A stretch of 54,135 bases of DNA from Spirochaetota bacterium (GTDB lineage Bacteria > Spirochaetota > Brevinematia > DTOW01). Positions 1 through 54,135 of the stretch are shown in pieces; position 1 is the first letter of the stretch, and each line of letters opens with the position of its first letter. Location: NCBI GenBank assembly GCA_025061835.1, contig JANXAC010000010.1, positions 1 to 54,135 of the forward strand, given 5' to 3'. Position numbers and translations under genes: made by a program. The notes beneath the pieces are model-generated. The model had not been told where the DNA came from and did not search any database. It worked only from the letters and a program-made list of their open reading frames with translations.

Positions 1-437
1 AGATAATATCAAATATCATCTCGTTCAATACAACTTATAATTCTATAGGTGGTGGATTGTATGGTAGTAATACAGTGAGGTTAGTTGTGGAAAGTAATCG
101 GTTTGTATCGAATGTGACAGCAATTACTTCAAAGACAATTACACTGCACTCAAATATATCATCTCCATGGTCTAACTTCGTAATTAGTCGCAATACATTC
201 ATAGGTGGTGGAATCAATCCAGTTGCGATATGGGAACACGGTTCTAATCCTGATGACATAAAAGAACATAGTATTTTAAATAATACTTTTGTTACTAACA
301 GTTATGATAGGTTGTACCGAGACATATTTGGATTTCCAGGGGATATTAGTTCAGATCTCTTAGGGATTAATATTTTGAATACTACTCTAAATATTAATCA
401 CGATGCTTCTCAGGCTAGTGGAAATGTTGGAATGTAG
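1..437 (+). CDS. Right-handed beta-helix protein, C-terminal part (5' end outside window)
   Basis: The reading frame is open from base 3 to the TAG at 435-437, so the gene begins before the window and no start codon inside it should be trusted. The protein is rich in Asn, Ser, Thr, Ile and Val, with recurring short units such as VISRNTFIGG and SILNNTFV. These look like rungs of a parallel beta-helix (PbH1-type repeats) as found in secreted or surface carbohydrate-active and adhesive proteins. No catalytic residues can be assigned from this fragment. It ends 32 nt before the likely xerC start and may share a transcript with it. The fold call is moderately supported; the function is unknown. 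Confidence 0.6.
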   Translation, partial: IISNIISFNTTYNSIGGGLYGSNTVRLVVESNRFVSNVTAITSKTITLHSNISSPWSNFVISRNTFIGGGINPVAIWEHGSNPDDIKEHSILNNTFVTNSYDRLYRDIFGFPGDISSDLLGINILNTTLNINHDASQASGNVGM

Positions 438-469
438 TTTGGTTGTCATGTTATGACGATAATTTGCTT

Positions 470-1378
470 ATGTACTATGAATATCTTGACATTTTCTTGG
501 ACTATATAAAGTCAAATAGGAAATACTCTGAAAACACTCTTGAAGGTTATTCTAGGGATATTGTATGTTTTATAGACTTTCTTGAGGGTAGGGGTATTTC
601 TTTTGAAGAGGTAAACTCAAAGGTGATGAGGGATTTTTCACTCCATCTCAATTCAACCAAAAATCTTAAATCAAGTAGCCTTCGTAGAGTCTTCTCGTCA
701 ATAAAATCTTTCTCAAAGTTCCTATACAGAAATGGTATTGTATCAAAAAACTTCGGTAAATACATCGTCTATCCTAAATTGCCAACAAATTTACCAAAGT
801 TTCTAGATGAGGATAGAATTATTCATCTGCTGTCAGAATTAGAAAGCCTAGTTCTAAAAACTTCAAATGAGTACAAAAAACTCGTAAGGGTTAGAAACAT
901 AGCCATATTGTTTTCACTTTACCTAACTGGTATGCGCGTTTCAGAATTAAGGAACTTGAGAGTGAGTGATGTTAGTTTGAGTTCTTCAACTATACTCGTA
1001 AGAGGTAAAGGGGGTAAGAGAAGAGTAATTCCTATACATCCAGTATTACAAGATAAGTTGAAGAACTATCTTTCTGTAAGAGATAGCCTAAGGTTAAGGA
1101 ATACTGACCTTTTTTTTGTTGGCAAAGCAAAAGATGGTGGAATAAGTGTAAGACAGATTAGGAACTTGGTTTATAGATACACATCTCTTGTTGGAAGTAG
1201 GGTAAGCCCTCACGGAATAAGGCATACATTCGCAACACACCTTCTAAACGACGGTAGCGATATAAGAGTTATACAGGAACTTCTAGGACACTCATCCATA
1301 GGAACGACACAACGCTACATCCATACCTCCCTAAAAAGACTCAAGGAAGTCTATAACAAATACCATCCTCACGCCTAG
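470..1378 (+). CDS. xerC: Tyrosine recombinase XerC/XerD-type
   Basis: A Xer-family site-specific recombinase, which normally resolves chromosome dimers at dif. With the ATG at 470 the protein has 302 residues, typical for XerC/D. The N-terminal SAM-like core-binding domain spans about residues 5-95. The catalytic domain holds all six conserved residues: Arg156 (TGMRVSEL), Lys180 (RGKGGKRR), His248 and Arg251 (HGIRHTFATHL), His274 (LLGHSS) and the nucleophile Tyr283 (QRYIHTS). A TTG at 443 would add nine residues but fits the family worse; neither start has a good ribosome site. Only one Xer gene lies in the window, so XerC, XerD or a single-recombinase (XerH/XerS-like) role cannot be separated. 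Two copies of a dispersed 20-bp element lie just downstream. Confidence 0.9.
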   Translation: MYYEYLDIFLDYIKSNRKYSENTLEGYSRDIVCFIDFLEGRGISFEEVNSKVMRDFSLHLNSTKNLKSSSLRRVFSSIKSFSKFLYRNGIVSKNFGKYIVYPKLPTNLPKFLDEDRIIHLLSELESLVLKTSNEYKKLVRVRNIAILFSLYLTGMRVSELRNLRVSDVSLSSSTILVRGKGGKRRVIPIHPVLQDKLKNYLSVRDSLRLRNTDLFFVGKAKDGGISVRQIRNLVYRYTSLVGSRVSPHGIRHTFATHLLNDGSDIRVIQELLGHSSIGTTQRYIHTSLKRLKEVYNKYHPHA

Positions 1379-1453
1379 ATTTGTTGATGTTTCGTTCTAT
1401 ATACATTAGTTCAGGGTTTCAAATTTTCTTTAAGTTTTTCATCTCCTAAAATA

Positions 1454-1473
1454 GTTATGTTAACTTGTTTGTT
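1454..1473 (+). repeat. Dispersed 20-bp element, copy 1a
   Basis: GTTATGTTAACTTGTTTGTT, followed by GAACAAAAC. This matches the consensus RTTATGTTAACTTGTTTGTT at every position. It lies in the gap between xerC and the lipoprotein gene. Confidence 0.8.
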
Positions 1474-1532
1474 GAACAAAACACTTTTATCTCAAGAAAT
1501 TCAAACTTTTTTAACTTCCTTTTCTTTACTTA

Positions 1533-1552
1533 ATTATGTTAACTTGTTTGTT
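1533..1552 (+). repeat. Dispersed 20-bp element, copy 1b
   Basis: ATTATGTTAACTTGTTTGTT, full match, in direct orientation to copy 1a and followed by an A/C-rich tract to about 1592. Confidence 0.8.
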
Positions 1553-1595
1553 GAAAAAAATTGATCACAAAACACCCTAAACAAACACACGAAAT

Positions 1596-1623
1596 TTGAA
1601 ACTTACATTTAACAGACTTTAAT
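1596..1623 (+). promoter_or_regulatory. Candidate sigma70-type promoter of the spherulin-4-like lipoprotein gene
   Basis: TTGAAA (1596-1601), 16-nt spacer, TTTAAT (1618-1623). The -10 box ends only 3 nt before the ATG at 1627, so either the transcript is leaderless or translation starts at the in-frame ATG at 1642. Confidence 0.4.
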
Positions 1624-1626
1624 CTA

Positions 1627-2403
1627 ATGGAAAACCGAGGTATGGTCATAGTATTGTTTTTAATGCTTATTCTACTTCTTGTAGGTTGTTCAGGAATAAC
1701 GGATCTACTGATAAAGATAGATCCGATTGTAGAAGATGTTTCTAGTAATTTTCTAGGTGCTATTATTCCAATTTATTCCTATCCAACTCAAGGTAATCCA
1801 GAGTATCAGAATTTGGAGAGTGTTTATGTTTCAAAACGAGTTTATGTTGTGCTCAATCCGAACAACGGTCCGGGGTCTTCAGTTGACACAAACTATGAGA
1901 ATTTGATAAACAGGTTAAAGTTTAGAAATTACAAACTGATAGGTTATGTCTATACTACTTACGGGAGTAGGAATATAGGTGATGTTACTAACGATATAAA
2001 TATGTGGTATTCCTTCTACTCTAATATAGACGGTATTTTTGTTGATGAAGCGAGCGATAGTAGTAATCGAATACCTTTTTATCAGGTCATATATGACTAT
2101 GTTAAGTCCAAAGATTCTTCAGATGTAGTTGTATTAAATCCGGGTGTAGTGCCACATAGTGGATACTTTGGAATCTCAGATATTATTATTGTTGCTGAAA
2201 TCAATCAGAGAGTATTTTTGGATAGTTGGTCATCTCAAGGTTCTGAAGGAGAGAAGTCTGCCATACTGATATACAATGTAGAAGACAAGGATAGAGTTAT
2301 AAATAAGGCTATATCAGAAGGTGTTGGTTATGTCTACATAACTGATGAGGAGACGAATAGTTGGTTTAGGATTAGTAGATACTTAAGAGATATAGTCAAG
2401 TAA
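1627..2403 (+). CDS. Lipoprotein with spherulin-4-like (spherulation-specific family 4) domain
   Basis: A 258-residue protein that starts with a hydrophobic signal segment ending in the lipobox LLVGC (Cys21), so it is probably a lipid-anchored envelope protein. The remainder resembles the spherulation-specific family 4 fold, a TIM-barrel glycosidase-like family. Landmarks are IPIYSYPTQG near residue 47, VVLNPNNGPG near 75, LIGYVYTTYG near 105 and DGIFVDEASD near 135; the Asp/Glu in the last motif is the likely acidic active-site centre. The substrate is unknown; related proteins act on polysaccharides. There is no clear ribosome site at 1627; Met6 at 1642 is the alternative start. The stop lies 1 bp from the stop of the convergent MscS gene. 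Confidence 0.7.
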   Translation: MENRGMVIVLFLMLILLLVGCSGITDLLIKIDPIVEDVSSNFLGAIIPIYSYPTQGNPEYQNLESVYVSKRVYVVLNPNNGPGSSVDTNYENLINRLKFRNYKLIGYVYTTYGSRNIGDVTNDINMWYSFYSNIDGIFVDEASDSSNRIPFYQVIYDYVKSKDSSDVVVLNPGVVPHSGYFGISDIIIVAEINQRVFLDSWSSQGSEGEKSAILIYNVEDKDRVINKAISEGVGYVYITDEETNSWFRISRYLRDIVK

Positions 2404-2404
2404 T

Positions 2405-3439
2405 TTAATTTTTGATGTTTAGCATTGGGACTGAAAATCTAATCCTTTCTTCTTTGTATCTAGTGTGTAATCTTTTCAGGAACTCGTGTTTTAGTGGATA
2501 CTGGTATGTGTATTCTGTAACACGGAGGATTACATTAAATTTGACTGAGTAATCTGTAAAAGCATTATACCTTATGAGTGGTTCCCAGTCCTTTTTTGCT
2601 CCTTCAACGGTTTTTTGAACTTCTCTTGCTACTTCCAGAGTTATCGCTTCAACGACTTTTAGGTCATTTTCAATCAAAACCTCAACGGGAACTGCTATTG
2701 ACATTTCCTGGTCGGGAAGGTAGAAGTTTTTTACTATGCTACTTATGAATTTTGAGTTAGGTATTATGATAATGTTATTGAAGATATCTTTTATCGTTGT
2801 GTTCCTCCAGTTAATATCAACTACATATCCTTCTTCACCAGCATCAAGTTTTACATAATCACCAACTCTCACTTGATGGACAAGTAGAACCTGTATACCT
2901 GCAAAAAAGTTTGCTAATGTATCCTGTAATGCTATAGCAACTGCTAAACCTCCTATACCGAGAGTAGTAATTAATGGTATCAATGATACGTTCCATATCG
3001 CTAAGAGGATTCCAATACCAATTATGACGAACAAGATACTTATTATGTTTGACATTATCGTTACAGAAAACGATATATCAGTTGTTCCTGTTATTTTTCT
3101 TACTCTCTCTGCTATCAGTGGATAAACTATGCTACTAATAATCTTACCTAGAATTATTGAACCTACAAATACATAGAGGGATGTAAAAACTTTTGAGACA
3201 ACTTGAGATGTTTCTTGTGGTAGGGAAGTGGTAAAGTTCATAAGTATATTGATGTAAAGAGTGTATAGAAGTATTCCGACCCAGAGCATTATTGAAGATA
3301 ATAACTTAGATAAGTCTTGGAAAAGCTTTTCATCTTTTCTTATGAGTATTTCTATTATCTTTCTTGTTGCTTTTACGAATATGAATGCTATTATTACTCC
3401 AAGAAGCCCTAGTGGTATCAGCAAAGAATAGTTTATCAT
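2405..3439 (-). CDS. MscS-family small-conductance mechanosensitive channel
   Basis: A 344-residue inner-membrane channel of the MscS family that would release solutes upon hypo-osmotic shock. About four to five hydrophobic segments fill residues 1-185. The pore helix and start of the beta domain are recognisable from LGIGGLAVAIALQDTLANF through VRVGDYVKL, followed by the family's conserved IPNSKF segment; a cytoplasmic alpha/beta domain follows. The start at 3439 has no Shine-Dalgarno sequence. A candidate promoter (TTACAA, 17-nt spacer, TAATAA at 3480-3452) ends 12 nt before the ATG and overlaps three 11-bp tandem repeats that resemble Pho boxes (3477-3509). The gene is single and points away from gpsA. 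Confidence 0.9.
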   Translation of the reverse strand: MINYSLLIPLGLLGVIIAFIFVKATRKIIEILIRKDEKLFQDLSKLLSSIMLWVGILLYTLYINILMNFTTSLPQETSQVVSKVFTSLYVFVGSIILGKIISSIVYPLIAERVRKITGTTDISFSVTIMSNIISILFVIIGIGILLAIWNVSLIPLITTLGIGGLAVAIALQDTLANFFAGIQVLLVHQVRVGDYVKLDAGEEGYVVDINWRNTTIKDIFNNIIIIPNSKFISSIVKNFYLPDQEMSIAVPVEVLIENDLKVVEAITLEVAREVQKTVEGAKKDWEPLIRYNAFTDYSVKFNVILRVTEYTYQYPLKHEFLKRLHTRYKEERIRFSVPMLNIKN

Positions 3440-3451
3440 ATTGAACTTTGA

Positions 3452-3480
3452 TTATTAATGATTTGCAAACTTCCTTGTAA
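3452..3480 (-). promoter_or_regulatory. Candidate promoter of the MscS gene
   Basis: On the minus strand: TTACAA (3480-3475), 17-nt spacer, TAATAA (3457-3452), 12 nt before the start codon. The -35 region is the last unit of the tandem repeat, so a regulator bound to the repeats would touch RNA polymerase. Confidence 0.4.
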
Positions 3481-3509
3481 GTTAATTGTAAGTTAATTGT
3501 AAGTTAATT
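3477..3509 (-). repeat. Three tandem 11-bp repeats, Pho-box-like
   Basis: The plus strand reads GTAAGTTAATT three times without a change. On the minus strand this gives TTAACT (or CTTACA) boxes with exactly 11-bp periodicity, the arrangement of PhoB/PhoP binding sites in several phyla. The four TTTACA boxes upstream of pstC share this form. Pho control is inference. Confidence 0.5.
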
Positions 3510-3565
3510 TAGATAACTATAATAAATTTCAGGTTGTCAGTGTTTAGTGTTGAAGAATGAACAAA

Positions 3566-3585
3566 ATTATGTTAACTTATTTGTT
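3566..3585 (+). repeat. Dispersed 20-bp element, copy 2
   Basis: ATTATGTTAACTTATTTGTT (one mismatch to consensus), followed by TAACAAAAAACAACAC. Within it TGTTAA and TTAACA form a perfect 6-bp inverted repeat with a 9-nt centre (3570-3590). Confidence 0.8.
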
Positions 3586-3644
3586 TAACAAAAAACAACA
3601 CAAAAAACTCAAAAACCACAAACCAATAGAAACAACAAGAATAC

Positions 3645-3674
3645 TTGTGATTTGACTGAAGTCCTGAGTATAAT
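3645..3674 (+). promoter_or_regulatory. gpsA promoter, probably giving a leaderless mRNA
   Basis: TTGTGA (3645-3650), 18-nt spacer, consensus TATAAT (3669-3674). Only 9 nt separate the -10 box from the gpsA ATG, so the transcript would start 1-3 nt before the start codon. Confidence 0.6.
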
Positions 3675-3683
3675 AACGAAAGT

Positions 3684-4670
3684 ATGAAAATAGGAATCGT
3701 CGGATCTGGTAGTTGGGGGCTTGCTTTGTCAATAGTTTTATCCGAAAAGAATGATGTCAGGCTCTGGGTTAGGAGGAAAGAAGTTTTGGACATTTTAAAC
3801 TCTAGTCGTGAAAGTCCTGACTACCTAAAAGGAGTTAAAATACCAGAATCAGTCTTCTTAACCAACGATCCAGATGATTTCTACGATAGGGAGGTTATAT
3901 TTTTTGTTGTTCCATCAAAGTATCTTAGAGATGTGGTAAGTATGTTTAGGTCTCGTATAAGTAGTTCTATACTTATAAGTTGTGTAAAGGGCATAGAGAT
4001 TGATACACTATCTTTTCCAACTGATATTCTCAAAGAAGAGTTTGGTAGTAGTGTTGTAGGAGTCTTATCAGGTCCTAGTTTTGCTGAAGAAGTTGCTAGA
4101 AAACTACCTTGTGCTATAACGCTTGCTACCGAGGATACTGGTTTAACGAAAAGAATACAGGAAGCTATAAGCACACAATACTTTAGAGTGTATGCCTGGG
4201 ATGATGTTAGAGGAGTTGAACTTGCTGGTGCGTATAAGAATGTCATAGCAATATCTGCCGGCATAATAGATGGTCTTCAATTAGGTAATAGCGCTAAAGC
4301 TTCTTTAATAACCAGAGGGCTGAATGAGATGTCGAGATTAGGTAAATTCATAGGAGGAAAAGTTGAAACATTCTACGGGTTGTCCGGTGCTGGAGATCTT
4401 ATACTTACCTGCACTGGGGTATATAGCAGGAATAGGAAACTAGGTGAAGCATTGGCAAAGGGTATAAAACCAACAGACTTTGTATCCTCTTCAAAAATGG
4501 TTGCTGAAGGGTATTACACATCAGTATCGGTAAGGAAGCTATCTGAGAGGTATAAAATTGAATTACCGATAGCAAACGAGGTTTTTGAGATACTGCATAA
4601 CAATAAAGACCCTCTACAGTCTCTAAAAGACCTTATGTCCAGAGATCTAAAGCAGGAATTTTATGTATAA
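3684..4670 (+). CDS. gpsA: NAD(P)-dependent glycerol-3-phosphate dehydrogenase
   Basis: Reduces dihydroxyacetone phosphate to sn-glycerol 3-phosphate for phospholipid synthesis in the cytoplasm. 328 residues, normal length. The Rossmann motif GSGSWG is at residues 7-12. Other family signatures are VLSGPSFAEEVA near 128-138, the catalytic lysine Lys185 in AGAYKN, GLSGAGDLILTC near 233 and VAEGYYTS near 274. There is no good Shine-Dalgarno site; the -10 box lies 9 nt upstream. The stop overlaps the rnhC start by 8 nt, so both genes form one operon. Confidence 0.96.
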   Translation: MKIGIVGSGSWGLALSIVLSEKNDVRLWVRRKEVLDILNSSRESPDYLKGVKIPESVFLTNDPDDFYDREVIFFVVPSKYLRDVVSMFRSRISSSILISCVKGIEIDTLSFPTDILKEEFGSSVVGVLSGPSFAEEVARKLPCAITLATEDTGLTKRIQEAISTQYFRVYAWDDVRGVELAGAYKNVIAISAGIIDGLQLGNSAKASLITRGLNEMSRLGKFIGGKVETFYGLSGAGDLILTCTGVYSRNRKLGEALAKGIKPTDFVSSSKMVAEGYYTSVSVRKLSERYKIELPIANEVFEILHNNKDPLQSLKDLMSRDLKQEFYV

Positions 4671-5568
4671 CAACCAGAGAACTTTTGTTAAAAAATTTAA
4701 TAATATGGATTTAGATAAAATAACTGACTTGATCAACAGGACATTCAGCAACAAATTACTACCTTCAGAACCAAAAAGCACTTACGAATTTTCTAGGTTT
4801 GTATCACCTTGTGGTGTTTTAGTAGTTTTTAAAAGCGGCAAAGTGTTACTTCAACACAAGGGGCTTGATGATGTTGAAGAATTCCTAATCTCAATAAATA
4901 GTTATGGAAACTATAGTATTATGATAGGAGCTGATGAAGTAGGGAAAGGAGAACTATTTGGCGGCATATTAGTTTGTGGAGTCAGGATACTAAGCGATAC
5001 TTACAAAAAATTGGAAAGATTAGCTTCTGGTATGGACACGAAGAGAAATGCACATCTTGACAGGTTAGAGAAATTTGTTTCGGAAATCAAATCTTTGGGA
5101 GTTGAATATGCTTTAGATGAAATACCTGTAGAGAAATTGGAGCCAAGGTCAATGAATAAGCTGCTGACACTGTCATATGTTAAAGTAATAAAGGAAGTTG
5201 TAGATAATGTATCACCTGATACTTCTAAAGGTAGCACTAGGATTGTGATAGATGACTTCGGAATGAGTAGAAATGACAGGAACAGCGTATTAGCTAGTTT
5301 TAGTTTTGCTGACGTCGTGATTGAACCAAAGGCTGATGATAACTACCTTGAATGTAAAGTTGCTTCTTTGATCTCAAGGTACTATCGTGAAAAATTCTTA
5401 GAATACATAAATAGCAAGTATGTAGTTGATGGTATCAAACCAGGCAGTGGCAATCTGTCAGACACTAATACCATTAAATGGATTAGAAAATGGTATGAGA
5501 GTTATGGCTCTATACCACCTTTTGTTAGAAGGTGGAAAATTATAGATAACATTCAAAAATCAAGTTAA
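4663..5568 (+). CDS. rnhC: Ribonuclease HIII
   Basis: Cleaves the RNA strand of RNA-DNA hybrids and helps remove R-loops, primers and misincorporated ribonucleotides. 301 residues: an N-terminal TBP-like substrate-binding domain (about 1-80) typical of HIII and absent from HII, then the RNase H fold. Catalytic acids visible are Asp91-Glu92 in GADEVGKGE, Asp197 or Asp198 in VIDDFG and Asp225 or Asp226 in KADDNYLE. The DEVGKGE form is characteristic of RNase HIII. Translation is probably coupled to gpsA through the 8-nt overlap. I see no second RNase H gene in the window. Confidence 0.93.
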   Translation: MYNNQRTFVKKFNNMDLDKITDLINRTFSNKLLPSEPKSTYEFSRFVSPCGVLVVFKSGKVLLQHKGLDDVEEFLISINSYGNYSIMIGADEVGKGELFGGILVCGVRILSDTYKKLERLASGMDTKRNAHLDRLEKFVSEIKSLGVEYALDEIPVEKLEPRSMNKLLTLSYVKVIKEVVDNVSPDTSKGSTRIVIDDFGMSRNDRNSVLASFSFADVVIEPKADDNYLECKVASLISRYYREKFLEYINSKYVVDGIKPGSGNLSDTNTIKWIRKWYESYGSIPPFVRRWKIIDNIQKSS

Positions 5569-5600
5569 TCCTAGTTAGAAAGGTAAAAGAAAAGTTTTTT

Positions 5601-5629
5601 TTGAAAGTATTTAAGGAATGTATTATTAT
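5601..5629 (+). promoter_or_regulatory. Promoter of the LPP20 lipoprotein operon
   Basis: TTGAAA (5601-5606), 17-nt spacer, TATTAT (5624-5629). The expected start near 5636 gives a leader with a strong GGGAGG ribosome site, unlike the leaderless class seen elsewhere. Confidence 0.65.
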
Positions 5630-5654
5630 ATTCCATAGATAAGGGAGGTATCTT

Positions 5655-6338
5655 ATGAAAAGATCAATTCTCATTTTGTTTGTAGCGATGCTAACTGCGT
5701 CGTTAATTTTTGGAGGTTGTCCTCAACCTCAGAAGGGGCCCGAGCCTGTAACAAAGCCTCAAGAGTCAAAGGTTAGGTACGAGGTGATACAGGATCAACA
5801 GAGTGCATTTACTGGTAGAACAATGCCTCTTCCTGACTGGTTGTTAAATGCTCTACAAGGAAACTTATTGCAGTTCGGCTCTGATCAAGAAGGGAAGAAA
5901 GTTGTTTACTTTGTAGCAATACAAAGAGAGAAAAATCTTGAGTCAGCTAAAGTTAACGCTAAACTTAACATCAATGCTAGAGTAGCTGAATCAGTTCAAA
6001 CTCTTGTAACCTCTGAAGCTGCCAAAGTCTTTGAAGGTGATCAGGATGTTTATGCTCAATACATACAGGGTGCGATAGGTGTTCTAGCAAAGAATGTTAA
6101 GGTAGTAGGGCTTGTTCCTGTTAATGAGTACTGGGCTGAGCTCCAAGAATACCTTGGAGACGCTCCAAGAGACAAGTACTTTAGCTATGCCATAAGGTAT
6201 CAGATGGATCTTTCTACTTGGAAGCAAATGTTATCAGGAGCCTGGCAAGAGACAAAGAAACAACAACCAAACATTCCTGAAAAAGCAAGACAAAAGATGG
6301 ATAACCTTATTAACAGTTTGTCAGAGGCGTCTCAGTAA
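5655..6338 (+). CDS. LPP20-family lipoprotein
   Basis: A 227-residue lipoprotein with signal peptide and lipobox FGGC (Cys22), then a Pro-rich linker and a globular part. The alternating pattern in VAIQREKNLESAKVNAKLNI and the helix around NARVAESVQ resemble the LPP20/DUF400-type domain. Such proteins are abundant outer-membrane or periplasmic lipoproteins in Helicobacter and some spirochaetes; their biochemical role is not established. The start is fixed by an AAGGGAGG site 7 nt upstream. It leads a two-gene unit with another LPP20-like protein 46 nt downstream, with a G/C hairpin between them (6346-6362). Confidence 0.65.
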   Translation: MKRSILILFVAMLTASLIFGGCPQPQKGPEPVTKPQESKVRYEVIQDQQSAFTGRTMPLPDWLLNALQGNLLQFGSDQEGKKVVYFVAIQREKNLESAKVNAKLNINARVAESVQTLVTSEAAKVFEGDQDVYAQYIQGAIGVLAKNVKVVGLVPVNEYWAELQEYLGDAPRDKYFSYAIRYQMDLSTWKQMLSGAWQETKKQQPNIPEKARQKMDNLINSLSEASQ

Positions 6339-6345
6339 ATCATCT

Positions 6346-6362
6346 AGGGGGTTAATCCCCCT
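6346..6362 (+). promoter_or_regulatory. GC hairpin between the two LPP20-like genes
   Basis: AGGGGG, a 5-nt loop, CCCCCT: a perfect 6-bp stem in an AT-rich gap. No T-run follows and a ribosome site begins 12 nt later. It could be a weak terminator or an mRNA-stabilising stem that sets the ratio of the two proteins. Confidence 0.45.
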
Positions 6363-6384
6363 TCCATAATAAAAGGAGGTAGTA

Positions 6385-7803
6385 ATGATTAGGAATTTGG
6401 TATTCGTTTTTGTTTTTTTGTTTTCTTTGTCTTCAACACTACAATTGTTTTCTCAACAAAACATGCCTGAATGGGTTACAAAACCTACATTCAAGAAGGG
6501 TAAAGACATCTATTATGTTGGTATGGGGTCTGATAAGGACATAGTTTCGGCAAGGAATAAAGCAGTTGATGATGTAAAGACAAAAGTTATTGAGTCTATA
6601 CTGGTTGATGTTGTAAGTGAGACGAGAGGAGAAACATTAATAACTTCACAAGGAGGGGAAGTTGATGTAACTGAGAACATTAGAAAGGATATACAGGTTA
6701 AGGGTAAGGCAAGAATATTCGTTCCATCGCCTGATGACGAGGCTTCGTTCAAAAACTCTTCTGGGGAATACGTTGTATATATTCTCGTTAAATTCCCTGA
6801 AGCTAAGATACTTGAAGAAAGACAAAGAATAGAGCAGATGTATAAGGATATGATAAGGTCTGTTGACAAGTTTGTAGAAGAGGGAGATAGATTTGTAAAA
6901 GAAGGTAAACTCGTTAATGCTATCGGCTCTTTCACACTAGCAGCCAAAAATTCTCTCGCAGTTGAAGAGAGAAAGATGTTTTATCCAGAAATAATCAAAA
7001 AGATTGACGACATACTTTCTAGATTAAGTATAGAAGTTGTTGAAGGAAATAACAAGAAAGTTGGAGTAGGGGACAGCGGTGTTATTAAGTTCAGAGTCAC
7101 ATACAACATTGAAGGGCAGAAGATACCTATAAGAGATGCTAACCTTATTTTCAGGGTTTCTAGTGGAGGTGCAGAACTTGATAGCTCAGGAACCACGGAT
7201 GAAAAAGGTATTGCGACCTGTAAAGTCTCAAGAGTTGCTAGGTTTGATAATAGGAAACTCTCGGTAAGATCATTCCTCAATATTGACTTTTCGTCTCTCT
7301 CAGCAGTTGGTCAGGAAGCTAAAAGAGATACAGCGAAGCTGATAGGGAAATCAAGACTCATACAAGCCGAGGCTACCTGGTATATGAGTGAAGCGAAGGC
7401 AAAAAGTGCTGTTATTATGCCTCTCAAAGCCAAGGGAGATGGATACTCTTATGATGGAAGTTTAGCATCTTCATTGAGTAGCTATGTAATGAAAAAAGGC
7501 TATAAAATCTCCAAACCTACTTCAACATCAATAAATAGCGATGACATTGATAGAATAAGGAAGTTCATTCCAAAAGACTCTGTTGTTGTTCTTGTCAAAA
7601 TTTCTGAAGCAAGACAGAAGGTTGTTGATTTTGGTGGAGAAAAAATAAACAGAGTAGAATCTGAAGTATCTGTTGAAGTATATGATGAAGAAGGTAATTT
7701 GGTTAACTCGCAGTCAAAAAATCTATCCAGTAGCAGTATAAACACTATGAACGCAAACCTACCAAACAACATCGGAGAGATGATTGAGGAACTTGAATTC
7801 TAA
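6385..7803 (+). CDS. Secreted LPP20-like envelope protein with C-terminal Ig-like region
   Basis: 472 residues with a cleavable signal peptide (about 1-24, ...LQLFSQQ) and no lipobox. Residues 25-145 resemble the LPP20 / FlgT N-terminal type of domain: PEWVTKP, YYVGMGSDKDIVSARNKAVDDV, then a VYILVKFPE strand. A helical segment (about 150-210) with a TPR-like look (GKLVNAIGSFTLAAKNS) follows. Residues 215-320 are beta-rich with DSGTTDEKGIATCKV, resembling Ig-like carboxypeptidase-regulatory modules. A C-terminal domain (about 335-470) has a FlgT-like pattern. The ribosome site AAAGGAGG is strong. A role in envelope or periplasmic flagellar assembly is possible but not shown. Confidence 0.55.
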   Translation: MIRNLVFVFVFLFSLSSTLQLFSQQNMPEWVTKPTFKKGKDIYYVGMGSDKDIVSARNKAVDDVKTKVIESILVDVVSETRGETLITSQGGEVDVTENIRKDIQVKGKARIFVPSPDDEASFKNSSGEYVVYILVKFPEAKILEERQRIEQMYKDMIRSVDKFVEEGDRFVKEGKLVNAIGSFTLAAKNSLAVEERKMFYPEIIKKIDDILSRLSIEVVEGNNKKVGVGDSGVIKFRVTYNIEGQKIPIRDANLIFRVSSGGAELDSSGTTDEKGIATCKVSRVARFDNRKLSVRSFLNIDFSSLSAVGQEAKRDTAKLIGKSRLIQAEATWYMSEAKAKSAVIMPLKAKGDGYSYDGSLASSLSSYVMKKGYKISKPTSTSINSDDIDRIRKFIPKDSVVVLVKISEARQKVVDFGGEKINRVESEVSVEVYDEEGNLVNSQSKNLSSSSINTMNANLPNNIGEMIEELEF

Positions 7804-7926
7804 ACATTAGGGTTATTCTATACAATTTTCAGTTTTAGAGTTAATACTAATATGTTTGGAAGCAAGTGGTAAAGTTAGTGTAGAAACCTTGTGAGTGAGT
7901 TTTTGGTTTTTCAATGGGTTTGTTAT

Positions 7927-8577
7927 TTATCTATATTTATGCTCTATCATTTTGCCTTCTATTATATAAACAGTATCTTCGGCTATGTTAGTTAGCAAAT
8001 CTCCAATTCTCTCAAGATCTTTGAAAACAAGAAGTAGAAGAACTGTTTTTTCTGTTGAGTTTTCTTTTTGATTCTCTTGAATTATTCTTCTTATACCTTT
8101 GTTTCTTAGTTCGTCAACTTCTTTGTCCATAGTTATTACTTCTCTTGCTAGTTCAGAGTTGTGATCTACGAATGCTCTAACAGTCTTATTGAGCATTACC
8201 GTTAGAACATTGAACATCTTATCAATTTCTTCTGGGAACTCTATCTTACCGAGATCTAAAGATTTTATCGTATTGCTTGCTATGTTTACTGCATGATCTC
8301 CTATCCTCTCAATATCTTTGTTTATCTTAACCGCCATAACTAGTTTTCTTAACATCTCTGCTTCGGGCTGGTATAATGCTATTGCTCTTATTATCCTACT
8401 CTCAATGTCTATCTCCAAGTTATCAGCTTTCTCATCCGACTTTATAACTTTTTCGCAGATACCCTTATCAAAATTTCTAAGTCCTTTTATGGATTGGTAC
8501 AGCATCTCGGTAACGAGTGAAGCATTGTTTATTATCTCTTCTTCTATTTGTGTTAGTTCTCTCTCAAGTTTTATCAT
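7927..8577 (-). CDS. phoU: Phosphate transport system regulator PhoU
   Basis: A helical-bundle protein that couples the Pst transporter to the PhoR-type sensor and represses the Pho response when phosphate is plentiful. About 216 residues with two PhoU repeats; the signature metal-binding segment occurs twice as IERIGDHAVNIA and LERIGDLLTNIAED. ATG 8577 is preferred over TTG 8583 because AGGAGG sits 7 nt before it. Last gene of pstC-pstA-pstB-phoU. No phoB/phoR-like genes are in the window. Confidence 0.93.
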   Translation of the reverse strand: MIKLERELTQIEEEIINNASLVTEMLYQSIKGLRNFDKGICEKVIKSDEKADNLEIDIESRIIRAIALYQPEAEMLRKLVMAVKINKDIERIGDHAVNIASNTIKSLDLGKIEFPEEIDKMFNVLTVMLNKTVRAFVDHNSELAREVITMDKEVDELRNKGIRRIIQENQKENSTEKTVLLLLVFKDLERIGDLLTNIAEDTVYIIEGKMIEHKYR

Positions 8578-8614
8578 AATCAAACCTCCTAATTAATACT
8601 TAATATGATATACA

Positions 8615-9403
8615 TTAACCAAATTTACCTGTTATGTAGTTTTCTGTTCTTTCATCTCTGGGAGATGTAAAGATATCCTCAGTAGGACCAAACTCTACTA
8701 ACTCACCATTTAACATAAACCCTGTATAATCAGATATTCTTGATGCTTGTTGCATGTTGTGAGTTACTATGACTACCGTGTAGTTTTTTGACAATTCTAC
8801 TATAAGCTCCTCAATTTTTGCTGTTGAGGCGGGATCAAGTGCTGATGTCGGTTCATCCATAAGTAGAACCTCTGGTTGAACTGCTAAAGCCCTCGCTATA
8901 CAAACTCTCTGTTGCTGCCCCCCTGAAAGGGATAGAGCAGGTTTGTTAAGTCTGTCTTTGACTTCATCCCATATCCCTGCACCCCTTAGTGATTTCTCTA
9001 CTATCTCGTCAAGATGACTCTTGCTCTTTATTCCTCTGAGCCTTGGACCAAAGGCAACATTATTGTATATTGAGGTATAGAATGGATTCGGTTTTTGAAA
9101 AACCATTCCTATCTTACTTCTTAACTCAAAATCATCTATAGTTCCCTCTTCAACTATGTTTATGCCTTCAAATATTATCTTGCCTTCAACTCTGGCGTCT
9201 TCTGATAGCTTATACATCTTGTTGAAGGTTCTAAGCAGAGTAGTTTTCCCACATCCGGAAGGTCCTATAAGTGCGGTTATTTTGTTTTTCTTTATATTCA
9301 TGTTGATAGATTTTAGAACCTGAAAATCTCCATACCAAAAGTTCAGTTCTTCTGTTATTATTATGTATCCGTTACTCTTATGATTTTTATTGTTCTCTTT
9401 CAT
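8615..9403 (-). CDS. pstB: Phosphate ABC transporter ATP-binding protein PstB
   Basis: Cytoplasmic ATPase of the high-affinity phosphate importer. 262 residues with Walker [10 protein letters not shown] (about 43-51), Q-loop VFQKPNPF typical of PstB, ABC signature LSGGQQQR, Walker [14 protein letters not shown] and H-loop VTHN. CGGAGGT lies 5 nt upstream of the start. It lies between pstA (12-nt gap) and phoU (37-nt gap) on one transcript. Confidence 0.96.
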
Positions 9404-9415
9404 GTGTTACCTCCG

Positions 9416-10381
9416 TTACATACTTTGAATTTTTCTTAGTCTTCTTCTTAGGAAGATTGCAAGAAGGTTAAGTATAAATGTTAATAAGAGTAAGACGAGT
9501 GTCGTAGCAAACTGTATTGGTAGGGTAGCATCAACATCGACAGATTGAGTGGACATTATGTATATGTGATAACCTAACTCCATAAATTGGTCATTTAGTG
9601 ATGTTGGAAGGTATGGTAGGAAGTATGCAGCACCTGTGAATAGTATCGGTGCAACCTCTCCACTACCTCTTGATACAGCAAGTATTGAACCTGTAAATAC
9701 TCCTGTCATAGCTCTTGGGAGAACTACCTTGAAGACTGTCTCGGCTTTCGTAGCGCCGAGTGCAAATGATGCTTCTCTCAGTGATACTGGAACGGCTTCA
9801 AGTGCTTCCTTAACAGACACAATAACAACAGGTAGTGTCAGAACTGCCATAGTTATACCCGCCCATATTATAGCAGGCTTGCCCCATACTAGCTTCCCAC
9901 CATAGAATAGTTTATCAATTCCACCACCTACGAAAACAATGAAAAATGAAAAACCAAATAATCCTATCAGGATTGCTGGTATTCCTGCTATCGTGTTTAT
10001 TGAGAAATAAACTATCCGGTAAAAAAGAGAATCTTTCTTTGAGTATTCACTTAAGTATATAGCGGTTATAACTCCTATCGGAATACCAAATATAGACATC
10101 ACTATTACAAGAAAAACTGTTCCGAATATAGCAGGAAATATTCCTCCTTCTGTCATTCCTTCCTCGGGAGCCCCCGTTAGAAACTCCCAAGTTATCCTCT
10201 CATAGCCACCTATGAATATTATTACAAGTATGATAGCAAGTATTAGAACAACTATCAGCGCAGACAATCCTAGAAGTATATGTGTAGATATGTTTCCTAT
10301 TTTGTAGACATTCTTGAGACTTTTAGATTCCTTACTCAGAGATTTGGAAATTTCAGTATCTTTTATAGCAACGTCTTTCAT
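9416..10381 (-). CDS. pstA: Phosphate ABC transporter permease PstA
   Basis: Inner-membrane permease subunit. 321 residues with about six transmembrane segments; the first (about 33-58) follows a 30-residue hydrophilic N-terminus. The cytoplasmic EAA loop is seen in LREASFALGATKAETVFKVVLP near 200-222. The ribosome site AGGGGG is 6 nt from ATG 10381. The gap to pstC is 10 nt. Confidence 0.94.
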   Translation of the reverse strand: MKDVAIKDTEISKSLSKESKSLKNVYKIGNISTHILLGLSALIVVLILAIILVIIFIGGYERITWEFLTGAPEEGMTEGGIFPAIFGTVFLVIVMSIFGIPIGVITAIYLSEYSKKDSLFYRIVYFSINTIAGIPAILIGLFGFSFFIVFVGGGIDKLFYGGKLVWGKPAIIWAGITMAVLTLPVVIVSVKEALEAVPVSLREASFALGATKAETVFKVVLPRAMTGVFTGSILAVSRGSGEVAPILFTGAAYFLPYLPTSLNDQFMELGYHIYIMSTQSVDVDATLPIQFATTLVLLLLTFILNLLAIFLRRRLRKIQSM

Positions 10382-10391
10382 ATTTGACCCC

Positions 10392-11297
10392 CTAGCTAAT
10401 ACCTATTTTTCTTTTTATCCTAGCGGATATATAATTGGCAAGTATATTGAACACCACTGTAACAGTAAGAAGAATTGAACCTATAAAGAATAAAACTGCA
10501 TAGTGTTCATCACCTATTGCTACCTCTCCCATTTCTGAACCTATAGTCGCAGCCATACTGCGAAGAGGGAGTAGGAAATCAAAACTTAACACAGCAGCAT
10601 TACCAGTCGCCATCAATACGATCATTGTCTCTCCAAATGCTCTTATCCCTCCAACTATTATTGCGGAGAAGGTGTAGTTTATAGAAGAGGGTAGAATAAC
10701 CTTCCAAGCAATATGATGTTTTGATGCTCCTAAAGCATAAGCAGATTCTTTCAAATGATGCGGTATGGTATTCATTCCATCTTCAGTTATTGTGAATATA
10801 ACAGGTAGTATTGCTATGCTAACTCCTATTCCACCTACTATAGCGTTCAGCCTGTAATCCCACTGGAAGATTTCCTGTAAGAAGGATGCTACAACCATCA
10901 ACATAAAGAAACCAATCACAACAGTAGGCAAGCCTGCTATTAACTCAATTACAGGCTTTATGAACTCTCTAATCCTTCTAGACGCATAAACTGTTACATA
11001 GAGAGCAGAAAGCACACCTAAGGGTATCGCTATTATAAGTGCTACTATCGCAACCTTTAGAGACCCTACTATCAAAGGTAATATCCCATATTTAGGTTGA
11101 GATGAAACAGGTTGCCATATGCTTGAAAAAAGGTTGTTGAGGTTTGCATATTCGTTAATGTAACCCTTTGAAATTATAAGAAAACTCTCTCTAAATATGA
11201 AGAATATTATGAATATAAGCAAAAGTATTGCTAGAAAAGCAACAAAATATATACCTAGTCTAGAAAAAATATCAAACCCTTTTCTTACAGACCTCAT
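10392..11297 (-). CDS. pstC: Phosphate ABC transporter permease PstC
   Basis: Partner permease of PstA. 301 residues, about six transmembrane segments, EAA loop LKESAYALGASKHHIAWKVILP near 183-205, and the family segment RAFGETMIVLMATGNA near 223. It is the first gene of the operon and has no Shine-Dalgarno sequence. The 282-bp upstream gap holds four TTTACA boxes and a good promoter, but no pstS gene for the phosphate-binding lipoprotein, which is usually found at this position. Confidence 0.94.
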   Translation of the reverse strand: MRSVRKGFDIFSRLGIYFVAFLAILLLIFIIFFIFRESFLIISKGYINEYANLNNLFSSIWQPVSSQPKYGILPLIVGSLKVAIVALIIAIPLGVLSALYVTVYASRRIREFIKPVIELIAGLPTVVIGFFMLMVVASFLQEIFQWDYRLNAIVGGIGVSIAILPVIFTITEDGMNTIPHHLKESAYALGASKHHIAWKVILPSSINYTFSAIIVGGIRAFGETMIVLMATGNAAVLSFDFLLPLRSMAATIGSEMGEVAIGDEHYAVLFFIGSILLTVTVVFNILANYISARIKRKIGIS

Positions 11298-11322
11298 AAT
11301 GACTAAAATTGTGACTGACTAA

Positions 11323-11359
11323 TGTAAAATTTTTGTAAAGGTATTGTAAAGTTTGTAAA
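11323..11359 (-). promoter_or_regulatory. Pho-box-like array upstream of pstC
   Basis: On the minus strand TTTACA occurs four times (11359-11354, 11350-11345, 11339-11334, 11328-11323) with spacers of 3, 5 and 5 nt, giving mostly 11-bp periodicity. This matches the TT(A/T/C)ACA direct-repeat architecture of PhoP boxes in low-GC bacteria. The last box is 25 nt before the pstC ATG. Site seen directly; the regulator is inferred. Confidence 0.6.
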
Positions 11360-11362
11360 AAT

Positions 11363-11391
11363 TTTATACTCGTTTTGAAATTTTTGTTCAA
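11363..11391 (-). promoter_or_regulatory. Candidate constitutive promoter of pstCAB-phoU
   Basis: On the minus strand TTGAAC (11391-11386), 17-nt spacer, TATAAA (11368-11363). Transcription from here would begin inside the TTTACA array, so the array could block this promoter or activate a second, weaker one nearer the gene. Confidence 0.5.
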
Positions 11392-11398
11392 AAATACT

Positions 11399-11413
11399 TT
11401 AACTTAACATAAT
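11399..11413 (-). repeat. Dispersed element, partial copy 6
   Basis: Minus strand ATTATGTTAAGTTAA: the first 10 bases match the consensus, then the copy diverges. It is the weakest member. Confidence 0.4.
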
Positions 11414-11579
11414 TAAAATTATGGGAAATAAATTTTGTGTTATTTATCAGAAATTCTCGCTCTAGAACTCTGAAAAATCAGAATTTTCATTTCATAAGTG
11501 CATCTAAGGATAGTTATTCAACTAGGTTTAAGGTAGCATCTGGTGTTTTGATCTTCAAGTGAAATCTCTTTTTAAGTAT

Positions 11580-12281
11580 TTAGATTTTGAGTAAGGACTC
11601 TATTTCTACCTCTTGGTATGTTTCAATTACGTCCTCAACGAGGATAGGAATTCTGTAGTTTAGTTTTGACATTAGTCTATCTATAAATTCAAAGTCTTCT
11701 TTTGTATCAAGTGTAACTCTGTAGTTTTGATAGCTCTTAAGGGCAAATTTAGGTTCTAGCACCTTAAAGGAATCAGGATTTTTGTATATATAAGGAGTTA
11801 CGTGTTCCCTATCGTAGTTTTCATGTGCCAAGTTTGAAGCTTTGAGTAATGCCACAGGGTTTATGACTTCAACTCCAGTTCCAAGAGGTATTCCCAGAAA
11901 GTGAGTTAAATCTGCTTTTTTATCCTTATGGATTCTTAATGCAAGATCAAGCGCCCTAGGACAAGTGAGAGGATTATCAGCAGTTATTCTAATTACTGTA
12001 TCAACATCATCAAAGATTTGAATAGTTCTAACAAACCTTTCTAAAACATCGTTATCAGGACCTGAAACAACACTAACATCATCAAAGAGCTTGCTAACGA
12101 AGGAAGATATTGAGTTAAAAGAGATGTAATTAGTAGCAACAACAATCTTATCAACAGTTTCAGAATACTTAACTTGCTTTATAACCCGCTCCAAAACGCA
12201 ACTACCATCAGAGAACCTAGCAAAAATCTTAAATGGAAATCTATCAGAATTAATTCTAGCCTGCACTATCGCCAGAACCAT
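11580..12281 (-). CDS. SpsF-like cytidylyltransferase / nucleotidyltransferase
   Basis: 233 residues of the CMP-sugar cytidylyltransferase fold (CMP-KDO synthetase and SpsF relatives). The N-terminal nucleotide-binding motif is VLAIVQARINSDRFPFKIF, a variant of the usual IIQARMGSTRLPGKVL. Next come ERVIKQVKYSETVDKIVVAT near 30-50, the GPDNDVLERF segment near 77, IRITADNPL near 96 and VTLDTKEDFEF near 205. It probably activates a sugar for surface glycan or flagellin modification. It lies 15 nt downstream of flgD, so flagellar glycosylation is a plausible but unproven link. Confidence 0.75.
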   Translation of the reverse strand: MVLAIVQARINSDRFPFKIFARFSDGSCVLERVIKQVKYSETVDKIVVATNYISFNSISSFVSKLFDDVSVVSGPDNDVLERFVRTIQIFDDVDTVIRITADNPLTCPRALDLALRIHKDKKADLTHFLGIPLGTGVEVINPVALLKASNLAHENYDREHVTPYIYKNPDSFKVLEPKFALKSYQNYRVTLDTKEDFEFIDRLMSKLNYRIPILVEDVIETYQEVEIESLLKI

Positions 12282-12296
12282 TAAGCAACCCCGCTG

Positions 12297-12764
12297 CTAC
12301 TTTACTTCTATCAGTTGTTTCATAGATACTAGGTATCCTTTCTCCGTTTTGAGGAATACTTCTCCGTTTTCATTTAATCTAACTCCAACAACCTTATCGC
12401 TGTAAGGAGTTCCAGTATCGTTATCAATCCAATCAATGACCTTTGAAATCATAGACAATGAACTGTTTATTGAATTTTGAGACACAAGTGATAGTATGTT
12501 GTTGTTTAGGACATTTAGTTCCTTCAAAGTTGTCAGTTGTGCCATTTGCGATATAAAGGTCTTATCATCAATCGGGTTCGTAGGGTCTTGGGTTTTCAGT
12601 TGAGTTGTGAGTATCTTCAAAAAGTCTTCCTGACCTAAAACATTTTTACTGCCTTGATTATTAGCCTTGAGTTCTTCATTCAATCTCCTTATCTCTTCCT
12701 TTGAAACTTTGTCATCAGATTTCTTTGATACTATGTCAAGGCTGTAGTTTGAGTTAATAATCAT
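12297..12764 (-). CDS. flgD: Flagellar hook assembly protein FlgD
   Basis: Hook-capping scaffold needed to polymerise FlgE at the tip of the growing hook. The conserved N-terminal region is clear: LGQEDFLKILTTQLKTQDP, then DDKTFISQMAQLTTLKEL. At 155 residues it is shorter than the 220-residue enterobacterial form and matches the short FlgD of spirochaetes. Ribosome site TGGAGGAAG before ATG 12764. Here it is separate from other hook genes and co-directional with a sugar cytidylyltransferase. Confidence 0.92.
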   Translation of the reverse strand: MIINSNYSLDIVSKKSDDKVSKEEIRRLNEELKANNQGSKNVLGQEDFLKILTTQLKTQDPTNPIDDKTFISQMAQLTTLKELNVLNNNILSLVSQNSINSSLSMISKVIDWIDNDTGTPYSDKVVGVRLNENGEVFLKTEKGYLVSMKQLIEVK

Positions 12765-13036
12765 ATCGCTTCCTCCATAAGATAGTTTCGTCTCCTAATT
12801 TTAGTTTTTTAGTTTTGATTAATAATATTTCTTTAATCCTCTAGACTAGGAGATTGTTTTTGTTGTGGCTTGGTTTTTTATGTGTTTTTTTTGGTTTTTG
12901 TGTGTGGTTTTTTCTCTTTTTTGTTCTTTTTTTACAAACAAATTAACATAATTTCATAGAGATAGTGAAAATAAAAAAATACACAAAGCACACCCGATTT
13001 TACTCACAAAAATTTCTGAATTTCTGAAGGTCAAGC
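12765..13036. other. Intergenic region upstream of flgD
   Basis: 272 bases. The plus strand is T/G-rich from about 12845 to 12935; read as the flgD strand this is an A/C-rich, G-poor tract directly following element copy 3. No hairpin terminator for guaB is visible. Confidence 0.6.
12933..12952 (-). repeat. Dispersed 20-bp element, copy 3
   Basis: Minus strand ATTATGTTAATTTGTTTGTA, two mismatches to consensus, pointing towards flgD and followed by about 85 nt that are nearly G-free. Confidence 0.75.
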
Positions 13037-14509
13037 CTATGTGTTATCTATAATCGGTGAGGTATTGTAGTTAGGAGACTCTTTGGTTATTATGACGTCG
13101 TGAGGATGACTCTCTCTTAAACCTGCGTTTGTTATTCTAATGAATTTTGCTTTAGTTTGTAATTCACTTATATTCTTAGCACCTACATAGCCCATAGAAG
13201 ACTTCAAGCCACCTACAAGTTGATATATTATTTCCTTAAGAGGACCTTTGAAAGGAACCATACCTTCTATACCTTCAGGAACAAACTTTCCGGGAATACC
13301 TTGAGGATACCTGTTTGAACCTGACATCATAGCGCCGAGAGACCCCATACCCCTGTAAGTTTTATAACTTCTACCCTTGTATATTATCATTTCACCAGGA
13401 CTTTCTTCAGTCCCCGCTAGAAGATTTCCTAACATCACACTATCAGCACCAGCAGAGATTGCTTTTGCTATATCACCCGAATACTTTATACCACCGTCTG
13501 CTATGAGAGGTATGTTTTCACTTTTTGTTGCTCTGTAAGCCTCAAGAATCGCAAATATTTGAGGAACACCTACACCAGTAACAACTCTAGTTGTACATAT
13601 TGAACCGGGACCTATACCGACTTTAACAGCATCAACCCCTGCATCAACCAAATATTTAGCCCCCTCGTAAGTAGCAATATTTCCTGCAATTACATCAACG
13701 TTAAACTTACTTTTCACATACTTTACCATATCTCTAACTCTAGTTGTATGACCATGAGCAGTATCAATAACAATCACATCAACTTCAGCCTTAACAAGTT
13801 CATAAACCCTCTCTTTCTCCTGATCACTCGTTCCAACGGCAGCACCAACCCTTAATCTACCCTTCACATCCTTCGTTGAAGTATCATTACTCTTTATCTT
13901 CTCCATATCCTTCATAGTTATAAGTCCCTTTACTCTAAAATCCTTATCAACTATCGGCAGTTTCTCAACTCTGTTTTTAAGCATTATATCCCTAGCCTCA
14001 TCAACTGAAATACCCTCATAGGAAAAAATCAACCTCTCTCTTGGTGTCATAACATCTTTAACTCTACCACCGTTTCTACTCGCTCTGACATCCCTCCTCG
14101 TAAGAATACCAACGACTTTACTATCATCATTAACTACTATCAAGCCCGAAATGCTATTTGCTTCCATAAGACTCACCGCAGATTCAAGTGTCTCATTCAA
14201 GTTTATAACAATAGGGTCATCTATAAGAATATTCTCAAACCTTTTAACCTTAACAACCTCCCTAACCTGCTCTTCTATACTAAAGTTTCTGTGTATTATA
14301 CCTATACCTCCGAGTTGTGCAATCGCAATCGCCATCCTAGCATCAGTAACGGTATCCATAGCAGCACTCACAATAGGAATAGACATCTTTATGTTTCTAG
14401 TAAGTCTTGTAGTAGTATCAACCTCACTAGGTAAAACATCAGACTCCCCAGGCAGGATCAAAACATCATCAAAAGTCAGTGCAAAATCACCAGTATAAAA
14501 CTTGTCCAT
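13037..14509 (-). CDS. guaB: Inosine-5'-monophosphate dehydrogenase
   Basis: Oxidises IMP to XMP, the committed step of GTP synthesis. 490 residues, full length. The (beta/alpha)8 barrel is interrupted by two CBS domains (about 95-210). Visible landmarks: [11 protein letters not shown] near 10-20, the catalytic cysteine in [15 protein letters not shown] near 300-315, [13 protein letters not shown] near 335-347, and the flap RGMGSLGAM near 382-390. AAAGGAGA precedes ATG 14509 and a promoter lies at 14557-14528. It is probably monocistronic. Confidence 0.97.
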
Positions 14510-14527
14510 ACATTTCTCCTTTTAAGA

Positions 14528-14557
14528 ATTTTAACTTCGTTAAAGATTGGTTTTCAA
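14528..14557 (-). promoter_or_regulatory. guaB promoter
   Basis: On the minus strand TTGAAA (14557-14552), 18-nt spacer, TAAAAT (14533-14528), 18 nt before the ATG with an AAGGAGA ribosome site in between. Confidence 0.55.
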
Positions 14558-14573
14558 TAACGAGAAAAAACAA

Positions 14574-16022
14574 CTAACTTTTCAAAAACCATCTAACCGC
14601 TAACGATAGTATCACAAAAACCATCAAAACCCACCAAGATGAAATATCAATCCTAACAGTATCAACAACTTTACTTGAATATCTCTTTTTAACACTTTCA
14701 ACTAAATCTCTGCTCAACTTTTCATATACAATTGAATTCCCACCTAAATTCCTCGCTCCACTAAAAGCAGTCTCAAACAAAACCTTACTACCCTCAAACC
14801 CACTATCTTTCACAAAAAATCTCAACAAACTACCGAAAAAATCACTAGCAAACGATGAATAAACCCCAACCTTCAAATTATCAACATCAACTTTAGTAAT
14901 ATCTTTAGCAAGAACGAAAATAAACTCTCTTCCCTCATACTTAAGATACACACTAATACCAACCTTATCAAGACTAGCAACCTCCCCAGAAACCTTCGGA
15001 AAACTATACCTAGCAACCTCATCAATAACAACTGGATAAGAAAAAGATATGTCAAAAACTCTAGCTCCCTCAACAAAAGTAAAATCACTTTCAGTCAGTT
15101 TGACATTCCTAACCTTTGAGAAAGAAAATACCTCCCTCACAAACTCGTCATCCGCTCCCACAACTACTACCTTACTACCTTCTCTAGTAATCCCAAGAAT
15201 ATCTCTAAATCTAAAGACACTACCTCTAGGATACCCAACAACGAGATTATCAAACACTTCATTAACCTTCATATTCTTACCCTTCTCAAAATCTAGAAGT
15301 AAATCATATGTATATCCGACCCCCTTAACCGCATTCACAAAACTTCTCAAATCCCTATTAAACTCAAACCACAAAATCAAAAGATTAGGTGTTTTCTGAA
15401 CCTTGTAGTAAATGTTAGTATTAAGCGAACTTATTAAAATCTCTTCTTTAAGCCTATCAACAGGTATAATATGGTTTTCAGAAGCACCCCCCTTATACAA
15501 AACTTCCCTACTCCTGTAGTCAATTACCTTAATCTCACTCTTCGCAATCATACCAATCTTAAGGTAATCAACCTGACCTATGTTTATGATTGATATATTA
15601 CTTACAAGATGGTTTGTAAATACTCTATTTCCAAGCGATACGAAGATAATGTTAGTTTTATTCTCAAGTTCCTTAGGAACTTGGAAAAGAAAATCAGAAA
15701 CGACAAAAAAAACATCATTATCATTAATGTTAATGAAATCATCTGGCTTGTTGTAAGGCTCACCAAACCTTCTGATAAAATCAAACCCCATACCCTCCAA
15801 ACTTCTCTCAACATTCCCAACAATACTTCTAGAACTATCAGAATAATCAAGCATCAGAACAGCGTTAGGATACCTATCAACAAGAGTATCAAAATTCACA
15901 ACCAATGGCAGCGCAACTAGGAACATAATTACCAAAACAACGGCATATATAAACTCCTTTCTGGCTATAAAGAATGCGATTGATACTATTGCTAGTATGG
16001 TGCTTAAGATTATTAGTGTCAT
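14574..16022 (-). CDS. Membrane protein of unknown function with large extracytoplasmic domain
   Basis: 482 residues. Two hydrophobic helices at the N-terminus (about 2-20 and 23-43), then about 410 soluble residues of mixed alpha/beta character, then one C-terminal transmembrane helix (about 463-480). The layout resembles BatA/aerotolerance-type or glutamine-amidotransferase-like membrane proteins that follow MoxR ATPases, but I see no MoxR gene and no MIDAS motif (DxSxS is only approximated by LDYSDSS near 58-64). There is no Shine-Dalgarno sequence. A TAAAAT box (16037-16032) ends 9 nt before the ATG, and element copy 4 lies just upstream. Confidence 0.55.
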   Translation of the reverse strand: MTLIILSTILAIVSIAFFIARKEFIYAVVLVIMFLVALPLVVNFDTLVDRYPNAVLMLDYSDSSRSIVGNVERSLEGMGFDFIRRFGEPYNKPDDFININDNDVFFVVSDFLFQVPKELENKTNIIFVSLGNRVFTNHLVSNISIINIGQVDYLKIGMIAKSEIKVIDYRSREVLYKGGASENHIIPVDRLKEEILISSLNTNIYYKVQKTPNLLILWFEFNRDLRSFVNAVKGVGYTYDLLLDFEKGKNMKVNEVFDNLVVGYPRGSVFRFRDILGITREGSKVVVVGADDEFVREVFSFSKVRNVKLTESDFTFVEGARVFDISFSYPVVIDEVARYSFPKVSGEVASLDKVGISVYLKYEGREFIFVLAKDITKVDVDNLKVGVYSSFASDFFGSLLRFFVKDSGFEGSKVLFETAFSGARNLGGNSIVYEKLSRDLVESVKKRYSSKVVDTVRIDISSWWVLMVFVILSLAVRWFLKS

Positions 16023-16060
16023 GTTTGTTTTATTTTAATTGAGTGGTTTGTTATTGTTCT

Positions 16061-16080
16061 AACAAACAAGTTAACATAAC
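16061..16080 (-). repeat. Dispersed 20-bp element, copy 4
   Basis: Minus strand GTTATGTTAACTTGTTTGTT, full match, ending 39 nt before the start codon at 16022. The whole interval between it and the ATG contains a single G on the coding strand. Confidence 0.8.
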
Positions 16081-16164
16081 TTTAATCCTAAATATCCTAC
16101 CAAACAAATGGGTAGAATTAACATCACAAGCAAACAGAACGAGTATTAACCTTAATCATCCAAT

Positions 16165-16632
16165 TTATCTCTTAAATTTCCTGATAATACAAACTGTTTT
16201 AAAGAATGTGCTTAAAGCATCTCTTAGTTGGTCATCCTCAACTCTACTAACGAGTTCATCAATTTTTGCCTTCTCTAACCTAGTAAGACTAGGAATTTCT
16301 AGATCACCAATCTCTGGAGTTGTAAGAAAACTTTTAAACTTCAGGAACTTGTTGATATTATAGACTGTCTTTATAGTCTTGACCCTTATATTTGTGAATT
16401 CCTTTATTCTATCTTTTAGATTTTTCTGGTTTAGGTATATTTCTGTTGCTATCGTTGGGTCATCACAAGCGAGGTATAACTCCGATTTCTTCACAAAAAA
16501 CTTGTATGGAACTGAGTGATTGAACAAGAAATTTCCTGATATATCCTTCCAGCGTATTAGAATTGAAAAAGTTATTGAAACACTGGGAGATAAGTTTCTT
16601 GAAAGTATCCTTTTAAGGATTTTGGAAATCAT
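16165..16632 (-). CDS. DUF721 / DciA-like protein
   Basis: 155 residues with a pattern typical of the DUF721 family: a basic N-terminus, then SELYLACDDPTIATEIYLNQKNLKDRIKEF near 48-78, where a beta strand is followed by a helix as in DciA. DciA proteins assist loading of the DnaB replicative helicase in bacteria without DnaC or DnaI. The C-terminal 50 residues are unlike the canonical family, so the assignment is tentative. It overlaps proC by 4 nt (ATGA), indicating translational coupling. Confidence 0.45.
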   Translation of the reverse strand: MISKILKRILSRNLSPSVSITFSILIRWKDISGNFLFNHSVPYKFFVKKSELYLACDDPTIATEIYLNQKNLKDRIKEFTNIRVKTIKTVYNINKFLKFKSFLTTPEIGDLEIPSLTRLEKAKIDELVSRVEDDQLRDALSTFFKTVCIIRKFKR

Positions 16633-17468
16633 TTTGACAACTCTCTTGACTTTTTCGTTGCTTCCCCGACTGCTTTGATAAACGCAAATCTAATCCTGTT
16701 CTCTTCAAGAACCTTAAGCCCTTCTGCGGTAGTACCAGCCGGCGACATAACCATATCCTTGAGTTCCTCTGGGTGTATCTTGCCGATATTTTCTATAACC
16801 ATTTTAGCACTCCCTAGAACCGTTTGTGAAGCAAGAAGCATAGCATCCTTCCTACTCAAGCCCATTCTAACCCCACCATCTGCCAAAGCCTGTATAACAA
16901 CAAAGACATAAGCAGGACCACTTCCCGAAAGACCAGTTATCACATCCATAAGCTCCTCATTCTCAACGACTATTCCCCTACCAAGCGAATCAAAAATGGA
17001 GACTACAATTTTTCTATACTCTTCTGAAACTCCTTCTGGAAAGAAAATTCCGTAAGCCCCCTCCCCTACCAAAGCAGGAGTATTAGGCATAACTCTAACA
17101 ATCGGCATTTCAAAACCAAGAACCTTAACTATCTTCTCAATCCTAACACCGGCAAGAATAGATACCAAAACCTTGTCTTTCAAACTCCTTCTATATGTTT
17201 CATGAGAGTCCCTTATGGCATTAGATACACCTTCAAGCGAAGACTCTAAATCTTTCGGCTTAACTGCCAAAAACACTATATCAGACGAGTTAAAAACATC
17301 TATCTCTCTATCCTTTACGATAAACCCTAAACTCCTAGCTTCATCTAACTTTGAAGATAGTTTATCATACACACATATATTTTCTTTGGAAGTAATACCT
17401 TTTGAGACAATACCCCTCGCCAAAGCACTACCCATATTACCGAAACCTATAAAACCTACTCTTTTCAT
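16629..17468 (-). CDS. proC: Pyrroline-5-carboxylate reductase
   Basis: Last step of proline synthesis, reducing P5C with NAD(P)H. 279 residues. Rossmann motif GFIGFGNMGSALA at 5-17; VRVMPNTPALVGEGAYG near 122-138; the P5CR signature GLSGSGPAYVFVVIQALADGG near 178-198; and MVMSPAGTTAEGLKVLE near 239-255. A weak AGGAATG ribosome site precedes the start. It is the first gene of a pair with the DciA-like gene. Confidence 0.96.
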   Translation of the reverse strand: MKRVGFIGFGNMGSALARGIVSKGITSKENICVYDKLSSKLDEARSLGFIVKDREIDVFNSSDIVFLAVKPKDLESSLEGVSNAIRDSHETYRRSLKDKVLVSILAGVRIEKIVKVLGFEMPIVRVMPNTPALVGEGAYGIFFPEGVSEEYRKIVVSIFDSLGRGIVVENEELMDVITGLSGSGPAYVFVVIQALADGGVRMGLSRKDAMLLASQTVLGSAKMVIENIGKIHPEELKDMVMSPAGTTAEGLKVLEENRIRFAFIKAVGEATKKSRELSK

Positions 17469-17609
17469 ACATTCCTAACAAAGTATCAAGAAAAGCAAAG
17501 TATTTTTTCAAAAATTATTCCTCAAATATGTAGCAATCTTTTAATCGGCTCATACTTAAAAACAACGAAGTGTAGAAAAATTGTTAGCACATACTTTATC
17601 ATTATCTTG

Positions 17610-19373
17610 ATGGTAGAATTGAAGGGTGTTTCAATATCAAAAGGAATAAGTATAGGTAGGGCTTACCTAATAGAACCAGTCAGCATAGGGTTTCAGATTG
17701 AGAAAATACATCCTGAAGAGATCAAAAAAGAGACACAGATATTTCTATCTGCAGTTGAGAAAACTGAAGAAGACATAGAGAAGATATATTCAAGTTCCAA
17801 AGGTTCTGTTAGAGAGTTGAAGGTATTTTTTCTGAATATAATTAAGGACAATACAATAATTACCAGAATTGTTAATTCTATTGCGAATGAAAAGATAAGC
17901 GCCAAATCTGCCATATTCAAGACTATGGACATCATAGAAAATCAGTTTAAGACATTACCTAACTTTCCCCAAGAGAAGATGCAAGACATAATATCAGTGT
18001 TCTACAGACTAATAAAGAATGTTGAGGAGGTAAAATCTGGACTTAAAACTAATAGAAAGACAGAATTAGAAGATGAAGAGAAGATAGAGGATCACATCCT
18101 CGTGGGCGTTGAAATAGACCCTACTCAACTTCTTGAAATACTACAAACCAAGAATATAAAAGGTATAGTGCTAGAAAAAGGAGGTAGTGCTTCACACGCT
18201 TCGGTAATAGCACATCAACACGGAATACCTGCTATCTTTGCAGTCAAGGATCTGATGAAAAACACTAGGGAAGATGATATAATACTCATCAACGCTAATG
18301 AAGGCAGAATTATAGTAAATCCTGATAGTAAGACATTGTCTCACTTTAGAATTGAAAAGATAAAGTTTGAAACATACAGAGAGCAATTGCTTGACATCCT
18401 TGATAAACCAACAAAAACAATAGACAACAAGAAGTGTTATATTATGTTAAACATATCTGAACCCTACGAGGTAAGTGATGAAAACACTAGATACTACGAT
18501 GGAGTTGGACTTTTTAGAACAGAATTTATTGTTTTGAATAAAGGTAGGTTTCTGTCTGAAGATGAGCAAGTAGAGATATACACATCCGTCGCCGAAAAGT
18601 TCGCAGGAAAACCTGTCATAATAAGACTTCTAGATATAGGTGGTGATAAAGTTTTTGAGAAAAACCTTAGTGAATCAAAACCTGCTCTTGGCTGGAGGTC
18701 AATAAGGATTCTGTTTAGCCGCAAAGAGGAATTATTAAAACAAATTAGGGCAATCATAAAAAGCAACGTATATAAAAACCTTAAGATACTCGTTCCAATG
18801 GTCTCATCACTTGAAGAAGTTAGGAAGATAAGACACTACTTTACTGTCGCTTTGGAACAATTACACAATGAAAATAACAAGGTAAACGGCGATGTGCCAA
18901 TAGGTATAATGGTTGAGATACCTTCCGTTGCAGTCATGATAAAGGAATTTCTTAAAGAAAGTGATTTCATAAGCATAGGAACCAACGATCTTACACAATA
19001 CATGCTAGGAGTGGATAGAAATAACGAAACTATAGCAGAATACTACGAACCGCTAAACCCATCAGTTTTGAAACTCGTTCATCACTGTATTCATCTTGCA
19101 AATAAGATGGGAAAGTTTGTTTCCGTATGTGGTGAGATAGCAGGAGACCCAAAATACACTAGACTGCTACTCGGTATGGGCTTATCAACATTTAGTATGC
19201 CACAGGAGTCTGCTCCTTTCGTTAAAAACATAATAGTAAATACACATTCAATGGAACTAATCAATTTGCTACAAAAAGTAAAAGAAGCACTGACTCCTAA
19301 AGAAGTAAAAAAAATCATAGAGGAGGATTACCTAGAATTCCAAAGGAGAATAGGAACCCCTATTATGTCTTAA
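17610..19373 (+). CDS. ptsI: Phosphoenolpyruvate-protein phosphotransferase (enzyme I)
   Basis: Transfers phosphate from PEP to HPr. 587 residues. Domain order: N-terminal phosphohistidine/HPr-binding part (about 1-225) with the active histidine in EKGGSASHASVIAH (His196 from this start); PEP-binding TIM barrel (about 255-575) with GVGLFRTEFIVL, LDIGGDK, GTNDLTQYMLGVDR and the catalytic cysteine in SVCGEIAGD (Cys507). The usual GGRTSH is GGSASH here. No HPr, enzyme II or HPr kinase lies nearby, so it may serve a regulatory or remote PTS. ATG 17610 is chosen over TTG 17607; no ribosome site is evident. Confidence 0.92.
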   Translation: MVELKGVSISKGISIGRAYLIEPVSIGFQIEKIHPEEIKKETQIFLSAVEKTEEDIEKIYSSSKGSVRELKVFFLNIIKDNTIITRIVNSIANEKISAKSAIFKTMDIIENQFKTLPNFPQEKMQDIISVFYRLIKNVEEVKSGLKTNRKTELEDEEKIEDHILVGVEIDPTQLLEILQTKNIKGIVLEKGGSASHASVIAHQHGIPAIFAVKDLMKNTREDDIILINANEGRIIVNPDSKTLSHFRIEKIKFETYREQLLDILDKPTKTIDNKKCYIMLNISEPYEVSDENTRYYDGVGLFRTEFIVLNKGRFLSEDEQVEIYTSVAEKFAGKPVIIRLLDIGGDKVFEKNLSESKPALGWRSIRILFSRKEELLKQIRAIIKSNVYKNLKILVPMVSSLEEVRKIRHYFTVALEQLHNENNKVNGDVPIGIMVEIPSVAVMIKEFLKESDFISIGTNDLTQYMLGVDRNNETIAEYYEPLNPSVLKLVHHCIHLANKMGKFVSVCGEIAGDPKYTRLLLGMGLSTFSMPQESAPFVKNIIVNTHSMELINLLQKVKEALTPKEVKKIIEEDYLEFQRRIGTPIMS

Positions 19374-19438
19374 ACTATCTCTTGGTTGGAGTAAGTTAGA
19401 TAATCTGACAGAAAATTTGGTTTCAAAAATTAGGGAAT

Positions 19439-19467
19439 TTGAAATTACAAGGAACAGATTTTATAAT
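19439..19467 (+). promoter_or_regulatory. Promoter of the M23 peptidase gene
   Basis: TTGAAA (19439-19444), 17-nt spacer, TATAAT (19462-19467), near-perfect consensus. The start would be near 19474, giving a leader of about 24 nt with GGGG just before the ATG. Confidence 0.7.
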
Positions 19468-19497
19468 TTTAAACTAACCTATTTTTGTGATTGGGGT

Positions 19498-20427
19498 ATG
19501 AAGAAGGTTTTAGTTATAATTTTTTGGTTATTTCTTTACAATATTTATGGAATTGAGATCTTTCTTTATCCTACAAACCATCTGGCTAGGAAGGGCGAAA
19601 CTATAGGCTTAGTAGTCCGAGAAACAGAAGAGAACAAAGTTGTATCTGTATCTCTGGAAGATAGTTTCAACTATAACATCTACAGAGTAGATAACAACAT
19701 TGTTTATTCCATCATAGGAATACCTCATACAATTGCAACCAACTTTAATATTGTTCTTACCTTAAGTAATACTATCAGCAATAATATCTGGTATGAATTG
19801 ATAAACTTTAATGTTTCTTACGATGTTCTATCCTACGCTAAAAGAAAACCAAAAGATATAAAAGATTTTAATATCTATAATGATTTGAACTTCAAAACAA
19901 ACAGATTTAGATTAAACACCAATTACACCGGTAGAATAAGCCTATTTGTAGTTCCTATACCTGGCGAAATAGGAGATGGGTATGGAGTGAATAGGTCAAG
20001 AGGTGGAACACTCTACGGCAGAATACACTTAGGGATAGACATACTGAGAGAACGAGGAGCAAAAGTCTATTCCACATCAGATGGTGTTGTTGCTATCACT
20101 TCATACGATAGAAAAGCAGGTAATTATGTTGTCGTTGATCACGGCTACGGTGTAGCTTCAGTGTATATGCACTTGAGTAAGATAAATGTCAGAAAAGGTC
20201 AATTCGTGGATACTAATACAGTCATAGGTTTAGTAGGTTCCACTGGTAGGTCTGTAGGTCCTCACTTACACTTCGGAATATCAGTGAATAATGTATATGT
20301 TGATCCAATTATATTCTTTGAGAGAGACTATACTGTCCAAAGCATCATATCAAATGGTATGAGAATAATACTATCAAACTCTACATTTGCTGATACTTCC
20401 AACAATCTCAACCAACCTTCTTCTTAA
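19498..20427 (+). CDS. Secreted M23-family (LytM-type) metallopeptidase
   Basis: Periplasmic zinc endopeptidase or LytM-like activator acting on peptidoglycan cross-links. 309 residues from ATG 19498; the longer TTG start at 19417 would overlap the promoter. Signal peptide about 1-18. The N-terminal half is beta-rich and unassigned. The M23 domain covers about 150-280, with zinc ligands His177 and Asp181 (HLGID), catalytic His225 (YMHLS) and HLH at 256-258. All expected residues are present, so it is probably active. Its last 54 nt overlap the 3' end of hflX on the opposite strand. Confidence 0.9.
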   Translation: MKKVLVIIFWLFLYNIYGIEIFLYPTNHLARKGETIGLVVRETEENKVVSVSLEDSFNYNIYRVDNNIVYSIIGIPHTIATNFNIVLTLSNTISNNIWYELINFNVSYDVLSYAKRKPKDIKDFNIYNDLNFKTNRFRLNTNYTGRISLFVVPIPGEIGDGYGVNRSRGGTLYGRIHLGIDILRERGAKVYSTSDGVVAITSYDRKAGNYVVVDHGYGVASVYMHLSKINVRKGQFVDTNTVIGLVGSTGRSVGPHLHFGISVNNVYVDPIIFFERDYTVQSIISNGMRIILSNSTFADTSNNLNQPSS

Positions 20428-21483
20428 TCCCCTAATATTTATTCCTTCCTTTGCAGATATAAACACTGAATTTGGATACTTCTCTTCCAGTTCTCTGATA
20501 ACACCTACATCCTTTAGCAAGTCAATCTTGTTAAAAACATAGAGTGATTCTGGAACTTCAGTTCCATCTGTTTTGAATATAGTCTTTAAAATATTATTCA
20601 CAGATGCTATCTTATCATCAATGAAATCGGAATTAATATCAACGACATGTAAAAGTAAATCCGAGACCTTGACAACTTCTAGCGTTGAGTAAAATGCCTC
20701 AACAAGTTGCGGAGGAACATCTTCAATAAACCCTACAGTATCAGTTATCGTCATAATAAAACCATCTATGTATAGTTTTTTAGTTTTCGTGTCCAGTGTT
20801 GAAAAAAGTTTATCCTCCTCCAAAACACCTGCCTTAGTAAGGTAGTTCATAAGTGTTGATTTACCACTATTCGTATAGCCAACTATTGAAATATTGAATA
20901 TACCTCTTCGCAATTTGAGTTGGTTACGCCTATGTTTTTTTATCTCCTCTATTCTTGACTTGAGTACTCTTATCTTCTCTTTTATGTGCCTCTTCATAAC
21001 CTCTGTTCTTCTTTCACCAGGTCCTCTCAATCCAATACCTCCCTTGATCTGTTCCATACCTTTACCTATACCATACAACCTAGGTAGTTCAACCATAAGC
21101 GATGCAAGTTCAACCTGTAGTTTAGCCTCCATACTCACAGCATGCTCTTTAAATATCATAAGCACTAGATCAACTTTCGTTAAAACTTTCCTTCCTAGTT
21201 CGTTCTCAAGATTTCTTATATGAACAGGTGACAGATCATTGTAAAAGATAATGTAATCAACCTCTGAAAGGTATGGTAATAGTTTAATATACTCAACCTT
21301 TCCTCTAGTTATGTAGAACGCAGGATCCAGTCGCTTAACTTTTATACTTGCTACTTCGTAGGCCTTCCAACCAAGTGTATTGATGAGACTTCTTATCTCA
21401 CTTAATCTGTCTTCCAATTTGTTTTCAGGTATGTTTAGTTTATCTTCAACTACAAAGAAGGCTATACACTTAGCATTCCTCAC
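20374..21483 (-). CDS. hflX: GTPase HflX
   Basis: Ribosome-associated GTPase that splits stalled or heat-damaged 70S ribosomes. About 369 residues. The N-terminal HflX domain ends with the glycine-rich GGIGLRGPGERRTE; a basic coiled-coil linker follows (about 155-185). The G domain has G1 GYTNSGKST, G3 DTVGF, G4 NKID and G5 ISAKEG. GTG 21483 is preferred to TTG 21489: a TTGATT-17-TATTAT promoter ends 6 nt before the GTG and runs directly into the TTG. No Shine-Dalgarno is present. Its 3' end overlaps the M23 gene by 54 nt. Confidence 0.93.
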   Translation of the reverse strand: MRNAKCIAFFVVEDKLNIPENKLEDRLSEIRSLINTLGWKAYEVASIKVKRLDPAFYITRGKVEYIKLLPYLSEVDYIIFYNDLSPVHIRNLENELGRKVLTKVDLVLMIFKEHAVSMEAKLQVELASLMVELPRLYGIGKGMEQIKGGIGLRGPGERRTEVMKRHIKEKIRVLKSRIEEIKKHRRNQLKLRRGIFNISIVGYTNSGKSTLMNYLTKAGVLEEDKLFSTLDTKTKKLYIDGFIMTITDTVGFIEDVPPQLVEAFYSTLEVVKVSDLLLHVVDINSDFIDDKIASVNNILKTIFKTDGTEVPESLYVFNKIDLLKDVGVIRELEEKYPNSVFISAKEGINIRGLRRRLVEIVGSISKCRV

Positions 21484-21489
21484 AATCAA

Positions 21490-21518
21490 ATAATACCAAC
21501 TATCAATGAAGAAATCAA
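21490..21518 (-). promoter_or_regulatory. hflX promoter, leaderless type
   Basis: On the minus strand TTGATT (21518-21513), 17-nt spacer, TATTAT (21495-21490), followed 6 nt later by the GTG start codon. Expected transcription start coincides with the start codon. Confidence 0.6.
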
Positions 21519-21561
21519 ATTTTTATCTGTCTCTCTTAAACGACAGTGACTAGAATTTTGT

Positions 21562-21596
21562 TGTTGATATGAATTAAAATTTCGTAATTATCAACA
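21562..21596. repeat. Inverted repeat between hflX and pyrG
   Basis: TGTTGATA (21562-21569) and TATCAACA (21589-21596) are perfect 8-bp arms with a 19-nt AT-rich centre that extends the symmetry (AATTA/TAATT). It could be an operator for the divergent hflX-pyrG pair. Confidence 0.35.
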
Positions 21597-21625
21597 CCAT
21601 CTAGAACTAGAGAAGTTGAGTATGA

Positions 21626-21643
21626 AAAAAGTCTAGAGTCTTG
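21626..21643 (+). repeat. Second dispersed repeat, copy A
   Basis: AAAAAGTCTAGAGTCTTG, identical over 18 nt to the reverse complement of 48804-48821 and similar to 39851-39868. It lies about 85 nt upstream of pyrG. Confidence 0.5.
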
Positions 21644-21727
21644 CCTACTTATCTAGTGGGGATCAGAGTTTATTGTCATTCTGAGGTAAAATTGATAAGG
21701 ATCGGTATTTTTATTTAGGATTTTTTT

Positions 21728-23341
21728 ATGAAGTTAGACCGAACGAAATATATTTTCGTGACAGGAGGTGTTTGCTCGTCTCTTGGTAAGGGAGTAAGCA
21801 CTGCATCGGTAGGTCTTCTACTCAAGAGTATGGGATACAAAGTAAATATTGTCAAGGTAGACCCATACCTCAATGTAGATGCAGGAACAATGAGTCCTTA
21901 CCAGCACGGAGAGGTCTATGTAACATTTGATGGCGGTGAAACTGATCTTGATTTAGGAACTTACGAACGATTTCTCAACCAGAGAATGTATAAAACAAGT
22001 TCAATAACCGCAGGAAAAGTATATCAGAATGTGATAGAAAAAGAAAGAAGGGGAGATTACCTTGGTCAAACGGTCCAAGTAATACCCCATGTTACCAACG
22101 AAATAAAAGAACTGATAAGGACGGCAGAAGACGTTGAAGGTGGCAAGGTAGATATATTACTCGTTGAAGTTGGAGGAACTGTCGGAGACATAGAGAGTAT
22201 ACCTTTTATTGAGGCGATAAGACAGTTTATTATTGATGTTGGAAGGCGTAATTGTCTTTTCATACATGTTACTCTACTACCATACTTACATTCTTCAGAC
22301 GAGATAAAAACAAAACCTACGCAGCACTCAGTAGCAAAACTACGGGAACTTGGAATACAACCTGACATACTTATATGCAGAGCAGATAAGGATTTCTCAA
22401 AGAATGAGATCAAAAAAATAGCATTGTTTTCCAATGTTGAGGAGAAGGCCGTTATCAAATCTCTTAATGTTTCAACGATATACGAGGTTCCGCTATCATA
22501 CATGGAACAAGAGTTAGACAAAACAATATGCGATTACCTCTCTATCCCTTATACTCATCCTGAACTTTCATCACTACAAAAGAAAATAGACATATTCAAA
22601 TCAATAGATGAAGAGGTTACAATTGCAATAGTCGGCAAATATGTTAGTTTGAGAGATTCTTACAAAAGCATATACGAAGCATTATTTCACGCAGGAATAG
22701 ATAATAAAGTAAAGGTAAAAACACTTAATATTGAGTCAGACAAGGTATCGGAAGATGAATTGTATAGTATCCTGTCAAAGGCTGATGGGATACTAGTTCC
22801 AGGAGGTTTTGGTAAAAGAGGAATAGAAGGTAAAATACTATCAGTAAAGTATGCTAGGGAAAACAACATTCCCTTTCTCGGAATATGTCTCGGAATGCAG
22901 ATCATGTCAATTGAGTTTGCTAGGAATGTATTAGGACTTACTGAAGCAAATAGTATGGAGTTTGATAGTAAGACATCACACCCTGTCATATCAATGCTTG
23001 ATGAACAGAAAAGAGTAGTTATGAAAGGTGGAACAATGAGACTAGGAGCACAAAAAGTTATTATCAAACCGAACACAATCGCTTACCAGAGTTATGGACA
23101 ACAAGAAGCATATGAAAGACATAGACACAGGTATGAGTTCAACCCCGAGTATATACCTTCGTTTGAAGATAACGATATTGAGTTTTCAGGTTTTAGCGAA
23201 AAGGGACTGGTAGAGATAATAGAGAATAAATCAAACGCATTTATGGTAGGCGTTCAATTCCATCCCGAGTTTCAATCATCTATCTTCTCTCCTAACCCTA
23301 TATTCAAAACGTTCGTAAAATCCGTGATTGAAAATGCTTAG
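21728..23341 (+). CDS. pyrG: CTP synthase
   Basis: Makes CTP from UTP, ATP and glutamine. 537 residues, standard length. N-terminal synthetase domain (about 1-270) with FVTGGVCSSLGKG at 9-21 and VDPYLNVDAGTMSPYQHGE near 44-62. The C-terminal class I glutamine amidotransferase (about 290-535) has its nucleophile cysteine in FLGICLGMQ and His/Glu in QFHPEFQS. TTAGGA lies 7 nt upstream of the ATG. Single gene, 60 nt before the fumC promoter. Confidence 0.97.
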   Translation: MKLDRTKYIFVTGGVCSSLGKGVSTASVGLLLKSMGYKVNIVKVDPYLNVDAGTMSPYQHGEVYVTFDGGETDLDLGTYERFLNQRMYKTSSITAGKVYQNVIEKERRGDYLGQTVQVIPHVTNEIKELIRTAEDVEGGKVDILLVEVGGTVGDIESIPFIEAIRQFIIDVGRRNCLFIHVTLLPYLHSSDEIKTKPTQHSVAKLRELGIQPDILICRADKDFSKNEIKKIALFSNVEEKAVIKSLNVSTIYEVPLSYMEQELDKTICDYLSIPYTHPELSSLQKKIDIFKSIDEEVTIAIVGKYVSLRDSYKSIYEALFHAGIDNKVKVKTLNIESDKVSEDELYSILSKADGILVPGGFGKRGIEGKILSVKYARENNIPFLGICLGMQIMSIEFARNVLGLTEANSMEFDSKTSHPVISMLDEQKRVVMKGGTMRLGAQKVIIKPNTIAYQSYGQQEAYERHRHRYEFNPEYIPSFEDNDIEFSGFSEKGLVEIIENKSNAFMVGVQFHPEFQSSIFSPNPIFKTFVKSVIENA

Positions 23342-23405
23342 CCATATGTGTTTAATCGTTCAGTCAAACATGTTAGATAAAGCGATCCTTTTGAATTTTG
23401 ATTGA

Positions 23406-23435
23406 TTTACACTGAAAATAAGTCTTATTTATACT
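23406..23435 (+). promoter_or_regulatory. fumC promoter, leaderless type
   Basis: TTTACA (23406-23411), 18-nt spacer, TATACT (23430-23435), then 8 nt to the ATG at 23444. This arrangement argues against the upstream TTG at 23402, which would lie before the promoter. Confidence 0.6.
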
Positions 23436-23443
23436 CATTGTAT

Positions 23444-24847
23444 ATGAGAGAGAATAGTGAATTTAGAATTGAAAAGGATACAATAGGTGAGATTAAAGTA
23501 CCGAAAGATGCTTACTGGGGGGCTCAAACTCAAAGAGCAATTGAAAACTTCAGAATAAGTCACTACAAAATGCCGATTGAGATAATCAAAGCAATAGCTA
23601 TTATCAAGTATGCTTCAGCGGAGACAAATAGAGAGTTAGGCTTGCTTGATTCAAATTTTTCGGAATATATAAAGATTGCTTCAGAAGAGATAATATATTC
23701 TGAAGACGATAAGAACTTTCCTGTTGATATCTTTCAAACTGGTAGTGGAACTTCTACAAATATGAATGTCAATGAAGTTATATCAACAAGAGCGAATGAA
23801 CTTCTCACAGGAGTAAAAAACACAATACATCCAATACATCCAAACGACCATGTCAATAAAGGTCAGTCTTCCAATGATGTAATACCTTCTGCGATAAGGA
23901 TAGCAGCATCTGTTCTTCTTGATACAGAACTTATACCAAAACTTGAGGTCTTAAGAGAGTCAATATCAAACAAGTCAAAACAGTTTAGGAATGTTGTTAA
24001 GACTGGTAGAACGCATCTGATGGATGCAGTGCCAATATCTTTTGGACAGGAATTTTCAGGATGGGAGAGACAGATAGAAAATGGTATTGAAAGGCTAAAA
24101 TCATCCTATCCCCGGCTACTTGAACTTCCGATAGGTGGAACTGCAGTTGGAACAGGTATAAACACTCATCCAAAGTTTTCTGAACTTGTTGTAAAAGTAA
24201 TATCTGAAAAAACAGGTATCCAGTTTATGGTTGCAAAAAACAAGTTTGAAGGAATCGCCAGTATGGACATAGCAAGCGAGGTTTCAGGTCATCTCAAAAC
24301 AATCGCTAGTAGCCTTATGAAGATAGCAAACGATATAAGACTTATGAATAGCGGTCCGAATGCAGGAATAGGAGAGATCACTATTCCTACACTACAGCCC
24401 GGATCCTCTATAATGCCTGGCAAAGTAAATCCTGTCATTCCAGAAGCAGTTAGAATGGTGTGTGCTAGAGTTATAGGTAATGATACTACCATCACTATCT
24501 CTTCTTCTCTCGGTGAGTTTGAACTCAACACAATGCTACCAATAATAGGTTTTACCCTCGTTGAGTCAATCAAATTACTCTCAAACGCATCTTACCTTCT
24601 TGCAAAGAAGGTTATTGACGGGATAAAGATAAACAGAGAGAGAGTTCAGAAAATGATAGAGTCCAACAATATGGTAATCACTCTCCTTTCACCTATACTA
24701 GGATACGAAAAATCGGCAGAGTTATACAAAAAAGCGGTCGAACAGAACAAAAGTATAAGAGAAGTCGTGATTGAAAGTGAGTTAATAGAGCCTCAAAAAC
24801 TTGATGAGATACTGGACTTTCGTAAGATGATTTCTAATCATGATTGA
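23444..24847 (+). CDS. fumC: Class II fumarate hydratase
   Basis: Interconverts fumarate and malate. 467 residues from ATG 23444, matching the family start (RIEKDTIGEIKVPKDAYWGAQTQRA). Superfamily signatures: GSGTSTNMNVNEV near 102-114, TGRTHLMDAVPISFGQE near 186-202 and the mobile loop GSSIMPGKVNPVIPEA near 316-331. The His in GRTHL favours fumarase over aspartase, which has Gln there; the region after the loop (GNDTTI) is somewhat aspartase-like, leaving slight doubt. The 3' end overlaps nfeD on the other strand by 10 nt. Confidence 0.88.
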   Translation: MRENSEFRIEKDTIGEIKVPKDAYWGAQTQRAIENFRISHYKMPIEIIKAIAIIKYASAETNRELGLLDSNFSEYIKIASEEIIYSEDDKNFPVDIFQTGSGTSTNMNVNEVISTRANELLTGVKNTIHPIHPNDHVNKGQSSNDVIPSAIRIAASVLLDTELIPKLEVLRESISNKSKQFRNVVKTGRTHLMDAVPISFGQEFSGWERQIENGIERLKSSYPRLLELPIGGTAVGTGINTHPKFSELVVKVISEKTGIQFMVAKNKFEGIASMDIASEVSGHLKTIASSLMKIANDIRLMNSGPNAGIGEITIPTLQPGSSIMPGKVNPVIPEAVRMVCARVIGNDTTITISSSLGEFELNTMLPIIGFTLVESIKLLSNASYLLAKKVIDGIKINRERVQKMIESNNMVITLLSPILGYEKSAELYKKAVEQNKSIREVVIESELIEPQKLDEILDFRKMISNHD

Positions 24848-25389
24848 ACCTTTCTTACTATAAGTTTTATTCCGTCAATTCCAACAACCTCAACTCTTTC
24901 CCCTACTTCAATCGTAATATTAGGATCTTCTGAAATAGCATTCCAATCAAGTATGCCATTTATCGGCATATCCAACCTTACCTTACCTATTTTGGTTTGA
25001 GTGATAGTTTGAATAACATCACCTTTCATACCTACATACTTGAATATAGGATCTTGGCTTTGAACTTTTCCAGAAGCACTTTTCTTTCTGTAAGCGAAAT
25101 AAGACACTATCATAATCACAGAAAGACCTAACCACGCAATTATTTGCATCTCAAGTGTTTTGAGAAATAGAAGCGTAAGGACTGAAACAAACATCGCAGA
25201 AAGACCAAGCCAAAAGAATATAGCCCCCGGCACAAAGAGTTCCAGGACGAAAAGCAGAGTACCTATTGACGCCCAAATCCAGTATTCAAGTCCCGGTGTT
25301 CCAACTCCTACAACAGGAAGTGGTAGAGTCGTATTTGTAAGCTGGTTGGTAATCTGATTTGTAATGTTTGTGATAGCATTATTGTTCAT
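24838..25389 (-). CDS. NfeD-like membrane protein
   Basis: 184 residues from ATG 25389. Three or four hydrophobic helices (about 35-110: YWIWASIGTLLFVLELFVPG, then FFWLGLSAMFVSVLTLLFL and IIAWLGLSVIMIVSYFA), then a soluble C-terminal OB-fold domain (about 125-184) with GMKGDVIQ, GKVRLDMP and GERVEVVGIDGIKLIV, the hallmark of NfeD/YbbK proteins. These usually pair with flotillins or SppA-like proteases at the membrane; neither is adjacent here. The start is supported by a promoter ending 6 nt upstream; TTG 25425 lies inside the -35 box and is unlikely. Confidence 0.8.
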   Translation of the reverse strand: MNNNAITNITNQITNQLTNTTLPLPVVGVGTPGLEYWIWASIGTLLFVLELFVPGAIFFWLGLSAMFVSVLTLLFLKTLEMQIIAWLGLSVIMIVSYFAYRKKSASGKVQSQDPIFKYVGMKGDVIQTITQTKIGKVRLDMPINGILDWNAISEDPNITIEVGERVEVVGIDGIKLIVRKVQS

Positions 25390-25395
25390 AGCAAT

Positions 25396-25425
25396 AATAT
25401 AACCAACTATCAAAAAATCTTTCAA
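25396..25425 (-). promoter_or_regulatory. nfeD-like gene promoter, leaderless type
   Basis: On the minus strand TTGAAA (25425-25420), 18-nt spacer, TATATT (25401-25396), then 6 nt to the ATG at 25389. Confidence 0.6.
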
Positions 25426-25496
25426 CTAGCCTACTAACATTAATCTTAAGATCCTATAGCCCTAAAAATATGGAACATAACTTGTTTTCGCGAATC

Positions 25497-25569
25497 TGGG
25501 CGGTAGAGGATTCGAACCTCTGACCTCTTGCTTGTAAGGCAAGCGCTCTAACCCCTGAGCTAACCGCCC
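25497..25569 (-). tRNA. tRNA-Val (anticodon UAC)
   Basis: 73-nt cloverleaf on the minus strand: acceptor GGGCGGT/ACCGCCC with discriminator A; D arm GCTC-AGGGGTTA-GAGC; anticodon stem CTTGC/GCAAG around loop CTTACAA; T arm with GGTTCGAAT. The 3' CCA is not encoded. Its first 10 nt are also the end of leuD (the last two codons and the stop), so the two genes overlap on one strand. Confidence 0.95.
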
Positions 25570-26078
25570 CTCTTTTCCTGTTTCTTCTGCTCTATCCTTG
25601 CTTTAGCATAATTCATTATTCCACCATGGTTGAATATTTCAAATAGAAACTGAGGGAATGGTTTTATCCTAAACTCCTTATTCTTCGTTAAGTTTCTAAC
25701 GACTCCACCTTCAAGGTCTATTTCCAAAACATCGCCAGTATCCGTGCTATCAACTGCTTCAGGTGCTTCTATGATAGGTAGTGCTCTGTTTATTGAATTC
25801 CTAAAGAATATTCCAGCAAAAGACTTCGCTACTACTGCACTCACACCTACTGCTTTTATGGATATAACAGCATGTTCTCTTGACGACCCAGAACCAAAGT
25901 TCTTACCAGCAACTATAATATCGCCAGGCTGAACTTTTGATACGAACGTTGGGTCTTCATCCTCAAGACAGTGTTTTGCAAGTTCCTTCGGATCTGTTGT
26001 ATTGAGATACCTTGCGGGTATTATCTTATCAGTATCAATATTATCTCCATACTTCCAAACCTTACCTCTCACAACCAT
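25560..26078 (-). CDS. leuD: 3-isopropylmalate dehydratase small subunit
   Basis: Small swivelling subunit of the aconitase-type enzyme that isomerises isopropylmalate in leucine synthesis. 172 residues, the short archaeal/thermophile-type form: GDNIDTDKIIPARYL at 11-25, the substrate loop GKNFGSGSSREHA near 58-70, and KSFAGIFFRNSINRALP near 85-101. TGAGGTAG precedes the ATG. leuC is not adjacent. A homoaconitase role (HacB) cannot be excluded by sequence alone. The stop codon lies within the 5' part of tRNA-Val, so processing of a joint transcript would cut the leuD end. Confidence 0.88.
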   Translation of the reverse strand: MVVRGKVWKYGDNIDTDKIIPARYLNTTDPKELAKHCLEDEDPTFVSKVQPGDIIVAGKNFGSGSSREHAVISIKAVGVSAVVAKSFAGIFFRNSINRALPIIEAPEAVDSTDTGDVLEIDLEGGVVRNLTKNKEFRIKPFPQFLFEIFNHGGIMNYAKARIEQKKQEKRGG

Positions 26079-26253
26079 AAAACTACCTCACAAGATTTTC
26101 AAATTCTGTAGGATACTATCTCATCATCTCAAATTAGCAATGAGAATTTAATTATGGAATTTATTTACTAACAGATTAAAAGTATCCTATGTTATTAAAC
26201 TACGAAAACTTTAAAAATCTAAAAAACATTAAGTCTGTTAAAATTTTCCAGAG

Positions 26254-28023
26254 TTATTCTTCTTCAATTTTTATTCCCAACTCTTTGAGTTGTCTCTTTT
26301 CAATCTCTGAAGGAGCATTACTTAACGGACAGAATGCCTTTTGTGTTTTTGGAAAAGCTATAACATCCCTTATGCTATCCATCCGTTGTAGTATCGCAAC
26401 TAACCTATCAAGTCCTATTGCAAGCCCACCGTGAGGTGGAGCACCGTACTTAAACGCTTCAAGTAGAAAACCAAACTTCTCACTTGCTTCCTCTTCTGAA
26501 AGACCTATTAGTTTGAATATCTTTCTCTGTAAATCTTGGTTATATATTCTTATACTACCACCACCTATCTCTGTTCCATTTAGGATTATATCATAACTTT
26601 GAGCTCTTACCTTAAGTGGATCAGTATCAAGCAAAGGTATATCTTCATAAACCGGAGCGGTGAAAGGATGGTGTAGCGGGTCTAACCTACTCTCCTCATC
26701 GTTCCATTCAAATAGAGGGAAATTAATAACCCAGCAGAACTTGAATTCATCTTTTATCAAGTTCAGCTTATTAGCCATTCTGAGTCTTATTTGTCCCAAA
26801 GTTCTAGTTGAGATATCCCACTTGTCTGCTACGATAAGAAGTAATGAACCTTCCTTCGCAGAGGTTTTTGATATGATTTGTTTTCTTACTTCTTCAGAGA
26901 AGAATTTTGTAAGGTTTGAGTCAAGGTCCCCATTTTTAACTCTGAACCAGGCAACTCCCTTCGCACCAAACTCCGTAACCCACTCCCTAAGAAAGTCAAC
27001 CTCACTTCTTGATACTTCATCACCTCTCTCAACTACTATACATTTTATCACACCACCATTCTCAACAGCATCTCTAAAAACCTTAAATTCAGTGTTCTTC
27101 GCAATATCCGTTATATCCACAATCTCCATACCAAATCTCAAGTCAGGTTTATCAGACCCAAACCTATTCATAGCTTCTTCATAGGATAGCACAGGGAACT
27201 TGTCTTTAAACTCAATTCCATAAACTCTAAACAGTATTTCTTTAATCATTCCCTCAACTGTATCCATAACAGTGTTCATATCAACGAAAGACATTTCAAG
27301 GTCAATCTGTGTGAATTCTGGCTGTCTATCTGCTCTCAAATCCTCGTCTCTAAAGCATCTTGCAATCTGATAATACCTATCAAATCCTGCAACCATAAGT
27401 ATCTGCTTGAATATCTGTGGAGACTGTGGTAAAGCATAAAACTTACCTCGGTTTAACCTACTTGGAACAACGAAGTCCCTCGCTCCTTCAGGAGTTGATC
27501 TTATAAGCATTGGTGTCTCTATCTCCAGAAAGTTCTTTGAGTTTAGATAGTTTCTTGCAGTTTGGGTTATCAAGTGTCGCTTAATGATATTTTCCTTCAT
27601 CATCTCCGACCTTAAGTCTAAATACCTATACTTTAGCCTCTTTTCTTCAGACACAATTTGAGGTTCATCAAAAGGTATAGGTGGTGTTTCTGAAGTGTTT
27701 AAGATTTCAAAATCACTAGCCCAAATCTCAACAGTTCCTGTTTTAATATTAGGGTTTATACTCTCCTCTGGTCTCTTTCTAACAATTCCTTTGACTGCTA
27801 AAACAAACTCATCCCGTAGTTCCCTTGCTCTCTCGTGAAGTTTTTTATCAACTTCAGGATTAAAGACAACTTGAACAACACCTCTTATATCCCTCAAATC
27901 AACGAAGGTAAGCCCTCCGTGGTCCCTCACAGTCTTAACCCAACCATTTACAACAACTTCCTTATTAACATACTTTTCGGTTATCTCGCCGCAGTAGTCA
28001 GTTCTAATCCACTCACTCTTCAT
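26254..28023 (-). CDS. aspS: Aspartyl-tRNA synthetase
   Basis: Charges tRNA-Asp (and perhaps tRNA-Asn). 589 residues from ATG 28023, matching the family start SEWIRTDYCGEI. OB-fold anticodon domain (about 1-110) with VVNGWVKTVRDHGGLTFVDLRD. Class II catalytic domain: motif 1 EIETPMLIRSTPEGARDF, motif 2 ARCFRDEDLRADRQPEFTQ, motif 3 GLAIGLDRLVAIL. The bacterial GAD insertion is present (about 290-420). GATB/C are not in the window, so discriminating versus non-discriminating cannot be decided. There is no Shine-Dalgarno sequence; a TATAAT box (28039-28034) ends 10 nt before the ATG. Confidence 0.96.
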   Translation of the reverse strand: MKSEWIRTDYCGEITEKYVNKEVVVNGWVKTVRDHGGLTFVDLRDIRGVVQVVFNPEVDKKLHERARELRDEFVLAVKGIVRKRPEESINPNIKTGTVEIWASDFEILNTSETPPIPFDEPQIVSEEKRLKYRYLDLRSEMMKENIIKRHLITQTARNYLNSKNFLEIETPMLIRSTPEGARDFVVPSRLNRGKFYALPQSPQIFKQILMVAGFDRYYQIARCFRDEDLRADRQPEFTQIDLEMSFVDMNTVMDTVEGMIKEILFRVYGIEFKDKFPVLSYEEAMNRFGSDKPDLRFGMEIVDITDIAKNTEFKVFRDAVENGGVIKCIVVERGDEVSRSEVDFLREWVTEFGAKGVAWFRVKNGDLDSNLTKFFSEEVRKQIISKTSAKEGSLLLIVADKWDISTRTLGQIRLRMANKLNLIKDEFKFCWVINFPLFEWNDEESRLDPLHHPFTAPVYEDIPLLDTDPLKVRAQSYDIILNGTEIGGGSIRIYNQDLQRKIFKLIGLSEEEASEKFGFLLEAFKYGAPPHGGLAIGLDRLVAILQRMDSIRDVIAFPKTQKAFCPLSNAPSEIEKRQLKELGIKIEEE

Positions 28024-28033
28024 AGTGCGACTA

Positions 28034-28039
28034 ATTATA
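28034..28039 (-). promoter_or_regulatory. aspS -10 box, leaderless type
   Basis: Consensus TATAAT on the minus strand, 10 nt before the aspS ATG. The -35 region is weak (TTGGTA at 19 nt). Expected leader about 3-4 nt. Confidence 0.45.
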
Positions 28040-28096
28040 ACCGATGGACTGAAGAGATTACCAAAAGAGTTATATATCAAGAAAGAAAATCAACTA

Positions 28097-28969
28097 TCAC
28101 TTAAACGCAATCATCACCATTGAACTCATAACCGTGAAATCACCTATCCTAATCTTACCAAACAAATGATACAACGATGTCTTCAAAACCTTTATATACC
28201 TCTGAAATCCAGATGTGTTTAGAAATACCTTCACAACTTTAGGCAATACTCCAAACTCCACTGGGTAAAACTCATATATCTTACTGTACCCTACTTTAGT
28301 AAGCAAGTTCCTTAAGGTAGTGTTTGAAAAGTAATGTAAATGCCCAGGTAAATAGTAGTGATAATTACCTCCCCAAAACCTACTCTGAAGTCCATCAATA
28401 TTAGCAGTTTGGACAAGGAGTATCCCACCGTTTGTGTTAGCATTATAAATTTTCCTCATTACACTCACTGGGTCTTGAAGATGCTCAACAACTTCAATCA
28501 AAGTTATTATATCAAACCTATTACTACCTATATCTACATCCGATACATCTCCAACGAAAACTTCAATCCCTCTGCTTCTTGCGTAATTAGCCGAATACTC
28601 TGATATTTCAATACCATAAGGCTGAAGACCAAACCTCTTAGCCTCCTCAAGCAAACCACCAAAAGAACAACCTACATCAAGTATAGTTTTAGGTTCTCTT
28701 GAGTTCTCCATAGTGTATATCTCTATCAGTTTCTTGATTCTTCTACTCCAAACTAATCTAGAACCTCTTACCTTACGCTCATCTATGTAAGAATATTCAC
28801 TCTTACCAGAGTAATAGTTTTCTGTATAATAACTGACAATCTCATCTTTTGTAGGCAAAGGAAACCTAAACGCAACTCCACAACTCCTACACCTATACAC
28901 ATCAAACAAATAACTGTTAGACCTAACAAAGAACGATATATCACTACTACCACATACCCTACAACTCAT
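28097..28969 (-). CDS. Zinc-ribbon SAM-dependent methyltransferase (class I)
   Basis: 290 residues. The N-terminus carries two CxxC pairs (CRVCGSS at 3 and CRSCG near 32), a small zinc ribbon. A class I Rossmann methyltransferase follows: motif I ILDVGCSFGGLLEEA near 95, acidic end of strand 2 YGIEIS, and motif IV DIITLIEVVEHLQDP near 154. The late part with PGHLHYFS near 218 is typical of methyltransferase-23 type enzymes, often involved in glycan or nodulation-like sugar methylation. The substrate is unknown. It lies upstream of aspS, which has its own promoter. Confidence 0.8.
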   Translation of the reverse strand: MSCRVCGSSDISFFVRSNSYLFDVYRCRSCGVAFRFPLPTKDEIVSYYTENYYSGKSEYSYIDERKVRGSRLVWSRRIKKLIEIYTMENSREPKTILDVGCSFGGLLEEAKRFGLQPYGIEISEYSANYARSRGIEVFVGDVSDVDIGSNRFDIITLIEVVEHLQDPVSVMRKIYNANTNGGILLVQTANIDGLQSRFWGGNYHYYLPGHLHYFSNTTLRNLLTKVGYSKIYEFYPVEFGVLPKVVKVFLNTSGFQRYIKVLKTSLYHLFGKIRIGDFTVMSSMVMIAFK

Positions 28970-29073
28970 ATTCCAAATCTTCGGAACAAGGCAATATACT
29001 TTTAGTTAGTTTGGAATCTGGTATTTGTAAGTTTCAGAATTAAGCTTCGTTAGTATCTGGAGGCATCCTGAAT

Positions 29074-29766
29074 ATGCGTAACGAAGCTATCGTTCTACAC
29101 TCTGGTGGGCTTGATAGCACTACCGCTCTATTCTGGGCTAGGAAAAAGTTTGATAATGTAGTTGCACTAAACATAAACTACGGTCAGAAACACAGTATAG
29201 AAACATTTATCTCAAGAAAGTTATGCGATGAGTATGAAATCCAGAGAATTGAGATTGACATATCTGGACTAAAGTTTCTTCTCTCTACATCATCACTCGT
29301 TGGTAGCAGAGAGATAGCAGAAAAGGAATATCCCGAAAAGGGTATAATATCAACTTATGTTCCAATGAGAAATACACTGCTAGGATTAGTAGCAGGTATT
29401 GTAGCAGAGATAAGAGATATAAACAACATAGTTTTAGGAATACATGCAAGCGACTCTCCTAATTATCCTGATACTCGCCCAGAGTGGGCTTCCGCACTTG
29501 AAACAGTTCTAACAACTGGGTCAAAATTCGCTTTTGAAGGGAGAAGAGTTGTCGTTCATACACCATTCATAGACCTTAAGAAAAAAGACATAATATTGAT
29601 AGCCAAAGAACTTGAAGTGCCATTTGAACTTACTTGGAGTTGCTATTCACCCAGACTACTTGGAAACATTGTAAAACCTTGTATGGAGTGTCCATCCTGT
29701 AACGCTAGAAAAAAAGCATTTGAAGAAGCAGGCATCCAAGATACACTATCTTACATTGATATTTAA
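29074..29766 (+). CDS. queC: 7-cyano-7-deazaguanine synthase
   Basis: ATP-dependent conversion of CDG to preQ0 in queuosine synthesis. 230 residues. PP-loop LHSGGLDSTTALF at 8-20; NYGQKHSIE near 40; a C-terminal zinc site with four cysteines in WSCYSP and CMECPSCNARKKAF near 188-213. TGGAGG lies 12 nt upstream of the ATG, a rather long spacing. queD, queE and queF are not adjacent. I looked for a preQ1 aptamer in the short leader and did not find one. Confidence 0.95.
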   Translation: MRNEAIVLHSGGLDSTTALFWARKKFDNVVALNINYGQKHSIETFISRKLCDEYEIQRIEIDISGLKFLLSTSSLVGSREIAEKEYPEKGIISTYVPMRNTLLGLVAGIVAEIRDINNIVLGIHASDSPNYPDTRPEWASALETVLTTGSKFAFEGRRVVVHTPFIDLKKKDIILIAKELEVPFELTWSCYSPRLLGNIVKPCMECPSCNARKKAFEEAGIQDTLSYIDI

Positions 29767-30422
29767 GACAACCTTATGATGCTATCTGTTCTTTCAGCAA
29801 GAGATAGATTATGAGTAGCCATAATGCAAGTCTTACCAAGTTCTTTGACTAGTTTATAGAACAGAGAGAATACAATTTCAGAGTTCTTCGGGTCAAGGTT
29901 ACCAGTAGGTTCATCCGCTATCACAAATTCAGGGTCATTTATCAATGCTCTCGCTATACTCACTCTCTGCCTCTCTCCACCAGAAATCTCATCAATACCT
30001 CTATTGACCTTATCTACAATTCCTAGAAAGTCCAGTAGTTCTTTCGCTTTTCTAAATATGTTCTCTTTGTCTAACTTACCCATCACCATAGAAGGTATCA
30101 CAACATTCTCAATAACAGAAAATCCTTTAAGAAGAAAATGGTTCTGAAACACATATCCTACTTTTTTGTTCCTAAACTCTGCAAGTTCGTCCTCATCCAA
30201 CTTCGTTATGTCAATACCATCAACAATTACACTTCCACTATCTACCCCATCTATCGCACCTATTATGTTAAGAAGTGTCGTCTTACCAGAACCACTTTCT
30301 CCTATTATTGAAACAAATTTTCCCCTGTCCATTGATACAGAAAATCCATCAAATACAACAACTCTGTTACCATTACTCTCAAGGTATGATTTTACAATAT
30401 TATCTACTACTATAAAACTCAT
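29763..30422 (-). CDS. ABC transporter ATPase, LolD/MacB type
   Basis: 219-residue ATPase of the LolD family, which powers release of outer-membrane lipoproteins or MacB-type export. Walker A GESGSGKTT near 38-46, ABC signature ISGGERQR near 137, Walker B FVIADEPTGNLDP near 157, H-loop ATHN. The insertion VGYVFQNHFLLKGFSVIENV is typical of LolD. The LolC/E permease is not adjacent, so the exact partner is open. The many lipoproteins nearby make LolD attractive. It overlaps the convergent queC end by 4 nt. Confidence 0.75.
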   Translation of the reverse strand: MSFIVVDNIVKSYLESNGNRVVVFDGFSVSMDRGKFVSIIGESGSGKTTLLNIIGAIDGVDSGSVIVDGIDITKLDEDELAEFRNKKVGYVFQNHFLLKGFSVIENVVIPSMVMGKLDKENIFRKAKELLDFLGIVDKVNRGIDEISGGERQRVSIARALINDPEFVIADEPTGNLDPKNSEIVFSLFYKLVKELGKTCIMATHNLSLAERTDSIIRLS

Positions 30423-30456
30423 ACTACAACACCCTGCACTATCAATAAAATTAACT

Positions 30457-31548
30457 TCATCTTATCTTGAGGCTTGCTAGAGCTATCACTGCAAATATTA
30501 CACCTAGTATCCAGAACCTTATAAGAACCTGCGGCTCACTCCAACCACCAAGTTCAAAGTGATGGTGAAGCGGTGCCATCCTGAATATTCTCTTACCTCC
30601 TGTAAGTCTGTAATAAACAATTTGTATGGCAGTTGATAGAGTTTCCATCACAAATACCATTCCAACTATTACAAGTAATAGTTCTTGTTTAGTGATTATT
30701 GATATAGCACCTAATGTTGCACCAAGCGATAACGCACCTGTATCCCCCATAAATATTTTCGCAGGATGAGCATTATACCAAAGAAAACCTCCAAGTGCTC
30801 CAACAATACTACCTGCAACAACCGCAACCTCACCAACCTTGTCTATATAAGGAATGAGTAAGTAATTTGCTATCACTATATTACCTGCAAGGTAAGCAAA
30901 CAGCCCAAAAACTGCAAAAGCAATCGCGGCAAGTCCAGCAGCAAGTCCATCTATACCGTCAGTAAGATTGACAGCATTTGATGAACCAGTTATAACAAGT
31001 ATGTAGAAAACAAACGCCAAAGCTAACGGTATAGTCAAAACAACATTGTTAGTGTATGGTATAAATATACTATCAAAATAAGGTTTAAATGGAGGATATA
31101 AGTATAGAGAGATAATAAACAAAAAGGAGAAAAAAAGTTGCAGAGAGTACTTTTGAAGAATTGAAAGACCTCTATGACTTCTTCTTACTCTCTTGAGGTA
31201 ATCGTCCATAAATCCTATGAAACCAAAAGCAAACATCACAGAAAGTATAAGAGGAATATAAATGTTATTCATCCTAGCCCATAGTATTGAAGATATAATA
31301 CTTGACAAAATAAATAGAAAACCACCCATCGTCGGAGTATTCTGCTTCTTTAGATGTGATTGAGGTCCAAATTCTCTCTCATTCTGTTTAAACTGGAGTC
31401 TTGAAACAACCTCAATAAACTTTGGCATAATGATGAAAACTATAAGAAAAGCGGTAAGCGAAGCCATAAGTGTCCTAAAGGTTATGTATCTAAACAAGTT
31501 AAATCCAAAAAACCAATCTCTCAATGGAAAGAATACATCATATAGCAT
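30457..31548 (-). CDS. mraY: Phospho-N-acetylmuramoyl-pentapeptide transferase
   Basis: Forms lipid I at the inner membrane in peptidoglycan synthesis. 363 residues, about ten transmembrane helices. Active-site landmarks: GFMDDYLK near 111 (Asp pair), NAVNLTDGIDGLAAG near 190-204, IFMGDTGALSLGA near 261 and MAPLHHHFELGGWSE near 326-340. Its ATG directly follows the trpE stop, and its GGAGGG ribosome site is formed by the last codons of trpE. The usual mur/fts cluster is absent here, so mraY has been relocated. Confidence 0.96.
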   Translation of the reverse strand: MLYDVFFPLRDWFFGFNLFRYITFRTLMASLTAFLIVFIIMPKFIEVVSRLQFKQNEREFGPQSHLKKQNTPTMGGFLFILSSIISSILWARMNNIYIPLILSVMFAFGFIGFMDDYLKRVRRSHRGLSILQKYSLQLFFSFLFIISLYLYPPFKPYFDSIFIPYTNNVVLTIPLALAFVFYILVITGSSNAVNLTDGIDGLAAGLAAIAFAVFGLFAYLAGNIVIANYLLIPYIDKVGEVAVVAGSIVGALGGFLWYNAHPAKIFMGDTGALSLGATLGAISIITKQELLLVIVGMVFVMETLSTAIQIVYYRLTGGKRIFRMAPLHHHFELGGWSEPQVLIRFWILGVIFAVIALASLKIR

Positions 31549-33006
31549 CTACATCCCTCCAATTGCTAGTTCTACTGCTCTCAAGACTGCCTTCGCTTTG
31601 TTCAGTGTTTCATTATACTCACTTTCTGGAACTGAATCATAAACAACACCGGCACCTGCTTGAACAAAAGCATCATTACCTTTTGCTACCATTGTCCTAA
31701 GTATAATAGCAGAGTCCATATTCCCGTTAAACCCTAGGTACATAACAGCACCAGCATAAGGTCCTCTCCTTACATTCTCAAATTCATCAATGATCTCCAT
31801 TGCTCTTATCTTAGGAGCACCAGTTACAGTACCCGCAGGGAAGAGTGCCTTCATAACATCTATCGGCTTCCTATCCTTATTTACCTTACCCTTAACACTT
31901 GAGACTATATGCATAACATGGGAGTATCTCTCTATAACCATATACTCATCAACTCTAACACTTCCATACTCCGAAATTCTCCCTATGTCATTCCTCCCAA
32001 GATCAACTAGCATAATATGCTCTGCCAATTCTTTTTGGTCAGATAGAAGTTCTTTTTCAAGTATCTTATCCTCTTCTGGTGTTTTACCTCTTGGTCTTGT
32101 GCCTGCTATAGGTCTTGTTTCAACTTCTCTACCCCACACCTTAACAAGCATCTCTGGAGAAGACCCAGAAATCACAACATCACCAAAACTCAAGTGATAC
32201 ATATAAGGAGACGGATTTATCATTCTAAGTCTTCTATAAACCTCAAACGGATCAATCTCTAACTTAAAGTTCAACCTTTGTGATAATACAACTTGGAATA
32301 TGTCTCCATTGTGTATATATCTTTTTGACTTCTCAACTATCTTTATAAACTCATCTCTATCAAAGTTAGATTTCCAACTAATAGATAGTTCGCTACCACG
32401 GTAACCTTGAGATAGATTGAGGGGAGATTTTATAGTCTCAATAACCTCTTCTATTTTTCTACTTCCAGCACTAACTGCTTCAGTTTCATAGGATATCACA
32501 GGCTCAATTGAGATGACCTTTATGAATTTTGAAACATTATCAAAACAGATCAGTATGGAAGGGAAAACGAAGTAAAACTCTGGAAAGTCAAAAGGATCTA
32601 GGTTCTTATCAGGAATTCTCTCAATATATCTTATAGTATCATAAGATAGATATCCAACTGCCCCACCATAAAAAGGCACATCTAGAGGTATCTCACTCCC
32701 CTTCAGAATCTCAACATTTGATAGAGATTGTAAAACCGCAAATGGGTCTTCAGTTGTGTCCATAACCTGCTCAATACCCTCTATTGAATACTCCGCAAGA
32801 CTTCTACCATTCACCTCACTCTTCTTCTTTGCTTTGAATATAAGAAATGGTTTTATACCAATAAACGAATACCTACCTACAACTTCATTACCTATCACAC
32901 TTTCAAGTAGAAAAGAGTGTAGTGATAAGTCCTTTAACTTCAGATAAAGAGAAACAGGTGTCTCAATGTCACCCGGTAATGTTTTCTCTAATATAACAAC
33001 TTTCAT
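31549..33006 (-). CDS. trpE: Anthranilate synthase component I
   Basis: Chorismate to anthranilate, first step of tryptophan synthesis. 485 residues from ATG 33006, which follows the yqeY stop by 4 nt and fits the family start (ILEKTLPGDIETPVSLYLKL). The N-terminal tryptophan-feedback motif LLES is near 38, with GRYSFIG following. Chorismate-binding domain: ISGSSPEMLVK, RPIAGTRPRGKTPEEDK, LVDLGRNDIGRI and FPAGTVTGAPKIRAMEII. The LLES motif favours TrpE over PabB. No trpG amidotransferase is adjacent, nor other trp genes. Middle gene of yqeY-trpE-mraY. Confidence 0.92.
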   Translation of the reverse strand: MKVVILEKTLPGDIETPVSLYLKLKDLSLHSFLLESVIGNEVVGRYSFIGIKPFLIFKAKKKSEVNGRSLAEYSIEGIEQVMDTTEDPFAVLQSLSNVEILKGSEIPLDVPFYGGAVGYLSYDTIRYIERIPDKNLDPFDFPEFYFVFPSILICFDNVSKFIKVISIEPVISYETEAVSAGSRKIEEVIETIKSPLNLSQGYRGSELSISWKSNFDRDEFIKIVEKSKRYIHNGDIFQVVLSQRLNFKLEIDPFEVYRRLRMINPSPYMYHLSFGDVVISGSSPEMLVKVWGREVETRPIAGTRPRGKTPEEDKILEKELLSDQKELAEHIMLVDLGRNDIGRISEYGSVRVDEYMVIERYSHVMHIVSSVKGKVNKDRKPIDVMKALFPAGTVTGAPKIRAMEIIDEFENVRRGPYAGAVMYLGFNGNMDSAIILRTMVAKGNDAFVQAGAGVVYDSVPESEYNETLNKAKAVLRAVELAIGGM

Positions 33007-33010
33007 AAAA

Positions 33011-33463
33011 TTACTTTGATAGCATCTCTTCAACGATTCTTTTGACAACACTTCCATCAGTCCTACCCTTTACCTTCGGCATAATTTCTTTCATAACCTT
33101 CCCAATATCAGAAGGTGAGGAAGCACCAACCATCTCTATTACCTCCTTACACATCTCTCTTATCTCATCCTCTGTAAGTTGTTTCGGTAAATAAGACTCC
33201 AGTATCTCAACCTCTCTCCTCTCCTTACCTGCTAAATCTTCTCTACCACCCTTCTCGTAAAGTTCAATAGCCTCCTTTCTCTTCTTGATCTCCTTCTGTA
33301 TTACCGAAATTATTTCCTCTTCGTTTAGTTCCTTATTATTACTCCTCAACTCTATCTCTCTATACTTTATCGCAGACTTAAGCATATTCAGAGTTTCTCT
33401 CTTTGCTTCATCCCTCTCTTTCACAGCATTCTTGTAATCCTCATTTATCTTATCCAGTATCAT
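33011..33463 (-). CDS. GatB/YqeY-domain protein
   Basis: 150 residues from ATG 33463, which has a GGAGG site 5 nt upstream; a longer frame to 33574 lacks support. This is the YqeY family, a helical domain also found at the end of GatB, with basic, Glu/Lys-rich sequence: MLKSAIKYREIELR, IQKEIKKRKEAIELYEKGGREDL and LESYLPKQLTEDEI near 89-102. It probably binds tRNA; its role is not settled. First gene of an operon with trpE and mraY. Confidence 0.9.
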   Translation of the reverse strand: MILDKINEDYKNAVKERDEAKRETLNMLKSAIKYREIELRSNNKELNEEEIISVIQKEIKKRKEAIELYEKGGREDLAGKERREVEILESYLPKQLTEDEIREMCKEVIEMVGASSPSDIGKVMKEIMPKVKGRTDGSVVKRIVEEMLSK

Positions 33464-33567
33464 ACCTACCTCCACCATAAGTATGAATACAATTTTAATC
33501 TGAATTAACAACATTTTTCTAATTAAATACCCACCACAACAAAACTCTCCAAACACAGAAACATTCC

Positions 33568-33596
33568 TTGACACATCATAGGGTATATAGTATATT
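33568..33596 (+). promoter_or_regulatory. ccdA promoter, leaderless type
   Basis: TTGACA (33568-33573), 17-nt spacer, TATATT (33591-33596); 10 nt to the ATG at 33607. It is a near-perfect promoter and the clearest leaderless case here. Confidence 0.75.
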
Positions 33597-33606
33597 ATTT
33601 TAAGTT

Positions 33607-34341
33607 ATGGAAGTAGGAATTCCAATAGCATTAATCGCTGGACTACTATCGTTTGTATCACCTTGTATTCTTCCACTAATATTACCCTACATATCTCTGA
33701 TTTCCGGAATATCCGTCAGTAGTATAAAGGAAGGACAGATAACGAGTAGAGATAGACTAATAATAATCTTATCTACACTTTTCTTCATAATAGGATTTAC
33801 AACTGTTTTCATAGTTTTTGGTGTAATAGCTGGACAGTTTGGTGGTGTTTTAGCCGACGCGAAAAACATCTTTAGCAGAGTCGCTGGTGCAATCATCATT
33901 ATCTTTGGACTACACATCCTAGGAATTATCAGAATACCATTCCTTGACTACGAAGCAAGGATAAGAAATTTTCCAACACAGAGGATAAGATTCCTTACGG
34001 CCTTTGTAATGGGGCTTTTATTTGCATTCGGATGGACACCTTGTATAGGACCTATTCTAGGTAGTATCATAGGAATAGCATTTTATGGAGGGAATACAAC
34101 TTACGGAGCAGTACTTCTCGGAGTTTATTCAATAGGTCTGGCAATACCATTCTTCATAGTAGCGATATTCATAAACTCTGCAGTAAGTCTCATTGCAAAG
34201 TTGAGGAATGTAATTAAGTTCGTAGAGATTGCTAGTGGTATCATCCTTATACTAGTAGGTATTGCTTTGATAACTGATACCCTAGGTGTAATATCAGGAT
34301 ATCTGCTTGATTTGTTCCCATTTCTAGGATCTCTTGGCTAA
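33607..34341 (+). CDS. ccdA: Cytochrome c biogenesis protein CcdA / DsbD transmembrane domain
   Basis: Inner-membrane thiol transporter that carries electrons from cytoplasmic thioredoxin to extracytoplasmic partners. 244 residues with six hydrophobic helices. The two redox cysteines are in SFVSPCILPL (Cys20) and GWTPCIGPILG (near 149). It lacks the thioredoxin-like domains of full DsbD. A thioredoxin reductase gene lies 4 kb downstream, but they are not an operon. No Shine-Dalgarno sequence. Confidence 0.92.
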   Translation: MEVGIPIALIAGLLSFVSPCILPLILPYISLISGISVSSIKEGQITSRDRLIIILSTLFFIIGFTTVFIVFGVIAGQFGGVLADAKNIFSRVAGAIIIIFGLHILGIIRIPFLDYEARIRNFPTQRIRFLTAFVMGLLFAFGWTPCIGPILGSIIGIAFYGGNTTYGAVLLGVYSIGLAIPFFIVAIFINSAVSLIAKLRNVIKFVEIASGIILILVGIALITDTLGVISGYLLDLFPFLGSLG

Positions 34342-34456
34342 TAAATTCAATCTTCTTATCCTAAAATACAATTCTAATCTGGTAAGAATTAATGAGGAAG
34401 AACCTCCTATCACCTCGTAAAATAAGTGTGTAAAGTAAGAATGTGTGATTTTTATA

Positions 34457-34476
34457 AACAAACAAGTTAACATAAT
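34457..34476 (-). repeat. Dispersed 20-bp element, copy 5
   Basis: Minus strand ATTATGTTAACTTGTTTGTT, full match. It is the only good copy that points away from the nearest downstream gene start; transcription from it would run antisense into ccdA. Confidence 0.8.
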
Positions 34477-34553
34477 TAAAAGAATGCTTTTTCGTTGAAT
34501 TTACTAACTGCCATTCTTAACAATGAAGGGCTCATCTTGCTAAAATTTTCAGT

Positions 34554-34582
34554 TTGAAAACATTTGATTGTATTTTTATTAT
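34554..34582 (+). promoter_or_regulatory. Promoter of the secreted-protein gene at 34604
   Basis: TTGAAA (34554-34559), 17-nt spacer, TATTAT (34577-34582). The same boxes and spacing as the LPP20 promoter at 5601-5629, also followed by a GGAGG leader. Confidence 0.6.
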
Positions 34583-34603
34583 ACTATGTAGTTGGAGGTA
34601 TTC

Positions 34604-35482
34604 ATGAAACACATTCACAAGGCACTATTATGCTTGAGTTTAGTTATCTTAGGATTTTTCATAGGAGGTCAAACTCAATCCATAAAAGATGAGGACATAA
34701 AACTACAACTCTCAAAGGACTCACCACTTAAAGGAAAAACAGTTCTTGTTTTCCCCTCAGCTTCTGAATACAGAAGTATGGATAAAGATGAGGATCTAAA
34801 GTTTCTTGTTGATACCATAAACTCATACCTTGCGGAATTGGATGTTGAGTATGTTGATTACAAAAGAAGTCTTGAAATGAGCAAGAAGTTTATGGCAGTA
34901 TATGAGGAGAAAAAAGGACAAGCGATGACACTAGCACAGATGTTAGCTAACGAGATAAAAGCACCAGTATATATGGAAGTTGATATCACTGTGAAATCAG
35001 AACCACACGAGAAGTATAAGGGATGGACGGTAGTAGAAGGTATAGCAAACATAAAAGCCTACGACTCATCAACTGCGAGAGGACTCGGAAACTCTCAATC
35101 AGGTCAGAAACTTGTAAATAACGCAAGCGACGACAGAAACGCAAGAAGAGTAGTCTTAACTTACATAGCGAAGAAAACACTACAGGACCTACTACCGAAG
35201 ATTGAGAAATATCTAATGAAAGGAGAGAAGATTGAACTTAGAGTTATAGGGCTAAAGGACCTTAAGGCAGTTAAGGATTTTTCAACCTTCCTAAACACTC
35301 TACCTGGTATTCAGGAAGTCAAAAGAAAGTCTGTCTCTGGGGACCTAGCAGTTTTTGATGTAACCTACGGTGGTGGTGTTGAATCATTCCTTAACGACCT
35401 CGCTGATCTTGCTATTACATACCCAGAATACGAGAAGATGAAAGTAGACCAGACAGGTAACAGTGTTAGTATAAAACTCTAG
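34604..35482 (+). CDS. Secreted protein of unknown function (periplasmic)
   Basis: 292 residues from ATG 34604, fixed by GGAGG 5 nt upstream. Signal peptide about 1-24 (LSLVILGFFIGGQTQS), no cysteine lipobox. The mature part has two regions: about 45-180, alpha/beta with KTVLVFPSASEY and LAQMLANEIKAPVYMEVDI; and about 200-290 with VIGLKDLKAVKDFSTFLNTLPGIQEVKR, GDLAVFDVTYGG. The second resembles small periplasmic domains seen in FlgT- or LPP20-associated proteins, but I cannot name a family with confidence. It has its own promoter and converges with the next gene (4-nt overlap). Confidence 0.5.
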   Translation: MKHIHKALLCLSLVILGFFIGGQTQSIKDEDIKLQLSKDSPLKGKTVLVFPSASEYRSMDKDEDLKFLVDTINSYLAELDVEYVDYKRSLEMSKKFMAVYEEKKGQAMTLAQMLANEIKAPVYMEVDITVKSEPHEKYKGWTVVEGIANIKAYDSSTARGLGNSQSGQKLVNNASDDRNARRVVLTYIAKKTLQDLLPKIEKYLMKGEKIELRVIGLKDLKAVKDFSTFLNTLPGIQEVKRKSVSGDLAVFDVTYGGGVESFLNDLADLAITYPEYEKMKVDQTGNSVSIKL

Positions 35483-36099
35483 TCAATAAAGTATATGTAA
35501 TACGCGACGTTAGGGTGAGGTTTTTTAAAGTTCTTGTTAAGTTCGTAAGTGCCCATATTTTTCCACTTTGTCTCACCTTTCTTATTGGCAACTAGATAAT
35601 CAACATAATAGGTGTATATCTTTGATTTACCGTATTTATGAATAAAGTCTATGACTTCGAAACTAGGCACTCTCCCTACAACATTGAGATACTTACCATC
35701 CTTAAGTTTCACTACATATTCTATTGGATAGAAGTTATACATTATCTTACCATCCTTATCTATTTTTGAAAACTCCGGAAACCAAGTCACAGGATGGATA
35801 TATTCTATGCTAGTATATGGGGTATCTAATGTTATCTCCACGTTTTTGTCAACATGGTTCATAACCACATTTGAAGTTTTAAAAACTACTTTACCATCTA
35901 TAGACTTTTTGTTGAAGAATTCAACTCTTGCTTTTATTTCAACATCTTTCTTTAACTCTTGCTTGACAACATTTTGGTTTGTTACCTGACCGTTCGTTCT
36001 TTGACTATTTGTAATCTGAAGTGAGCTAGAAACTTGTGATTGTGAGTAGATAGGAAGGAGTAAAATCACAGTAATTGCAAAAGCTTTTATTAAGCTCAT
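35479..36099 (-). CDS. Secreted protein of unknown function translated from the edge of tRNA-Glu
   Basis: 206 residues with a signal peptide (about 1-20, AFAITVILLLPIYSQSQ), a low-complexity Gln/Asn/Ser/Thr linker (22-48), then a beta-rich domain with KARVEFFNKKSIDGKVVF and aromatic YYVDYL, PNVAYYIYFID at the end. I do not recognise the family. The ATG at 36099 lies 1 nt from the 3' end of tRNA-Glu. The only possible Shine-Dalgarno is the GGGGG in the tRNA acceptor stem. It is probably part of the rpsU-tRNA-Gln-tRNA-Glu transcript. Confidence 0.6.
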   Translation of the reverse strand: MSLIKAFAITVILLLPIYSQSQVSSSLQITNSQRTNGQVTNQNVVKQELKKDVEIKARVEFFNKKSIDGKVVFKTSNVVMNHVDKNVEITLDTPYTSIEYIHPVTWFPEFSKIDKDGKIMYNFYPIEYVVKLKDGKYLNVVGRVPSFEVIDFIHKYGKSKIYTYYVDYLVANKKGETKWKNMGTYELNKNFKKPHPNVAYYIYFID

Positions 36100-36100
36100 T

Positions 36101-36175
36101 CGCCCCCAACGGGATTTGAACCCGTGTTTCCACCTTGAGAGGGTGATGTCCTAGACCAGGCTAGACGATGGGGGC
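36101..36175 (-). tRNA. tRNA-Glu (anticodon CUC)
   Basis: 75-nt cloverleaf: acceptor GCCCCCA/TGGGGGC with discriminator G; anticodon stem TCACC/GGTGG around loop CTCTCAA; T arm GGGTTCAAATCCC. CCA is not encoded. It lies 7 nt downstream of tRNA-Gln and directly before a protein gene. Confidence 0.95.
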
Positions 36176-36182
36176 ATTTGTG

Positions 36183-36254
36183 CTGCGGGAGGAGGACTCG
36201 AACCCCCACTAGCTGATCCAGAGTCAGCCGTCCTGCCAATTAGACGATCCCGCA
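36183..36254 (-). tRNA. tRNA-Gln (anticodon CUG)
   Basis: 72-nt cloverleaf: acceptor TGCGGGA/TCCCGCA, discriminator G; anticodon stem GCTGA/TCAGC around loop CTCTGGA; T arm GGGGTTCGAGTCC. It is 6 nt downstream of rpsU. CCA not encoded. Confidence 0.95.
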
Positions 36255-36260
36255 AGACAA

Positions 36261-36467
36261 TTACTTTTTCTTATCTTTAGTGCCTTGAAGTCTTCTTAAT
36301 TTCTTTTTCATAGCAGCAAGCTTTTCTTTTCTCTCCTCACTCGGTTTCTTATACCTCAAGTGTGCTTTATACTCTGACAGTATCCCTTCCATCTCAACGA
36401 ACCTTTTAAACTTTTTCAGAGCAAACTCAACATTATCTCCATCTCTTATTTCAACAACCAAAGCCAT
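36261..36467 (-). CDS. rpsU: Ribosomal protein bS21
   Basis: 68 residues, small-subunit protein near the anti-Shine-Dalgarno end of 16S rRNA. Family pattern VEIRDGDNVEFALKKFKRFVE at the start, then a strongly basic end (RKEKLAAMKKKLRRLQG). Ribosome site GGGAGGTGATT is one of the strongest in the window. It heads a transcript with two tRNAs and a secreted-protein gene. bS21 matters for translation of Shine-Dalgarno-dependent mRNAs, of interest given the many leaderless genes here. Confidence 0.95.
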   Translation of the reverse strand: MALVVEIRDGDNVEFALKKFKRFVEMEGILSEYKAHLRYKKPSEERKEKLAAMKKKLRRLQGTKDKKK

Positions 36468-36494
36468 CTAATCACCTCCCTTATAATTGAATGA

Positions 36495-36839
36495 CTAGCC
36501 CGGTGGCCAGGTCATCTGTCTGCCACCAAGTATATGAAAATGTAAATGAAACACGGTTTGTCCACCTTTGTGTAGATAGTTAACAACTACACGAAAACCA
36601 TCATTCTCTAGATTCTTGATCCTTACAACTTGCTTTATGGTTCTAAATATACTACTCAATAGATTACTATCTTCAAGTTCCATCAAATTCGGTATATGTT
36701 TCTTTGGAATCACAAGAGTATGGACTGGAGCTTGAGGATTTATATCATCAAACGCAAGAGTATCTTCATCCTCATAAACAATCTTTGAAGGGATCTCCTT
36801 CCTGACTATTTTACAGAATATACAATTCTCTACACCCAT
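36495..36839 (-). CDS. hinT: HIT-family nucleotide hydrolase (HinT type)
   Basis: 114 residues. Histidine-triad purine phosphoramidase acting on AMP-linked substrates. Zinc-type N-terminus NCIFCKIV, central DINPQAPVHTLVIPKKHI, and the active HLHFHILGG near 99-107 followed by the family end RQMTWPPG. TTG 36842 is less likely than ATG 36839. A promoter TTGAAA-17-TTTAAA (36882-36854) lies 14 nt upstream. Confidence 0.94.
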   Translation of the reverse strand: MGVENCIFCKIVRKEIPSKIVYEDEDTLAFDDINPQAPVHTLVIPKKHIPNLMELEDSNLLSSIFRTIKQVVRIKNLENDGFRVVVNYLHKGGQTVFHLHFHILGGRQMTWPPG

Positions 36840-36970
36840 CAACCAGCGTATATTTTAAACCACTTACAACTAGCTTTTTCAAATTCAAAAGATGTATACA
36901 TCATTAACTTCGCAGATTAAAAAATAAATTCAGTAATCACTCTACACTTACCTACCACCACTACCCTAAT

Positions 36971-36999
36971 TTGACATGAGTAAGTTTCTCTTATTTAGA
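36971..36999 (+). promoter_or_regulatory. Promoter of the GHKL ATPase gene
   Basis: TTGACA (36971-36976), 17-nt spacer, TTTAGA (36994-36999), 12 nt before the ATG at 37012, with no Shine-Dalgarno sequence. Confidence 0.5.
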
Positions 37000-37011
37000 A
37001 TTCGCTAATAT

Positions 37012-37794
37012 ATGACAGAAGCACTACTAGAGGATATAAAAAAATGCACTCCCAATGATCTATTCATAATAGTTTTAAACAAGTTAGGTTTCACAAAATT
37101 CAATCACTCTCTTCCACCCCAGTATAGAGACAGGTATGACCCTAGTAACACTCCTAGTATGTTTGTCAATATAACTGAAAAGACATTAAAAACATTATTA
37201 GAGATTGACAAGCTACTTCTATACACCAAGGGTATAGAACTCAAACTTTACGGTCCCCACGAACAACGAAGAATAATAGAATATATAACAAACAAAATAC
37301 TAGACTTCATAGGAAAATCAGATATAGTTCACATAACTAATGTCATAATGGAGTTGGTTGATAACGCAGAAAAAGCAAATTTCATCAGTGTTATAAAAGA
37401 TAACAAGATTGATATACCAGTAAGCGAAACGGACTTAATACTGAAGAATCGTGAAGAAGTCGTAGAACTATGCCAAAAGTTCAACAAGTGGGTTAAGATA
37501 TCTTGGAAATTTTCAAAAGATATATTCAAAGTTGAAGTGAGCAATAATGTTGTAATTCCTTCAGATCAAGCAAAAAAACTCAGAGATAAAGCAAGTTCAG
37601 ATATTACTACTATCGTTGACGGGTTTGTTGAAAATGAAGATGAAGATAAATTAGGAGCAGGATTAGGATTATTCTTTGTAAAATTCTTCATTGATGACCT
37701 CAAGCAAAGAGATATAGAAGCAATATTCCGAATATACTCAACAGAAAAGAATACTTACGCTACAATTTCTTTATTCTTTGAGAAATTCCAGTAA
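37012..37794 (+). CDS. Histidine-kinase-like (GHKL) ATPase without phosphoacceptor domain
   Basis: 260 residues. The C-terminal half contains the ATP-binding N-box ELVDNAEKAN near 118-127 and G-box GAGLGLFFVKFFIDD near 215-229 of the GHKL fold. There is no H-box helix, receiver or transmembrane segment, so it is not a standard sensor kinase. It may be a soluble kinase for a Ser/Thr switch (RsbW/SpoIIAB-like) or an unusual histidine kinase fed by another protein. The first 90 residues are unassigned. A PP2C-type phosphatase is encoded 3 kb downstream (40968), a possible functional partner. Confidence 0.6.
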   Translation: MTEALLEDIKKCTPNDLFIIVLNKLGFTKFNHSLPPQYRDRYDPSNTPSMFVNITEKTLKTLLEIDKLLLYTKGIELKLYGPHEQRRIIEYITNKILDFIGKSDIVHITNVIMELVDNAEKANFISVIKDNKIDIPVSETDLILKNREEVVELCQKFNKWVKISWKFSKDIFKVEVSNNVVIPSDQAKKLRDKASSDITTIVDGFVENEDEDKLGAGLGLFFVKFFIDDLKQRDIEAIFRIYSTEKNTYATISLFFEKFQ

Positions 37795-37833
37795 GACGCT
37801 AAACATCCTTGTCTATTTAACGAAAATATCATT

Positions 37834-38565
37834 ATGAAAACTAGATCAAAAAATTTCGCTGTAACACTATTCGTAATTTTATTGCTTTTCCATAACACTA
37901 ATACCTTTGCAGAAAACGCACTACTGATGTCTCTAGAATACGAAATAATAATCAATTCCAAGCACAAGATTACAACATCTATTAGATACAATTACGATGA
38001 ATATCCTGAATACCTTCTTTCAGAAACACTGACAAAGTCATCAAAAAATACTCCTCCAAAGTTAAAAATTACATCAACTACAATATCAAAATATTCATTA
38101 TCAAAATCTCCTAACCTAGTTTCTCAAGAGATTGACTTCATACAAGGAGATGTGAGAATTATATCAACATCCAGATTATTGAATGATTCTTCGTTAGTCG
38201 CAAATGTAATAGTCTTCACAAATGATAAACAAGTTAATACGCTCTCACTCACAAACAAAGCAATCAACCTCTATGACATACCCATAATTATCTTCCTAGT
38301 CTCTACCAACAACCTATCATCAATCCCAGAGATACCAATTTTCTACGACAATCAGATTACGAACATAAGTCTGAAAAACACATCAAGCACTAGCCCAAAC
38401 AGACCAAAAGAAATACTTAAGTTTAAGAAGGTTTCAGGTCTAAATGTTCTTGATAGTTTTAGAGTGAGTAATGTTGTAGTAGGTATATTCACAAATGCAT
38501 ATGTAGAAGGTAAATTAGTTGATTTAAGGATTGTTAGAAGAAGTGAAGTTGAGAGGAAGAATTGA
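37834..38565 (+). CDS. Secreted protein of unknown function
   Basis: 243 residues, signal peptide about 1-26 (FAVTLFVILLLFHNTNTFA), Ser/Thr/Asn/Ile-rich beta-type mature part with no motif I recognise. Possibly co-transcribed with the GHKL ATPase gene 39 nt upstream. Its stop codon lies inside the -35 box of the trxB promoter. It reads as real coding sequence in frame and codon use. Confidence 0.5.
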   Translation: MKTRSKNFAVTLFVILLLFHNTNTFAENALLMSLEYEIIINSKHKITTSIRYNYDEYPEYLLSETLTKSSKNTPPKLKITSTTISKYSLSKSPNLVSQEIDFIQGDVRIISTSRLLNDSSLVANVIVFTNDKQVNTLSLTNKAINLYDIPIIIFLVSTNNLSSIPEIPIFYDNQITNISLKNTSSTSPNRPKEILKFKKVSGLNVLDSFRVSNVVVGIFTNAYVEGKLVDLRIVRRSEVERKN

Positions 38566-38590
38566 CATACCTTTTGGACATTGTTATATT
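38562..38590 (+). promoter_or_regulatory. trxB promoter
   Basis: TTGACA (38562-38567), 17-nt spacer, TATATT (38585-38590). It overlaps the stop codon of the preceding gene. The leader of about 35 nt contains AGGGGG before ATG 38632. Confidence 0.75.
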
Positions 38591-38631
38591 TAATATACTC
38601 CTATGGAGTATGTTTTTCAGGGGGTAGATTT

Positions 38632-39618
38632 ATGGATGTAAAGTTTGGTTCTATTCCTACCGTATCAAAGGTATCTGTAGATGATAACAAAATTTACGAT
38701 CTTATAATAATAGGTGGAGGAGTTGCGGGCTTTTCCGCTGGTCTCTATGCTGCAAGGGCTAGGCTTGATACCGTTCTTATTGAGAAATTAGGTCCTGGAG
38801 GACAGATAGCAACAACAGACCTTGTTGAAAATTATCCTGGGATAATAGAGATAAACGGCTATGAACTCTCTATTAGGATGGAAGAACAAGCAAAGAAGCA
38901 TGGGCTTAAGGTTATTATTGATGAAGTCATATCTGCTTCGCTTAAAGGTGAAATTAAAGAGATTACTCTATCAAATGGTAAAAAACTTAAATCCTATTCT
39001 GTCATAATATCAACAGGCGCAAACTACAAGAAGTTAGGCGTTCCAGGTGAAGATAAGTTTTTAGGAAGAGGTGTTTCTTTCTGTGCTACTTGCGATGGTG
39101 CTTTCTTCAAAGGTAAGGATATCGTCGTCGTAGGTGGTGGTAATTCCGCACTTGACGAGGGATTATTTTTAACTAGGTTCGTTAATAGTATAACTCTCAT
39201 ACACAGAAGGGATACCTTGAGAGCAGAAAAGGTCCTTCAGGAAAGAGTATTAAACAATCCAAAGTTCAAATTCGTATGGAATAGCGTAGTTGAAGAGATC
39301 CTAGGTGATGAAAAAGTTGAGGCTGTAAGAATTAGAAATGTAGTTGATAACAAAGAAAGCATACTGAAAACTGACGGAGTATTCATATTCATTGGCTTGT
39401 ATCCAAATACATCAATATTTGATGAAGTTGAGAAGAATGAGAATGGTTACATAAAAGTTAACCTTTATGATATGAGCACTAATATACCCGGTGTATTCGC
39501 GGCAGGAGATTGTGTTGATAAGTTCCTAAGACAGGCTATAACCGCAGCAGGAGAAGGAGCAACAGCAGCAGTAGCAGCAGAAAAGTATATTGAGAAAATA
39601 AAAGTTAAGTCACATTAG
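38632..39618 (+). CDS. trxB: Thioredoxin reductase
   Basis: NADPH-dependent flavoprotein that reduces thioredoxin. 328 residues from ATG 38632 (AGGGGG 7 nt upstream; an upstream TTG at 38581 lies inside the promoter). FAD motif IIIGGGVAGFSAGLYAARA near 25-43, redox pair FCATCDGAFF near 150, NADPH motif VVVGGGNSALDEG near 167, and the C-terminal FAD segment GVFAAGDCVD near 290. CATC fits the low-molecular-weight class (usually CATC or CAVC). Confidence 0.95.
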   Translation: MDVKFGSIPTVSKVSVDDNKIYDLIIIGGGVAGFSAGLYAARARLDTVLIEKLGPGGQIATTDLVENYPGIIEINGYELSIRMEEQAKKHGLKVIIDEVISASLKGEIKEITLSNGKKLKSYSVIISTGANYKKLGVPGEDKFLGRGVSFCATCDGAFFKGKDIVVVGGGNSALDEGLFLTRFVNSITLIHRRDTLRAEKVLQERVLNNPKFKFVWNSVVEEILGDEKVEAVRIRNVVDNKESILKTDGVFIFIGLYPNTSIFDEVEKNENGYIKVNLYDMSTNIPGVFAAGDCVDKFLRQAITAAGEGATAAVAAEKYIEKIKVKSH

Positions 39619-40164
39619 AGATTATAGAAATCAATCTACAGACTAAACACTAGCATACAGATTAGACCAAGACTCACTTAAAATTCTTATGAATTTGCCT
39701 TAACTAAAATACAGATTGAAATGGTAACGATTCACAGCTAATAGCAGTTTCTTTTTACAGTCTTTTGGCGATTGAGTAAATACTCTACTTGGTAATTACG
39801 TGAAATCTGGCTTGATATAAAATCTTTGCATTAACCAGAAGTGAGTAAGTAAAAAGCCTAGAATCCTAACTACTCACTTAGTAGAGAACCCAAATTTGCT
39901 ATCTTCAATGTCAATCTTTGAATACATACTACTTGAAAGACAGTTACTTTATTAAGATTTTTGTATGAAAACTCAATAGGGCATACATTCCCCTAGTCTC
40001 ACTATCATTTAACATATCATCATACTCACACCTCTTTTTAGCTCTCTCCATCTCAACTTCAGGATCACAAGTATTACAAGCACTGCATACATTTTTTTGA
40101 ACCCCCTTGTTAGTGTTTTTGAAAGTTATGTATGTTTTGTATATACTTCCTACGAGGTTTTTGA
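39619..40164. other. 546-bp gap between trxB and fliW
   Basis: The longest gap in the window. It contains the second dispersed repeat, copy B, within a perfect 9-bp inverted repeat (39839-39879), and a possible Cys-rich minus-strand ORF (39944 upward). The part 39640-39835 shows no gene and no RNA family I recognise; it is a candidate for a small RNA. Confidence 0.5.
39839..39879. repeat. Inverted repeat carrying second dispersed repeat, copy B
   Basis: AAGTGAGTA (39839-39847) and TACTCACTT (39871-39879) are perfect arms. The loop carries AAAAAGCCTAGAATCCTA (39851-39868), related to copies at 21626 and 48804. Similarity to the 48804 copy continues on both sides (GTAAGTAAAAAG before, AAATTTG after). 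Confidence 0.5.
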
Positions 40165-40225
40165 ATGAAGATACTCTCAAAACACTTTGGAGAGATAGAG
40201 ATAGAAGAAGAACACATAGTAACAT
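39944..40225 (-). other. Possible small Cys-rich protein gene (start unresolved)
   Basis: An open frame of up to 93 codons whose last 58 look protein-like: CSACNTCDPEVEMERAKKRC, then an acidic/charged end, a CxxCxxC plus distal Cys pattern that could bind metal. The ATG at 40225 would overlap the fliW start on the other strand by 61 nt, so translation more likely begins inside the gap, but no in-frame start with a ribosome site is visible (GGGGG near 40102 precedes an out-of-frame ATG). Low confidence. Confidence 0.2.
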
Positions 40226-40599
40226 TTGATAAAGGCATCATAGCTTTCGAAGAATATAAGCGATATGTATTTATAGAGTTTGAGAAAGATTCTTTCATCT
40301 ACTGGATGCAGTCAATACAAAACCCTGACCTCTGCTTCTTGGTGGCAAACCCCTACGTTTTTAAACCCGACTACATACTAGATGTTTATGAAGACGACCT
40401 CAAATCCATTGACATGGAAAAAGAAGAGGATTTGATGGTATTTGTAATACTTAATGTAAATCTTGAAAATCACACGATAACCGCAAACCTACTAGGTCCT
40501 ATAATAGTAAATACTAAAAATAACAAAGGTGTCCAAGCAGTTTCAAGACTAAACGATTACCCAACTGACTATGACATAACCTCAAATGTAAAAGTCTAG
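40165..40599 (+). CDS. fliW: Flagellar assembly factor FliW
   Basis: 144 residues. Binds CsrA and flagellin in a partner switch that links flagellin secretion to translation. Typical start KILSKHFGEIEIEEEHIVTFDKGIIAFEEYKRYVFIE; LLGPIIVNTKNNKGVQAV near 109-126 is the conserved late motif. GAGG lies 7 nt upstream of the ATG. Paired with csrA 11 nt downstream, the classic arrangement. Confidence 0.95.
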   Translation: MKILSKHFGEIEIEEEHIVTFDKGIIAFEEYKRYVFIEFEKDSFIYWMQSIQNPDLCFLVANPYVFKPDYILDVYEDDLKSIDMEKEEDLMVFVILNVNLENHTITANLLGPIIVNTKNNKGVQAVSRLNDYPTDYDITSNVKV

Positions 40600-40610
40600 A
40601 GAGGAAGGCG

Positions 40611-40868
40611 ATGCTAGTTCTATCAAGAAAAGAGGAACAGAGCATAATAATAGGAGAAAATATTGAGATAAAGATTCTTTCAATCAGGGGAGACACTGTA
40701 AAGATTGGAATTTCCGCACCACCAGAACTAAAAATATACAGAAAGGAAGTTTTGGAAGAAATCCAGAGAGCAAATATTAATGCAGTCCAAAGTTCTAAAA
40801 ACTTAAAGGATATCATTCTTGGTAAAGTTAAGGAGGCGATTGAAAAGAACCAAACGACAGACAAATAA
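40611..40868 (+). CDS. csrA: Carbon storage regulator CsrA
   Basis: 85 residues. RNA-binding translational repressor of flagellin and other mRNAs that recognises GGA in loops. Starts MLVLSRKEEQSIIIGENIEIKI with the conserved RKE and GD..KIGI..P pattern (GDTVKIGISAPPELKIYRKEV). The extended basic C-terminus favours FliW binding. AGAGGAAGG ribosome site. A tRNA-Leu gene begins only 4 nt after its stop. Confidence 0.96.
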   Translation: MLVLSRKEEQSIIIGENIEIKILSIRGDTVKIGISAPPELKIYRKEVLEEIQRANINAVQSSKNLKDIILGKVKEAIEKNQTTDK

Positions 40869-40872
40869 CCTA

Positions 40873-40957
40873 GCCGGGGTGGTGGAATTTGGTAGACACG
40901 TGGGATTCAGGATCCCATGCCCGCGAGGGCGTACGGGTTCAAGTCCCGTCCCCGGCA
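40873..40957 (+). tRNA. tRNA-Leu (anticodon CAG)
   Basis: 85-nt class II cloverleaf: acceptor GCCGGGG/CCCCGGC with discriminator A; anticodon stem TGGGA/TCCCA around loop TTCAGGA; long variable arm (TGCCCGCGAGGGCGT); T arm GGGTTCAAGTCCC. CCA not encoded. Sandwiched between csrA (4 nt) and the PP2C gene (10 nt), so it is probably excised from a joint transcript. Confidence 0.95.
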
Positions 40958-40967
40958 AAAAATAATA

Positions 40968-42407
40968 ATGATAACTACTATAATCATATCTATAATATAT
41001 GGGGGTGTCTTATTCATATTCATACACTCCTTACTAACAAATTACTTTTTTACCTCTTTAAGAAAGTCATTCAGAATAGCATATAATACATCTTTGACAA
41101 CTATCTTTATATCATCAACATCTAACTTTATATCTTTTTTTTTAAATCAACCACTCCACAACGAAGTAAATGAAAACCTAATTACTATATCTGCACTATC
41201 AATATCAATACTTATTGGATCCGCTTACAGTAAAAAATACATCTTACCAAAAATTCTGATTATCTTATCAATCATACTATCAATCATCTTCAGTCTTTTC
41301 GGAACACACCAACAAAAAATCTTTAACATAATATCACTCTCACAAATTGCGTATATACCTACAATTCTATCAATGAAAATCATACTTGCTGATACTCTTA
41401 CAGGAGTTATTAGAAATGAAGAAAGGTACTTAAAATCCGATGTGCATCTAAAACACAACTATACACTAGCATTAGTATCTATACCACTGCTTTTGTTTTT
41501 AATAAAATTCACCTTACCGTTCGTAATACACAATACAGAAGTTAAACACCTAATACAAGGTATATTCCTATCACTAATGATTATAACATTATTCTATTCA
41601 AGAAGAAATTTCGGGATCTTCCTAAAGTCAAAGATAGAAGACGAAAACAGAAAATTTCTAACACTCTACAAAACAGTAGTAGATGAGATAGTAATAGGTA
41701 GAGAAATTGTTGAAAAACTACTACCTAACAAAAAGCATATCAAAGGGATCGAGTTCGACAAATATTTCAAACCAGCAGTATTAGTTGGTGGAGACTTCAT
41801 AGACATCATACCTCTCTCTGAGAGCAAATTCATAGCATACATAGCAGATGTATCCGGACACGGTATATCAGCAGGTATAATCGTATCTATGCTAAAGGCT
41901 CTAATTCTTAAGGAAGTAGTAGAAGGATACTCTAACTTAACAGCAGTTATAAGAAACCTAAACTCAGACTTCAACAACCTAATAAGTGAAACTGGTAGGT
42001 ATTCAACATTGTTCATTACTCTGATAGACAAAAATAAGAGAAAATTTCAATATGTAAGTTGTGGACATATAGACTGCTTATATTGGAGTTCTACACTAAA
42101 CGAGTTCTTTCTCCTATCCTCAACCGCACCGATACTAGGATTATTAAGCAAGATAGATGCGTATTCCTCTGACATTGACTTTAACTACAACGATTACATA
42201 ATACTACTGAGTGATGGACTATTCTCAATAACCACCAAAGACGGCGAAATACTCTCAATTGAAAACTTTATGAATATAGTCTCAAAATACATAAATCCAC
42301 AAATAATGCCAAACGAACTTATGTTTAAAGTATCACAAGAAATAGAAAACATAATTGAAACAGGACATGTAGTTGATGACATAACGATGCTGTTTTTAAA
42401 ACTTTAA
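40968..42407 (+). CDS. Membrane-bound PP2C-type (SpoIIE/RsbU) serine phosphatase
   Basis: 479 residues from ATG 40968; an upstream in-frame ATG at 40917 lies inside tRNA-Leu and is rejected. About six hydrophobic segments fill residues 1-215 (no recognised sensor fold), then a helical linker (about 220-260) and a SpoIIE domain (about 265-478): VGGDFIDIIPL, ADVSGHGISAGI, YVSCGH, LLSDGLF and VVDDITMLFLK contain the metal-binding aspartates. Such enzymes dephosphorylate anti-sigma-factor antagonists in partner-switching pathways. There is no Shine-Dalgarno sequence. The GHKL ATPase at 37012 could act in the same switch. Confidence 0.85.
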   Translation: MITTIIISIIYGGVLFIFIHSLLTNYFFTSLRKSFRIAYNTSLTTIFISSTSNFISFFLNQPLHNEVNENLITISALSISILIGSAYSKKYILPKILIILSIILSIIFSLFGTHQQKIFNIISLSQIAYIPTILSMKIILADTLTGVIRNEERYLKSDVHLKHNYTLALVSIPLLLFLIKFTLPFVIHNTEVKHLIQGIFLSLMIITLFYSRRNFGIFLKSKIEDENRKFLTLYKTVVDEIVIGREIVEKLLPNKKHIKGIEFDKYFKPAVLVGGDFIDIIPLSESKFIAYIADVSGHGISAGIIVSMLKALILKEVVEGYSNLTAVIRNLNSDFNNLISETGRYSTLFITLIDKNKRKFQYVSCGHIDCLYWSSTLNEFFLLSSTAPILGLLSKIDAYSSDIDFNYNDYIILLSDGLFSITTKDGEILSIENFMNIVSKYINPQIMPNELMFKVSQEIENIIETGHVVDDITMLFLKL

Positions 42408-42425
42408 CTATAAGGAGATTAGACT

Positions 42426-42887
42426 ATGATATGCGAAACAATCATCAGAGTAAGATACTCAGAAACAGATCAGATGGGAATTGTGTATTATTCAAACTAC
42501 TTTGTCTGGATGGAAGTTGGCAGGACAGATCTAATTAGAAAATCTGGTATTACATACAAGCAGATTGAAGAAAATGGGTTTTTGCTACCTGTTGTATATG
42601 CTTCCGCAAAGTTCATTGGTTCAGCATACTACGATGATGAGATAATAATTCAATCCGGATTGATTGAACTGTCAAAAACCAAATTAAGCATAGGCTATAG
42701 AATTTACAGGAAGACTGAAAACGACCGAGAGTTAATATGCATAGGACTTTCAGATCTGGTATTCCTAGACAAAAGCACCAGAAAGATAACAAAAGCACCT
42801 GAGTTCTTCACAAAATCCATTACAATAACTCCTCACCAAGAATATTATCAATTCTTAGATGAAATTAAGCGATACCTAAAGATTTAA
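42426..42887 (+). CDS. YbgC/FadM-type acyl-CoA thioesterase (hotdog fold)
   Basis: 153 residues with the 4-hydroxybenzoyl-CoA thioesterase signature: RYSETDQMGIVYYSNYFVWMEVGRTDLIRKSG at about 9-40 with the catalytic Asp of ETDQMG. Hydrolyses short acyl-CoA or acyl-ACP; YbgC relatives associate with the Tol-Pal envelope system, but no tol genes are seen here. AAGGAGA lies 8 nt upstream of the ATG. 18 nt downstream of the phosphatase gene, so an operon is likely. Confidence 0.85.
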   Translation: MICETIIRVRYSETDQMGIVYYSNYFVWMEVGRTDLIRKSGITYKQIEENGFLLPVVYASAKFIGSAYYDDEIIIQSGLIELSKTKLSIGYRIYRKTENDRELICIGLSDLVFLDKSTRKITKAPEFFTKSITITPHQEYYQFLDEIKRYLKI

Positions 42888-42929
42888 TAAAAACCCACTA
42901 TACCGATTCTTTAAATTGAGGAGAAAAGA

Positions 42930-43364
42930 ATGATATTCATAATCCTAATAACTTTAATTATACTACCTTTTGGATCATTCGCCAATAACTCACTTGCAAG
43001 TGTTAATTTTTCAAAACCAGACAACGTTGTATCCAACGCAATTCAATACTTAATGAACAAAAACTTTTCAAACCTCCTTGAATTGACAGAGTTTTCGGAG
43101 AAGAGAAGAGTAGAAAAAATAATAGAAGCATACTTAACAGAAAAAAATCTCATAGACACAGAAATACTGAATATACAATCCTACAAAATACTTAACACCT
43201 ACTACGAAGGAGAGTTTGCAGTAGTTTCAGTTGAATGGGTAGTTAAAAACAAATATCAAACTAGAGAAGGACCTAAAACTTACAACGCAAATAGGAGAGT
43301 TCTTTACCTACTAAAAAAGTTTGATGACAAGTGGAAGATAATAACAAAAAGAGTAGAAACATAG
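42930..43364 (+). CDS. Small secreted protein, possibly NTF2-like
   Basis: 144 residues, signal peptide about 1-18 (IILITLIILPFGSFA), then a predicted helix-helix-sheet layout: AIQYLMNKNFSNLLELTEF, then strands ending with YLLKKFDDKWKIITKRVE. The closing pattern KxDDKWKI is common in NTF2-like/DUF4878-type lipocalin-sized proteins. Function unknown. TGAGGAGA ribosome site; third gene after the phosphatase and thioesterase. Confidence 0.5.
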   Translation: MIFIILITLIILPFGSFANNSLASVNFSKPDNVVSNAIQYLMNKNFSNLLELTEFSEKRRVEKIIEAYLTEKNLIDTEILNIQSYKILNTYYEGEFAVVSVEWVVKNKYQTREGPKTYNANRRVLYLLKKFDDKWKIITKRVET

Positions 43365-43480
43365 AATCCATTCTTAAGGGTTCTAGTATCTTATCATTAA
43401 GTTCTAGCTCTTGAAATACAATCACACCTAGTAGATTAGGTTATGAATATAAGTTAGTGAAAGACTTTGATTAGATTTTA

Positions 43481-43486
43481 TATAAT
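43481..43486 (+). promoter_or_regulatory. metG -10 box
   Basis: TATAAT with a weak -35 (TGAAAG, 17-nt spacer). The short leader contains TTAGGAGGAAG before ATG 43508. Confidence 0.4.
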
Positions 43487-43507
43487 TTAGGTAGTTAGGA
43501 GGAAGAG

Positions 43508-45553
43508 ATGGCAAAATATCTAATTACATCCGCACTACCCTACGCTAATGGACCAATACACATAGGACACATTGCAGGAGCATACCTACCAGCAGACATA
43601 TACTACAGATACAGAAAGATGAAGAAAGATGATGTTATCTTCATATGCGGAACCGATGAACACGGAGTTCCAATCACTATAAGAGCAATGCAGGAGAATA
43701 CAACACCCGAGGAAATCGTAAAGAAATATCACGAACAAATCAAAGAGAGTTTTAAAAAACTATACATTGAGTTTGACAACTTTTCAGGAACTCACAGGGA
43801 TGTCCATTTCAAGATTTCACAAGAGTTTTTCTTGAATGTTTTAAACAATGGATATACCGTAGTTAAAGAACAAGAACAATTCTACTGCGATAATGACAAG
43901 ATGTTTTTACCTGACAGATATGTAACAGGTAAATGTCCAAAATGCGGATATGAATATGCGAAAGGTGACCAGTGTGAAAAGTGTGGTTCAACGCTTGACC
44001 CAACCGAACTTATAGACCCAAAGTGTGCTATATGTGGAAACAAGCCTGTAATAAAGAAAACAAAACACTGGTATTTTACACTAAACAAGTTTGAAGAGAA
44101 TTTAAGAGAATACTTAAATTCAAAAATTGACTGGAAGCCGAACGTTAGAGACTTCGCTCTTTCTTGGATAAACGAAGGACTGAAAGACAGACCTATATCA
44201 CGAGACCTCAATTGGGGGATACCTCTACCTATTGAAGGGACCGAAGGTAAAGTTATGTATGTTTGGTTTGAAGCACCAATAGGCTACATTTCATCCACGA
44301 TAGAATGGGCTCAAAAGGTAGGACAACCAGACAAATGGAAAGAATACTGGCTAGACCCCGAAACAAAACTCATTCACTTCATCGGAAAGGATAATATCCC
44401 ATTCCACGCTATAATATGGCCCGCAACACTTATGGCGCAGAACGGCAACTGGATATTACCATACAACATACCTGCTAACGAATTTATGAACCTAGAAGGT
44501 GAGAAAATCTCAACCTCAAGGAACTGGGCTATATGGGTTGATGACATTGTTTCAAAATTCAACCCTGATGCCGTAAGGTATTATCTCTGCATAAATATGC
44601 CAGAAACGAAGGATGCCAACTTCTACTGGAGAGAGTTTCAGGAAAAGGTAAATGAAGAGCTAGCAAACGCCTTCGGAAACCTAGTATCCAGAGTTTTGAA
44701 GTTCTTGAACTCAAAAAACAACGGTATCATTCCAACACCAATCCCATCTCTATATTCACCTCTTGAGAATACAATCCTCAAAAATCTAGAAGAGATACCT
44801 CAAACCATTGGAGAGCTGCTTGAGAAGTTTGAGTTCAGACAGGCAATAAAATATCTAAGAGAAATCGCCTTTCTTGGCAACAAGTATGTTGACGAAGCAA
44901 AAATATGGACACTAAAACCTAACACTGATGAGTTTAACACAAAACTATTCATTGCTGTTCAGATAATCTTCACACTCGGACTCTCAATGTATCCTTTCAT
45001 GCCATCATCATCAGAAAAGATTATGAAGATGCTAGGATACGATAAAGAAATATTAAAACAAATAACTTGGGATGACATCGGTAAAATATTCGTCAGAACA
45101 AACACTAGAATATCACCAGACATAGAAACTCTTTTCACAAAAATACCAGATGAGGTTATTGAAATTGAGATAGAAAAACTTAAAGCCTCTGCCAAGAAAG
45201 AGAACATAGAGACGATACCAACAGATGAGATAATAGACATAGAATACTTCAAGAAACTTGACTTGAGAGTTGCTAAAGTCAAGGAAGCGTCAAGAATACC
45301 AAAATCAAAGAAACTCTTAAAACTTATAGTTGAAATTGGTTCAACAGAAAAGCAGATAATAGCAGGTATAGGAGAACACTATAACCCAGAAGATGTGATA
45401 GGAAAGAATATAATAATAGTAAATAATCTTAAACCAGTCACATTGATGGGGGAGAGTTCTTATGGAATGCTACTAGCGGCAAAAGACAATAATGGAAAAC
45501 TTGTCATAATAACGACCGATGAAGATATTGAAAGTGGTTCCAGAGTATCGTAA
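43508..45553 (+). CDS. metG: Methionyl-tRNA synthetase
   Basis: Charges tRNA-Met. 681 residues. HIGH motif in ALPYANGPIHIGHIAGAYLPAD at 8-29; a zinc knuckle region with four CxxC pairs (CPKCG, CEKCG, CAICG and preceding cysteine) near 140-180, as in the two-knuckle MetG1 form; KMSKS variant EKISTS near 337; anticodon helix bundle (about 390-540); and a C-terminal tRNA-binding EMAP/Trbp111 domain (about 580-681) with DLRVAKVKEASRIPKSKKLLKL. Strong ribosome site. Converges with the PilZ gene with a 2-bp gap. Confidence 0.97.
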   Translation: MAKYLITSALPYANGPIHIGHIAGAYLPADIYYRYRKMKKDDVIFICGTDEHGVPITIRAMQENTTPEEIVKKYHEQIKESFKKLYIEFDNFSGTHRDVHFKISQEFFLNVLNNGYTVVKEQEQFYCDNDKMFLPDRYVTGKCPKCGYEYAKGDQCEKCGSTLDPTELIDPKCAICGNKPVIKKTKHWYFTLNKFEENLREYLNSKIDWKPNVRDFALSWINEGLKDRPISRDLNWGIPLPIEGTEGKVMYVWFEAPIGYISSTIEWAQKVGQPDKWKEYWLDPETKLIHFIGKDNIPFHAIIWPATLMAQNGNWILPYNIPANEFMNLEGEKISTSRNWAIWVDDIVSKFNPDAVRYYLCINMPETKDANFYWREFQEKVNEELANAFGNLVSRVLKFLNSKNNGIIPTPIPSLYSPLENTILKNLEEIPQTIGELLEKFEFRQAIKYLREIAFLGNKYVDEAKIWTLKPNTDEFNTKLFIAVQIIFTLGLSMYPFMPSSSEKIMKMLGYDKEILKQITWDDIGKIFVRTNTRISPDIETLFTKIPDEVIEIEIEKLKASAKKENIETIPTDEIIDIEYFKKLDLRVAKVKEASRIPKSKKLLKLIVEIGSTEKQIIAGIGEHYNPEDVIGKNIIIVNNLKPVTLMGESSYGMLLAAKDNNGKLVIITTDEDIESGSRVS

Positions 45554-45555
45554 TG

Positions 45556-46281
45556 CTATGACTTCCTTGATAGAATACTCCTACCGTAAGTCTCCTCTAT
45601 TATACTATGGTATATAAACTCTGATAGCATTATCAATTGTCTATTGTCAAGGCCAAAGAACCTGAAACCACAAAATAACCTATCTCTTCTTACCAGAAAA
45701 ACTTTGGACCTTATAACTATGTTACCAAATATAACCTCACAAGGGTAAGCCTTGTTATTTATGAACATATTCGCTTCTACTTCGGATGAAAAGTTAGCAC
45801 TAACACCTCCAGCACTGATATCGTATATATTACCTTCAATAAACTTGTTAGGTAAAATCTCCACTCTTATAACTCCATACTCTACCCTAACCCTATAATG
45901 CTTTCTTTTATCATTATCACTAATTGGCAATGTTTGCAATATTTCATAAACTTTTTCGGCAACGTCTTCCACCCTCAAAGAACTATCAACTATTCCCTTT
46001 ACTCCCTTTTGATGGAATTCTTTCAATCTTAAAATATCCTTTTCAGACGTTATCAAAATCAGATACTTTTTGGTATTGACTAGGTTCTCAAATAATACAT
46101 TAGAACTAGATTCGCTGAATTTTTTAATACCATCATAATCCATCACAAAAACATCAAAACTATCACCACCATCAAAGTCGTTTGGGAATATATGGTTCGC
46201 GTAATATCCCTTTGAGATAAGTATTACACCTATCACCCTAGAAGTAACTACACTATTTGATACTATTCCTACTTTTATCAT
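45556..46281 (-). CDS. PilZ-domain protein with degenerate receiver-like N-terminus
   Basis: 241 residues. Residues 1-118 look like a response-regulator fold (VGIVSNSVVTSRVIGVILISKGY, FDVFVMDYDG near 42-51, LILITSE, GVKGIVDS) but the acidic pocket is incomplete, so phosphorylation is doubtful. Residues 124-235 are a PilZ domain with the c-di-GMP signature RKHYR (126-130) and DISAGG (154-159), so binding is expected. Probably links c-di-GMP to motility or surface behaviour. The promoter (46318-46290) ends 8 nt before the ATG; no Shine-Dalgarno sequence. Confidence 0.8.
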   Translation of the reverse strand: MIKVGIVSNSVVTSRVIGVILISKGYYANHIFPNDFDGGDSFDVFVMDYDGIKKFSESSSNVLFENLVNTKKYLILITSEKDILRLKEFHQKGVKGIVDSSLRVEDVAEKVYEILQTLPISDNDKRKHYRVRVEYGVIRVEILPNKFIEGNIYDISAGGVSANFSSEVEANMFINNKAYPCEVIFGNIVIRSKVFLVRRDRLFCGFRFFGLDNRQLIMLSEFIYHSIIEETYGRSILSRKS

Positions 46282-46289
46282 GACTAAAT

Positions 46290-46318
46290 AATATAATAAA
46301 TTAACTACTAATATTCAA
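46290..46318 (-). promoter_or_regulatory. PilZ-gene promoter, leaderless type
   Basis: On the minus strand TTGAAT (46318-46313), 17-nt spacer, TATATT (46295-46290), then 8 nt to the ATG at 46281. Confidence 0.6.
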
Positions 46319-46443
46319 AACCAAATCCAACAAAACCCACCAACTCCTTTAATTCTTAAAATTGAGAAGACCCATAAAAACTTCAGCAAACGACAACCCC
46401 CACTATAGTTTGTGTCAAACACAAATATCAAAACGACAATTTC

Positions 46444-47112
46444 TTAAGTATCTTTTCCATAATTCATCCTAAGTGTATTAACTACTCTCTCCGCATTACC
46501 ATCTCTAAAAAAGAAACTACCCATAACTAACACACTCGCACCACTCTCTATCAAACGCCACATATTCTCAATATTTACCCCACCATCAACTTCAATCTCC
46601 ACATCCCTTGATACTTGAGACAGGATTTCTCTAACCTTCTTAACTTTCCCTTCTGTTCCCGGAATAAGAGATTGTCCTGAGAAGCCTGGTTCAACAGTCA
46701 TAACAAGCACTAAATCAACTAAATCAAGATAAGGTATTATCACATCCGGATGCGTCCCAGGTTTTATTGAGATACCTACTTTCCTACCACTCTCCTTTAT
46801 AAGATTGAGTATATTCCTTGAAAATCCACCCGCTTCCGTATGAACTGTTATTATCTGAACATTATCAATAAAAAATCTCTCTACCTTACTAGGAGATAAC
46901 TCTATCATAAGATGAACATCACCCGGTATTGACGTAGCCTTTGCGATTTGCTCAGTTATCAGCGGACCAAAACTTATGTTTGGAACGAAATGATAATCCA
47001 TTATGTCGTAGTGTATGTAATCAACCTTAAGTCGCTCAATATCCTCAATAACCTTCTTAAGATTCACAAAATCTGCTGCGAATATTGAAGGTGCTATTTT
47101 TACACTCTTCAT
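46444..47112 (-). CDS. rpe: Ribulose-phosphate 3-epimerase
   Basis: Interconverts ribulose 5-phosphate and xylulose 5-phosphate. 222 residues, TIM barrel: APSIFAADFVNL at 7-18, HYDIMDYHFVPNISFGP near 34-50, VHLMIE near 71, MTVEPGFSGQS near 139 and EVDGGVN near 172. The usual DxMDGHFVPN has Tyr in place of Gly here; the metal ligands are kept. The start overlaps the PASTA-protein stop by 4 nt (ATGA), so translation is coupled. Confidence 0.95.
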   Translation of the reverse strand: MKSVKIAPSIFAADFVNLKKVIEDIERLKVDYIHYDIMDYHFVPNISFGPLITEQIAKATSIPGDVHLMIELSPSKVERFFIDNVQIITVHTEAGGFSRNILNLIKESGRKVGISIKPGTHPDVIIPYLDLVDLVLVMTVEPGFSGQSLIPGTEGKVKKVREILSQVSRDVEIEVDGGVNIENMWRLIESGASVLVMGSFFFRDGNAERVVNTLRMNYGKDT

Positions 47113-48176
47113 ATCGTATCTTCTCTAACTAGTTCTTCATTTACGAATACTTGTATTTTTGCAACACCTCTAACTTTGAGAGGTAAGACAAGAGTTGATA
47201 GGTTGTTTAGTGTTTTATCAATTCTTCTATTACCGGAGGAGTCAGTTATAGAAATTCTAATGTAGTAAGTATTCACATCAGCCTTTGAGAAGGAGCGAAG
47301 CCCTACTTTGTAAAGTACAAACCTTGTGTTTTGAACAACATTCTCATCACCAAAAACACCTATAAACAATTCTGGAACTACATTCTGAGACACAAACTCA
47401 TCTTCACGAGGCAGATGATCAAGAACCACTCCATCATTGGCAGGGTCTGTAGTTTGAGTTGTAGTTACCTTAAAACTAACACCCTTTGAGTCAAGGAATA
47501 ACATCGCTTTGTCATAAGAAAAACCTACCATATTAGGCATAGGAAAACCTACTTGAGGACCACTACTTACATAAACAACAACTTGACTACCAGGCTTAAG
47601 TTTTGAACCGAAGGATGGATAAGTCTTTATCACTGTTCCCTGCTCCATCTCTGACTGGACATATTCAACAGAAGATATATAAACACCCTTGGAAGCAAGA
47701 AAACTTCTTAGTTCCTCAATCTGCTTACCAGTAAAGTCAGGCAAAACAAATTCACCACTACCCAGACTAACGAATATTTTTATTGACTTTCCCTCCCTAA
47801 CTATATTACCAGGCGATGGTATCTGTCTTACAACAATACCCCTAGGCTTATCCTCTGATATAACAACTTCCATATTAGGAACTAATCCCGCATTACCAAT
47901 CTCTACTAAAGCACCAATTATATCATCCCCAACAACATCTGGAACTACCACCGTCTTGGAAGGAGTAAGAAGGATTGCAATAACAATCACAGAGAAAACA
48001 AAAAACACTAAAAACGACAGCGAAAGAAGAAACAGAGCCTTCCTAACCTCATTCGTTACAAGGTCTATCTCCGAAGATATTCCAAAAATATTCATAAAAA
48101 ACTTTGAAACTCTCTCAAACAGAACACCTAAAATTCCTAGAAATGCCTCCCAAATTGACTTTAGTATGTGATACAT
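47109..48176 (-). CDS. Membrane-anchored PASTA-domain protein without kinase domain
   Basis: 355 residues. Short cytoplasmic N-terminus (about 1-48) with amphipathic helices, one transmembrane helix (about 49-70), then three extracytoplasmic PASTA repeats (about 72-140, 141-208 and 210-275) with PDVVGDDIIGALVEIGNAGL, LPDFTGKQIEELRSFLASKG and MPNMVGFSYDKAMLFLDSKG, and an unassigned beta-rich tail. PASTA modules sense peptidoglycan muropeptides in PrkC-type kinases; here no kinase domain exists. Candidate promoter TTGTTT-18-TAGAAT (48212-48183) ends 6 nt before the ATG. Operon with rpe. Confidence 0.88.
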   Translation of the reverse strand: MYHILKSIWEAFLGILGVLFERVSKFFMNIFGISSEIDLVTNEVRKALFLLSLSFLVFFVFSVIVIAILLTPSKTVVVPDVVGDDIIGALVEIGNAGLVPNMEVVISEDKPRGIVVRQIPSPGNIVREGKSIKIFVSLGSGEFVLPDFTGKQIEELRSFLASKGVYISSVEYVQSEMEQGTVIKTYPSFGSKLKPGSQVVVYVSSGPQVGFPMPNMVGFSYDKAMLFLDSKGVSFKVTTTQTTDPANDGVVLDHLPREDEFVSQNVVPELFIGVFGDENVVQNTRFVLYKVGLRSFSKADVNTYYIRISITDSSGNRRIDKTLNNLSTLVLPLKVRGVAKIQVFVNEELVREDTI

Positions 48177-48182
48177 AAGAAT

Positions 48183-48212
48183 ATTCTATATGTTTAAATC
48201 CTACCAAAACAA
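48183..48212 (-). promoter_or_regulatory. Promoter of the PASTA-rpe operon, leaderless type
   Basis: On the minus strand TTGTTT (48212-48207), 18-nt spacer, TAGAAT (48188-48183), 6 nt before ATG 48176. Confidence 0.45.
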
Positions 48213-48269
48213 TTTAGAAACAGGAATGAAGCATTGTTTATAATTTACTCTGTGTATTTTGCCTTGTAT

Positions 48270-48734
48270 ATGACACGATATACAATATTACTCATACCCC
48301 TTCTAATGATACTTGGCTGCAATAATCTACCTCAAATAACCGAAGATATTGAACACTTATTCGGTAATTGGATACACGAAAAGATAGAATACTCTAATAG
48401 CACTGTAAATGTATCACCTATGACTATATATTCATTCCAGAACAATCTTCTGTTTGTATCAAACAATCTCTCAAACTACAGTGGTAGCATAATTACAATC
48501 TCTGGAACTTCTACAAATACTCTCAATACAAGATGGTCGGTTGATTTCAAAGACAACAATTTATACTTAACAATAAGCAATACAAATTTTACATACACCA
48601 TTAACCTAGTCGCAGTTGACTCAACAAATGTGAATCATATATGGCTTATGAATGGAAGATACACTGTATCCACCCAAACCGTAACGTTCTTCATAAGCAA
48701 CAAAATAGTTAAATACATTCTCAAAAAACAATAA
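48270..48734 (+). CDS. Small lipoprotein of unknown function
   Basis: 154 residues from ATG 48270; the frame continues upstream to a TTG at 48234 without support. Signal peptide with lipobox MILGC (Cys17). The mature part is Asn/Ser/Thr/Ile-rich and beta-type (YSFQNNLLFVSNN, TRWSVDFKDNNLYLTISN), reminiscent of lipocalin-like stress proteins that begin with a 'lxGxW' strand (HLFGNWIHEKI near 31-41). Family uncertain. Confidence 0.55.
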   Translation: MTRYTILLIPLLMILGCNNLPQITEDIEHLFGNWIHEKIEYSNSTVNVSPMTIYSFQNNLLFVSNNLSNYSGSIITISGTSTNTLNTRWSVDFKDNNLYLTISNTNFTYTINLVAVDSTNVNHIWLMNGRYTVSTQTVTFFISNKIVKYILKKQ

Positions 48735-49114
48735 ACCAGCACAATATACAAAACAATTTACAAACCTTACACAACAAGTCCAAATTTCTATCAAGTGATA
48801 AGACAAGACTCTAGACTTTTTACTTACACACTCCTTTTAGAAAGTGTTAGTCAATCTTAAAATCTCGCCTTCTAACAGGTCTTAGATACTTGTTAAAAGA
48901 ATACTTACTCAGTCCCAACAGAAAACCATGAGGTAAAGAAGAAACTTAACTCTATTTGTAAATTTTAGACTTTGCTGTTTAGGTGTTTCTAAAGCAGATA
49001 TTCATTCATAATTACTAATACTATATTCAAGAGTGAATATTGTGTTATTTCAAACAAGGAGTAGTAGAAGGTTTCTATGACTTCTGATATTAAAAGTAAT
49101 TAATGGGAGGGATT
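48735..49114. other. Long gap upstream of gyrA
   Basis: 380 bases. Contains the second dispersed repeat copy C (48804-48821, minus strand), an inverted repeat ATATTCA (48998-49004) / TGAATAT (49034-49040), and the gyrA ribosome site. No clear promoter with both boxes and no ORF above 60 codons that looks real. Confidence 0.5.
48804..48821 (-). repeat. Second dispersed repeat, copy C
   Basis: Minus strand AAAAAGTCTAGAGTCTTG, identical over 18 nt to 21626-21643. Confidence 0.5.
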
Positions 49115-51520
49115 ATGGAGAGGATAATTGAAACAGTCTTGGAGGAAGAGGTAAAAAAATCCTACTTAACTTATGCGATGAGTGTGATAGTTAGCAGGGC
49201 TCTACCAGATGTGCGAGATGGGCTAAAGCCAGTCCAGAGGAGAATACTATACACTATGGAAGAACTAGGAGTAAGGAGTAATACTCCTTACAAAAAGTGC
49301 GCAAGAATCGTTGGAGATACACTTGGTAAGTACCATCCACACGGAGATGCTTCGGTATATGAAGCACTGGTAAGAATGGCACAAGACTTCAACATGCGTT
49401 ATCCTCTGATTGATGGACAGGGGAATTTCGGTTCTATTGATGGAGACCCACCCGCCGCAATGAGATATTCAGAAGCAAGACTGGAAAAAATAGCAGAAGA
49501 GATGCTAAAAGACATTGATAAAAACACCGTTGATTTCAGACCCAACTTTGACAACTCACTGGAAGAACCAACTGTACTACCATCAATGCTACCAAACCTT
49601 TTACTCAACGGTGCAACGGGAATAGCAGTAGGTATGGCTACCAATATACCAACTCACAACATCAAAGAAGTCGCAGATGCTATCTCATACTACATAGACC
49701 ATAGAAACTGTTCCGTGAGAGACCTGATGAAGTTTATCAAAGGACCAGATTTTCCAACAGGTGCGGTAGTAATAGCCAACGAAGAGATGTTCAAGGCTTA
49801 TGAAACCGGAGATGGTAAAATCGTGATAAGAGCAAAAATGAAGTTAGAAAAACTCAAAAACGGTAAAGACGCAATCGTAATAACAGAAATACCATACCAA
49901 GTCAGAAAATCAGCAATCATTGAAAGAATCTCTGACCTCGTGAGAGAAGGTGAAATTGATGAGATATCCGATATAAGAGATGAATCAGACAGAGATGGAA
50001 TAAGAATAGTAATAGAACTCAAAAGAGGCATCAACCCCAAAATCTTAATAAACAAATTATACAAACACACCCAACTCCAAGAAACATTTAGCATTAACAT
50101 GGTAGCACTAGTGAATAATGAACCTAAAATACTGTCACTAAAAGACCTAATAAAGTATTATGTTGATCACAGAGTAGAAGTTATAATAAGAAGAACAAAG
50201 TTTGACCTAAACAAAGCAGAAGAACGGCTACACATAGTTGAGGGACTTCTAATAGCACTCAACAATATTGACAGAGTAATTTCTATAATAAAATCATCAG
50301 AATCGCCTTCTAACGCTAGAACAAATCTGATGAAGGAGTTTAAACTAACAGAGGTTCAAGCAAACGCAATACTGGATATGAAACTTCAAAAACTTACCTC
50401 AATTGAAGTTAAGGATCTCAAAGAAGAGCATAAATCACTTGTTGGGACAATTAAGGATCTAAAAGATATCCTTTCAAATGAAAATAGAGTTTTCAAGATC
50501 ATTAAAGATGATTTGAAATATCTTGCGGAAAAGTATGGAGACGAGAGGAGGACAACGATTGAGTATGGCGAGATTGAAGAAGTTGAAGAGAAAGAACTAG
50601 TTCAGAAAGAAGATGTAACAATAATACTTACAAACCTTGGAATGATAAAGAGGATGCCACTTTCTGTTTATAGGTCTCAAAGGGCTGGTGGTAGAGGTGT
50701 TTCCGCTACTTCTACGATGGAAGAGGATTCTATTGAACACCTTGTGATAGCAAATACACACGAAGAGTTACTTATATTCACAGACAAAGGTAAGGCATAC
50801 TCATTGGATGTTTATAAAATTCCTGAAACTTCAAGGGTTGCTAGGGGTACTAACATAAGAACACTACTTAATATAGGTAATGAAGAGACAATCAGGTCGC
50901 TTGTGGTGTTTGACAAGGAAGCGAAAGGGTTTATAACTATAATCTCTAGAAAAGGCATGGTAAAGAAAGTTGATGTTGATGAGTTTAAGAACATAAGGTC
51001 AACAGGTATCATCGCACTCTCTACCGAGAGTGGAGATGTTTTGCAGGATGCTGTATTCACAAGAGGTGATGATGATATTATAATAGCAACAACAAACGGA
51101 CTTGCGTTAAGAACATCTGAAAAGAACATAAGACCTATGGGTAGGTCTGCTAGGGGCGTTGTAGGAATTAGATTAAGAAACGACGACTATGTTATTGGAC
51201 TTATAAAGTATAGTGAGGATAAAGAAATACTAGTAGTCACAGAAAAAGGATATGCCAAAAGAGTTAAAATGAAAGAATTTTCTATCAAAGGTAGAGGTGG
51301 GAAAGGAATGATATACTTTGGTGTAAGTGAAAAAACTGGTAAAGTAGTCAGAACACTGAGTGTATCCGAAGATAATGATGTTGTTATAATAACATCAAAA
51401 GGTATGATAATAAGAATGCCTGCTAACAACATATCACTTATGGGACGACCAGCGAGAGGTATAAGAGCGGTTAATCTCAAAGAGAACGATACTGTTGTAG
51501 ATGTAGAGGTTCTTGAATAA
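49115..51520 (+). CDS. gyrA: DNA gyrase subunit A
   Basis: Breakage-reunion subunit of gyrase. 801 residues from ATG 49115 (GGGAGG 4 nt upstream). Winged-helix domain with catalytic Tyr in [10 protein letters not shown] near 119; tower and coiled coil (about 340-495) with DMKLQKLT; C-terminal six-bladed DNA-wrapping pinwheel (about 500-801) that includes the GyrA-box QRAGGRG near 526, which separates it from ParC. In the quinolone region the sequence is [17 protein letters not shown]: Ala occupies the position of E. coli Ser83, as in mycobacteria. gyrB is not adjacent. Overlaps or abuts the oppF-like gene. Confidence 0.96.
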
Positions 51521-51521
51521 G

Positions 51522-52457
51522 ATGGATAAAATTATTCAAGTTAATTCAGTATCCCAAAACTTTTTCGTAAAAGACCCAAATAGACTTGCGTATTATATAC
51601 CTGTCAAAGCACTTGAAGATATAACTTTTGATGTTATTAGAAATACAACTTTATCTATCGTAGGTGAAAGCGGTTCAGGTAAGACAACGATAGGAAACAT
51701 CGTTCTAGGTGCGATTAAGCCAACAAAAGGAGATGTCCTATGGTATGGAAAATCAATATTCAATAAACAAGTTAAGAAAGATTACCTTAAAATCATACAC
51801 ACAGTTTCCCAAAACCCTCTGAGTTCCCTTAACCCCAGAATGAACGTAAAGAGCATAATAACTGAACCCCTACTCTTCAGAGAAAAATTGTCAAACAAAG
51901 AGGCTGAGGACAGAATAGCAAAAGTTGTTGAAGATGTGAAATTGAGTAAAGACATACTTTACAAATATCCACACGAGTTAAGTGGAGGAGAAAAGCAGAG
52001 AGTAAGCATCGCAAGAAGTATCATATCACAACCATCTATCATAGTTCTGGATGAACCAGTATCTTCTTTAGATGTATCTATAAGAGCACAGATACTCAAC
52101 CTACTTGTTGACATCAAGGCAAGGTATGGACTTACCTATATCTACATATCTCACGACATTTCAACCACAAGGTTCATATCAGACTACCTTCTAGTTCTGT
52201 ATAAAGGTAGGATAATGGAAATCGGAAACTCAGAGAGTATCTTTTCAAATCCTACAAACCCATACACCAGGTTTCTTTTATCTTCTGTCCCTAACCAGAA
52301 AATTGTAGAAGAGTTCAAAACTCTTGAGCGAGAAGAAGAAAGTAAAGGTTGTCCATTCTACAATCGCTGCCCTATAGCAACTTCAATCTGCAAAACCACA
52401 TTCCCAGACAAGAAAATAATTAAGGAAAACCACATATCTTACTGCCACAACATATAG
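51522..52457 (+). CDS. Oligopeptide/dipeptide ABC transporter ATPase, OppF/DppF type
   Basis: 311 residues from ATG 51522, 1 nt after the gyrA stop. Walker A GESGSGKTT near 47-55, Q-loop VSQNPLSSLNPRM typical of OppF/DppF, signature LSGGEKQR near 151, Walker B IIVLDEPVSSLD near 170, H-loop YISHD, and the C-terminal cysteine motif GCPFYNRCPIATSIC (FeS or metal-binding in OppD/F). Opp permeases, OppD and binding protein are not in the window. It is presumably translated by coupling with gyrA, an unusual pairing. Confidence 0.88.
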   Translation: MDKIIQVNSVSQNFFVKDPNRLAYYIPVKALEDITFDVIRNTTLSIVGESGSGKTTIGNIVLGAIKPTKGDVLWYGKSIFNKQVKKDYLKIIHTVSQNPLSSLNPRMNVKSIITEPLLFREKLSNKEAEDRIAKVVEDVKLSKDILYKYPHELSGGEKQRVSIARSIISQPSIIVLDEPVSSLDVSIRAQILNLLVDIKARYGLTYIYISHDISTTRFISDYLLVLYKGRIMEIGNSESIFSNPTNPYTRFLLSSVPNQKIVEEFKTLEREEESKGCPFYNRCPIATSICKTTFPDKKIIKENHISYCHNI

Positions 52458-52492
52458 AAATATAATAACCCTCTCAAGACAAGATTTTTTTC

Positions 52493-52521
52493 TTGATAAA
52501 CTAAACATTATATTTGATAAT
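52493..52521 (+). promoter_or_regulatory. Promoter of the zinc-ribbon gene set, leaderless type
   Basis: TTGATA (52493-52498), 17-nt spacer, GATAAT (52516-52521), 10 nt to ATG 52532. The TTG at 52514 lies inside the promoter and is not the start. Confidence 0.55.
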
Positions 52522-52531
52522 TAATCATGTT

Positions 52532-53332
52532 ATGAGAAAACTAGGTTTGGAATTATACAAAATAAGATCAAGTAAAACAAACTTAGAGGTCCTACTTAAC
52601 CTTGATAGGATAAGAAACCACGATGACTTTATTAGCCTACCCTTTGTAAACTGGTTTGTAAGCAATACAAACATAACATTTCAAAAACTGTGGAATTTCT
52701 TCTTCTTTACACCTATACTTGAGGCTTGGAAGAAGGATGGGAAAATTATTTCAGAATTTCTGATAAAGAATAACAAATTCAGGAAAACATATGGTGAAGA
52801 ACACATTGAGCTTTTCGTTAATGAAAGACTAGTAACACTTGATATACTACCATCAGAAGCATTTGACTTCTTAGAGATAGAATCGTCTCAACAACTTAGA
52901 GTTTGGGACCATAACACCATATTAGTTTCAAAGAATATCATTCATTGCCAGTCATGCCATAACAGATTCCTTACAAGCGAGATAGTTGAACCTTTAGATA
53001 GTAGCAGTGGTATATGCTGGTATTGTGCTGAAAGACTAACTCCTCACGAGAGAAGGATACTGGAAACACCAAAACTATTCAGAAATAGGATAGATGAAAC
53101 TTGGAAATTACTAGATAAAAAACAGAGAGAGAAGATCGTGTTTGACATTCTAAGAAACACTAGAACACACTACAAAATATCTGACATTCATGAACTGAAA
53201 GTTATATCAAGAGAGGTCGCTTCAGAAAACAGTATCTACAACACAAACAAACTAACCAAGAGAGAGTTAGAAGAACTTATAAAAACATTGGATAGAGATT
53301 ATTTTATTGATTGGTGGGGTAAGATATTATGA
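52532..53332 (+). CDS. Zinc-ribbon protein of unknown function
   Basis: 266 residues, no signal peptide or membrane segment, rich in Trp, Phe and Arg/Lys. It has two cysteine pairs, CQSC (139-142) and CWYC (162-165), spaced 19 residues, as in treble-clef or zinc-ribbon folds. The C-terminal part (about 175-266) is helical and charged (DKKQREKIVFDILRNTR, TKRELEELIKTLD). I do not recognise the family; nucleic-acid or protein binding is possible. First of three overlapping genes that continue past the window end. Confidence 0.6.
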   Translation: MRKLGLELYKIRSSKTNLEVLLNLDRIRNHDDFISLPFVNWFVSNTNITFQKLWNFFFFTPILEAWKKDGKIISEFLIKNNKFRKTYGEEHIELFVNERLVTLDILPSEAFDFLEIESSQQLRVWDHNTILVSKNIIHCQSCHNRFLTSEIVEPLDSSSGICWYCAERLTPHERRILETPKLFRNRIDETWKLLDKKQREKIVFDILRNTRTHYKISDIHELKVISREVASENSIYNTNKLTKRELEELIKTLDRDYFIDWWGKIL

Positions 53333-53700
53333 GACCTCCAAAACCATCTAAAAACAAAATGTTTCACAGGTACGCCAAAAAACAGCATATAATCAATAAT
53401 AACACCCACCTACACGATATAACCTTTAAATGTGATGAAACTGTAATAACAGGTGTTTGTCCAATATGCAGACAAAACACATACTATGATCCTTCAAACA
53501 TCATAGTCGGTAGTAACATTTTTCATTTTGATTGTGTGTTTGAGTGGGTAAGAGATAATTTTGGAGTTGATAAAGACAAAAAGATTTACTACATTGGTTC
53601 TAAAGCATTTGGAATATTCTGGGAGAGCAAAAATGGCAAGAAATTAGAAATGTTAAAAAGGATAAACCTTGAAGAGTATCTAAATACATATGCTAGATAG
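53329..53700 (+). CDS. Small zinc-finger-like protein of unknown function
   Basis: 123 residues with a basic N-terminus (RPPKPSKNKMFHRYAKKQH), then Cys35, CPIC (44-47) and HFDC (66-69), which form a plausible zinc site (C2-HC, RING-like spacing). The closing part is charged (SKNGKKLEMLKRINLEEYL). Family not recognised. The ATG overlaps the upstream stop (ATGA), so it is co-translated with the other zinc-ribbon protein. Confidence 0.6.
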   Translation: MRPPKPSKNKMFHRYAKKQHIINNNTHLHDITFKCDETVITGVCPICRQNTYYDPSNIIVGSNIFHFDCVFEWVRDNFGVDKDKKIYYIGSKAFGIFWESKNGKKLEMLKRINLEEYLNTYAR

Positions 53701-54135
53701 AATATTTAACCTAATAAATACACTGGAAGAGATATTATTAGCCGAAAGTGATATATACTCTGTTGATTTCAAAAGTATATGTCTTAAAACACTATCTAAC
53801 GATATAGATTTCGGTATATACTCAGAGACTCACAAAGGATTTCTAATTAGTTTTAGATCCAAAAATACGAAGATCCTCAAGGATGTTATAACTCCTAATG
53901 AGATTTCAAAGTCCCCAACTATTCACGATGATAATACAGTCTATGCTGATCTACTTGTATTCACTAGAAAGTTTCACAAAAAGATAATAATAAGGCTTGC
54001 CTTAGGACCTTTGGATAACGACCAAAAATCATTGATAAACAAGATTATCAAAAACTTTTACTCTTTTCAAGAAATGTATGATAAAAACTATGTATTCCAA
54101 GAACTCCTTGAAATACTAAAAGAAACAACAGAAGT
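53690..54135 (+). CDS. Third gene of the zinc-ribbon operon, 5' part (runs off the window)
   Basis: ATG 53690 overlaps the end of the upstream gene by 11 nt; the frame stays open for 148 codons to the window edge. Sequence: MLDRIFNLINTLEEILLAES at the start; an alpha/beta domain with GIYSETHKGFLISFRSK and KKIIIRLALGPL; and a helix ending FQEMYDKNYVFQELLEIL. The pattern resembles a GAF/PAS-type sensory domain followed by the linker helix that often precedes a kinase, GGDEF or phosphatase output domain, but the output lies outside the window. Function unassigned. Confidence 0.55.
   Translation, partial: MLDRIFNLINTLEEILLAESDIYSVDFKSICLKTLSNDIDFGIYSETHKGFLISFRSKNTKILKDVITPNEISKSPTIHDDNTVYADLLVFTRKFHKKIIIRLALGPLDNDQKSLINKIIKNFYSFQEMYDKNYVFQELLEILKETTE

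Follow-up and report, generated by a model that had tools for sequence, protein, structure and literature searches.

The window, i.e. the whole stretch of 54,135 nt analysed here, is the entire contig G000:C10 of a 1.80-Mb assembly of a Spirochaetota bacterium, and it ends within the last of three consecutive genes located on the plus strand. Gene 1 (52532-53332) corresponds to an ORF of 266 aa, for which a TTG at 52514 is another possible start codon, gene 2 (53329-53700) to an ORF of 123 aa, and gene 3 (53690-54135) to an ORF that is open at the contig end and of which the first 148 aa, forming an N-terminal domain, are visible. Genes 1 and 2 overlap by 4 nt (53329-53332, ATGA) and genes 2 and 3 by 11 nt (53690-53700), as had been noted in an earlier reading based on the nucleotide sequence alone (hereafter the sequence-only reading). 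The cysteine motifs pointed out in that reading were also found in place, as C-x2-C-x19-C-x2-C (C139, C142, C162 and C165) in the product of gene 1, here named ZF1, and as C44-P-I-C47 and H66-F-D-C69 in that of gene 2, named ZF2. The three frames are regarded as real genes because each has orthologues, with 31-50% identity for gene 1, 39-48% for gene 2 and 32-49% for the visible part of gene 3. Among the 10 matches to gene 3 detected in G000 (24-43% identity), none was a contig end continuing this gene.

The same reading had placed the trio under one promoter. Sigma-70-like hexamers (TTGATA-17-GATAAT, 52493-52521, +) matching 10 of 12 consensus positions do occur before gene 1, but the region has no more sites of this kind than expected by chance (8 observed, fewer than the mean of 11.2 in shuffled sequence), so that this match is by itself no evidence of a promoter. 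No c-di-GMP riboswitch was detected near the trio at Rfam gathering scores, either in the window or in L095, L096 and L097.

Several other features of the window were recorded. An oligopeptide-type ABC ATPase with an oligo_HPY C-terminus (51522-52457) comes directly after a gene read by eye as GyrA-like, and no transporter permease was noticed adjoining it. A membrane protein with apparent repeated PASTA-type domains (47109-48176, -), also read by eye, lies beside a ribulose-phosphate epimerase-like gene. Finally, the ATG called as the start of a SpoIIE-phosphatase ORF (40917) falls within a tRNA (40873-40957), indicating that this gene probably starts further downstream.

Conservation of the trio and distribution of gene 1

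A search of 41 genomes, counting G000 itself, detected gene 1 and the visible part of gene 3 in 4 genomes each, and gene 2 in 21. All three relatives holding the genes (G001, G003 and G004) have the trio side by side and in the same order, with overlaps of 4 and 20 nt in G003 and of 11 and 20 nt in G004; in G001, genes 1 and 2 are separated by ca. 11 nt, or overlap if a non-ATG start is used, and genes 2 and 3 overlap by 26 nt. In G002, an assembly with 84% completeness, no more than a 28-residue fragment of gene 1 was detected, at the edge of a contig. When the 55 ORFs of the window were compared with the regions of G001, G003 and G004 (and G002), only the trio was found together in all three relatives, and its flanks, both upstream and downstream, are different in each genome, which indicates that it is the unit that is conserved and not the neighbourhood. 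The tight coupling put forward in the sequence-only reading is in agreement with this pattern, and the trio is likely to represent a functional unit.

A separate observation concerns a gene of the window (45556-46281, -) that encodes a receiver-like and PilZ-like protein (PilZ E 5e-4, below cut-off), a possible c-di-GMP receptor; in G001, and in none of the other relatives, a copy with 66% identity is located close to the trio, ca. 2.4 kb away. Three further ORFs of the window gave ABC-ATPase matches in G001.

The orthologues of ZF1 display 50% (G003), 46% (G001) and 31% (G004, partial) identity, and all four cysteines are kept in the four aligned rows. Across 296 genomes, gene 1 was detected at E 0.001 or better in 6, which include the 28-residue piece of G002 as well as a match in G237, a member of another family, that is probably due to chance (E 9.5e-4, internal stop). 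A scan of the genome contigs for gene 1 returned one locus, L100, which, judging from its length and ORFs, corresponds to the same contig as that of G004. By these similarity searches, gene 1 was convincingly found only in the window's own spirochaete family. ZF1 reached the cut-off of no Pfam or NCBIfam family, its comparison with the PDB gave nothing convincing, and its predicted structure (pLDDT 45) is too poor for judging a ribbon fold; a weak match to phrog_37764 (E 0.0057) was left aside. The idea that ZF1 and ZF2 are paralogues was not supported, with an hhalign probability of 1.5%.

Domain content of gene 3 in the relatives

Gene 3 is complete in the three relatives, where it encodes products of 499, 495 and 489 aa composed of an N-terminal domain of ca. 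145 aa without Pfam match, a GAF domain (residues ca. 153-294) and an HD_5 domain (residues ca. 311-478). Both GAF and HD_5 are above Pfam cut-offs in all three, HD_5 (PF13487) with 142, 143 and 150 bits for a cut-off of 27.2. The best match among solved structures is PmGH, a GAF-HD-GYP c-di-GMP phosphodiesterase of Persephonella marina (PDB 4mcw; E 1.7e-70, residues 152-490), followed by a 3'3'-cGAMP phosphodiesterase (5z7c, E 1.1e-40), and the HDIGK and HHERFDGKGYP motifs are found in gene 3 of L017. Of the eight PmGH metal ligands given in the passages of PMC4159591 considered here, seven are kept once their positions are checked against the 4mcw chain, the eighth, E185, being replaced by Tyr in the three relatives. 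According to the same passages, PmGH activity requires D183 and K225, the equivalents of which are both kept, and a subfamily of HD-GYP proteins has mainly Tyr or Phe at the E185 position. Gene 3 is thus very likely to encode an HD-GYP enzyme in the relatives, where, judging from these domains and motifs, its product is probably a sensor enzyme that destroys c-di-GMP.

The sequence-only reading had described the start of gene 3 as GAF-like and had considered that the gene might end in a signalling output. The first proposal is not borne out by the profile comparisons made here, as the visible 148 aa have no Pfam GAF match and the GAF domain of the relatives lies beyond the point at which the window's contig ends. 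The second agrees with the HD-GYP domain of the relatives, but the window itself shows the N-terminal domain only. That this domain could be a second GAF was also considered, but its profile did not align with that of the downstream GAF in these proteins, the profiles compared being small. A weak match at the start of gene 3 (RP854, E 0.0037) was left aside.

The ZF2 family and its genomic neighbourhood

Gene 2 is not peculiar to the trio and, on the basis of profile searches, is a member of a phylum-wide, unnamed family. Searched with a 10-member profile, 392 Spirochaetota genomes yielded ZF2 in 285 cases, almost always as a single copy, and a second profile built from 43 core sequences gave the same count, with E values mostly from 1e-15 to 1e-33. 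Forty loci were sampled so as to represent different families, and 39 of these 40 retain the full signature C-x2-C-x(14-22)-H-[FY]-x-C, as do the four rows of the window's own family. Eight columns are invariant in the 43 core rows, which leave out the member of L083 (6636-7160, genome G202); the latter has C-x2-S and R-F-D-A and has lost its zinc ligands, suggesting that zinc may be dispensable in this lineage. In gene 2 itself, C35 is an unlikely ligand because it is not conserved in the three relatives. The N-terminal tails vary in length and are mostly basic, as is that of gene 2, with a median net charge of +9 and a charge of at least +5 in 33 of 40; two are slightly negative.

An AlphaFold2 model of gene 2 obtained from a two-sequence input (pLDDT 71, pTM 0.64) displays a knuckle, a short hairpin, a helix starting at H66-C69 and then three strands, the resulting C-terminal sheet carrying a Y-x-G-x-x-x-F motif. 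In this model the domain appears treble-clef-like. Foldseek returned no match with E < 0.001 for the model, and the best Z of VIA-align (4.2) was not used as evidence. A RING finger was rejected as an identification, the family having four conserved ligands and not eight and zf-RING_2 scoring 19.6 bits for a curated cut-off of 27.3. A profile search of the PDB with the family gave weak hits only, one to MecR1 (E 0.0047) and others to the glycine-loop region of kinases (E 0.011 for CDK7). The Y-x-G-x-x-x-F turn does resemble such a loop, but no other kinase part is present and the resemblance was put down to chance.

When proteins of the family were scanned one by one, all Pfam and NCBIfam models stayed below their cut-offs. 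For the 43 core sequences, a scan in which curated cut-offs were shown for the first member only, the best E value was 0.005 in NCBIfam and 3.2e-5 in Pfam, the latter for zf-rbx1, which matched 2 of the 43. With ZF1 and ZF2 both below the Pfam and NCBIfam cut-offs, the statement of the sequence-only reading that neither zinc protein matches a family familiar to it is supported. No description of the ZF2 family was found in the open-access literature searched. From its position in the locus order, the ZF2 orthologue of Treponema pallidum may be TP0913a, a gene with peptides reported from several strains (PMC12687308). The family represents an annotation gap, as it occurs in most spirochaetes, including Borrelia-like and syphilis-treponeme-like genomes, and no Pfam or NCBIfam model was found for it.

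The neighbourhood of ZF2 was compared in the 40 sampled loci. Upstream and on the same strand, a distance of at most 2.5 kb separates ZF2 from yraN in 21 loci and from an HD-GYP gene in 15 loci, which represent 12 families, while rplS, fhlB and trmD are found within 6 kb in 16, 13 and 12 loci, respectively; the counts for yraN, fhlB, rplS and trmD derive from mechanical clusters of five genes on each side, and distant copies are therefore undercounted. None of the five genes was present in the counted ranges in 17 loci, including the Brachyspira-like and same-class loci. A frequent arrangement is rimM-trmD-rplS-(fliK-fhlB-HD-GYP)-yraN-ZF. With gene names read from the sequence and genome labels of this kind deduced from size and gene content, in two further genomes it takes the form KH-rimM-trmD-rplS-fliK-like-HD-GYP-yraN-ZF in the Treponema pallidum-like G068 (1.14 Mb) and ffh-rpsP-KH-rimM-trmD-rplS-fliK-like-fhlB-ZF-coaD-acpP-rnc in the Borrelia-like G236 (0.91 Mb). 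In the window's own family, rplS stands after rplT and is not accompanied by a zinc gene, indicating that gene 2 has moved.

Two side observations were made in these loci. Flagellar-looking fliK-like and/or fhlB genes lie near ZF2 in L060, L061, L062, L069, L073, L074, L081, L087, L089, L092, L093, L111 and L112, all of which but L112 have an HD-GYP gene; in L111 and L112 the flagellar-looking genes come after rplS of the ribosomal rimM-trmD-rplS cluster. Very Asp-rich, low-complexity ORFs occur near ZF2 in two Brachyspira-like genomes (L011, 2010-2432; L012, 2092-2472).

Out of 373 genomes, 348 gave an HD_5 match and 25 did not. Twenty of the latter were listed, and 18 of these 20, each at least 93% complete, carry ZF2; the other two, G216 (76% complete) and G222 (54%), were not among the ZF2 matches listed. 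Conversely, the 20 genomes listed among the 107 without ZF2 all have HD_5 matches. This presence/absence pattern rules out an obligate dependence and indicates that neither ZF2 nor HD-GYP needs the other in general, and the retention of ZF2 without HD-GYP that the family has an independent role. The repeated occurrence of ZF2 together with HD-GYP is suggestive; since the 15 HD-GYP neighbours all show a single arrangement, they may go back to one ancestral event. The basic tail and the ribosomal-operon home point to RNA or the ribosome, a link that we regard as possible, if slightly less so than its contrary. The sequence-only reading had spoken of a set that could be nucleic-acid-linked, and what is left of this is the part that concerns gene 2, namely its basic tails and the ribosomal-operon location of the family elsewhere.

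Proposed function and comparison with known systems

In a single spirochaete family, the three genes make up a small unit resembling an operon, for which we propose, with confidence that is evenly balanced, a co-translated c-di-GMP phosphodiesterase unit having two non-catalytic zinc partners, one of which was recruited from the old ZF2 family. Gene 3 would encode a soluble protein whose N-terminal domain and GAF sense something in the cytosol and control the HD-GYP domain, which would hydrolyse c-di-GMP. ZF1 and ZF2, translated together with gene 3, would most likely be its non-catalytic partners and could for instance place the enzyme at a target or pass on its state; such a partnership with gene 3, taken on its own, is about equally open to either answer. 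Gene 2 would have been drawn from a zinc family that is spread across the spirochaetes and usually encoded in the rimM-trmD-rplS-yraN ribosome-maturation cluster; the proteins of this family would probably use their basic tail to bind RNA or the ribosome. A more far-reaching version, which we consider rather unlikely, is that ZF2 is an undescribed, near phylum-wide family of the ribosome-maturation cluster that has here been wired to a c-di-GMP phosphodiesterase, coupling messenger turnover to translation or RNA, the HD-GYP neighbours found elsewhere being an older trace of this link.

Co-expression could also account for the locus, gene 2 being a housekeeping RNA- or ribosome-associated zinc factor that moved by chance beside a GAF-HD-GYP gene without any joint action. 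The retention of ZF2 in 18 of the 20 listed HD-GYP-free genomes, its position in or beside rimM-trmD-rplS(-yraN) in many genomes, G068 and G236 among them, and the lack of a zinc gene beside the rplS that follows rplT in the window's own family are all in line with such a displacement, yet the trio is overlapping or nearly so in the three relatives despite reshuffled flanks, and a random move would have brought gene 2 next to an HD-GYP gene with a probability of ca. 1%, a post hoc estimate that counts 7 HD_5 matches in G000 plus gene 3 and assumes ca. 1,700 genes. This explanation is a tenable one that we place below the phosphodiesterase unit.

One improbable reading is that the product of gene 3 has a cyclic nucleotide other than c-di-GMP as its substrate, for instance 3'3'-cGAMP, or has turned into a non-catalytic binder, in which case the unit would not be a c-di-GMP phosphodiesterase. 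The Tyr that replaces E185, a bridging carboxylate in PmGH, and the rank of 5z7c as second-best solved match would fit this possibility, against which stand the retention of the other seven ligands and of the residues equivalent to D183 and K225, and the natural occurrence of the Tyr/Phe form as an HD-GYP subfamily in the passages of PMC4159591 cited above. Small overlapping genes, two undescribed proteins and a gene 1 confined to one family might equally evoke a toxin-antitoxin, phage-defence or mobile module, but PADLOC had no match for ZF1 or ZF2, its sole match for gene 3 was a weak one to Cas10, and ZF2 is phylum-wide with one copy in nearly every genome having it, so that a module of this type is very improbable.

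When the proposed c-di-GMP phosphodiesterase unit is compared with known systems, ZF2 resembles RING and treble-clef fingers (zf-RING_2, zf-rbx1, zf-Vps39_C) in its CPxC knuckle, in the second ligand pair, placed at a helix start in the model, and in weak profile matches; it differs from them in having only four conserved ligands and its own C-terminal Y-x-G-x-x-x-F sheet, and in scoring below the curated cut-off where this was shown. The archaeal DUF2175 (PF09943) gave weak matches in 7 of 43 ZF2 members (best E 6.3e-4), which in the one member whose range was seen are below cut-off and cover residues 9-49 only. The rplS-fliK-fhlB-HD-GYP-yraN-ZF cluster shares with the trio an HD-GYP gene near a ZF2-family gene, but the one cluster HD-GYP scanned has no GAF (a weak DUF3391 match was found), and the cluster gene lies upstream of ZF2, usually with yraN in between. 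The closest counterpart of gene 3 is PmGH, which it resembles in GAF plus HD-GYP along the whole alignment, in the HD and GYP motifs and in seven of the eight ligands, whereas the relatives' gene 3 has an additional N-terminal domain of ca. 145 aa, Tyr for E185 and a coupling to two zinc-protein genes. As far as gene 3 goes, its product would work like other GAF-HD-GYP phosphodiesterases, and the zinc partners would be the new part. HD-GYP enzymes are usually accompanied by receivers, GGDEF or PilZ partners; if the proposal is true, the conserved, co-translated pair of zinc proteins would represent a new kind of HD-GYP partner.
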